The notes under the pieces: generated by a model | Told to the model about the DNA's origin: nothing | Database searches by the model: none | The model's input: the letters and a program-made list of their open reading frames with translations, nothing else | In this document: one piece after another, positions 1 through 64,000 of the stretch | How the letters are laid out: each line of letters opens with the position of its first letter | Position numbering within the stretch: position 1 is the first letter of the stretch | Translations under genes and position numbers: made by a program | Source: Seriola aureovittata | Taxonomy: Eukaryota; Chordata; Actinopteri; Carangiformes; Carangidae | Assembly (NCBI RefSeq): GCF_021018895.1 | Contig: NC_079374.1 | Location: 117,712-181,711, forward strand | Length of the DNA stretch: 64,000 nt | Direction of reading: 5' to 3'

Positions 1-4208
<4,208 letters not shown>

Positions 4209-4990
4209 CACGACACTGCCCGGTAAACACAGAGAAGAAAAACACCGACGAATCCACAGGACGACGACGGGTCCGGTTCGGGTTCAACTCAGGTTTTTGC
4301 GGTTCAAGTCCAGATCCAGGTCCACAAACAGATCCACCGAGTCCCGCTACATGAGCCACAGCCCCGATAATGTAGGTCTGGTCTCCGGTCGGCGTCTCTC
4401 CATCAGGATGCTGACCGACTGAACACTCCCACCTCACACAGGTCCACCCTGGAGCACCGAGCCGCGGGGAACTCTGGGACATGAAGTCCTTCTTCAGCTG
4501 AGTTAAAGAAACAATCACATAAATAAAATAAAACGGTTACAAATAACGATCCTGAATTCAGAACTTCAAGTACCAAAGTAAAAGACATCGTTATACATCA
4601 TGTTTATATGATTGAATAATTATTGATGCTGATCAATAGTTTCATCTTTGCCTGTGATAACGTCATTTATTGATACTTTGATAACTGGGACCAGCACAGT
4701 GACTGTTCTCAGACACGTTGTTGTTTCTATTTACAGACTGAAGAAACAAACAGTCTCAGTCCGTCACTGTCTTTTATTGAAGCGCAGAGTGAACAGGAAG
4801 TGAACTGCCGACTGTCACTTCTTCTTGTCTCCATGGAAACTGCTCCAGAAGAAAACCAACAGAAAAGAATGAAACATGTCGGAGCTTCAGTTCAAACTCT
4901 TCTGATCAGCGTCTGTCTGACTCTGACCCCCCCGCCCCCCGCACACACATTTCATGATATAAAAACTCTGTTACAGCTGCAGATCATCGT
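4209..4990. promoter_or_regulatory. kif5c 5' UTR/promoter region between epc2 3' end and kif5c ATG
   Basis: This 780-bp interval must hold the kif5c 5' UTR and core promoter, because epc2 appears to end at about 4990 and both genes read leftwards. The part next to the ATG (about 4060-4480) is CpG-rich, and the rest (4520-4990) is AT-rich. No TATA box is obvious. The transcription start cannot be placed from sequence alone. Confidence 0.5.
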
Positions 4991-5010
4991 CTCTTTACAA
5001 GATGCATATT

Positions 5011-5016
5011 TTTATT
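5011..5016 (-). terminator. Candidate polyadenylation signal of epc2
   Basis: TTTATT on the plus strand reads AATAAA on the epc2 strand, about 500 bp past the stop codon. It is the most distal canonical hexamer seen before the CpG-rich kif5c start, so the 3' UTR probably ends near 4990. The UTR contains four ACCAATCAGAG-like repeats between 5170 and 5260. Confidence 0.5.
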
Positions 5017-5510
5017 GAATGAGGGTTTCAGTGATCAGAAGGCAGAGAGGAACAAACACGTAAAAGTAAAAACTAACGGTTCACAAATATTTCATCTGTG
5101 ACACCAAATCAATGTTTTCAATCTTTGGGAAAAAACAACAGTTAAAAGAAATACAAAATGTAAACATAAGAAATAAATAACCAATCAGAGCCAAGATACA
5201 GACTCATCATGGACCAATCAGAGTGGAGATACAGGACATATTGTGGACCAATCAGAGTTGATTCTGCAGTCACATGATGAAAGCTGCTTCAGAAACTAAA
5301 GTGATGAAACAAAATCTATATTACATGAGACATTTACAAACTGTACAACAATTATTACAATAATAACAATTATAATAGTAATAATATCAACACTCAGTAA
5401 AAGTTCTGATTCTACTCAGACGCCATCTTCTTCTTCTGTTCTGGAGGTCACGGCGTGTCACATTCACCGGTCAGACACTGAGGAGGAGCAGGGGCTGATG
5501 GGATATGATG

Positions 5511-6764
5511 TTATGTGACCTCCATGGGCAGTGTGGTCTCTGACAGTCCGTTCACACGTCTCTCCGGCTCGTTCGAGTCTCTGTGACAACAAAAACAGAT
5601 GTCATCACTCATGACATCACTTCCTCCACTGAACACAGATCAAACCGACAGCATCAGAGTTTTATGTCAGTACGTTTCAGATCAGGTCTCAAACTAGAAC
5701 CAGTCCGACTGATCCAGAATAACATGTTGTCCAGACTAAGACCTGGTCTGAACCACAGACTGTAAATTTACCTGGACAGGTATATATTTACCTGGCGGTG
5801 GAGACTTTGGGCACTCGGTCAAGGCTGGCAGCGACGGTGGCGAGCTTTAAGGCAGACGTTGGGGGGGCGGAGGGTCGAGCAGTGTGGGGGTGGGCAGGGG
5901 AGACGGCCCCCACCTGGCTCCTCTGGTTGGGGAGGGACTGAGGGGAGGAGGAGGAGGAGGAGGAGGGTAATGACCCTCGAGCTGAAGGCCCCAACCTGCT
6001 GAGAGAGGGGGAGGAGTACGGTGGCCTGGAGGGACCTGAGGAGGAGGAGGAGTCTAATATGATTAAAGATGCAATACAAGCACATTGTTGTAAATAAAGT
6101 TTTATTTGGACGATGATAAAAACACAATGAACAGATCTGTAAACGACGTTAGACGATTTAATTCAACTTATTTATGTTTAATTATTTATTTATTATCGTC
6201 CACGTCGATTCTCTATGTTGCAGTTTGTGTGGTCAGTTACGTCCTCCTCAGCTGAGGCTCTGACAGGTGACGCAGCTCACCTGTAGAGTGAACTCCGTTG
6301 ACACTGGTCTTGTAGGATTTGATCTCACTGTTGACGTGACCGTGAGGAGGGGGAGGAGCGCTGATCACAGCCGAGGCTGCAAACTGAGCACTGGCCGAGT
6401 CCAGAGTCTTCGAACTGGACTCACCTGACCGGGTGGACTAGACATCAGACCGGGACAAACGGGGACAGAACAGGACAGGTTGAGGACCAGACAGCACAAA
6501 CAGAAACAACAAAGACCGAGTTAAGAAATGCTGGGCTGCGATTGGTCAGCAAGTTCTAACATGAAAACACACGGCAGTTACGTCTGTGTGTGTGTGTGTT
6601 TTACCTGTGCTCTGTGCAGCACTGTGTGTCTGTATGAAGCAGCGTTGTTCTGTAGCTGCAGCTGTTCCAGCTGTTGTTTCTGCATCTGGACCAGCTGCTG
6701 TTGATGACTGTTGTACTGCTCCTCTGTGATGCCCCCTGCTGGTTCACACACAAACACAAACACA

Positions 6765-6822
<58 letters not shown>

Positions 6823-9800
6823 ATGAATCACAGCGAATGGAGTGATGAGGCCTTCCTCCAATTAAATAGCTCAAAAACCAGGGTTACCATAGTGACTGAC
6901 TGTAGGAGGGACAGTCATAGAAGTCATAGATCAACCCTGTTGATCAGAATAAATCTTTCCTTTTAATTCGATGTGAATCCTTATCTGCTTAATGATGAAA
7001 ATGATGTTAGTTTATCTTTAATGAATCTGTCCTAATGTTTTGGATGGTTGCCTGGTAACCTGAGCACGACAGACAAAAAACATCTGGGCCGGACTGTAAA
7101 GGTAACAGGTTTCCCACTGATCCCCCTCAGAGCCATCTTTAATTAGCAGGTTCTTCACAAGACCAGGTCAATATTGAACTGCAAGACCCCCCCTTCACTC
7201 TTAGCTCAAAGCCCCTCCCCCTCAGACTGTAGTTTCAGAGGAATAAAAACTCCTTCATCACGTCTGCAGTCACCTGCACATCAACTGTTGTTTCACAGTG
7301 TCGCTGTGACTCACCTGACACAGGGTTAGGGTCAGGTGACAGACGACAGGTAAGTCTGTTGTCGTCCAGTGTGAACCCTGTGGTCCTGCCCTCCCTCTGG
7401 TCCTGAACCGGTCTGGGTCTAAAGCAGAACCTCCTCAGGTTCTGGATATTGTTCAGGACTTCAGTCAGGGAAGGGAGGGGGGTTCCTGAAGACAGGGAAG
7501 GTTTCCAGTCCAGGGTTACTTCGTGATCCCGGTGGACACAGGTACCGGTTCTGGTCCTGAAGACCGGATGTGCTAAAGAGTCCAGCTGCTTCAGTACTGG
7601 ATCCAAAGCTGAGGAGGCTCTGTCCAGGATGATCCTGATCAGAGAGACGAGGACGTGAGTTATTGATGGAAAAAAAAAAAAAAAAAAAAATTAAAATTGA
7701 TTGCAAATTCCATCCACTACTGAACGACACTCATCAGTCCCTCCAGAAAGTCCTTATCGCAAAAATGAACGCAGATTCAACCAATCCTCGTAAGTTCTGC
7801 ACGACCTTGGATTTTTGTCTAATCACCACAACTTTTTTTGCAAATTTGACCAATCATCAAAGTTTCCATCCAGTTGAACCAATCACATCAGTCCCGGATC
7901 AAAACCTTGATGATGTCCCCAAGCTCACTTCCTTGTTTGTGGTGTTGAAGCATGTTGTGAAGCTGCAGACGTGTATGACATGAACATCTCACATTCACCA
8001 ACAAACATCCCTGTTAAAGACGTGTGAAGACATTTAATGTTTTACATTAAGGGGTTAAATAGTTCTGTAGCGCTGCAACACTGTGGTGGAGCCACAGGTG
8101 TAGAGCTGGAGCCACCTGAATGACGCTCCGCTACTTTTATTCTCCAGAGGAAATAAATTATCTACAGTCACATGATCACGTTGATGTTTATCTACATTTG
8201 TAAGAAGCTGAAGATCCGATCGTCACCGAGTCTGTCATGGAAAGAGCTGATAAAAACTAATGATCAGACATTTAAGGTGTATTGATTGATTTCCGAATGT
8301 CAATCACACATCAAGTAACACTCAAGAAATAACTCCACCTTTAAAGATGGCAGTAGCTGCCGGCGGCCTCGGAGCTGCTCAGTGAATTCAATGGGGGTGG
8401 GTGTGTGGGGGTCACTGCATTATAAATTGATGAAGTGATTCTAAAGATCAGCTCTACCTGTGATTCAGACATAGCAGAGGAGCAGAATCTGGGTCACCAC
8501 CTTCACTCACCTGGATTTATTCTCACTGGAACCAGTTGCCTTCAATTTTTAATGAATTATACAAAAAAAGATAGAGAATATTTTAGAAATTAGATTTTTT
8601 CCCGCAGTTTCATCGCAAAAAAAAACATCTGAAAACGTTTCAACTTTCATTGCAATTTTTAAGAAAAGCTGTGGTAAAATCAGCTATTTTAGCCGCAGCG
8701 ATCCAAAAACAGCTGTGAAATCCTGGAGGGACTGATGAAGGTTACATTTCTGCATTTTCTCAAACTGGTTGGGCTACAGTCAAAATTCTTTCATCTTTCT
8801 GATCTCTGGAATCTTCTACATCTTTGCTCTGATGGTCTTTATAACTTGAAACTTTTAAATGTGTGTCATTAAGATCAATTTTACACAAACAAATCAAAAT
8901 TGGCTGATGTTATTATAAACAAATTCTGTGCACGTCTGTGAACTTTAGCTTTGCTACAGTCTTGGGATATTCTGCCTCTAGGGGGCGCTACAATGTGAAA
9001 AGTTTATATCTCAGATTCAGCTGCATGGATTCATTTGGAAGTCAGTTTGATCTCAGGTCATGACTCAGTCCAGGTATAAAGTTTGTTAATGATTGATTAA
9101 AGTGCATGTGACTTATTACAGAAAATATAAGATGTATCAATAATTCATAATTATTTTCCAAACTTACATATAATAAATCACCTGTACATTCTATAGAGTT
9201 GATGTTTTCATCACATCCACTGAATGATGAAACTTTGCTTCACTGTAACCTATGGTCAGTTCAGAAGTCAGTCACTCTATATTTACAAATATGTTAACTC
9301 AAAGAACATCTATAATCGCCACAAATCTTCAGTCAAATGATGCAAAAAGTGACACACACGTTCAGTAGATGGTCGATAACGTGTTCAGATCAGAAACGGT
9401 GAGTAATGTGTAATGTAGATATGGTATTGAAATGGTCGCCAGCTGCTTGGACCCGATGATTAATGAATTGATGAATGATGACTTTATCTGCCACACAGAG
9501 CTCCGCCCTCCTCCAGGTACACTAACAAAGACTAAAGGTGGTCAGGTGTGATGTTTACCTGCCCCCTCGTCCTATCCTGCGGCGGCTCAGTCCCGTCCAA
9601 TGAGGCGGCAGAGACAGTTCAGTCAGAGAGTGACGGAGACGCAGAGGGAGGAGCTCCGGATGGTCGTCTCCACCTGTCTGCTCCGTAAAGGGCTTCAGAA
9701 ACAAACACACATCATGAGGTCATAAAAACATCTGATTCATGAGACATTCGTTCAGAGGACACGTGAGCCTGTGTCCACATGGACATGAGGTAGGTTCATT

Positions 9801-11500
9801 GATCAGGTTCAGTGTGGACCCCGTCTGTAGTGATATGTTCTACAGGTGATCTGAGGTTCAAGTGAGGCTGCAGCTGTCTGACACTTAAGGTGTGTTTCTA
9901 CAGTCAGTGTTCAGGTTAAACTGAAAACAATAAAACCTGTATAAAACCCTGAGAACACCTGGACAGGTTCTTGCCTGTGTCACACGCCTGTCTGTATCCT
10001 GCTCCTATGTCTTTGTGACTTAAAAGAAAGAAAATTTCATCTTAGTTTAGACTTGTCTTTAGAGTCATGATCTGTAAACCAGTCACATGTTCTGTCTGAC
10101 AGGTGTGCAGCAGGAGTCCAGTCCAGGACAGGTCCACATGTTCTTCACACCTTCAGTCTGAATCATTAAAGAGCCTCAGCTTTAATCTGAGCAGGTTCAC
10201 ATCAGTATAGTCAGAAGTGTGTGGGAGGTTTAGAGCTCAGAGGAAACTAAAGAACATGTGGAACTGTCCAAATACTTCTGGACTGTGTGCACGTTCTAAT
10301 AACAGCTGTTGATAGAAGACCCAGCGATTATCCAGATTTGGAGGTAATGACAGACTCACAGAGAGATATTGACATCCAGCTTTCCTCCTGAAGACAAAGA
10401 CTCCGTCAGGATTGTTCTCCTCATCAGGAGAAGACGGAGGAGACTGAGGACACAACAACAATATGAGTCACAGTTAGTCACATCTGGGCCATGTCAGTGT
10501 GAGAGAGTCACATCTGGACCATGTCAGTGTTAGCGTCACATTTGGGTCGTGTCAGCGTTAGAGTCACATCTGGACTCAGTGTCCTTCACTACAACATGAT
10601 GTGATACTGACCAGCGGTGGCGGTGGACAGTCGTCCTCTCCTGAGCTGTGGAAGTCGTACTGTTTGATGTCAGCCATGTTGACGGTGTAGGGACCGGGGG
10701 GTCGACCGGGGCGTCTCTGTGGAGGATATAATCTGTCCCGTCTGATGTTCTTCTTCTTTGGTCTGAGCAGGTCGAAGGGAAGCTCCTCTCTGATGGACTC
10801 CTGCTTCTTCTGCATCTGAGAGAAGAACAGACACTGATAATAAACTGAATGGATCGATGATGAGGAGGCTGAGCCTTCCTCACATTAACACATGAAACCA
10901 ACTGAAATGTCACATCATGGTTTCATCCTGTGAGCTCTGACTGGATCCTTAACAAGCTCTTTTTCTTCTTCTTCTGTGGTTAAATGAGAATCAGCTCCAC
11001 ACAGAGGAAAGCAGAATAAGGTTCAAACATTTGGATGAAAACACTGAAAATAAAGATCTGGTCTTTTTTACTGTTGGAAACAAACGATGAAAAACTGACG
11101 TTCACTAAAGAAAAACAGAAAAAAAGTAAAACTTTTTATTAGAACCTTCAGAGAAGAAACTTGAACCACCTCCTCAGTAAACCAGTGTATGAATTCTTGT
11201 TATGTTGTGTGGTCACAGTGACCTTTGACCACCACCAGTCCTGAAGAGTCCAGTCCATGTCACTGGACTGCCAGGACCTTAAAACCTCAGGTCTCATCTC
11301 TTTCCTGTCTGACTGAAAACACATTGTGCTCAGGTCGCTCAGGTGAGCAGGTAACAGGTGGTTCATTTAGGAAGGTGTGGTCATCGTCCTCTGATTGGTT
11401 GATGATTTTCACAGATTAGATCTGAAGGTGACAAACTTTGAACTCTACAGAGTTCATGACAGGTTGGTTCAAATTATTATAAACATTTTGTTTGATAGAG

Positions 11501-11561
<61 letters not shown>

Positions 11562-14500
11562 TTTATACCTTGATCTTGATGTCTGTCTTGTGTCTGCTGC
11601 TGTTGCTCAGAGTGACTGGACTGCTGTACACGGGTTTCTCCACAAGAGGGAGTGAGACCTCTCTGAGGACATCTCCACTGAAGTCTCCTGTCTGATACCT
11701 GAACACAGGAAACGCATCATCACCACTCATTCAGCCCAAAACAACCTTCATTTAGACTGTCACGGCCAATCAGAGAAGACCCAGGTCTTCAGGTCTGAGG
11801 TCACATCTGATGTAACCAGGTACTACACAAAGCCTTTCCCTCCTCTTCCCTCTCGCCTCTTCCTCCAGGGTGAGGTGCAGCAGCTCTCTCTTGGACTACT
11901 CCCTCCTCTCCCCTTCTCACCTCTTCTCCACCACCTCCAGGGTGAGGTGCAGCAGCTCTCTCTTGGACTTCTCCCTCCTCTTGATCATCTCCAGGATGGT
12001 GACGGTGCGGCTGAACTCTCTCCTTAGTCTCAGCATCTTCTCGTACGATGCCTCGTCGTTCTTCCGGTTCTGAGGAAGAAGAAACATCTGTTCGTAAACT
12101 GTTCGTCTGCGTCTCTGTAACTGGAGGAGACATGTGGACTTACCTTCCTGGTCTGCATCTTCTCCGTCCTCCGTCTGAAGGCCACGTAGGCATCGTTGTT
12201 GGTGGATCCGTCCCTCTTCTCCTGTTTGATGTGAGCGATCAGAGACGGACCCCGACAATTCTTCCTCTTCCTCACCCAGTAGTCGTACACCGACTTCAGC
12301 AGGTAGTCATCCTCGTTCAGCAGCAACTTCGCCTCCGCCAGAGAGACCAACTGAAACCAGAACCAGAGGGGTCAGCTGAGAACCGCTCAAGAGGAGATTC
12401 TGGGTCCAGTATAGAGACCTGGTTCTGAAATAAAATACTGAACACACCCCCAGCAGTTTCACACTGACCATCACCATGTTCAGGTGTGTTACCTGGTGTG
12501 TGCTGGCCTTCTCCAGTCGGTCCACCATGGTCTCAAACTGCAGAGGTCTTATCTCCATCTTTCTGTTCAGTCTGTTGAGCAGCGTCTCGTCCTCTGAGTC
12601 CATGTCGTAGTCCGGCTGCTCCAAGTCCAGACCCAGAGCTACAGGACCAGAGTACACAGTGCTGATGTTAGTATACAGAGTAACGGTGTAGTACACACAG
12701 TACTGGTGTTAGTAATACAGTACTGATATCTGTGTTGAACAGATTTTTTCTCAGACTGTGAGGCTGAAGAAGTGAAGAGGCGTAGCGCAGGTCAGGTATA
12801 GTACAGGTGTAGTACAGTATGCAATACAGGTGTAGGTCAGGTGTCAAGCAGATGTAGTACAGCTGTAGTACAGGATGAAATACAGGTGTAGTACAGGTGT
12901 AGGTCAGTGTGCAGTACAGATGTAGTACAGCAGTACTTACGCTGTATGTGGATGAGCTGTTTGGGAACTTTGACCTCTCCCTTGTACAGGCGGTCGTAGT
13001 AGGTGGTGTTACTCTCTGCTTCAGGTACAGGGATCACCATGTTCTCCTTCTTCTCCCTGAACACCTGCTGGGCCGAGATCGCCCTCTGCAGGTGGTGTTC
13101 CTGAAACAACCAGACACACATATCAACACCTGTACAGACCAACGAAGAAGACAACCCAGACCTCTGTCCTATTCATCATCAGTGTCATCATGTACAGAGG
13201 TAAGAAGTCATCAGTGATTCATCTGTATTTATCAGTAACGTTAAATCTGATCAGATCTTCATATAAGTGACAATAATAAACAAACTATGTGTTTAACTAA
13301 CAACACTAATCATTGTGTTGTTGCTCAAACATTCACAGTGAAGCTGAAACAGTGTGTGAACCTCAGGAGGAGTCAGGCCGGGAGTCAGTGAGTGAATCCA
13401 GTCTGGAGGTTTTGATGTTTAGAGACTTATAGAGAAACATCTGCTGATGTGAAGCCTCACAACAAAAATCTCAGACACTGAGGATGAAGAGATGTCAAAG
13501 CTGAAGATTTAAAGAAATCACTGGAGCTGGTTCACATCCCTGGTCCTCATGGAGTCCTGCTGTCATGGAGCCCATAGAGGAAGCTGCTTCATCACTTTAA
13601 CTGAAACTGTTTGATGGACTGAAGAGACTGAGGGTGAACTGTAGAGGAACATCAGCTCTGTGTGTGGAGTAAACCTCCTCCCACAAGTGGAGCAGGATCT
13701 TGGTCTCTGCTGCCTCTGGACCTGGACCAGATCAAGATCATCAGTTTATCCAGGTCTCTTCAGGATCATGTCAGGGTGTCTGTCCACCTTCTGAAGCTCA
13801 GGACAAGACAATGACCCTAAACATTAAAGAAAATCCACTTTCTGGAGTGGTCCCGTCAGACCCAGACCTGAACCCAGTAGAGATAATGTTACTGAGCTCA
13901 GAGAGATAACCTGTCTGACTGAAGCAGCTCTGTAACAACGGTCCAGACCTCGTCCTGAACACTGAGCAGGTCTGATCAGCAGCTACTGAAGACCTGGGTT
14001 CAGGTTCAACTAGGTTTTAAGGTTCGCCTCCTCTTTCCACCAGAGCTGAAAGAGAGATTATAACTGTCTGACATCAGAGACACTGAGTCAGTCCTGATGA
14101 AGAACAGATCAGACTAATGATCAGTTAAAACCAGGTGATTCAGACGTTGTGAGGGTTTCTAACTTCTGTTCTACAGAGTTCTCCTGCTGTTTAAAAACCT
14201 CTGACACTAACCTGTTAAATTCATCATCTCTTTTTCCAGATAGAATAACCTAGCCTGTACAGAGTCTGGATTTATCTGTCAGGTATCTGCCAGCTGATTC
14301 GCTGCTGGAGAATAGTTTCATAGCACCACAGTTCTCACAGTGAATAATATGAGCTCCTAAAACCTTCAGTGTTCTACAGGCTTTGACCATATAAAACCTA
14401 CACTCAGCACATCATATGATTCAAATCAGTCCTGGTGACACCCTGTCAATATGTAATCATTTTCGTGTGTTGACAAAAAGAAAAAAAATGCAGAGCTGAA

Positions 14501-15605
14501 AGGATTAGTCGATTAATCAACTAGCAGAAAAATATTTGTCTATATTTTGATAATTTATTATTCGTTTTAGTCGTTATTAAGAACAGTGAAGCAGTGACAG
14601 ATGTTCTCTGAACTCTTCCTCACTTCATCACTGTGAACATGGGTTTGACTTTTGGACAGTTCGACTGCGATGATTTAAACAATTAATCTAACAAACAGCT
14701 GGCAGATTAATCAATAATGAAAATCATCCTCACTTGCAGCCCTAATGCAATAATGTGGACTTTATGACATCATGTGTTACCACTGTTTTAGGAAGCTGTC
14801 ATTCTGTAGTGATTGTTGTTTGTGAGGTTTCTGTTCAGGTGGATGTTCACCTGAAGACGACCTGCTATGTCACTGTGTGGACTAACGCTCATTTCCTGTA
14901 TGTATACATATATAGATTTGTATATGTATATATATTGCTCTGATGATCTGGTCTGTTTCTACTCCGCTCTGTAATCCTAACTGATGATGCTGCAGTTGAT
15001 AAAGTCTTTTTAAATCACAGAGCTCACAATCGGATGGCAGCAGAGAGGTCAAAAGTCAGGACAGCACCAGTGTGCAGGGGACGGGTCTCATAACTGTCCG
15101 CGGTGTCACGGGACAGTTCACGGGCTCATGTTTACGTTTCTACCGGCAGAGACTGACGGTAATGTAGCAGTGGTTAGCTAGCATCAAGCAGGGACACTTC
15201 ACAGTCTGCGTCGCCCGTTGTCATGACTACTACGTGAAACTTCGTCAGTCACAGAAAGCGTCCAAGCCTGATTGGCGCTACGCTAATAGCGTACACTGTA
15301 CGTCAAGCCTACGTAACCTGCGTATATTCATGCGTGTGGCCCTCTCTTCATACACGGCGTACGGACAGAACTCTACGTAAACACGTCGTGAATCCCACCG
15401 TGGCACAGCTAACGCTAACAGACACACAGTTTAAAATAAAACATGTCCGTACCAGCTCTTCTTCTTTCTCCATCCCGGTGGGCATCTGCGGGACGGCCCG
15501 GTTAATGGACACGCAGTCGGTCAGGTCCGGCAGGTCTCTGTTGCGGTAAACCGGGAGCGGTTTGGCGGCGTCTAGCGCTCGCGCCCGGAACGAGAGTTTA
15601 CTCAT
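5511..15605 (-). CDS. epc2: Enhancer of polycomb homolog 2 (complete)
   Basis: Scaffold subunit of the NuA4/TIP60 histone acetyltransferase complex; nuclear. Fourteen exons: 15453-15605, 12941-13100, 12493-12638, 12144-12350, 11921-12069, 11569-11698, 10612-10815, 10360-10443, 9559-9692, 7315-7634, 6605-6738, 6281-6437, 5792-6035 and 5511-5580. They total 2292 nt, or 763 codons plus TAA. The protein opens MSKLSFRARALDAAKPLP, followed by the EPL1-type domain (HHLQRAISAQQVFREKKENM, DYDMDSEDETLLNRLNRKME, YDYWVRKRKNCRGPSLI, NDEASYEKMLRLRREFSR). The C-terminal region has DIKQYDFHSS, ENNPDG..FRRKAGCQY, GGITEEQYNSHQQQLVQMQK, SKTLDSASAQFAASAV and LKLATVAASLDRVPKV, ending LPMEVT. DIKQYDFHSS, ITEEQ and LATVAAS fit EPC2 better than EPC1 as I remember them. 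The low-complexity S/P/Q stretches are normal for the family. Intron 1 carries a Tc1 relic. The end of exon 5 is tandemly duplicated. Confidence 0.95.
6768..6816. repeat. (CA)n microsatellite beside epc2 exon 11
   Basis: A CA run starting roughly 30 bases upstream (on the transcript) of the exon 11 acceptor at 6739-6740. It is intronic. Confidence 0.85.
11503..11557. repeat. (CA)n microsatellite beside epc2 exon 6
   Basis: About 27 CA units directly downstream, on the transcript, of the exon 6 donor at 11567-11568. Intronic. Confidence 0.9.
11849..11981 (-). repeat. 72-bp tandem duplication of epc2 exon 5 end plus donor
   Basis: The block CCTCCAGGGTGAGGTGCAGC..CTCTTGGACT starts at 11862 and again at 11934, an offset of 72 bp. 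The copy at 11934 is the coding end of exon 5 (..KRELLHLTLEVVEKR) with a canonical donor GTGAGAAG at 11919-11920. The copy at 11862 lies in the intron, and its equivalent donor reads GCGAGAGG. Reading past the used donor hits TGA at once in the epc2 frame, so the second copy is not expected to code. Confidence 0.8.
13440..14060 (+). mobile_element. Decayed Tc1/mariner transposase relic in epc2 intron 1
   Basis: The plus strand around 13803-13890 encodes in broken frames the Tc1 C-terminal signature. A QDNDPKH-like block is followed after stops and shifts by DPDLNPVEIM, matching the QDNDPKHTSK..SPDLNPIEHLW region of Tc1 transposases. Upstream sequence from 13440 looks like the same element with many stops. 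No intact terminal inverted repeats were found. It is a dead insertion inside a 2.3-kb intron. Confidence 0.6.
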
Positions 15606-15880
15606 TGTTTGCGCCAAATCAGCGACAATCCAAAGGAGCCGTGAATCCCGCCACAAACCCGCTCCACTACCGACGTGAATCCGCTCCGGACGCGACTGTG
15701 TCGGCCGCAGTAGAGCTCATCGGTGTCCCCTGCTCCAGTAACCGGCGGGAGGACTCATCAGTGTGCGGGTTTAACGGGATGTAGGGGCCGTTTTTCCTGG
15801 CTGGTCCGCTCCCTGCGCCGCGGAAAACATGGCGGACATGTCCACACCAGCGGCAGAGCGATCCCATCAGCCACCGCGGT
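15606..15880 (-). promoter_or_regulatory. epc2 CpG-rich promoter / 5' UTR with YY1-like site
   Basis: The sequence just upstream of the epc2 ATG is rich in CpG and has no TATA box. It contains AAAACATGGCGGAC at 15824-15837, which fits the AAnATGGCGGC form of YY1 sites often found just downstream of vertebrate TSSs. This suggests a CpG-type promoter with the 5' UTR in this interval. The TSS itself cannot be read from sequence. Confidence 0.5.
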
Positions 15881-15959
15881 ACTCGTCAAAAAGACACACG
15901 CGAGACGTGAAAGTGCGCGCGCAGCTACAGGAGGCAACTTTGTATCTAAAATAAGAATG

Positions 15960-17225
15960 TAGGGTTAATAAAGTTTTTTAAAACGTTCTAGAAGTGAGAA
16001 AAAAATTTGCGTTAATAAACTGTGACAGAACCCTGCTGCACATTAACAACCATTACAGTTATGTGTTATAAAAAATATTCACCTGTGAAAGTTTGTATAC
16101 TGACCTACACATATTATTGACTTTGTTAATCAACTCACTGTTTCCAATCATTAATATATCAATGACAAGGTACAGTTGAGCTTTATTTAATAACACTATA
16201 ATCAATTACACTACAATCAAGTGATCCGCGATATACTTTTAGATATTTGAATACTATTCATAAAAACACTTATATCTGCATCAACTGAAAGCAAAATGAT
16301 CTTCAATTCTACAAAGATGAAGAGGCGAGGAAGACAAACTGCGACCAACATATTTTTTATAATCAGTTATTGAGCAGGTTTTTTTCTCAATGAATCATTT
16401 TGTGTATATAATAGAAGATATTGAAAGTCTTCTTCAGTCTGACCAACAGAAAAAAAGATCAGTTTACTGTGACAGAAAACAACTAGACAATAATGTTTAT
16501 AAAATGGCGGAAACCAGCTGTTATTTTCTTCCCGTATCAGTTAACTTGAGTAATTAATTGTTTCAGTTCTAATTATCTTCTCTAGTTCCACCTAAAGACA
16601 GTGAGCTTTAAATGACATTCATCCATCCAATGTAGTGAAAGTTCTCATTGGGATGAGAATGGACCGATGAGTTTCATGATTAATAAATAACTGTCAGGCT
16701 CATTAAGGTCTATCAATACCTGATATGAACTTTCTGTAGTAACTGTAATAAACTGCCACCTGTTTCAGGCTGCACAGTAAAAAAAAAAACAAAAAAAACA
16801 AACTAATTTTATGGAAAATAACTAATTTTCTAACAGTAATTTTCTGTTTTTTAAAATTGTGAACAAAAGTCTGTAAAATGACAGAAATTATCTGTGAATT
16901 AACAGCCAAACTTCTCTTTTAAGCATTATGCCAATAATAATGAATTACATTTATTTCCCATTTTTGTGAAGAAAAATTACTGTATTATTTATACAGTATT
17001 TTTTCTGCTTTCTTAAATTACATACAAATCCATGTAAAATGACAGTAATTATCTGTAAAGGTTAATGGCCATACTAACTTTATATTTAAAGATCTTCTCT
17101 GTAATTTCAGGGTGAATCTTATTAGTTTTACATTTATGTGACTTCTACATTCAAACGTTTTTTATTCTGGATGCAAATGTAGCAAACTTTTCAAACATTC
17201 AATCTTCAAACAAAAAAAGTTTGAA
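15960..17225. other. AT-rich intergenic DNA upstream of epc2
   Basis: No gene or RNA is recognisable. The stretch is AT-rich, with A-runs at 16780-16800 and repeated TGTAAAATGACAG-like phrases (16873, 17033) suggestive of old non-autonomous transposon debris. Confidence 0.5.
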
Positions 17226-17229
17226 GTAC

Positions 17230-18190
17230 TGGAATGTATCCCAGCATGCACTGGGAGGAAAGCAGGAAAATGGTTTATCACACAAGTCAACTCAGACTGT
17301 TGCACCGTCCTCACTGAGCTATGAAGGATTATTTTACATCTCTACTATAATTTATACTTGTTACTAAATAAGATTTATCCACCTCTTTATGATGCAACTT
17401 GTCTTGTGACAGTGAAGTTCACCTGCACCTTCATTCACAACTGGATTCTAGTTTTAATTTGTCAGTTACAGTTGATTGTAAATTGTTGAAATTAATGCAG
17501 TTTTAATGTGAAATAAAGTTTTTTATGAAGCTTTGCTTTGTTGATGGTTTTTATGGAGCGTGTCTGGTAATTTAACAGCAGCAGCAGCACAGTATAGAAA
17601 TCACAACACTGAAGTTTTTCCTGAATCTGTAATTAATCAAAGACTTTCTATGTTGCTTTAATCAACAACAAACATGATAGAAATGTTTAAATGTGTCCGT
17701 CCTTCAACAGAGACAACACAGGATCTAGAGACAGATACTAGAGTTTGTGCTTTTTTAATTTGTCTTATGAACTTACCAATTTAAATAACAATGAAAACAC
17801 TAATTCACCAAAGTGACCTGTTAGATTCATCATGAGGCAGATGGTAAATATGAAGAAACACTCAGTACAATTTAATCACCGGTTTATTTATTAAACACCT
17901 TTTCAATGACAACAATGAAGTTGTGAATAAAACTAATGAACATGAGCTGTACTACACTGACACCTGCTTCACCATCTGAACTGTCAATGTTCAGTTCACA
18001 CTAAAGAGTGTGTGAGGTCACACATCCGTCTCTGAGGTCACAGCATCACATCTATGAAGAGTCTGGTTCTGCTCCAGGTTGCAGTTCTGGTGGGTCAGTT
18101 CCATCTGTTTCCTACTGAACACCGTTTGATGTTAAACTGGTCGATACTTTCACCTGTGAAGGTGGTGACTGTGCTAGAGCTTTACCACTA
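17230..18190 (+). repeat. Dispersed repeat, copy 1 (partner at 28430-29010)
   Basis: Several blocks match the region 28430-29010 in the same order and orientation. Examples are AATAAAGTT..TTATGAAGCT..TTTGTTGATGGTTTTTAT (17512-17555 and 28751-28800), a block around ATCAACAACA (about 17663 and 28873), and ACTTTCACCTGTG.AGGTGGTGAC (about 18147 and 28962). The AATAAA is followed by a GT-rich stretch, so the block resembles the 3' end of a plus-strand transcript. It may be a dispersed element or a segmental duplication. Confidence 0.6.
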
Positions 18191-18360
18191 CATCCCCATA
18201 TAGACAATCACTTCTAAGATCAAACTTTTATGACTTACCTTACCTCTTAACCTTTTTAGACTCTTATTTTGAAAGTGTCTGTGCTTCTGTGTTTGGCAGT
18301 ATAAATTGCCAATAGCCAATAATTCCCTCTTACCATGTTGAGACTTCTCTCTTCTGTCAA

Positions 18361-18362
18361 AA

Positions 18363-18402
<40 letters not shown>

Positions 18403-18423
18403 GATATACACATATATACACAC

Positions 18424-18470
<47 letters not shown>
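18361..18470. repeat. (TA)n-(CA)n-(TG)n compound microsatellite
   Basis: TA repeats pass into ACACACA/ATATATAC and then into about 20 TG units. This flanks the decayed gene region to its right. Confidence 0.9.
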
Positions 18471-18471
<1 letters not shown>

Positions 18472-18949
18472 CGTAGCAGTAGAGCTCCAAAGAGGGCTGG
18501 GTTGGTCGTTTTGAAAACGTCTCCCCATTCATTCTGTATGGGAATTTTTACGTCGCTTACGTCATTTACGTCACCATGGTTACTCGAATCGCTACGAAAA
18601 GTCAGAGCACACCATTCCCGATCGAGCCGCACTTAATGATATATTGTTTTCTCAACCGATGCCCATCCATCCACTGCACCACAGCACATGCAGTGAGCTG
18701 CAAGAATAAAAGAAAGCACACATTACAAATGAATCCTCACATACAGTAACAGCATTGTGCCCAATGGAAACTATTTACAACATTTTACCAGGGAAACAGT
18801 CAGTGTCCAGTCTTTGCACTGCACCATCCTGAATGCAATTTAAGAATATCATTGAAAGAAAAGAAAAGAGTTAATAATGATTCAGTTACCGTCTTTGTCA
18901 TCTCTGAATATATAAACTTCCAGGCAGCGGCCCCCGCTCTGCCACAGCA

Positions 18950-20390
18950 GCTTCAGGTCACCTTCCTCTTCCTGTAGGCTCTGGTCCTGGGTACAGGTAG
19001 TCCAGGAAGAGGAGGTGGAGGAACAGAAGAGGGGAGTGGTGCTGGAGCGAGGGGAGGACCAACAGCACTTGATGAGGGGCCAGGCTGTTCATCATCTGGA
19101 GGAGGAGGAGGAGGAGGCAGACCCCTGCTGGAGGGCCCAGGCTGCTCCTCCAGGACATTGAAGTTAAAGGACTGTCCTTGTCCCACCTGGACCAAGGACA
19201 GACCCTTTGCTGAAGGGAGAGTCTGGCCAGCACCTGGAACCCACAGACAAACACAGACTTTAAAATATAAATCACAGAACAGATTACAACACACCAACAG
19301 CTTTATGACAAACTCTTACCACTGAGTCCTCAATTCAATTCAAAGAGCTGGATGTTGGTCTGAGCCATCAACCTGGGGCCGACCAGCACTGCCTCTCTGA
19401 TGCCACATGATCCTTGAGAATGAATGACCAGCGAGTCCTCACGGTCCCTCTGGACCACGTGGCCACCGGGTGAAGACGCAGAGCTGGTTGGAAACGGCCT
19501 CCACAAGGCGGCTAACACTGGCCCAGTTTGCAGTGCCCGAGTTCAGTCCAAGAAGACAGCTGAGAGATAATCAGAGCACAGTATGTTAATATAAATCTGA
19601 TATTCATTAGAGGAAACAGTGATATCTGAAGTGAATCTCACCTCTGGAGACTCTCTTTCCCAGGACAGGAGGTGTTCTTCCCCGTCGCTGCCTTGAACTG
19701 TCACCTGGGCTGCCTCTCCTGGTCTCTGACAACTCGCTCTTCCTCCTGCTCTGTCTGGCAGGTGTTGCCAGGAGCTTGGAAGTACTTGGCACTGGCTTGA
19801 GGATAAAGGTTGTGGATTAAAAATGTATTTTATGTTTGCATGAAATGATAATACACAATATACTGAATCACAAGCTATGAGACACACGCATGTACCTGGG
19901 CTGAAGTGGTTAAGGTGGAAACCAGAAGGCTGACCCCGCCCCTCTGTCAGTCTACCTGTCTCTGTACAGCTGCACCTGCTGGGTCCTGAATGCAGCTGAG
20001 GTGGCGCCTCTGTGTCTCCATATGTCCTGGATGCAGAGACAATCCAGCAAAGAGACGTCCAGGGTGACGTGGAGATCCTGGATGAGGAGGAGCGTCTCCT
20101 CTGCCCCATGTGTCCTCCTCCAACAGTGGAGCCTCCACTTCTCCCAGGAGATCCTCTGGATCACCTTGGCAACAGTCAGGCCGAGCATCCTGTGCTTCCC
20201 CTCCAGTGAGGACCGCTATGCCTCAATGTGCCAACAGGAACCTCCGGGGGTCCACCTCCAAGATGTGGCGTCATCAATCTGGCCGCCATCCTGGAAAGCC
20301 AACACACCAACATTGGTAACCCAGGCAACTGTTTCAGAAGCAGCACCAACAAGCTTCTTTGTCACCTGGAGAGAGAGTGACAGAGAAAGT
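18950..20390 (-). pseudogene. Decayed multi-exon protein gene, family not identified
   Basis: Minus-strand coding-like segments separated by splice-like sites run from about 20368 to 18953. The first begins after CTCTCCAG with VTKKLVGAASETVAWVTNVG, DDATSWRWTPGGSCWHIEA, then an in-frame TAG. It continues with MLGLTVAKVIQRISWEKW and LLLIQDLHVTLDV. A second segment (about 19630-19792) is basic: STSKLLATPARQSRRKSEL. A third (about 19330-19555) holds GLNSGTANWASVSRLVEAV in one frame and AQTNIQLFELN in another, so a frameshift lies between. The last (18953-19240) has AKGLSLVQVGQGQSFNFNV followed by Pro-rich sequence with EEQPGPSS and DDEQPGPSS. The composition looks like a real protein, now broken. 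I associate it loosely with an uncharacterised, multi-copy fish family, possibly transposon-derived, and name no function. Confidence 0.4.
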
Positions 20391-20524
20391 TTCAAATGTT
20401 AATATTTATATTTTTGTGTGAATTTAGTACACACACAGCAGTGGTGTGAAAGCAGCTGTAAGAACATAAACTCTGCCTGAATTACACCTCATCCTAGAGA
20501 AATTCCCTGTTGGAAAAGAATACT

Positions 20525-20705
20525 AGACCCTAACCCTCTTCCTGCAGGTGGTGGGCCCACTGTGAGACGAACCCATGTAGCCGGTTCGGGCTGGGCCCGG
20601 CCGGGTCCCATGGGCTAAGGCCCGGCCACCTGGCGCTCGCCCATGGGCCCCAACCCCAGGCCTGGCTCCAGGGCGGGGCCCCGGTATCCCTCCGGGCCGG
20701 GTACA
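20525..20705 (-). mobile_element. GC-rich fragment resembling a fish LINE 5' region
   Basis: A sharply GC-rich island (CCGGCCGGGTCC, GGGCCCCGG and similar) in AT-rich surroundings. On the minus strand it reads GGGGCCCATGGGCGAGCGCC, CCCGAACCGGC and GTGGGCCCACCACCTGCAGG. That phrase pattern (consecutive clauses ending in a 'GGGCCCACCACC' block) is one I associate with the 5' leader of abundant fish non-LTR elements. No coding part remains. Confidence 0.4.
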
Positions 20706-20758
20706 CAGATTCTTAATCGTTCTGCTCATTGGGATATTCTGAATCTTCATCTTATACT

Positions 20759-21800
20759 GAAATTGTTAAATTCATTCAATGACCAATGCCAGCAAGCTAG
20801 CTACTAATGGTAGCGCTAATGAAAATGGTGGTCAGCTCTATGTACTGTACATGCACACGTTCATTGCTGCCATTATCATCATTATCATTTATTGCAATAT
20901 ATCATTGTTATTATAATTGTTATCAATACTCATGATTATTATTTTTTACAATTATAATTATTTTAACTATTATTGTCATTATTATATACAATCAAACAAA
21001 ATGTCGTTTTATATACACTTTGTCACTTGTCTATCGTGCTTCATGGTTAAAATGTTCTGTGTCACCTTCTGTTTGTCTGTTTGTCACCAATAAAGATGCT
21101 AGCTATCCCCCCCACTTGTTATTTTGGATTCTTATGAAATTGTTAAATCCATTCATCAATGAACAATGCCAAAAAGCCAGCTGCTAATGCTAGAGCTAAT
21201 TAAAATGGGGGGGGGGGGGGGCGCAAGGCTATATACTGTACACACACACACATAGCCGCCATGTATATCATTGTTAGCATTATAATTGTAATCAATGTCA
21301 TTATTTTAGAAAAGAAGCTAATCCTGATGATCAATGCTAATGCTAGCTAGCTCACCATTTTTTTTTGCAATGTATTGGTAGCTGCTAATGCTAGCAAGTT
21401 AGCCCCACCCTTCTGTTCGTCCGTTTTTTCCACCAATGAGGAAAAAAAAAAGGCTAATGCTAACAGTAGCTGCTAATGCTTGTGAGTTAGCCCCCCCACT
21501 TTTCATTTTGCAATCTTATAATGAAATTGTTAAATTCATTCAATGAAAAATTCCAGCAAGACAGCTGCTAATGCTAGAGCTAATGAAACTGGGGCAGCTC
21601 TATATACTGTACACATACATTGTCTCCATTATCATTGTAATCAGTCATTACTGTAGACAAGAAGCTAATCCTGATGATCAGTGCTAAGGCAAATGCTAGC
21701 TAGCCCACCGTTTTTTTTTTATTGGTAGCTGCTAATGCTAATGCTAGCTAGCTAGCTAGCCCCACCCCTGTTTTATTTGTCCCTGTTTTTTCACCAATAA
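20759..21800. repeat. Diverged tandem repeat, ~380-bp unit, about three copies
   Basis: The phrase GAAATTGTTAAATTCATTC, followed by CAATGCCAGCAAGC-, GCTAATGCTAG- and TATACTGTACAC-like blocks, begins at about 20759, 21137 and 21523, giving spacings of about 378 and 386 bp. Later parts of each unit share TGCTAGCTAGC runs and ACCAATAAAG. Copies differ by substitutions and small indels. No coding potential. Confidence 0.7.
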
Positions 21801-21963
21801 AAGGAGGAAAAAAATGCTAATGGTAGCAAGCTAGCCCCGCCCCTCTCTGTTCCGTTTGTCCATGTTTTTTTCACCAATAAAGGGGAAAAAAACAAAAAAA
21901 AAACACAGGGGCTAGCTCGCACCCCCAGTTGCGGCCTTGCCAGAACGACTTAGCCCCCAGTTC

Positions 21964-22625
21964 ATATTAGGCTCAAAATCATTTTGACACTATAAAGTAA
22001 TGTTTACAAATAATTCCAATATTTGTAGTTGGAAATCAAACTTTGTAAACCTGGAAAATAAAGAAGTTCAAGTTTGTGCATGTGAAAGAAAATTGTGCTT
22101 GTGGCAAAGAGATTTCTTTTTGTTCCAAGTCTGAATCAAAACTGAAGAAATGATCAGTGGTGAGGTTCAACAAAGACACAGGGGAAGAAGAAATGCTTTG
22201 TGGACGTCTGTACAGAGATAAAAAGCAGAAAACTGTAAAACCCAGTGTGCAACATTCCCAGTGTGTGACACTGACAAGTACAAATTTCCTTGTCACTTCG
22301 GTGTCACACTGTGGGAACTTTTGACCAGAGTTTTACAGTTTTCTTCTCTGTATCACGACACAGATGTTGACAAATCCATTTCTTCTTTTACAGAGTCTTT
22401 GTTCAACCTCAACACTGATTATTTGTAGAGTTTTCATTCAGACTTTAAACAAATGCAAATCTCTTCGAGACAAGCACAATTGTTTCACATACGCAAACTT
22501 GAATTTCTCACGCAGATTTATTTTACAGGTTTACAAAGGCTGATTTAAAACTACAAACATTGGACTTTTTGTGAACATCACTTTACAAGCTCAAAATCAT
22601 TTTGACCCTAATTTGAGCCTGGATA
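21964..22625. mobile_element. Foldback element: ~300-bp imperfect inverted repeat
   Basis: The left arm (about 21964-22290) and right arm (about 22310-22625) are reverse complements over almost their full length. Matching points include TTTGTAAACCTGGAAAATAA (about 22043) against TTTGTAAACCTGTAAAATAA from the right arm, and CAAGTTTGTGCATGTGAAA against CAAGTTTGCGTATGTGAAA. GCTCAAAATCATTTTGA occurs near both outer ends. The centre is a short loop near 22295. It fits a MITE or foldback transposon, or a possible hairpin RNA source. No transposase is present. Confidence 0.8.
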
Positions 22626-23030
22626 CATAGTTACAGTCAACAACATCTGCTAAGTAATACACATCTCTCAGCATAAAGCAGGCTATGTTAAACATTACAT
22701 TTACATGGTTGTGGTTTACTATTTGTAGAGCTTTGGTCGGTGAAGTGATAAACATTTGTTACTGAGTAGTTCCTCATTACTCAATCACTACATCACAATA
22801 AGTTCCTTAACAACAAATCAGACACAGCAAGTTTCCAAACAAGTATTTTAAGTGTAATATTCAAGCCAAAAACTAATAATCACAGCCACGTTATTTTCTG
22901 ATGCATTCGATATGACGACAACTTAAATGTAATAAACATAATATCATTTTAACTCATCTTAAACGTTTAACTATGATCTGAGCGGAAATGCTATTACACA
23001 AAATACAAACTGCATTTAACAGACTTACCT
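22626..23030. other. AT-rich DNA with nothing recognisable
   Basis: I see no open frame, repeat or RNA signature here. Confidence 0.5.
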
Positions 23031-23040
23031 TTTCTGGCCT

Positions 23041-26000
23041 GAGGTGGAGTCTGCCATCCCTATGAAAACACAAAAGGAAAAGTAAAGACATGTCAAGCAG
23101 CTCAAGTTTTCACTATGAAATGTTTGAGGCAGTCTAAGACTTCAGAACATAGAAGATCAATCATCCATTTAAACCTCATTTAGCATATACTGTAATAAAA
23201 AGACTTAATGAATAAATCTGCACAAATGATACATGTGAAGAAGTTGTAGAAGAGATTCATATATATAACAAACAAACACATTAGTGGTGAGGCAACACAA
23301 AGACACTGGAGGAGAAAGAGCTGTGTACACATAAAAAGCACTTTTCACTTACAAGATATTTGGCTTGGTGTAGTATCTAATTAACGTATTCATAGGAAAT
23401 AAAATATAAGTGAAATACTGCAACAGTCATATATAAATAGATACATATAAAGACGTTACCACAACTATGTACAAAAATGTTTTAGAATGACAAAACTCCT
23501 GCTAGGCAAGATGTGCAAAAGGTATTGATTAGGGGATGTGCAAAAGTATAGACAATATCTGTCATGTGCAGGGATCATACCTCAAGGTGTTGATATAACG
23601 TGGTTGATGACTGATGAGGCCAGATACAGAAGAAAAGGCAGGTGCTGGTCCATCATTGGTGGTGATTAGACTGGACTTCTGGTCCTGATACAGACAAACA
23701 TGTGATAGGACAATTTGTTTAGATCATACAAGTTCTTTATATTCAAACATGTTAGGTCTGTTGTGTGAGTATAATAAATCATGAAGATAGATATGAATAT
23801 GCAAAAATACATACAGTATGAATATTATGAAATGTAAACAAGGAAATTAAGGGTAAACAACAAGGTGTGATAAGAATTCAATGTTCACACACACAATATA
23901 ACTGTAGCAGCATAGAGGGCGCTGCTCTTGATTGATGCCAGCTGGTAACCGATAATTGGTCCAGCTTTGTATAAAAGCGGCAGCCTGTCACCTTCTCCTT
24001 GTCTTGCGCTTCACCTCATTGCGTCATTTCCGGACCGGATGATTTGTTTGCCCTCTCAGAGCGGCAACTGTGGGCCGTGCTGTTGTTCTGTTTGGCGTCT
24101 TCTGTATTGGTAGGTGTTTCTCTCTCTCTCTCTGCCATTGCTGTCGTCTCTGCTGGCTAAACGCTGGTGTGGTTACAGGTGAATGCCGGTAGCCGTGCGG
24201 GTCTCGTCTCTCCCTCACTCTCCATATGCCTGTGTGAACTCTAAAAAGGTAGGCATTTTCTATTGCTGCTTCCCACAATTTCTTTAATTTTAGCTTAGCA
24301 ATGCTAATTTAGTTTTTTTTTTAAATATTAGGAAATCTCATCAGCTGACGGAGTCCACCGGTGGTGTGACGTCACCACCAGCTGATTTGAGCCGCTGCTG
24401 TTTCGTCTCCTGCTTGCTTGCTTTGTCTCCTGTTCCGTGTTCACAGCTGCTTGCTGGCTTGCTCCTTTGCTGTGTTTGCTGCTGCGGGCCTCTCCATCCT
24501 CACTCAGTTCCCGGCTCGGCCTTGGTTGGTCGGCCACTCCGCTCTCTCCATCCTCGCGCAGTTCCCGGCTCGGCCTTGGTTGGTCGGCCACTCCACGCTC
24601 TCCCTCTCGCTCTTACTGCTGTGCGGTGCTTGCTGCTGGGGCTGCGGGTGGCTGACAGCTGCCTTACACAGCTATTGGGTTGTGCATAGGACTGTGGCAA
24701 TACAGTGTAGAGTGTTTTTTTTACAATGTTTATTTAATTTTGGGCATTTTTAGTTTAGTAGTTACCTGCCCACTCTTCTCATTTTGTATGTTTATTTTGT
24801 GATTCTTTTTGTAGTAATTTGTTATTCTTTTTCAGTTGCTGCAGGCCGGTGGTGGTGTCCTTCCCTTCTGTGTGCCGTGTCCTGGGATTTTGGGTGATTT
24901 CACATTGTGTGTGTGCTTGCCACGTGTGTTTGAGTGTCTGATTATTTTGACCTTAATATTATTTTGTATTTGGTAGACTCCCCACTCCTCTCACGAGCCC
25001 CTGCCCACACCCGTAGGCCTCAGCTCCTGAATCATATTCCCTCTTTTTTCTTGTTTTGTATGGTTGGATTTTATAGTCTTTTAGAATATTTTTGTAATAA
25101 AGTATACTTTTTGTTGTAAGTACTTGCACTCACGTCTCTTGCTTGAAGTATAACGAACCTGTGTGTCCCATTGACTGGTAATGGTAAATAATTCTTTGGG
25201 TGAAATTCCCAGGGTGGCGTTGTCAGGCAATTGAACGAGAATTTGGATTGGTGTAACCCTCTGCTTGACGCCGCGACATAACCAACAAATTGAGTAATAC
25301 AAAATATGGATATACTGTCAAATACATAACCAATATAGACAGTGGTATATCCATAATTAAGAATCAGCAGTATGAACATGTATACACTGTGGGTCTGATT
25401 TAATCAGCTGTATAGACAAGTCTTACTTTTAAAGTGAATGATAGCATGTTACTCACCTGGACCCTCCTCACTGTGTCTGGACTCTTTGCCGTTAGTGAGA
25501 CAGGTGGAGGCGGTATTGCACCTGTACTGGCTCAGATCCTGATAAAGACAGAGGTATGCTGTAATCTCCTGAGAAATGTAAAGACCTAGTGCACTTTCAA
25601 TCATGGCTGATCTCCTAACAGTAATGTAAAGTGGTTACAACATGGTGAACCGATAGACGTGTATTCACTTGGTCTACTGGGTCCATACAATCTCAAGTTA
25701 CAGTCATCAGTTACAAAATGAGCCTAAAGTTACTGATGTCACTAGCTGTACAACGGGGTCAGCCCTATGTTCCCACAGCCCTATGTTCCCACATTTCTTA
25801 GAACTTTTTTTCACAGAAACTTTTGAAAATTAGGGTTAGGGTTAGGGTTAGGGTTAGGGCTGTGGGAACATAGACACGCTCCCCTTTACGTCAGCCGAAA
25901 GCAACGGACACAATCCTAGTAACCGCTAAAACGTCTGTCCACAATGTCAATATCACCACCTGAAACGTTTGTCGGTACGGTTTGTCAGTCGTTGCACTGA

Positions 26001-26153
26001 TTATACTTTTAGCTAAAGAGCTAACATTGATTCTACTCACCAGGCTAACAGGAAAGTTTTTCTTTTGCTTTTCTTCGCTGTTGAACGTGGTTTCTTGTCG
26101 GGAGCAGTCCTTCGGGATGCAGATGAATATTGTCTTTTAGGAGGTTCAGCCAT
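23041..26153 (-). CDS. Candidate multi-exon gene, unrecognised (low confidence)
   Basis: Four splice-bounded segments lie on the minus strand. The first, 26041-26153, starts MAEPPKRQYSSASRRTAPDK, is very basic (KKSKRKTF) and ends at a good GTGAGTAG donor. The second, 25457-25538, is flanked by TTTATCAG and GTGAGTAA. The third, about 23588-23685, is flanked by GTATCAG and GTATGATC. The fourth, about 23030-23060, is a 31-bp exon flanked by TTTTCATAG and GTAAGTCT. Joining the first directly to the second gives a stop, so exons are missing, alternative or decayed. The third segment in its open frame gives DQKSSLITTNDGPAPAFSSV. No domain is recognised. An LTR-like block (23903-25211) sits in the middle. 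It may be a young orphan gene, a degraded gene or noncoding RNA. Confidence 0.25.
23903..25230 (+). mobile_element. Candidate solo LTR / LTR plus primer-binding site
   Basis: A block running from TGTAGCAGC (23903) to TTCCCA (25211). It holds a TATAAAAG box at 23970-23977 and AATAAA at 25096-25101, about 1.1 kb apart. After a 3-base gap, TGGCGTTGTCAGGCAATT at 25215 has the TGG start expected of a tRNA primer site, though I cannot assign the tRNA. Inside, a ~53-bp direct repeat (CAGTTCCCGGCTCGGCCTTG and following) occurs at about 24506 and 24559. No gag or pol follows and no second LTR is in the window. Confidence 0.45.
25755..25890. mobile_element. Small inverted-repeat element with internal TTAGGG array
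   Basis: The left end ACGGGGTCAGCCCTATGTTC and following bases, with CCCTATGTTCCCACA repeated, are complementary to the right end TAGGGCTGTGGGAACATAGA..GCTCCCC. Between them lie about five TTAGGG units (25828-25859). I read it as a short non-autonomous transposon carrying a telomere-like repeat, not a true interstitial telomere. Confidence 0.55.
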
Positions 26154-26981
26154 TCCTCTGTTTGTGATGCTAACTTCAAGAGTTGCTGGAAGTTGTTCTT
26201 CAACATACAAAGCGGTATCACAACACAGGACAGGTCGGGGCTGGCTGATGCACATGCTCATTTCAGTAGATAACTCTGAAATACAACAGATGAAGGTCTT
26301 GATCATGACATCATCACTGTGGCTGCTTCACACACCGTTGATCGTGTTAATTCATTATTTGAACATTTTAAACTAAAGTTCTGGCTACATCTTATATTGC
26401 ACCTTTGCAGCACAACCACCAAAGCTGACATTTAAAAGTAAAGCTACATGTTCTTTGCCCACATTGCAAACCAACTTACAGTTTTGACACTTAGTTAAAA
26501 CAAAGACATTGAGCTTAACTTGACTTATATTGACACATCTGATGCATACAAAACATTTTGATTTGCTTTGACAGTATATAAATCTATGCTTGGATTATAA
26601 AATACAATCATGCTTTCCCTTATACTTGCATTCAATTTGTGATGTACAATCATTTGTATTTGCCCATTTTGCATTAAGGCCAGTAGATGTTGCACTGTTC
26701 ACATGAAGCATCAAGATATAAACCCTTTGTGGAACCACTTTGCTGAGAAAGTAAAACCTCCGACGCTGTGGGACTCACATCCAGTACCAGGCAGTTGATT
26801 TCTGCAAGCAAAGAAGATACAACAGCCCAGGAAATTTTACCCACCGAGTATTTCACTTACTGACTGTGGACTGCTCACAGAACCAGGTTTCAGTTCCTTG
26901 CAGACATGTTGGTTTTTCGAGTGTCCGTATATGATGTCATGGGCCTGTCTCACCAGTCACTGTATGTTGGCAGTCTTTATG

Positions 26982-27500
26982 TTACGACCCAGCTAGGGGA
27001 AAAGGGAAGCAACATAAAACCAGGTGTTATTGGTAAATCAAATTTACTGATTTAATTTATTGCCTAACCAGGAGGGTAAATAATTAAACAAAAATACAAA
27101 CAAGGCAAGAGGATAACTGGAGTAGGGGAACAGGAGCAAAGAGCCTAACTATGCGATTCTAACCAACCCAAAAACACTAGAAGCAGCACCCCTGTTCCTA
27201 ATGTGTCCAACAGTCTTTTTCTAAGGGTGTGATGCACAATCAGAATTTTAAACCTAGCCCAGTCCCCAACAATCACTACCAGCATCTTAAACCAAATCAC
27301 AAATGTTCACAAAGGAGGTACAGAGATGAGCTGCCTATCATGTCAGCCGCCACTAATGATGTGCGGGCTGGGCTCTTAAACTCTCTTCCTCTGATGCTGA
27401 AACTGCAGCAGCTGTGGTGAGGACTGACAGGATCGTTGCTGCACCAATAGGAGGAGCCGTGGAGTTGGAGGCTCCTCCTCTCTCCTCCGACAGGGACAAG
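26982..27500. mobile_element. Possible element starting TTACGACCCAGC
   Basis: A 500-bp block beginning TTATGTTACGACCCAGCTAGG, with a TTTATTGCCTAACCAGG tract, and ending in a CT/GA-rich part with GGCTCCTCCTCTCTCCTCC. The style matches non-autonomous or LTR-type fish repeats, but no second copy in this window confirms it. Confidence 0.3.
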
Positions 27501-27522
27501 TAATCCATCAGTTAGTGTTAAC

Positions 27523-27567
27523 GTGCCTGAGCTTTGTGCAGCAACAGGCTGTAATAACAAGAACAGC
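27523..27567 (+). pseudogene. THAP-domain-like N-terminus, truncated
   Basis: The plus strand opens ATG with MPELCAATGCNNKNS, the hallmark start of THAP zinc-finger domains (MPxxCAAxGCxN; the two Cys are the first ligands). After residue 15 the frame continues for about 45 codons but loses the expected H-x-F-P and later C-x2-H ligands. It is either a fragment of a THAP gene or THAP-carrying transposon, or a chance match. The short length limits confidence. Confidence 0.3.
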
Positions 27568-28429
27568 TGTAGAAAGTCTTTGCTCTGCACGGCCGCCTAC
27601 ACCGGCTACCTGACCGCAGCAGGCTCCTGGATACACAGTACGAAGTCGCTGCTAACAAAGTTAGCATTCATAATTCAAGGTAGACTTTATATCTTAGTGT
27701 TAAAATAATATTAGTAACTAGTTGCATACATGTCCACATTTGGTAAATATCACATATATGAGGAGAAACCTTGTAATATTAGCTGAAGTTACTGTGTCTA
27801 AGCTAACTGTGTGGTGTAACCACTTGTATTAAAACCATAGACCGAGGGAAAACATGTTATAACGCGTTTTAAAATGATTTCTGCAAAGCAAAGGGGACGT
27901 TACCGAACTTAGTGTTAACAGAGACAGCGGGTTGTCAATGTCGGTAAGTCACGGTCACTTAACGATCCCGTAATTACAGTGAACTGTCGTGTCTGGACGT
28001 GCTGTTAAAGAGCAGAGCAGCGGACGTGTGTGTTGTGTTTGTTCATGTTAAGTTTGGTTCAGTGTTATTTGGCTAGTTTTCAGCTCTAGTTCATTTCATT
28101 ATTGATGACAGGAGTCAAAACATCTGTTGGAATGTGTCCACACATGAAGGTCTTCTCTTCCCAAACATAGACACAGTGTCTTATATGATAATATAGTATT
28201 TTTTAATGTAACACTTGTGGCCATAACATTGTTCAGTCTGATCAGCTGTGCTCTTCCTTGTTCCCTACACCCTCACTGTCTTATTACACTCTCTGCCCCA
28301 GGTCAGACATACAATCACATGACCTTTGGACTCCACTGTAGCTGTAACACATTGTCAATAGTTTAAAACATTAGAGTTCATATTTCACAGTCCTCAGCCA
28401 TTATAGTTAATATCAGTGTGCTGTTCCAA

Positions 28430-29010
28430 CAGCATCACTTATTTAGAGGGAGATTGTTACTGGAGCAAATAAATATTAACTGTCTCACACATTAGGACTC
28501 ATGATGAATAATGATTATACTTGTTACGAAAGATTCTGTTGCACTGTTGATTCAACTACTTCTTTTTTATTAAGCAAACTTACATATGACAGTGAAATTC
28601 AGCTTTAACTTCATCCACAACTATTTCTTGATTTTAAATAGTTAGTTGATTGTAAATTGTACACTACAGTATTTAATTAATCCATTTATTATTCTTTTAT
28701 ACGTTTCCAGTGTTGTAAATTGCTTAAATTAATGTAGTTTATAATGTCCAATAAAGTTATTTATGAAGCTCTTGCTTTAACTTTGTTGATGGTTTTTATA
28801 GAACACATCTGGTATGAATTTTCACAATAGTAACACGTACAGCATTGTGTGGCTGTTTCTATGTTAGCTTTAATCAACAACATAAATACTAGAAATATTT
28901 AAATGTTGTCTGACAACACTGACAATGGATCAAAAAACATGCTGATGTTAACTGGTAAATACTTTCACCTGTGGAGGTGGTGACAGTGCTAGAGATGATC
29001 CATCACTTAA
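28430..29010 (+). repeat. Dispersed repeat, copy 2 (partner at 17230-18190)
   Basis: Collinear with 17230-18190 in several blocks. A ~60-bp insertion around 28660-28720 is present only in this copy. AATAAAGTTATTTATGAAG at 28751-28769 looks like a polyadenylation signal on the plus strand. Confidence 0.6.
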
Positions 29011-29159
29011 TCACAGTTTAATATTTATAAATCCTGATCTTAAAAGTGTTGCTACCATCACCTGTCAACAACAGCAGAAATGAAGTTGCAGGTAAGAAAC
29101 TGAACCTGTGAATACTGAAGACAGAATAATAAAGAAACTCATCAGCAGTTAGTCTGTCA

Positions 29160-29907
29160 TTTCATCAGAGGAAGATGAACTGGGAGGTTTTCTACCTTCA
29201 TCATCATCACAGCACATAAGAGAACTAAGGATGTCCATGCAGTCTCCCTTCTCCACAGCCAGATGAATGGAAACTAATGGGCTGCTCTGTACATGAGCTC
29301 CTCCTTCTGTTGGCACAGATCACTCAGTTTTCACAGTGTGGAAACCTTTCAAATGACAATAAAAGACAAACACTTGAGTCAAAATGTGGTGGATCACAGT
29401 TGATCACAAATATCGATCAGCTGTCAGGATAGGTGCATGAATGTCTACTTCAGTTGAGGACTGGTTTGAGTATTAAATGAACAATCTTCTATATGACAAA
29501 TATTTGTCTACACATTTAGCATATGTCACGTTATCTTAACTTGATCAAGACATCTTGATGTACAATGTATTAACTGACATTAACGCTGCGCATTACACTA
29601 ACACAGATCACTTAAACTGGGTCACGTGGAGAAACACAAACCAAACGTCATTAGATTAACGTTGATTAAATTCACCTTTTTATTGGGCTTTGACTGAACA
29701 CCTCCACCTGGCTAACCTAGGTTGACACAGGTTATCAACTAACGCTAACACTAGCTGGCTAGCTTGGTTAGCAAGGTGCATCTTCACCTGAACCGTGATA
29801 TTAACAGGGATGCTAATTTTGGCTAGCGAAGAAACAGGCTTAAAACAAAATGAACTTACCGGGAAAAACTGAACGGCCGACTCATCTGAGTCTTTGAGAA
29901 CAAACAT
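29160..29907 (-). CDS. Candidate small gene, unrecognised (low confidence)
   Basis: The first exon 29860-29907 encodes MFVLKDSDESAVQFFP and ends phase 0 at GTAAGTTC. A possible terminal exon (about 29150-29325) contains one open frame with HVQSSPLVSIHLAVEKGDC and DILSSLMCCDDDEG, then a Ser run and a stop. The piece IHLAVEKGD is faintly ankyrin-like. An alternative frame reads LSDLCQQKEELMYRAAH and stops. A clean join was not found, so the model is open. The ATG sits about 90 bp inside a TAGC-rich, CpG-containing region that could be a promoter (29930-30020). Confidence 0.25.
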
Positions 29908-29999
29908 TTTCAGGCAAACAGCATGTTGGAGCTAACTTTGATGAACTGAAAACACAGTGACAAGTCAAATGTCCGACACATCGCTCTGACGTCATATCC

Positions 30000-32076
30000 G
30001 GATCAACAGGCAGGTAGCGGTAGCGGTAGCCACGCCCTAAAGCCACTCTGCTTTAATGTCTATTTTCCTTTAAATAGGACCATAATTAAAAGAAAATGAA
30101 CATCATATTGTATTGAAGAACACTTCAAACCAGAGATTCAGACCATAAACACATAAAGAATCAAATTTGAAAAACCGTGTTGAGTGGGAGAGCTGCTGCT
30201 GGGTGTCTGCAGTAATAACTCACCTTATTGTTTGTAGCTCCGGTTAGCTAGCGGAGCTGTGTGTCCACAGCATGACAGCAGACATCGCTGAAGTTGTAAT
30301 AAACATCAGATATTCTGAAGCGACAAAAACACAACACTCTTATGTACAAGTTAATTTGTTGGTCCGAGACACACACACTGAGCAAGAGAGAGAGAGAAGC
30401 CAGAGCTAACTGCTAAGCTAAAGTAACAATCAGTTCTAAACAGCATGTAAACAAATGCTGAATCAGTGAAACTCGCTATAAGCAGCAGAGAGCTGTGGGT
30501 GCTGGAGCAGAACTGCTCAATTTAAATGTACAGCAGGTAGTTAGTCACTGTAATGAAGAAAACAACAACATTAACTCTACCGGTAACAGAAACTCCAGAG
30601 ACTGGCGAGGAGACGCTACAGTGACGTCAGCACGTAAACGGTCCCTCACTGCTGGTGATGAAAGGTGATGTACTCTGAGTAAACGTGTTACTGCGGCACA
30701 TTTTTAAAAGGGGAAGAGGAGGGTAAAACATCTTATATGGGGATGATAATAATAATATATGATAAAAGTATTAAACAACATCTTTAGGCTGCCAGGGAGC
30801 CAGTATCAGTTCCCAGGTGAAAACAGCACCAAAAGCAATCAGTTCATTCCAGTCAGGCTCTTTGCAGCCTGTGCACACAGCTGATAATTATTAATGTACA
30901 CTCAGCTGACAATTTATTAGGAACATCTAGCTAAAACTGATACAGTCTAAAACAACAGTCCTTTATGAAGATTATACTGTTTATACAGAGGTGTTTGTTA
31001 TTTAGCCTATCTTTGTTGATATGAGTAAGATATGAGATATGAGTAAATGAGTTATAAGATAATAGAAAACAATAGAAACTTGAAAGCCATAGAGAGTGTC
31101 TTTATGTAGCAGTAGTTTTGTGTTGGCATCAGTTCTGAATATTTCTGTCTCTTTGATTACTAATAATAATAATGAATAATGAATGAATCCAAGTTTATGT
31201 TAAGTTCTCTGTGCTTCTATACAGTACATAATATATACATTTCATCATACTATTTGCCTTTTTTAATCCTAATAAGTAACATACTGCTCTGATCATAGGT
31301 GCTATCTTCATCTCTAACTTGGTGTTCCGTAGTTATGAAATAAGTACAATAAAGTAATTTGATAAACATGACCTACTCTGTCTCTTTCCAGTCTGCTGAG
31401 ATCAACAACTGCCGGGCGAGATGCAGTGATGCATTGTGGGGTTTTTAGTATCAACAACTTCAGGCCTTCCTTCAGCCTTGCAGGTAGCACTCTTCCAAAC
31501 GTGAGTCATGAAGTTACACCATTGGTCTGTTGACTTTTTTTACTGGTCTTCAGTAAATGGCAGAATATTTCTCCATTATTTTCAGGGCACATTGTCAGTG
31601 TCTCCTACACAGGTGTCTGCACAGCGAGTCTGAAGATGAGCTTCAGGTGTTTGATGTTTAGTCCGGTGGAACATTAGAAAGCAGCCACAGAAGGTCAGAG
31701 CATTCTTTGTCGGTACAGATCATTTAAATAACATTTGTTTAAGCTTTATTAAAGTAATGTTAAACAAAAAATAATTAAATCATACTTTTTAAGGACTTGA
31801 CAGTGAATCTTAGTGTCTCCTGTTATTTCTTCCCCCCAGATGATCCAAGGATCCAGCTGATTACTGGCAGTTTGAAGGTGGATTTTTCTTCATCTGCTCC
31901 GTCACTTCTGGTAAAGAGTCATTGATCTTTGTGGGATGTTGTGATTTGACTTATTAATACACTGTATAGTTGGATTCTGACATAAAAGATAGTATAATGT
32001 TTGTCCACATATGTTGTCAGAACTATATGGAGAATACTGTGGAAAACAAGATCAAACTGAAGCTAAAAAACAACAG

Positions 32077-32077
<1 letters not shown>
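30000..32077. other. Intergenic DNA, no gene recognised
   Basis: The first 700 bp are moderately CpG-containing with TTAGCTAGCGGAGC-like phrases. CACTCAGCTGACAATTTATTAGGAAC at 30900 resembles a common fish repeat end. A GT-AG bounded, short, stop-containing block near 31390-31500 could belong to a noncoding transcript. Nothing here supports a protein. Confidence 0.4.

Positions 32078-32125
<48 letters not shown>
32078..32125. repeat. Poly-C tract, 48 nt
   Basis: An uninterrupted run of 48 C. The complementary strand is a 48-G run able to form G-quadruplexes. Length may be approximate, because such runs are prone to sequencing error. Confidence 0.9.
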
Positions 32126-32954
32126 AGCTCCACAGCCCCCCTCTTTCAGAGGTGACATCATCACCTCCTCATTATAGGAACCTTAACAGGCAGATAGACC
32201 AATGGAGAAATGCCAGTTTTAGTTCTTCAGATCATCCCGGGGCTCTGAAGAACTATTTGTGAATAATTGGTTGATATTGTAAATTTACATCTGAATATAT
32301 TAAATAAAAGTGTTATAAAGTCAATAGTGCTGCGTATGTTATTTGTAATTAAGTTTCCAACCCCACTTTAGTTGAAAGACGACATACAGAGACTTAACTG
32401 TTTAATTTGCATTTCTTCAGTTTATTATATTTTATGAGAAATGTAAGAAAATTGATCCGAATCTGAATCAGTAAATATTGTATTTAGATTTTGCTTCTAC
32501 AGGTTTTAACATTACTTTACACTTAATGATTCAATGTTAACACAAATACTGTTTAAGTTTGAGATGATTTAATCTGTTTTACACAGTATTTTTTACTTTG
32601 TCTTCCAAAACAAAAGGTTTACTTTACAATATTAAGCATGTGTTAATATTTCATTGATTGACACTTATTTTTATTATTAGGAAAAAGTTTCTCTGCAGAA
32701 ACTTGCTGCTGCTGTCATTTGACCGTTTTTTTACAATTTTTTTTTTTTTTTTTTTTTTACAGTGTTTGTGAGTAAAGACCTTATTTTCTTATTTAAGTAC
32801 ATTTATAAGTTTATGGTCATATCAGAAAATATGATGTTAATCTTTAAAGCCTTGTTATGTTACTTTATGTAAATCACTGTGAATCCTGTTGCTTAAAGGT
32901 GTTCAGATGATAAACATGCTCTGCCTTTGTATTTATTATTTACATGTGTGACAG

Positions 32955-33062
32955 GGAGTAAACATCAGTGCAGACCATCACACCCTGGACATGAACTGTT
33001 CCACCACTGTCCACTGGGAGGCGCTGCAGATACTGAACACCAACCGACACAACCAGACATGA
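32955..33062 (+). CDS. Possible terminal exon, unrecognised
   Basis: After a TGTGACAG acceptor-like site, 35 codons follow (GVNISADHHTLDMNCSTTVH, WEALQILNTNRHNQT) and then TGA. The composition is protein-like with an N-glycosylation sequon (NCS), but no upstream exon was found. It could be chance. Confidence 0.2.
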   Translation, partial: GVNISADHHTLDMNCSTTVHWEALQILNTNRHNQT

Positions 33063-33479
33063 TGAAACAGTTTGTTTCCACACAGCATCAGCCTGATCAA
33101 CAGTGAACTCAGACAGAACCCAGTGTAACATCCTGTGACTCTGACAGAGACTTCAAACCATATACAGTTCAGATTCAAATCAATGTGAAATCCCTTGTAT
33201 GTGTGACCCAGTACGTCGTAGCAGTTTTTAAAGATCTTGTTTTTGTCCAAAAAGAACAAAGAGGTGGATGGAGACACACTTAGTAACTATACAGAAGAAT
33301 TACATTGTCAAAAATTTTGTAACTACAGTTACTGATATCAACCAATACAGATTTACTCAGGAGGGAAAACATATTCTTTCCTCTCATTTATTTCCTGCTC
33401 CGTTTCCTAATTCATCGATGATCCCTACTTCATCCTTGCTGACATCCTTCAGAATGGCTCCGTCTGTTTGTCCGTCCTC

Positions 33480-33715
33480 CTGAGCAGCAGTGTGTCTGTC
33501 CGGCCCATTTGCCCCTGCTGCCTATGTGACCCCCAGCTCCTTTCCTCAGCCCCTTGTCTTCCCCTCTGTCTTTGTCAGTTCTGTTTGACAAGTTCTGTCG
33601 AGTTTGCCGGGAATCTCCTTGTGTGCTTTTGTTTCACCAGTTCAGTAAGTCTTTGGTGTTTGCATTACTCAATAAATTTGTGAACTGCATTTGGGTCCTG
33701 TCATCCTAACACAAG
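33480..33715 (-). mobile_element. Dispersed repeat fragment, copy B
   Basis: Ends with AATAAATTTGTGAACTGCATT then TGGGTCCTGTCATCC. Its reverse complement starts GGACCCAAATGCAG, like copy A at 1530. It lies upstream of the IFI44-like promoter. Similarity beyond the end motif is weak. Confidence 0.35.
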
Positions 33716-34014
33716 ACAAAAGGAGAAAAGAACTGTTTGGACTGTTTACAGAACAGCTTTGGAAGGAACTTTGGACTCTGATGAAGACAGACAGAAACAT
33801 ACATTCTTCAGTCACTGCCACACACAGTCTGTAGTCCTCACAGTCAGCACAGGTTACTAACGTGAGGAGAGGAATCCTCCCCTGCTTGTTGCTCTGTCGT
33901 CGTCCTCTCAGCTCTGAAGCAAACTGGAGACAAACAAGTTTTTATATGAAGGTCCCTCCCTCTGTTATCATGTGACTTACAGGAAACGGCCAGCAATCTG
34001 TAAAACATCAGTGT

Positions 34015-34038
34015 GACTTTCACTTTCACTTTCACTTT
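34015..34038. promoter_or_regulatory. ISRE/IRF site array upstream of IFI44-like gene
   Basis: ACTTTCACTTTCACTTTCAC is a run of TTTCAC units; the complement gives GAAAGTGAAAGTGAAAG, which fits the GAAANNGAAA core bound by IRFs and ISGF3, repeated in register. It lies about 75-95 bp upstream of the TATA box. This is the expected control of an interferon-induced gene. The site is seen; its function is inferred from the family. Confidence 0.75.
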
Positions 34039-34108
34039 GTGTGTGTGTGTTTTTGTGTGTGTGTGTGTGTTTAAGTCACATGGTCTGTAAAAGAGGATGA
34101 GGGACATT

Positions 34109-34116
34109 TATATAAA
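34109..34116 (+). promoter_or_regulatory. TATA box of IFI44-like gene
   Basis: TATATAAA lies 51 bp before the start ATG (34167) and 71 bp after the ISRE array. The TSS is expected near 34140, giving a 5' UTR of under 35 nt. Confidence 0.65.
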
Positions 34117-34166
34117 ACCTGACTTCACTTTTCTCTGTATCGCTGCAGAACTTCTACAGGAAGAGG

Positions 34167-39451
<5,285 letters not shown>

Positions 39452-40078
39452 GGTGTGGGTGTTCAGTGTCAGGGCTGTTACTGCTGTTTGATGATGAAGT
39501 TCATTCTGTGTCTTTATTAATCTGTAGATAAACAGATCATACAGGTGAGGAAAGTAACACCTGCTCACATCTACATCTGTCTATATATTGAAGGGATATG
39601 TTATGTTTAATACTGTATGCTTTGTATGATTAAAAAGGCAAGTCAGCCTTAAACTGATGATTATGATTGTTTATGAACATTGTGACATGTGAACATTAAA
39701 CATTGTGAACCTGATTGCCGTTTGAGATTGCAGAATGACGTACAGGGACAGACAAGAGTAGTAGACAGTACAAGTATGACATGTTTAGATAACAGGTTCA
39801 GGTCAGAATGGTGTGAGGAGAGAAGAGGTGGAGTGACCCTGTTACACAGAGAATGTTTGTATAAGAATGAATGTCTGAAACAAGAAAGTACTGCATGCTG
39901 CTTAGACAGGCGAGACGAGAGCAGGGTGGTCCAGAGCTCTGTAAGCAATCTCAAACTTATATGCTTGACTATACTTTTAATAAATTAGACGTGTTGAACT
40001 TTATCTGTAGTCCTGCATACTTCATCAAACGAATGCGCGAGTCCTGTTTGGTTATATATGGATCTGGACTCAACAATT

Positions 40079-40096
40079 TGGTGACCCTGACGTGAT
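40079..40096 (+). other. Retroviral primer-binding site, tRNA-Trp type
   Basis: TGGTGACCCTGACGTGAT differs at one position from the complement of the 3' end of vertebrate tRNA-Trp (TGGTGACCCCGACGTGAT). It stands 3 bases after the LTR end CAACA. This is the primer class used by avian sarcoma-leukosis viruses and by ERV-W-type elements. Confidence 0.8.
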
Positions 40097-41608
40097 GAAG
40101 GCAGGATGATACTTTGTGTGACCGATTGTTAAAAGGAAATATTTTTGTTAACAGAGGATACAGACAAGTGGAACACGGAAGACAACGAGAGGCCTCTAAC
40201 TGAACAGCGGTAAGCAGAAACCTGTTTTATCGAAAATCTGCAGATTGGCGTTGACAAAATTAAGTTGTATTGAAACTGTTCCTATTGTCTGTTGTATAGT
40301 TGATAAGCACTAGGATTGAGATTGCTATTGCGATCGGAGGAAGAGTCCCCGGGTGGTTAGCACGCCGTGTGGGTGCCTCCAGGGAGATCGTGTTGGACGG
40401 AAGGGTCCCCGGTGACTGACAACTGAAGCGTGGTGCCGTCAAGGGAGATCGAAAAAAAAAACCCTTCAGGATCTAAGATCCGATGAGAAGGGGATCTCCT
40501 TAGTGAGTGCAGCCTGTTTTTCATAAAAGAACAGTAGAATTAGGCAGAGCCGTTACTTTATGTATCCGACAAATTAGAAATATTCGCCTCCTAGAAAATG
40601 TGTCAAGAGCCATTGCAGGGCATAGGGTGGTAACTCGCTTCTTGAAAACAATCTGTAGGGAAGACTTGGCGTTTTTTGCAAGGGCCCTGGTAGGAGGGCG
40701 TTGGAATATTGTCTGTGTTACCGGGACCTGTGTGTAGCGGGGAGTCACGTCGACCGAAGGAGTGGAAAACTCAGATAGAGGTTCACGTCGTCTATCGGAG
40801 TTTTTGCTCTGATGAGGACGGGCATTTGACCTAGGCGCCACAGGGGAACGTAGACCTCAAGCACTCAGGGTAGAAGGAAATAAATAAGTAAAAGTGACAA
40901 CCCGGCTTCAATTGTGCGGAAATCCTCTATAGCAGGCCAATAAGTCTATTAATGAGGCGTTGTGACAGTTGTTTATAAGGACCAGGGAAGCGAGTGTTTG
41001 CAGTGAGTCAGGACAACTTGCTGCTGGAGTGTTTCATTTTCTGTTTTTTCCCGAGAGGGACAATCAGCTTGTGATTCCCAAACGGTGGTCATAAATTCCA
41101 GATTGGAGGGACCCCACCGTGGTCTGAGAAACTGAGTGGAATATTTTCAATGTGGAAATTGTAATTGGGAATTGATTTTCATTGTATCGCCTCATGTCAT
41201 GTTTATTTTGCTGTTAAGTAATACATCTATTCTTCTTGCTTTGGTCTCACACATACATTTAAAGTGTAATATTTTCAATGTGAGGATTACAATCGGGAAT
41301 TGAAAATAAATAAAGCCAAGGGTGAAAGGGGTGGTAGATACAGTGGTGTCTCTGTGAGTTCTGAACGGGTGTCTGAGCTGTAAAAACGTGTGGGGGTAAC
41401 CTCGCGGTGATAACAAACCACACGCCACACTAAAAAGTGTGTATAGCTCACAAGGTCAGTTGCTCGGGTGTTATGCCATACAAACTGACTGGCCGCTGGG
41501 GAGGTATTAAACTAAAAAACATTTCCCACACAGGTCAAAGAGGTGAAGAAGGTGAGTAAGACTACAAGAAATCAGGGAAGTATCGCACACACTCACACAC
41601 ACTCACCA

Positions 41609-42832
41609 ATGGAGGGAGAATTTGATAGGGAGTGTGAGGATGGAGGGGGCTGTGGGCCTCGAATGCTGCTAGCTGGGTTACAGCAGAAACAGGCAGAACA
41701 GTGGAGACAGATAAGAAAACAGATGATAAGTGGAGAACCTATTGAAACTAGGCAGAAGCTGAACAAATGATGTGACGAGTTGTGGGATGAGGTTCAGTAC
41801 AAACTGAGGGAGGATAAGACAGGAGGAGGCCTACTCTGTCTTGTCTGTAGGCTAGAAGCAGAAGCAAAGGAGGATTTAATACAGCATAAAAAACAGAGCC
41901 CATCCCTGTTGCAAAGAAGCGCTTGGACCCGAGATAGGCAGAAAAAAGAAAATCGACGAGCCCTGTTGCACAAAGTCACACTTGCAGGCTGCGCTCTGCT
42001 TCCCAGAGACAAAGCAGCCACAACATGCACTTCTATGACCAAGTCAGCTCCTCTTTACCCTGACCTTAGCACACTCCAGGCTCCCACTGCACAGCCAATG
42101 CCTCATCAGCCACAGACACAAATGCCAGTTATAACCGTGAAGGGTTTACTGGAGTATGGAGAGCAGACAGATGACACACTTGATCAGTTGAGAGCAGAGG
42201 AGGAGGCAGCCAAACAGGGGGAGATTCGGGCACTACGTGCATCCATAAGGGAGACTAGGGAAAGAATGAAAACTTTAGAGCAAGTAGACCAGGAAGATGT
42301 GGAAAGGACCAGACTTATCTTAGAGTATGATCGGATAGCAAAGGGGCAAGCCCAAGCCATGGCCACCTCATCTACCCCAGTCCCCCTCCAGGCTCCCACT
42401 GCACAGCCAATCCTTTCCACCCCAGTTCCCCCTTTGACTCCAGTCCCCCTTTTGGAGGCTGCCTCATCTACTCCAGTACCTCAGCCACCATCAGTCATTA
42501 ACACCCCATGCCATAGTCTAGGGCCTGATGGTGACAAGGGGAATCCATTTTTCTCTAGGAAAGAAAGAGAAGATACTCCCCAAAAAATAGCTATGGGAGA
42601 ATCTAATCCTTTCCACACCTGTACTCCCCAGTCAGAGAGGGCCGCAGTTGCAGCTGTATCTAAAACGGAGGAGAGAGAGGAGAATATGAGCCTACAGGAA
42701 GGAAATGAGGACAGTGCAGAGGTGGGGGACATACAGGGTGGGGTACAGGTATTACATCTTACAGGAGAATTCACCCAGACACCAGAGGGGCGGGCTCTCC
42801 GACAATATGTCATATACATGAGACAGAGCTGA
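41609..42832 (+). pseudogene. gag-like frame of the endogenous retrovirus, interrupted
   Basis: One reading frame of about 1.2 kb is broken by an in-frame TGA at 41768-41770 and resumes directly after it. The first part is short and charged. The second (about 350 codons) is rich in Gln, Glu, Pro and Thr, with repeated Pro-rich segments around 42360-42490, as in retroviral matrix and linker regions. No major homology region and no CCHC zinc knuckle was seen, so the capsid/nucleocapsid end is missing. Function is unlikely. Assignment rests on position after the PBS and on composition. Confidence 0.5.
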
Positions 42833-42836
42833 TGTG

Positions 42837-43345
42837 GAGGACCAGCAGTACATTACACTGGTGCTCATCAGAGGGTATAACTTTTATTTTGAAAGGTCAG
42901 GGCATCAGTTCCAACAAGAAGCAGCCTGATAATAAACTGTCCATCACTTCCTGCTCTGACACTTCTCATCTCACATCATCATCATCACTGAATATTTCCT
43001 TGCGTTCTTATTTAACTTATTGTATTTATTGTGTTTGTTTTGTCCAGCTGTTGACTGCAGATGTTATTTTAAAAGTGTGTTGTCCTGCATAAAGACAGTA
43101 AACAGCTGTGACTGGGTTAAAACAGACTAATCACTGCTCTGTGTACTGATGATGGTCCATAAGAACTCAGTGTTGAGTTCTAATAGACAGTACTGGAACA
43201 CTAGTGTTTAGAACATGGAACCTGCTGGCAGCAGAACACTGTTCAATAAAAGTCTTCTTGCTATGTGAAGCACTGTAGCTGCATGTTTGTTTTAAAGATG
43301 CTGTGTGAATAAAGTTAAGTTGAAGAGCTAATAAAGATTTCAGTC
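42837..43345 (+). terminator. Unique DNA with two plus-strand polyA signals
   Basis: AATAAA occurs at 43308-43313 and 43330-43335 on the plus strand. If the retrovirus was inserted into the 3' UTR of the IFI44-like gene, these could be the original polyadenylation signals. Otherwise no feature is seen. Confidence 0.35.
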
Positions 43346-44585
43346 ACACTGAGTTTGTGACTTCATGGTGCTTTAACATAAAGGGACAGAATCAGTGTGT
43401 GTGGTTTGTGTTTGAAGAGCAAACCTGTAAATACATGGAGCTGGACTGTGGATCACAGATGCTGATGTGATGGTTAAACAGGCTGAGAGAGTCATGATGA
43501 TGTTTCCTCAACATATTCTCTATCTCTCCACCCTACATATTCCATGTGTATGGGAAGTGACCCCTGTACATATTAGAGATAGTCTCTCCGCTCAGAGAAC
43601 CTGGGTTACACATGTAACCTTCCATTCTGTTCACTCCATCAGGTCCCATCAAACTGTCTCTGTAGAACAGCCAGGTAGACCTGAACAGGTGGAGGATGAA
43701 GGCTCTCAGCCCTTGTTTGGTTTGAATGGGCTGGTGTGTTGTGGCGGATGATTGGAGAATAGGGAACAGGTGAACAGGTGGATGTGGGAGTCAGGTAGGT
43801 GGAACAGGTGAGACTGAGTCAGAGACAGTAACTTACACAGTTTCAGTGCAGTAAAAGACTTTAGTCTGGACAATTCAACAATCCGGGTTTTAATTCTTTC
43901 AACTCTCAGCCACTCAGGGAAAGAGGGGGGTCGTCTCTCTGTCTCTGTCTGGGATAAGGTGGGTTCACAGGTCAGATGATTAGTGGCTGACCAGGTGGTC
44001 TCATGTTTAGTGGTCCCTGATTGGTTGTTCGTTGGCATGCTGCTCATGATGTCACTGAAACATGAGGATTCAATAATGGAGATTTAAGAACGTGACATTA
44101 AATTCATGGACAGAATTTTATGTTTTTACCAAAAACAGCAAGGAACCCTTCTCTTAAAACTGGAACATTAAATCTATAATTAATCTTTAATTATTATTTA
44201 AAGGAGCCTGTTCTGGCTGTGACGGCCTGTGTCTATGCCAGGCTGTGTTCACTCAGTCTGTACATTGTCAACGTTTTCCTTAGTTTTCAGTACCGGTGGT
44301 CAGGTCTCTGCCGCCATGTACTCTCTGTTCAGGGTCAAATACAATTCTAATTTACTTTGTGATTTGGTTTCATTCCAATATTCGATATAATTTTCTCTTT
44401 GTTTTGAGATGATTTGGTTGGGCCGGATAGTTTTCGGTGTGTGTGGGCGGAGCTTAAGCAGCAGCTGGCAGAGGGGACTCTGATCTTTGAAGTAAGGGGT
44501 CCTTTTGTTTCCAACTTTCGTTGCACATCAGTTATTCAAATACATTGATTTAATTAGATCATAGGTTTTACCTCAGACGCCACAA
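43346..44585. other. Intergenic DNA, no gene recognised
   Basis: A minus-strand frame at 43706-44047 looks weakly protein-like (EWLRVERIKTRIVELSRLKS) but has no recognised relatives or splice sites. The sequence at 43560-43690 reads like repeat debris. Confidence 0.35.
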
Positions 44586-44589
44586 TCGA

Positions 44590-46150
44590 TGAAAGAGTCC
44601 TTCATGCCAAATACAACCAAAGGTCTTTTTAAAAATCTACAAAACATGAATATATTTTATTCTTATTTTGGTGCACATGAGGGTGAAGATATGGTCCGAT
44701 GTGCGATGGTTAGGCATGAATCCATTGTGTTGATTGAGGAACTCAGCTACACGGCAGCTGATGATGCTGCAGAGCAGCTTGTCCTTACAGCTACTGACAC
44801 AGATCTCTGAACTCTGAGGCTCAAATTTGTCTCCACTTTTAATTATAGGTGTAATAAGACCATTATTCCAACTCTCAGGGAAAATATCCCACACTTAAAA
44901 TTAGGTTGAATAATTTTAGAATAGCCAATTGGAATTTTTCTGTGCTGTGTTTCAGCATTTCATTTAGAATCCCATCAGGCCTGCATGCTTTTTTGCTGGG
45001 TCTTCAGTTTTCTTCTTCTTCGTTCATAGTAACGGGGAAATCTAGGGGGGTTGTGGTTGTGTTTGAATATCAATTCCATATTTAGTAGTTTTTCAAGTAT
45101 TTGTTTGGTTTCTAAGTCAGTTCCTGGTGGTGTTGGCTCAAATAAGGTGTGAAAATGTTGCATCCATATGTCTCCATGCTGTATGACCAGCTCCTGGGAC
45201 TCAGACTGACAGATAGAGTTTCACTGGAGCCAGAAGGAGTTGGACTCTCTCTCTCTTCAAGTAGGCATAACTGTTTCTCAGTATGTTTTATCTTTTTGAT
45301 TCTGATTGTATTTTTATGTCTTAAGTGCCTCACAATACTCAAGGCGTATATGATTGTTTGTAGCATCTCTGTGTTTCAGGTTAGATCATTTTCTAACTTG
45401 TTTTTCAGGTTTTGACATTCTTTGTCAAACCAGTGGTTCTTTTTTTTCAATTCAGCTTTATTTGCTGTTCTGATGTTCTTGAAGATGTAATTTATATTTT
45501 GGACAGCCTCACATATGCCTTCAGTAGAGGGAAGGGTAGGGGTATTCTATAAACTCCTCTAGTAATAATTGAATCTCCTCACTATTGCTTGCCTCTTGGT
45601 GTTGCTCAGTGCTGTCGGGCCCATCTGAATGTCCTGGGTATGTTAAACAGCTTGCTGGGTTTTGTGTGTGTGATGCTGCTGTGTTTGAGGAAGAGGGTGA
45701 ATTGGTTGTGGTCTGATAAAGGGGTTTGGGGCTTGACTGTGAATGTACTGAAAGAGAAGGGGTCCATGTCTGTAATCATGTAATCTACAGTGCTGTTGCC
45801 ACGAGTTGAACAATAAGTGAACCGAGGCTTCTGCAGAGTTGTAATAGCTCCCTCCCATCACTGTTCATCACAGTGTCAAAGTTGTTTCTAGGAGGCAGGT
45901 GTAGGTGAACAGTAGGAGCTTGCTGGGTGAAAAAATCTGGCCCCTTGACTACTGCTGACTTCAGGTTGTGCACCAGTGTCGGTGTTAAAATCACCACAGA
46001 TTATTATATTTCCCTGTCCCTGGTAATGACATATCTGTGACACAAGGCAGGGAAATATGTCATCAGAGAAGTAAGGCGACTCAGATGGGGAATGTAAACA
46101 GCACATACATATATATCCTTCTGTGTAGGGATACGATCTCTTTTTACTTT
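44590..46150 (-). mobile_element. Degenerate LINE: endonuclease and reverse transcriptase parts
   Basis: Read on the minus strand, broken frames give endonuclease (NIIICGDFNTDTG at about 45990-46030) then reverse transcriptase (FPESWNNGLITPIIKSGDKF, ICVSSCKDKLLCSII, GFMPNHRTSDHIFTL at 44680-44890). These are the GDFN motif of an APE-type endonuclease and RT blocks of a fish non-LTR element. Frameshifts and stops show it is dead. The part towards 44590 is truncated. A SINE interrupts its upstream side. Confidence 0.8.
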
Positions 46151-46189
46151 CTGCCAAATATATATATTTTTTGATTTTGAGAATTTGTC

Positions 46190-46535
46190 GCCTCAAAGCA
46201 AGAAGGTTCCCGGTTCGAGTCCCGGCTCGGCCGTGGGATCTTTCTGTGTGGAGTTTGCATGTTCTCCCTGTGCCAGTGTGGGTTCTCTCCGGGTTCTCTC
46301 CGGCTTCCCCACAGTCCAAAGACATGCAAAATGGGGACTAGGTTAATGGGATACTGTTAATTGACCATAGGTGTGGCTGTGAGTGTGAATGGTTGTCTGT
46401 CTCTATGTGTTTCCCCTGCGATGGACTGGCGACCTGTCCAGGGAGTACCCCGCCTCTCGCCCGAAAAGATGCTGGGATAGGCTCCACCCCCTAGAGACCC
46501 TACTAGAGGATAAGTGGAAGAAAATGGATGGATGG
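46190..46535 (+). mobile_element. tRNA-derived SINE nested in the LINE
   Basis: It begins with a tRNA-like head containing the B-box GGTTCGAGTCC (46212-46222). Phrases widespread in fish follow: GGAGTTTGCATGTTCTCCCT, CCACAGTCCAAAGACATGC, GACTGGCGACCTGTCCAGGG and GATAGGCTCCA. It ends in a (TGGA)n-type tail at 46520-46535. TTTTGAGAATTTGT occurs on both sides (46175-46188 and 46537-46550), which looks like a target-site duplication. Confidence 0.85.
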
Positions 46536-46550
46536 ATTTTGAGAATTTGT

Positions 46551-47690
46551 AGTGCATTGTGTAAATTTGATTTGTAACATATAATGAGTCCTCCTGAGTC
46601 TCTGCCTTGACTCACAGTAGATCATTTCTGGGAAGGGGCAATAACCTCTCTGTAGTTTGGAGGGCAGTGTGTGGGTACATCAGCTTCACATCATGTTTCT
46701 GATAAGACTATGATATCATTATTATTGTAAATGACCCTGTATTTTAGTTTCATTAGTTTTATTTTGTATTTGTAAGCACTGCACACAGTTGCAAATGTTT
46801 TAGTTTATTACAATATAGTTTTCTTGTTTGCATGTAAAACAGATTTTATTTTTGAAAATGTAGCTTTTATTTTGAAACTCCATTAGTGGAAGTCAACAAC
46901 TTGCCTAGATAGGTGCTTCGGTTATTTGCAGTCTGCCCAGACATGTTGGTCACAGGAAGGAGAAGTTTTTCGCACAAAGATAAATGTCTTAACATAATGT
47001 GGTAAATGCAGTTGCAATTGTTTTATTATGAAAACTTTGGTCATAAAGCGCATAAAGAGTCGTCTTAGGTGATTTTGCTGCTCATAACTGATGACTATCT
47101 ACTGTGAAGAAGATGTCCACACTATAAAGATTTAGCACCTCAGTCGGGGAGTGAACAAGGTACGAATGTGATTAAAGTTTAATTTCATGGTTTGTTATTT
47201 TTCTTTGATAAAGGAATCCTTGTAAATGTAGAAATTCATCTAGTAAATTCATGAAACATCAGTCAAAGAGTCCGACCATCATCTTTCTGGGGATGCTATA
47301 ATTATTTATACTATTTACAAAATCAGAGGTTTTACTCTTCAGACCAAAGACTGAGGAGTAAAGACTTGTATATTCCAACAGCTTATTTTAAAGGAACTCA
47401 TTGCAGATTAAATAAAATAAAACAAACACAGAAACATCTTTTACACAGGTGACCTTGAAGAACCTATTACAGTGAAATATATTGATATTGATTATATTAA
47501 CTATCTTATCTAAATATGAAAGATGGTCAAAATTGTAAAATAGTAAGAGATTTAAAAAATAAATAAAATAAATAAATATGTGGAAAAAATGAAAAATTGA
47601 GATTGAACCACACTATGTTAATATAAGAACATGAAATTCTATTTGCCTATCTACCAATATGATGGATGACTGATGTTATATCTAGCTTAC
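46551..47690. other. AT-rich DNA with nothing recognisable
   Basis: It may include the remaining upstream portion of the LINE, but no frame is readable. Confidence 0.4.
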
Positions 47691-47699
47691 TAGTAGTCC

Positions 47700-48411
47700 A
47701 CTGCACCGGTTGTGTAGCATCTGCTTGATCTCCTCCAGCTCTGTGTGGGGGTGCAGGCTGAGGAGCTGGTCTGGTCAGAGCAGTAGCATAGGAGCTCCGC
47801 TGACAGGAGGGGCTCTCTGGGTGTGGGTGCAGGAGGCCGTGGATGGGGATGGTGGGGTGGAGCAGGGTGACGAGGGCTGGGCTGTGATGGTGTGTTTCTC
47901 TCTGTCGAGGTGCAGCCCGTCATATAAATGCCGATGGTGTTATGTGTGCCAGGTGGCTGTTGGGGAGGCTGGAGCAGTTCCGGGTGATCTCCATGTTAAT
48001 GTCATGTATGACATGAGGCGGGGTGTCTGTACGGGGCAGGAGGGTGGATATCACCACCCTTGATTCTTCAGTTCCAGTGAAGACAGGCTTTTTCTCAGTT
48101 TATCAGTCAGGGGTGAGGGATGATTGCAGTTAGGGTCTTTCTGTTCTGACTTCTCTGTCTGTTGGGTCGATGGTGTCTTCTGGGCCCATTGCTGAGCTGG
48201 AGCTGTTGGTGTCTATTTGTGTTTTCAGGTGGTGAAACATCTTCTCAAACAGGCTGAGACTGGTCTGGTTTACCTGGAGCAGCACCGTTCCTTTAGTTTT
48301 ATAATAACTTAGAGTCAATACAAGGTTCTCAGTGTCCAGACTCGTCAGTGAGAACTTCGGTCTGGAGGAGTCGCAGCATTTATTTACTGACAAACAGCTC
48401 ACTGTACTCAC
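47700..48411 (-). mobile_element. Possible LINE ORF1 fragment
   Basis: On the minus strand, 48230-48330 reads TLSYYKTKGTVLLQVNQTSL followed by LFEKMFHHLK. This resembles an ORF1-type segment (LYKTGTVLVQG..SL.LFE..FP.LK) found in fish retroelements. GC-rich Pro/Thr sequence at 47700-47920 follows on the same strand. It may be the 5' part of the LINE at 44590-46150. Confidence 0.4.
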
Positions 48412-48457
48412 ATCTACACTGCTAACTAGCTAGCTAACTCTGCTCCGGTCACTAGCC

Positions 48458-48633
<176 letters not shown>

Positions 48634-48639
48634 AATATT

Positions 48640-49240
48640 CTGTCTGTAACTTACAGCAGATCTCACAGAGGATAAATCAGCTTCATTAGCTGTTTACTTG
48701 CTACTTGTTGCTGCTGCTGCCTCTTAACTCTTAATGCAGAAGTTTCGTTTCCACACACGTCTGCGCATGCGTATTGTGCTGCAATATCATAACTGATCCG
48801 TAACGGTAGAAGCCAAGTGAACGAGTTTGCCAAAGCTGATCACCAGTCAAAGATCCAGGATTATCCTCATTGTGCAAACCTACGAATAAAGCTGTTGTCC
48901 TCTCCACTTGACAAGCTCCAGCCTCTGTGAACGGGACTTGGTCACACCCGCGGAAATGACACAAACTATCAATTAAACGGCTGGAAGTCAAACAAGCTTC
49001 AGAGACAAGCTAGAGGGCGGGAAAATACATGATGAATGAAACGGGCACCAGATCCTTAAAGAGACAGAAGCTGTTCTGAGATCATTACTTTTTTTTATGA
49101 TATATCTTATCGTTTCATTATTTAACTGTTTTAATAAGATGAAACGGAAAGTGGTTTGAATAATAAAGCATTTTTTAAAAAAAAGTTTTGTTTGTAGGTT
49201 TTTTGTTTTGTCTTAAATTAAACAACAGAACCAAAGCAGA
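48640..49240. other. Intergenic DNA left of the acvr2a 3' end
   Basis: Contains a CpG-bearing stretch (48750-48960) with ACGGTAGAAGCCAAGTGAACG-like sequence and no convincing frame. Confidence 0.35.
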
Positions 49241-49300
49241 GCACTTTATTTTCTTCTGTACAATATTCAACAGTCGCCTCAGACAGATGCTCTCACACAT

Positions 49301-49324
49301 GGGGGGGGGGGGGGGGGGGGGGGG
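49301..49324. repeat. Poly-G tract, 24 nt
   Basis: Uninterrupted G on the plus strand, so poly-C in an acvr2a transcript. Confidence 0.9.
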
Positions 49325-50043
49325 ATAAAACATTGTCACATTGAATATAAAAGGTGATGAAGAGCAGATAGTCTTCCTCAACATCTAACAAACGCCTCAG
49401 TGTCACTGTGGCAACCATCACTGCTTCCACTGGTCTTTACTGTGTTTCTGCTGTTGGACAGACTGACCTGTAATGATTTTACACATGTTCACACTCTACA
49501 ACTGATCATTGATTAACTCTAATAATCAATAGGTTTGATGGAACATCTCATCAGTGTTCTCTGTTCTCCACTGAGGAACCACAGAGTTCTGATACTGCTT
49601 CATGAATCTGGAGAAAAACAATGAGAACACCAGTGATGTCACACAGACAGCTGTCACCACACACACCGATTATTATCATCAATCTATCAATCAGCTCATC
49701 AATCTTCTATTATTCTGGACCTGAAAACTCTGTTTAATATTGAGGAGAAAAAGTAGCAAATCATCAGATCAATTATCAGGATAATGAGCAATAATCTGTT
49801 GATCAATTGATCGACTAATTGCTGCAGCTATTACTGACACAACCTAGGCTTAATAACTGTGCATAAAAATGACAGCTGCAACAGTTAATCCATTAATCAA
49901 TTAACCAGTTATCAGAAAATTCATCTGAAATTATTCTGATAATTAAATAATTAGTCAAAGTTTTTTGTCTGTCTCAGTAACTGATCGATGACTGATCAAT
50001 GACTGAACAATGACTGATCAATGACGGACACCCCCCCCCCACC

Positions 50044-50148
<105 letters not shown>

Positions 50149-50366
50149 TCTGCCCAGAAAGTTATTGTTCGGAGCTTCAACATATATTAATGAACCAGAT
50201 TGTTTTTCATTCGTACATCATCATCATCATCATCATCATCATCACCATCATATAAAACGTGTTTCTTTTCAACATTATAAAGAACTTTTTCTGTTTTTGT
50301 TTCTTGTCCATAAAAAACAAACTCATGCTAAAATCACATCTGAAACAACATTCATATGTACAAACT

Positions 50367-50391
50367 GGGGGGGGGGGGGGGGGGGGGGGGG
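50367..50391. repeat. Poly-G tract, 25 nt
   Basis: Second long G run in the same interval, again C-rich on the acvr2a strand. Confidence 0.9.
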
Positions 50392-51664
50392 TGTGTTCCT
50401 GTCTGGGGTCAGGTATTAGATTAGGAGACAGCTGATCTCTGTCTATGTCAACACAGTCCATCTGAACCACAGAGCTCAGAGTTCCTAAAGGGCCCTGAAC
50501 GCCTCCCTGTTGGTGGATCGTCTCAGAACCCACAGATTCTGGATCTGGATTAAAAATCCACCAAACATTTGAAGCCTCAACGCGAGGAAGAACTATTCAT
50601 CAATAAGTTAATTAGTTCAATAATTAGTGATAATAACATTTATCTGATTTCAGTGACACATCTTCACTTTCTTTATAAATCAGGTCCATGTCTAAGACCT
50701 GGACTGAGACCTGGACTGGTCTGAGAGCAGTCCCCTCTGAAGTCCAGGTCTCAGACCAGTCCCATGTTTCCTTTAATGTTCATTCTTCTATATAAATAAA
50801 TAATATTCTGGTCAATAACTTTAATCAAACCTCGTTAGTTTCGAGGCTCCACAGAATCTGAATGAACCACAGACAGGAAGGAAGAGGAGAAAACTAGATT
50901 TCAAAATAAAACTGTCAAACACAAATAAAGGCATGCTGTCAATATTCACTGCAAACTAAACAGGAAGTGTTTCACTGTCTCAGGGGGTTCTCTCCTCAAC
51001 AGCTGATCAGTTATCAGTGTATTGATCAGCAGCCCGATTGGTTCTGATGAGGAGAAACTGGACGACTGAACAGACCGTAAACTAACATCATGTTTGGATT
51101 GTCAGGGTGAATATATGGATGATTATTGATTATTGATTCTGATAGGAGCTCAGTGTCTCTGTAGTGACTGTTGATCGTCTGTATCAGTGTTCAAGTTGAC
51201 TCAGTTTCTCCTCCGATGTTAAAGAACCAGACATCAGAGAAAGAAAAGGAACTTCCTGTATGTTTGATGTGTGATCAATAACCTGATTATTAGACTCTCT
51301 GTATATATGTATATAATAATAATAATCTGTATATGTACACAGCAGTGACACAGACATTCAGAAGCTGTTTCTTATTGGCATCACGTCGGAGAAACAAACA
51401 GCATGTGAATAAAAACTCAAGTCGCCCTTTTATTCTGAAATTATCCTCACATTATCGTAGAAAAAGTCTTTTATTTTGCAGTAAAAAACAGGAACTGACC
51501 AGAGAGAGAGAAACTCTCCACCATGTTGTCCTTATCAGTCCAAGACTCACCTGCAGTCAGAGGTCATCTGACCGCCAGCAGGTCACCTGACCGGCTACGT
51601 CCGCCATCAGAGACGGTGTTCACTGAGGGAGTCCCTGCTCCGTCCTGATTGGTCCTGAGCCTCG

Positions 51665-52402
51665 TCATAGACTCGACTCTTTAGGAGGGTAGTCCACGTT
51701 AGTTACCATGGTGACAACCGTTACAATCTCCTCTGGCGCCGTGACACTCGTCTGTCGCTGCATCTGCACGACCCGCTCCTCCACGCAGCCGGCCGACAGC
51801 CGAGCTTCGGCCTCGTGGTCCCAGCACTCCTCTATGGTCTCACAGAGCAAGGCCAGACCCTGAAGGGGAACCAGCAAATCCACATCAGACACACTGGGAA
51901 TTATGGGTAATGTAATCCACATCACTATACACAGTGTATTAATGAGTACAGGCTGGTGTATTGTGGGTAATGTAGTCCACATTGATGTCAGTGTATTAAT
52001 GAGTGGAGGTTGGTGTATTGTGGGTAATGTAGTCAGACTCACAGCGTGTTTCTGCCAGCACTCTCTGAGCAGCGGTCTCAGCTTCTTGTGGACCACCACC
52101 TCCTGCATGTCCTCCAGAGACGGATGCTGACCCACCTCCTCCTCAAATGGCAGCATGTACTCATCCACTGGACCTGGACCAGAGACAAGGGGGACTGAGA
52201 TGGTTCTCCACCAGCAGACAGCAGCTGCTGTAAATGTGGTGCACACTGTTGTGGTGTAGTGAAGTCTAACAACCACCAGGTGGCGCTGTTCTCTGTTCAT
52301 CACACACTGAGTGTTTCTGCTGTTCACATCTGACTATTGATCATGTTTTCATCTCCTCAGCTGGGTCAGGGTCTGACGCACACATGCACGAGCGCATGCA
52401 CG

Positions 52403-52458
<56 letters not shown>

Positions 52459-52879
52459 GCTGGTGCTTGTTACCGTCAGCAGCTTTGCAGCGTGAGGCGA
52501 GCTCCCACAGCACCAGACCCAGAGCGTACATGTCGATCCTCAGGAAGGCATCTCTCTGGAAGTTGATGGCTCCCTCCAGGACCTCCGGAGCCATGTACCT
52601 CCTGGTCCCCACCTGACAGACAGGGACACACCTGGGTCAAAGGTCTGGAGTTGGGAGGGGGGGATGAGACAAAGACGTCAGCGTTCCTCCCAGGTGAACT
52701 CACCTGTCCATGGGTGTCTCCTGGAGATTTTCCCGCCTCAAACCTGAGAGCGAGGCCAAAGTCAGCGATGCAGGCGGTCAGGTTGGACTTCAGCAGAACG
52801 TTCTTACTCTTAAAGTCCCTGAAAAATACAGAGTGACACGTCCTGTCTGACAGCTCTCTGGACACCTGTGTACCTGTAC

Positions 52880-52917
<38 letters not shown>

Positions 52918-53262
52918 CTGTGTGCAATGGCAGGCTTGTGTCCATCCTTGTGTCCAGGTATGTCTTCGTGCAGGTAGGCAAGACCCCGGGACATGGACTG
53001 AGCGATGAGACAGAGTTCAGACCAGGAGAGAACGTTGGCCTTCAGGTAATCTGTTAGAGAACCCTGAACACAGAAAGTCTCAGGTTTTTAAAAATTATTT
53101 ATGTTTTAGTTTCTTCATTATTTTAAATGATCAAATCAACATCAGTTAATACATGAGCTTTATAAAGATAAAATATCAATCTAATAATAAATAAAAATAA
53201 TAATGAAACAATTAAAACTCAAAATAAAATGTTTTAATGTTTTCTGACTCATATTTAATCAG

Positions 53263-53309
<47 letters not shown>

Positions 53310-54682
53310 AGTGTTACCTTGTCGTGGAAGGCGGTGATGAGCCATAGCTCCATATCCACATTACTTCCTCTCTTCTCGGCTCCAATGAACTGCAGCAGGT
53401 TCTCGTGTCTCATCCCGTTCAGGTTGTAGATCTCAAACTCATTCTGCCACGACTGCTTGTCCTGGAAACAGAGGTCATGAGCAGAGTGTTATGGTTGTGT
53501 TGTTTACTCCCTTGTTTTGTAGTTGTGTTGTTTTTCCTCTCAGTGGTTGCAGCAAAGACTCACAACTGATGAACACAACCTTCATCTGACTGATGCCACA
53601 GTGTGTGTGTGTGTGTGTGTGTGTGTGTCTGAGAGCAAGTGTATTCGATTGAGGTCATGTTGGGTTTACTGATGCTGATTGGCTGAGGACACAGTCAGCC
53701 TCGGGGGGATTAAAGCTGCGAGCCTTAAGTCTAAACACACACACAGCAGTGGGGGAGGTTCGGAACTGAAACCAGGTCTGGACCACAGAACCTTCTCTAC
53801 CAGGCAGAGAGGAAGTGATGTGACTCAACAAAATAAAAGCTGAATAATGAATGTGTTTCTGAACAAACAGCTGTGTCACTTTACGTCCTGATATCATCAT
53901 GACAACCAGGTCACATCTATCCAATCAGGGTCTGTGTTCATATTCAGTCTCTGTAGATCGTGTCGTAAATGTAAATGTTCCTGTACAGATGTTCCTCTAC
54001 AGATGTTCTTGTGCAGATGTTAATGTCTAATGACATCAGTAACTCCTAGACTCTGTTCATCATGTATGAATGGACAGCTGCAGTCACATGATCAATTGTT
54101 TCTCACATTACTTGACATGTGAACAGACAGTTACTGTAACAGAAAGTCAGTACCAGAAACAGTCAGTACAGACCTGTATGGGGAAGATCTTGACAGCCAC
54201 ATATTCACTGAGCAGCTGAGCCTTCCACACGCAGCCGAAGCGCCCCCTGGCTTTGATCTCTAGCAGCTGCAGCGGCTTCTGGCCCAGGATGGGGGAGGGG
54301 GGGAGGGGCCCAGGGTCCTGGAGGATTAACATGGAAACCACAGACTGAGTTTGTGTGTGTTCAGGTCCTACAGACGTGTTCATGTGTGTGTGTGTGTCTG
54401 TGTTTTCAGGTCCTACAGACGTGCTCATGTGTGTGTGTGTGTCTGTGTTTTCAGGTCCTACAGACGTGTTCATGTGTGTGTGTGTTTTCAGGTTCTACAG
54501 ACGTGTTCATGTGTGTGTGTGTTTTCAGGTTCTACAGACATGTTCATGTGTGTGTGTGTTTTCAGGTCCCGCAGATGTGTCCGTGTGTGTGTGTGTTTTC
54601 AGGTTCTACAGACGTGTTCGTGTGTGTGTTCAGGTCCTGCAGACGTGTGTGTGTGTGTTTTCAGGTCCTACAGACATGTTCA

Positions 54683-54716
<34 letters not shown>

Positions 54717-54727
54717 ACAGACGTGTT

Positions 54728-54775
<48 letters not shown>

Positions 54776-55687
54776 ACAGACGTGTTCATGTGTGTGTGTC
54801 CGTGTTTTCAGGTCCTACAGACGTGTTCATGTGTGTGTGTGTGTTTTCAGGTCCTACAGACGTGTTCATGTGTGTGTGTGTGTCTGTGTTTTCAGGTCCT
54901 ACAGACGTGCTCATGTGTGTGTGTGTGTGTCTGTGTTTTCAGGTCCTACAGACGTGTTCATGTGTGTGTGTGTTTTCAGGTCCCGCAGATGTGTCCGTGT
55001 GTGTGTGTGTTTTCAGGTTCTACAGACGTGTGTGTGTGTGTTTTCAGGTCCTACAGACATGTTCATGTGTGTGTGTGTGTGTCTGTGTTTTCAGGTCCTA
55101 CAGACGTGTTCATGTGTGTGTGTCTGTGTGTTCAGGTCCTACAGACGTGTTCATGTGTGTGTGTGTGTCTGTGTTTTCAGGTCCTACAGACGTGTTCATG
55201 TGTGTGTGTGTTTTCAGGTCCTACAGACGTGTTCATGTGTGTGTGTGTTTTCAGGTTCTACAGACATGTTCATGTGTGTGTGTGTTTTCAGGTCCCGCAG
55301 ATGTGTCCGTGTGTGTGTGTGTTTTCAGGTCCTACAGACGTGTTCGTGTGTGTGTGTGTGTGTTTTCAGGTCCTACAGACGTGTTCGTGTGTGTGTGTGT
55401 GTCTGTGTTTTCAGGTCCTACAGACGTGTTCGTGTGTGTGTGTGTGTCTGTGTTTTCAGGTCCTACAGACGTGTTCATGTGTGTGTGTGTTTTCAGGTTC
55501 TACAGACGTGTTCATGTGTGTGTGTGTTTTCAGGTCCTGCAGATGTGTCCGTGTGTGTGTGTGTTTTCAGGTTCTACAGACGTGTTCGTGTGTGTGTTCA
55601 GGTCCTGCAGACGTGTGTGTGTTTTCAGGTCCTACAGACATGTTCATGTGTGTGTGTGTGTGTTTTCAGGTCCTACAGACGTGTTCA

Positions 55688-55719
<32 letters not shown>

Positions 55720-55894
55720 ACAGACGTGTTCATGTGTGTGTGTCCGTGTTTTCAGGTCCTACAGACGTGTTCATGTGTGTGTGTGTGTCTGTGTTTTCAG
55801 GTCCTACAGACGTGTTCATGTGTGTGTGTGTTTTCAGGTACTACAGACGTGTTCATGTGTGTGTGTCTGTGTTTTCAGGTCCTACAGACGTGTT

Positions 55895-55954
<60 letters not shown>

Positions 55955-56043
55955 ACAGACGTGTTCATGTGTGTGTGTCTGTGTTTTCAGGTCCTACAGA
56001 CATGTTCACGTGTGTGTGTGTGTTTTCAGGTACTACAGACATG

Positions 56044-56085
<42 letters not shown>

Positions 56086-56095
56086 ACAGACGTGT

Positions 56096-56148
<53 letters not shown>

Positions 56149-56434
56149 ACAGACGTGTTCATGTGTGTGTGTCTGTGTTTTCAGGTCCTACAGACATGTT
56201 CATGTGTGTGTGTGTGTTTTCAGGTACTACAGACATGTTCACGTGTGTGTGTGTGTGTTTCCAGGTCCTACAGACGTGTTCACGTGTGTGTCTGTGTTTT
56301 CAGATCCTACAGACGTGTTCGTGTGTGTGTGTGTTTTCAGGTACTACAGACGTGTTCATGTGTGTGTGTCTGTGTTTTCAGGTCCTACAGACATGTTCAC
56401 GTGTGTGTGTGTGTTTTCAGGTACTACAGACATG

Positions 56435-56476
<42 letters not shown>

Positions 56477-56509
56477 ACAGACGTGTTCGTGTGTGTGTGT
56501 GTGTGTGTG

Positions 56510-56544
<35 letters not shown>

Positions 56545-56595
56545 ACAGACGTGTTCATGTGTGTGTGTCTGTGTTTTCAGGTCCTACAGACGTGT

Positions 56596-56641
<46 letters not shown>

Positions 56642-59600
56642 CCAGATCCTACAGACGTGTTCGTGTGTGTGTGTGTTTCCAGATCCTACAGACGTGTTCA
56701 CGTGTGTGTCTGTGTTTTCAGATCCTACAGACGTGTTCATGTGTGTGTGTCTGTGTTTTCAGGTCCTACAGATGTGTTCCTGTGTGTGTGTTGACTCTGG
56801 ACTGTGCGACAGTGAAGGGTTAATGTCTGTCTGTGTGTGTTCAGGTCCAGACTCTGAACTATATCTACATGGAGCAAGTTTAACTGTCTCTCTGATCATC
56901 CAATCAGCTCATGGCTCTGCTGCCACTGTCCTCCATCTTCATTGATTACATTAGATTACTGATCAAAATGCAATGAGTTTTAAGAGCGCCCTCTGGTGGA
57001 CCAATCACTGTGTGGATAAACCAGCTGGTCTCTGATGAGACATGTCCAGTCTGAACTGAGCTGTAGAGAGGGCTGATGGGAGATGAAGTCCAGACCTGTT
57101 ACTGACTGCATGCTCAACCTGCTTTGTGACATGCACATGGAGACAACGTCTGTCCATCTGTGCACAAACATCCACATCACAGAGCATAAATAACAACGAA
57201 TAAACAACAGTGGCAGAGACACAGAGACACAGAGTAACAAAATAAAGGCATCTCAGGCTGAACAGGAAAATCAAGATGCAAAAATAAAACAACGGCACTG
57301 ATGAAGCTGAAACGACGAGTTTCTCTTCTTACCTCGATCATAATGTGAAAGGCGTGCTGAGAGAGAGAGAAACATGTTGAGTCAGAACCTCAAAGCTACA
57401 CCTGGGCCTACACCTGGACCTCAGAGTTACACCTGGGCCTACACCTGGACCTCAGAGTTATACCTGGGCCTACACCTGAACCTCAGAACTACACCTGGAC
57501 CTACACTTGAACCTCAGAGTTATACCTGGGCCTACACCTGAACCTCAGAGCTACACCTGGACCTCAGAGCTACACCTGGACCTTAGAGTTATACCTGGGC
57601 CTACACCTGAACCTCAGAGCTACACCTGAACCTCAGAACTACACCTGGACCTACACTTGAACCTCAGAGTTATACCTGGGCCTACACCTGAACCTCAGAG
57701 CTACACCTGGACCTCAGAGCTACACCTGGACCTTAGAGTTATACCTGGGCCTACACCTGAACCTCAGTTACACCTGGGCCTACACCTGAACCTCAGAGCT
57801 ACACCTGGACCTCAGAGCTACACCTGGACCTTAGAGTTATACCTGGACCTACACCTGAACCTCAGAGTTACACCTGAACCTCAGAGCTACACCTGGACCT
57901 TAGAGTTATACCTGGACCTACACCTGAACCTCAGAGTTACACCTGAACCGCAGAGTTATACCTGGGCCTACACCTGAACCTCAGAGCTACTCCTGAACCT
58001 CAGAGCTACACCTGGTCCTACACCTGAACCTCGGAGTTATACCTGGGCCTACACCTGAACCTCAGAGTTACACCTGGGCCTACACCTGGACCTCAGAGTT
58101 ACACCTGGGCCTACACCTGGACCTCAGAGTTATACCTGGGCCTACACCTGAACCTCAGAACTACACCTGGACCTACACTTGAACCTCAGAGTTATACCTG
58201 GGCCTACACCTGAACCTCAGAACTACACCTGGACCTCAGAGCTACACCTGGACCTTAGAGTTATACCTGGACCTACACCTGAACCTCAGTTACACCTGGG
58301 CCTACACCTGAACCTCAGAGCTACACCTGGACCTCAGAGCTACACCTGGACCTTAGAGTTATACCTGGACCTACACCTGAACCTCAGAGTTACACCTGAA
58401 CCGCAGAGTTATACCTGGGCCTACACCTGAACCTCAGAGCTACTCCTGAACCTCAGAGCTACACCTGGTCCTACACCTGAACCTCGGAGTTATACCTGGG
58501 CCTACACCTGAACCTCAGAGCTACACCTGGACCTCAGAGCTACACCTGGACCTACACCTGAACCTCAGAGCTACACCTGGACCTACACCTGAACCTCAGA
58601 GCTCTATCTGGGCCTACACCTGAACCTCAGAGCTACACCTAGGCCTACACCTGAACCTCAGAGCTACACCTAGACCTACACCTGAACCTCAGAGCTACAC
58701 CTGGACCTCAGAGCTACACCTGGACCTACACCTTAACCTCAGAGCTACATCAGGGCCTACACCTTAACCTCAGAGCTACACCTGGGCCTACACCTGAACC
58801 TCAGTTACACCTGGACCTCAGAGCTACACCTGGACCTACACCTGAACCTCAGAGCTACACCTAGACCTACACCTGAACCTCAGAGCTACACCTAGACCTA
58901 CACCTGGGCCTCAGAGCTACACCTGGGCCTACACCTGGACCTCAAAGCTACACCTAGACCTACACCTGAACCTCAGAGCTACACCTAGACCTACACCTGG
59001 GCCTCAGAGCTACACCTGGGCCTACACCTGGACCTCAAAGCTACACCTGGGCCTACACCTGAACCTCAGAGCTACACCTAGGCCTACACCTGAACCTCAG
59101 AGCTACACCTAGACCTACACCTGAACCTCAGAGCTACACCTCGGCCTACACCTGAATCTCAGAGCTACACCTGGACCTATGCCTGGGCGATATGAACAAA
59201 ACCGTTGTCACGATAAAAATTTCCATATCAGACGATATCAATATTTATCACGATAAATGCCTCATCGTTATTTCTTTCAGGTTTAAAGGCTGATTTTTGC
59301 TCCTGAGAGAAAGTTGAAGAAACCAGACAGTCAACTGTGGTTTTTAACTTTTCTATTTAGTCAGAACACGACAAACACTTGCCAAACAGCATAACATTCA
59401 AAAACTCAGAGGCACAAACATTCAAAACATAATCAAATATACACGATTAAAATCAAAATCCTTTTCAGTGTTTTTTGCTCAACAAAGTAAATAGAAAGGT
59501 TCTGCAGTGTGATACAGCATACATGTCACATGATCAGACTGCAAAATAAATAAATAAATAATCAGACAGAGAAGATTTACACTGGGTACTGGCCTGGCGC

Positions 59601-62600
59601 TGGTCAAGGGTCCTCTAACACTTGTTTAGACATGTAGTTTCTTAGTTTCTGTGTGTTCTAACTGGTGATATTATTTCAAATGATGAAACAGGTTTGAGGT
59701 GTTACCTGTTTTTAATGGAACGTTTCTCCGGCACAGTGTGCAGTGCAGATTGCACTGTTTTTTGTCAGACTGTAAAAAACCAAAATATCTCCAAACTACT
59801 GAAGCTGAGTGCCCTCTCTTGTCGACGACATCTTAGTCCTCCGAGCTGCATTCTCCTGTTGTCTGCGGTGTTGCTTATATCCCCTAATCTGTTTTCTCTG
59901 CTGGGCCTACACCTGAACCTACAGACAGCTTTCATTCAGCTGACTACAGTAATATGATGTAGTATATTAATCTGTGGATGACGGGTGTGTGTGTATACAG
60001 CAGTTTAAAAACACCAAAGACGAAAAAGCTCCGCAGAAACACTGAGCAGGTCTCACCTGTGTGGGCACCAGCACAGGTGGGTAGGCCAGTTTGTGGTGAC
60101 GGTACATCCAGAAGGAGAACAGGACTATGGCGGTGACAGCCATGATGGGAACCAGGGAGTACATCAGAGTGGTCAGCACCGGAGGCGGAGACGTCACGGG
60201 TTTGTTCGTCGCTACGGAAATGTACAGCGATATAGAAGTATAAAATAACGACATCACAAACTGTTGACAGCAGAGTTCATTTACAGAAGGGATCAGACAG
60301 GACAGGTGAACAGGCAAACACATGGACAGGTGGAGAGGTGAACAGGTGGACAAGCTGACAGGTGGACAGGTGACCATGTGGACAGGTGAATCTTACTGGG
60401 TATCGGTGACAGGTAGCCTTCGGGGCTGTAGAAGAACTTGTCGTTACACAAAGCACCTTCACAGCAGCAGAAGAAGACTTCAGGAGCATCTTTCTTCTCC
60501 ATACACTCATTCCTGCCAAGAGAGAAAGAGTCAGGTAGGTGTGTGTGTGTGTGTGTGTGATTCTTCTTCACCTGAAGAAAGTCTGTTCTCAGTGTTTCTG
60601 TAGTTCTGATGTCATTCATTATTATTATTCAACAGTTTCAGCAGCTCACTGTTCAACGATAATCAATAATTGATATCATTCATTAACCTGGGCCCATGTG
60701 TGGATTACTGAACAGGTCTACAGAACCCTGGGGCCCAAATGATCAGGGGCCCCTGTACCACAACCTCAATATCAACTGGTTTGATAGTTACAGAGCACAG
60801 AAGACGCAAAGAGACATAAAACTACCACAAAGAGACAGAGACATGAAACCACAACAATGAGACAAAGAGACACGAAACCACCACAATGATACTAAGAGAC
60901 ACAACACCACCACATAGACATAAAGAGACACGAAACCACAACAATGAGACAAAAGGACACGAAACCACCACAAAGACACAACGAGACACAAAACCACCAC
61001 AAAGAGACAAAGCCACCACAAAGACACATTAACCACAACAATGAGACAAAGAGACACGAAACCACAACAATGAGACAAAGAGACACGAAACCACCACAAA
61101 GACACAAAGAGACATAAAACCACCACAAAGACATGAAACCACCACAAAGACACAAAGAGACATGAAACCACCACAAAGAGATAAAAAGACACGAAACCAC
61201 AACGAGACAAAGAGACACGAAACCACCACAAAGACACAAAGAGACATGAAACCACCATAATAAAACAAAGAGACATGAAACCACCACAAAGAGACATGAG
61301 ACCACAACAATGAGACATAGAGACATGAAACCACCAAAGACATAAACAGACATGAAACCACCACAAAGACATGAAGCCACAACAAAGAGACAAACAGACA
61401 TGAAACCACAACAAAGAGACATGAAACCACAACAAACAGACATGAAACCACTACAAAGAGACATGAAACCACCACAAGGACACAAAGAGACACAAAACCA
61501 CCACAAAGAGACAGAGACACAAAACCACCACAAAGACATGAAACCAGAACAATGAGACAAGAGACATGAAACCATCACAAAGACAAAAAGAGACATGAAA
61601 CAACAACAAAGACACAAAGAGACACAAAACCACCACAGAGACATGAAACCACCACAAAGAGACAGATACATGAAACCACCACAAAGAGACAAAAATACAT
61701 GAAACCACAACAATGAGACAAAGAGACACAAAACAACCACAAAGAGACAGAGACATGAAACCACCACAAAGACACAAAGAGACATGAAACCACCATAATG
61801 AGACAAAGAGACACGAAACCACCACAAAGAGACATGAAACCACAACAAAGAGACAAACAGACATGAAACCACCAAAGACATAAACAGACATGAAACCACC
61901 ACAAAGACATGAAGCCACAACAAAGAGACAAACAGACATGAAACCACAACAAAGAGACATGAAACCACAACAAACAGACATGAAACCACTACAAAGAGAC
62001 ATGAAACCACCACAAGGACACAAAGAGACACAAAACCACCACAAAGAGACAGAGACACAAAACCACCACAAAGACATGAAACCAGAACAATGAGACAAGA
62101 GACATGAAACCATCACAAAGACAAAAAGAGACATGAAACCACCATAATAAAACAAAGAGACATGAGACCACAACAATGAGACAAAGAGACACAAAACCAC
62201 CACAGAGACATGAAACCACCACAAAGAGACAGATACATGAAACCACCACAAAGAGACAAAAATACATGAAACCACAACAATGAGACAAAGAGACACAAAA
62301 CAACCACAAAGAGACAGAGACATGAAACCACCACAAAGACACAAAGAGACATGAAACCACCATAATGAGACAAAGAGACACGAAACCACCACAAAGAGAC
62401 ATGAAACCACAACAAAGAGACAAACAGACATGAAACCACAACAATGAAACATGAAACCACTGCAAAGGGACATGAAACCACCACAATTAGACAAAGAGAC
62501 ACGAAACCACAACAAAGACACAAAGAGACACAAAACCACCACAAAGACACAAAACCACCACAGAGACATGAAACCACCACAAAGAGACAGAGACATGAAA

Positions 62601-63825
62601 CCACAACAATTAGACAAAGAGACACAAAACCACCACAAAGACACAAAACCACCACAGAGACATGAAACCACCACAAAGAGACAGAGACATGAAACCACAA
62701 CAAACAGACATGAAACCACTGCAAAGAGACATGAAACCACCACAATGAGACAAAGAGACACTTATCCACCACAAAGAGACATATGAAACCACAACAAACA
62801 GACATGAAACCACCACAAAGACATAAAGAGACAGAAAACCACCACAATGAGACAAACAGACATGAAACCACCACAAAGAGACATGAAACCCCCACAAAGG
62901 GACATGAAAGCACCATAAAGAGAATAAAAGACACAAAACCACCACAAAGACACATAAAACAACGAGACACATAACCACCACAAAGACAGATAGAGACATG
63001 AAACCACCACAAAAAGACATGAAACCACTACAAAGAGCCAAAGAGACACAAAACCACAACAATGACACAAAGAGTCATGAAACCACTACAAAGAGACAAA
63101 GACACACAAAACCACCACAAAGAGACACAAAACTCTGATGTCACCCTCTGTCGGGGACAGAGGGGGTTACTGAGCACCGACAGGTAAACCTCACAGGTGA
63201 GTCTTCAGTCACATGACCTGCAGTAGACTGAGGACTGAGCTGTGAGATCAGTTCATCTCCCCACCCCCACACTACCCTACATCTGATTCCTGTCTCATTA
63301 CCAGCAGCTGAATCAGCTGTGATCAGTTTTGATCAGTTGTGATCAGGTGTGATCAGCTCGTGTCTGCAGTGTATCATGATGTTCAGACTGATACTTAAGG
63401 AAACTTAAAAACAGGAGGATTCTCTATGAAGTTCTGCAGCCTGTTTCTCTTGAGTTTTATTGTGGTGGGACATCAGAGATCATGACATCATCAGGAAGTG
63501 ATGCCACACTGAATCAGATAACCATCTGGTTCAGGTCTGACTCAGGTGGTCTTACTGTGACTGGATGTGGTCTGAAAGAGGACTGACAGTCACCTATCGT
63601 AGCAGTTGACGTCGTCCAGCCAGCAGCCCTGTTTGACCACCTGGACGGCTCCTGAGACATTCTTCCACGTGGCGAAGCAGTGCACCCTCTTATCTTTCTC
63701 CCCAGAGCAGGTGACCACCCCGCTGACGTTCCCCCGCCCCTCAGACGCTGAGGAGGAGGACGAGGATGAAGGGCTGTAGTTGTAGTGGACGCACTTCTGA
63801 GTCTCTGAGCGACCCAGGATGGCAC
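51665..63825 (-). CDS. acvr2a: Activin receptor type-2A (lacks first exon; partial)
   Basis: Type II serine/threonine kinase receptor for activins, myostatin and some BMPs; single-pass plasma membrane protein that phosphorylates type I receptors. Exons: 63594-63825, 60397-60512, 60057-60211, 54174-54317, 53318-53461, 52918-53063, 52704-52818, 52474-52612, 52043-52173, 51665-51859. They join in phase to about 505 codons. The ectodomain keeps ten cysteines of the three-finger fold ([35 protein letters not shown]), with a Ser run after HYNYSP. Transmembrane: [20 protein letters not shown], then [16 protein letters not shown]. Kinase motifs are intact: [36 protein letters not shown]. The end [20 protein letters not shown] matches ACVR2A, not ACVR2B. 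The signal-peptide exon lies beyond 63825. Introns 60.8-63.1, 57.4-59.2 and 54.3-56.8 kb are filled by minisatellites. Confidence 0.96.
52404..52454. repeat. (CA)n microsatellite in acvr2a intron
   Basis: About 25 CA units directly after ACGAGCACA, between kinase exons. Intronic. Confidence 0.9.
52882..52914. repeat. (TG)n microsatellite at donor of acvr2a exon 52918-53063
   Basis: Lies immediately beyond the donor at 52916-52917, so the transcript reads GTACACACACACA after the exon. Confidence 0.85.
53263..53308. repeat. (TG)n microsatellite near donor of acvr2a exon 53318-53461
   Basis: About 23 TG units starting a few bases beyond the donor. Confidence 0.9.
54345..56795. repeat. 2.45-kb TG-rich minisatellite in acvr2a intron (MS1)
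   Basis: Around 50 units of the form TTTTCAGGTCCTACAGACG then TGTTCATG and a (TG)n spacer, 33 to about 80 bp per unit depending on spacer length. Variants include GGTTCTACAG, GGTCCCGCAGATG, GGTACTACAG and AGATCCTACAG. No unit contains a stop in any plus-strand frame, so three overlapping frames of over 800 codons appear; none is a gene. It lies in the intron between the 24-nt microexon and the first kinase exon. On the transcript strand it is CA-rich. Confidence 0.95.
57333..57356 (-). CDS. acvr2a: 24-nt cassette microexon of acvr2a (HAFHIMIE)
   Basis: Between the transmembrane exon (ends phase 0 at 60057) and the first kinase exon (starts phase 0 at 54317) lies a 24-nt exon encoding HAFHIMIE. 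Its acceptor is TTTCTCTCTCTCTCAG and its donor GTAAGAAG, both strong. Inclusion would insert eight residues after ..PPVLVPTQ and before DPGPLPPSP without changing frame. An activin type II receptor isoform with an eight-residue juxtamembrane insertion in neural cells is something I recall from the mouse literature (unverified). The CUCUCU tract at the acceptor is a typical PTBP1-bound element, suggesting tissue-limited inclusion. Confidence 0.7.
57400..59180. repeat. 1.8-kb minisatellite in acvr2a intron (MS2)
   Basis: Units of about 18-21 bp (CCTCAGAGCTACACCTGGA, CCTACACCTGAA and variants) combine into higher-order repeats. A block starting about 57657 recurs almost unchanged about 522 bp later at 58179. 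It starts about 40 bp upstream, on the transcript, of the microexon acceptor. On the transcript strand it is full of AGGTGTAG and TTCAGGTG, which resemble both donors and acceptors. Confidence 0.95.
59172..59900. mobile_element. Possible non-autonomous element after MS2
   Basis: Begins CCTGGGCGATATGAACAAAA with ACGATATCAATATTTATCACG soon after, a style seen at the ends of fish hAT-like repeats that start GGGCGATATG. It extends through AT-rich sequence with no coding region. Its right end is not clear. Confidence 0.35.
60057..60211 (-). CDS. acvr2a: acvr2a transmembrane exon
   Basis: This exon encodes the juxtamembrane Pro/Thr stem ([12 protein letters not shown]), the hydrophobic span [20 protein letters not shown], and the cytosolic stop-transfer YRHHK followed by [11 protein letters not shown]. 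Its phase-0 end allows either the microexon or the first kinase exon to follow directly. Listed apart because it fixes the receptor topology and the splice choice; it is part of the acvr2a gene above. Confidence 0.93.
60800..63130. repeat. 2.3-kb minisatellite in acvr2a intron (MS3)
   Basis: Units of about 15-27 bp built from ACCACCACAAAGA, GACATGAA and GACACAAA. A segment starting about 61327 is repeated at about 61865 (offset 538 bp) with no difference over about 200 bp, and another at about 61652 recurs about 566 bp later. The minus strand is free of stops over long distances, giving spurious frames of up to 436 codons. It occupies the intron between the two ectodomain exons. Confidence 0.95.
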
Positions 63826-64000
63826 CTGAGGAAGAGACAGAGTCCGTCAGAGTCTGGACTCACCTGGTTATCAGCTCAAACTGTTCAGACCTTTTTCTAG
63901 ATTAATACCTGCTCCACCATCACAGCCAACACAACACAGAAGCTCTGTAATTATTTACCAATGTGAAATAAATGTCAATTATTTATATTCATGTCACATT
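63826..64000. other. acvr2a intron upstream of exon 2
   Basis: Follows the CTCTTCCTCAG acceptor. No exon is present before the window end, so the signal-peptide exon is outside. Confidence 0.6.

What the first reader, a model, noticed from the sequence alone, without database searches (positions are those of the whole stretch)
57333..57356. Phase-0 24-nt microexon in the acvr2a juxtamembrane region
Strong splice sites flank a 24-nt open segment whose use adds HAFHIMIE between the transmembrane span and the kinase without frame change. Its CUCUCU-rich acceptor suggests PTBP1-controlled, possibly neural, inclusion. If conserved with the mammalian neural isoform I recall, a receptor-signalling switch has been kept despite repeat growth on both sides.
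Basis: partly seen in the sequence, partly recalled or inferred. Interest (0 to 1): 0.75.

Follow-up and report, generated by a model that had tools for sequence, protein, structure and literature searches.

The report
Conserved 8-residue acvr2a receptor microexon
A fish activin receptor gene carries a tiny 24-base optional exon, squeezed between blocks of repetitive DNA, that adds the same eight amino acids found at this spot in squirrel, turtle, frog and many fish; an exon of the same size in the human gene was already known.

Summary
At 57356-57333 (- strand) a 24-nt segment, cag|CACGCC...ATCGAG|gtaaga, lies in phase 0 between acvr2a exon 60211-60057 (ends LVPTQ) and exon 54317-54174 (starts DPGP), adding HAFHIMIE. 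With a simple splice-site model it is the only 6-30 nt candidate exon in the window, both strands, with both sites this strong. It is not chance: 41 of the 120 listed homologues (448 found) carry HAFHIMIE (30) or a close variant (11); 39 of the 41 have the usual linker before it. They include teleosts, frogs, turtle, lizard and ground squirrel; a skate has HAFHIEIE. Two ground-squirrel isoforms differ only by these eight residues. A human ACVR2A microexon adding 24 bp is published as SRRM4-induced (PMC7697094, passages). So the exon is real, old and already known in kind. PTBP1 control is not shown. The best-supported regulator is Srrm4, inferred from human, but the usual UGC is missing here: the nearest upstream starts 596 nt away. 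A minisatellite reaches to 28 nt from the exon, so local control may have changed. Inclusion in this fish was not tested.

The parts
57333..57356 (-). 24-nt phase-0 microexon, HAFHIMIE
   Evidence: insert present in 41 of 120 listed homologues
57357..57372 (-). polypyrimidine tract (CU repeat) and AG acceptor
57381..57385 (-). branch-point-like CTGAC, A at 57382, 26 nt before the exon (by eye, against the recalled yUnAy consensus)
   Evidence: inference
57327..57332 (-). donor gtaaga
60057..60211 (-). acvr2a exon with the transmembrane span, ends LVPTQ
54174..54317 (-). acvr2a exon starting DPGP, start of kinase
57385..59179 (.). minisatellite in the upstream intron; on the gene strand 93 of that intron's 95 CAGGT[AG][AT] start inside it
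54391..56791 (.). TG-rich minisatellite in the downstream intron
57109..57135 (-). stretch with two GCATG (Rbfox-type motif, recalled) that start 199 and 220 nt downstream of the exon
   Evidence: weak (0.021 of 5000 mononucleotide shuffles, motif and 300-nt span chosen by me)

Best explanation
This is the fish orthologue of the conserved vertebrate ACVR2A microexon. Inclusion inserts HAFHIMIE into the cytoplasmic juxtamembrane linker, between LVPTQ and DPGP, without changing frame. It most likely is a regulated cassette exon used in neurons and driven by Srrm3/4 (inferred from the human exon), giving a neural form of the activin type II receptor. The insert lengthens the linker between membrane and kinase, adds a short hydrophobic patch, and probably changes a protein contact or receptor assembly there; it has no S, T, Y or K, so it does not itself offer a new site for the usual phosphorylation or ubiquitination. 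Shown: exon, frame, conservation, two annotated isoforms in squirrel. Inferred: neural inclusion in this fish, Srrm3/4 control, effect on signalling.
For: Exact exon anatomy. Insert in 41 of the 120 listed homologues (448 found): 30 HAFHIMIE, 6 HAFHIMVE, 2 HPFHIMVE, 1 each QAFHIMIE, HAFHIEIE, NVFHILME; 39 of the 41 have the usual linker before it. Mean pairwise identity of the insert among these 41 is 91.3%, against 86.4% for the kinase, 84.6% for the linker before it and 66.5% for the ectodomain. Ictidomys isoforms X1 (568 aa) and X2 (560 aa) are identical once the eight residues are taken out. Human ACVR2A: a 196-bp product is joined by a 220-bp one only with SRRM4 (PMC7697094, passages).
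Against: No RNA evidence for this species. The SRRM4-type UGC near the 3' splice site (PMC5247714, PMC10250204; passages) is absent; the nearest upstream TGC starts at -596. The acceptor is strong, whereas weaker acceptors are described for SRRM4-dependent microexons. The passages of PMC7697094 that I saw give neither sequence nor position of the human microexon, so identity with it rests on the 24-bp size and on the squirrel isoform. 79 of 120 listed homologues lack the insert, 73 of them with linker and DPG joined directly; these may be the other isoform, a paralogue or a lineage without the exon. Two of the 41 (Sparus P0067, the bird P0114) have an irregular sequence before the insert. The identity figures are biased: the 41 were picked with a pattern that fixes F, H and I and limits the first two residues. 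In only 1 of 6 isoform pairs compared did removal of the eight residues make the two identical.
Confidence: 0.85

Rival explanations
1. The exon is used, but control here is no longer Srrm4-type: loss of UGC and a strong CU acceptor make it PTBP1-repressed and Rbfox-helped, or nearly constitutive.
For: No TGC starts within 595 nt upstream; CTCTCT three times at the acceptor; two GCATG starting at +199 and +220; acceptor 12.4.
Against: Of 95 microexons conserved between mouse and zebrafish, 42 have the canonical UGC plus UC layout and 44 a similar one, typically with only a UGC or a UC repeat, and the authors still think Srrm4 may regulate these (PMC12626420, passage). CU repeats are ordinary acceptors. 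Motif statistics are weak. That a UGC was ever present here, and then lost, is not shown.
Confidence: 0.2
2. Decaying relic: the exon sequence is intact but no longer spliced in because the repeats disturb the introns.
For: The minisatellite runs to 28 nt from the exon and the upstream intron has 95 weak donor-like CAGGT[AG][AT].
Against: All 8 residues, both splice sites and a branch-point-like site are intact; the commonest donor-like forms score 4.1-4.5 and the best GT in the upstream intron 6.9, against 10.9 for the true donor of the preceding exon.
Confidence: 0.07
3. Chance pseudo-exon.
For: None found.
Against: Conservation and annotated isoforms; sole such pair in the window.
Confidence: 0.01

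Closest known systems
Human ACVR2A SRRM4-induced microexon (PMC7697094)
   Same: Same gene, 24 nt by product sizes 196 and 220 bp
   Different: Sequence and position not given in the passages seen; regulation shown by overexpression in HEK293
Annotated vertebrate activin receptor type-2A isoforms with the insert (e.g. Larimichthys crocea X3, Ictidomys tridecemlineatus X1, a Xenopus tropicalis protein)
   Same: Same eight residues at the same junction
   Different: The flanking introns of those species were not available
ActRIIA-N, mouse neural isoform (recalled; not found in the library)
   Same: Recalled as a short cytoplasmic juxtamembrane insertion in neural cells
   Different: Sequence and expression not checked
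ACVR2B juxtamembrane splice variants
   Same: Insertions at the same junction in rodents, of 5, 23 and 24 residues (P0148, P0164, P0167), and longer ones in two fish (P0225, P0231)
   Different: 0 of the 120 listed ACVR2B-query hits carry an HAFHI-like insert; the ACVR2B inserts are unrelated in sequence

Membership tests
Conserved ACVR2A microexon (orthologue) | 24 nt, phase 0, between LVPTQ and DPGP | tested here: met
Conserved ACVR2A microexon (orthologue) | HAFHIMIE-type sequence | tested here: met
   8 of 8 residues identical to 30 of the 41 insert-bearing proteins
Conserved ACVR2A microexon (orthologue) | alternative use (both isoforms from one gene) | tested here: inconclusive
   shown as annotated isoforms in Ictidomys; 5 of 6 pairs compared were not identical after removal, being paralogues, partial or divergent by my reading; no RNA for this fish
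SRRM3/4-dependent neural microexons | 3-27 nt and in frame | tested here: met
SRRM3/4-dependent neural microexons | UGC motif near the 3' splice site | tested here: not met
   nearest upstream TGC starts at -596
SRRM3/4-dependent neural microexons | UC repeat upstream | tested here: met
SRRM3/4-dependent neural microexons | weak 3' splice site | tested here: not met
   12.4, third of 11 acceptors, with recalled weights
SRRM3/4-dependent neural microexons | neural inclusion, loss without SRRM3/4 | not testable with these tools
   needs RNA; a human ACVR2A microexon responded to SRRM4

The most novel reading that the evidence does not exclude
In this fish the growth of a donor-like minisatellite up to the branch point removed an upstream Srrm4 (UGC) context while the exon itself stayed unchanged, so an ancient neural receptor switch was handed to another control (PTBP1/Rbfox or near-constitutive use), a natural test of how a conserved microexon can change its regulator.
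Probability: 0.12. Interest if true: 0.5.

Novelty: already known. Interest (0 to 1): 0.35.

Why it matters
ACVR2A binds activins, BMPs and myostatin-type ligands (recalled). An eight-residue insert kept with little change from skate to squirrel next to the kinase suggests a real, still untested function, probably neural. The fish locus adds a case where the exon survived while its introns filled with repeats and the expected SRRM4 motif is missing.

Tried and rejected
AlphaFold2 on an alignment of 47 homologues (47 of the 120 listed, P0001 first) failed: mean pLDDT 36.1, about 29 around the insert. No structural claim is made and no fold search was run. ACVR2B was searched for the same insert: 0 of the best 120 of 422; for 10 of these 120 my pattern could not cut out the linker, but the motif search covered all 120. 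Paper searches: ActRIIA-N terms gave 0 papers; looser searches (20 of 236 listed; 10 of 24 listed; 15 of 81 listed; 3 of 3 listed) showed no title or abstract start that names it, and I did not open most of those papers. 'ACVR2A' with 'microexon' gave 2 papers, of which I saw passages of one. PMC2788225 (ActRIIA in BMP7 chemotaxis) has no 'splice', 'juxtamembrane' or 'Shoji' in its main text. Two zebrafish microexon papers hold no 'acvr' in their main texts; their supplements could not be read. A chance pseudo-exon was rejected on conservation. Rbfox motifs were counted but are weak. Pfam on two other window ORFs gave nothing.

Full report
What is there. The window holds acvr2a on the - strand. 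Eleven exons were placed, including the microexon: 63825-63594, 60512-60397, 60211-60057, 57356-57333, 54317-54174, 53461-53318, 53063-52918, 52818-52704, 52612-52474, 52173-52043 and 51859-51665 (stop), each with an AG acceptor and, except the last, a GT donor, and one open frame through all. The signal-peptide exon was not found by the tblastn comparison and presumably lies beyond the window end. Among the 120 listed proteins, the closest over 512 residues are Acanthopagrus latus (93%) and Larimichthys crocea (91%), so the source is most likely a percomorph fish (inference).

The microexon. 57356-57333 reads CAC GCC TTT CAC ATT ATG ATC GAG, flanked by tttctctctctctcag and gtaagaag. The upstream intron is 2700 nt and the downstream one 3015 nt. 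With recalled vertebrate splice weights, acceptor and donor score 12.4 and 10.0; no other AG..GT pair of 6-30 nt in the 64 kb on either strand reaches both.

Conservation. A search with the joined receptor, scored on residues 150-240, gave 448 proteins; the best 120 were listed and examined. 41 of 120 carry the insert: 30 HAFHIMIE, 6 HAFHIMVE, 2 HPFHIMVE, and one each of QAFHIMIE, HAFHIEIE (skate) and NVFHILME (Fundulus). The pattern used to find them fixes F, H and I; the final E was free and is the same in all 41. 39 of 41 have the usual linker in front; Sparus P0067 and the bird Empidonax P0114 do not. The 41 include many teleosts, four frogs, a turtle, a lizard and a ground squirrel (names). 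Of the other 79, 73 join the linker directly to the next exon, two have inserts of other sequence at this spot (Nothobranchius P0056, Tetraodon P0057) and four are irregular (P0063, P0072, P0112, P0118). Eleven proteins have LVPTH in the linker and look like a second teleost paralogue (inference, no tree made): five of them have H[AP]FHIMVE (P0032-P0035, P0048), two the odd inserts, four none. Two squirrel isoforms are identical except for these eight residues; the five other pairs compared were not. Conserved cassette use is therefore well supported, though its tissue is not shown here.

The sister gene. 0 of the best 120 hits of an ACVR2B query (422 found) have an HAFHI-like insert. Three rodent ACVR2B proteins (P0148, P0164, P0167) and two fish ones (P0225, P0231) have unrelated inserts at the same junction, in line with recalled ActRIIB variants.

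Regulation. In human HEK293 cells an ACVR2A product 24 bp longer (220 against 196 bp) appears only with SRRM4 (PMC7697094, passages). SRRM4 uses a UGC near the 3' splice site (PMC5247714 and PMC10250204, passages). Here the nearest upstream TGC starts 596 nt away, while a CU repeat is present. This resembles the layout of 44 of 95 microexons conserved between mouse and zebrafish, which are similar to the canonical one but typically have only a UGC or a UC repeat (PMC12626420, passage). PTBP1 control, as first proposed, is possible but has no evidence beyond the CU tract. Two GCATG downstream could serve Rbfox, on weak statistics (0.021 of 5000 shuffles).

Repeats. Arrays lie at 57385-59179 and 54391-56791 and, in the intron between the first two exons of the model, at about 60796-63127. 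The array next to the microexon ends 28 nt before it, at a branch-point-like CTGAC. The upstream intron contains 95 CAGGT[AG][AT], 93 of them starting in the array, and the downstream intron none. The commonest forms are weak as donors (4.1-4.5 against 10.9 for the real one), so I treat them as curious context and not as a mechanism.

Verdict. The exon is real, conserved and already known in kind. What is left open is where it is used in this fish and whether the missing UGC context means that its control has changed.

Noticed in passing
57385-59179: Minisatellite in the upstream intron whose gene strand carries 93 of that intron's 95 CAGGT[AG][AT] donor-like (also E-box-like, recalled) sites; none in the downstream intron; 142 in all on the - strand of the window.
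   Followed up: partly
60796-63127: A third large minisatellite (CAAAGAGACA/CCACCACAAAG units) fills another acvr2a intron.
   Followed up: partly
54257-56945 and 60788-63027: Long stop-free frames of up to 871 aa lie in the minisatellites and read as repeat translations, not as genes.
   Followed up: partly
3765-4283 (-): ORF containing MVDAAECGVCGVKVMCRFRPLNDAE, which resembles the start of a Kif5-type kinesin (recalled); Pfam gave no hit on this short piece. It would fit the KIF5C neighbourhood of ACVR2A in human (recalled).
   Followed up: partly
P0056 and P0057 (fetched proteins): Nothobranchius and Tetraodon proteins have an insert of unrelated sequence at this junction (LSSHVSLQ, VSPTLVFMLQ), possibly a diverged exon in a second teleost paralogue or an annotation slip.
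   Followed up: no
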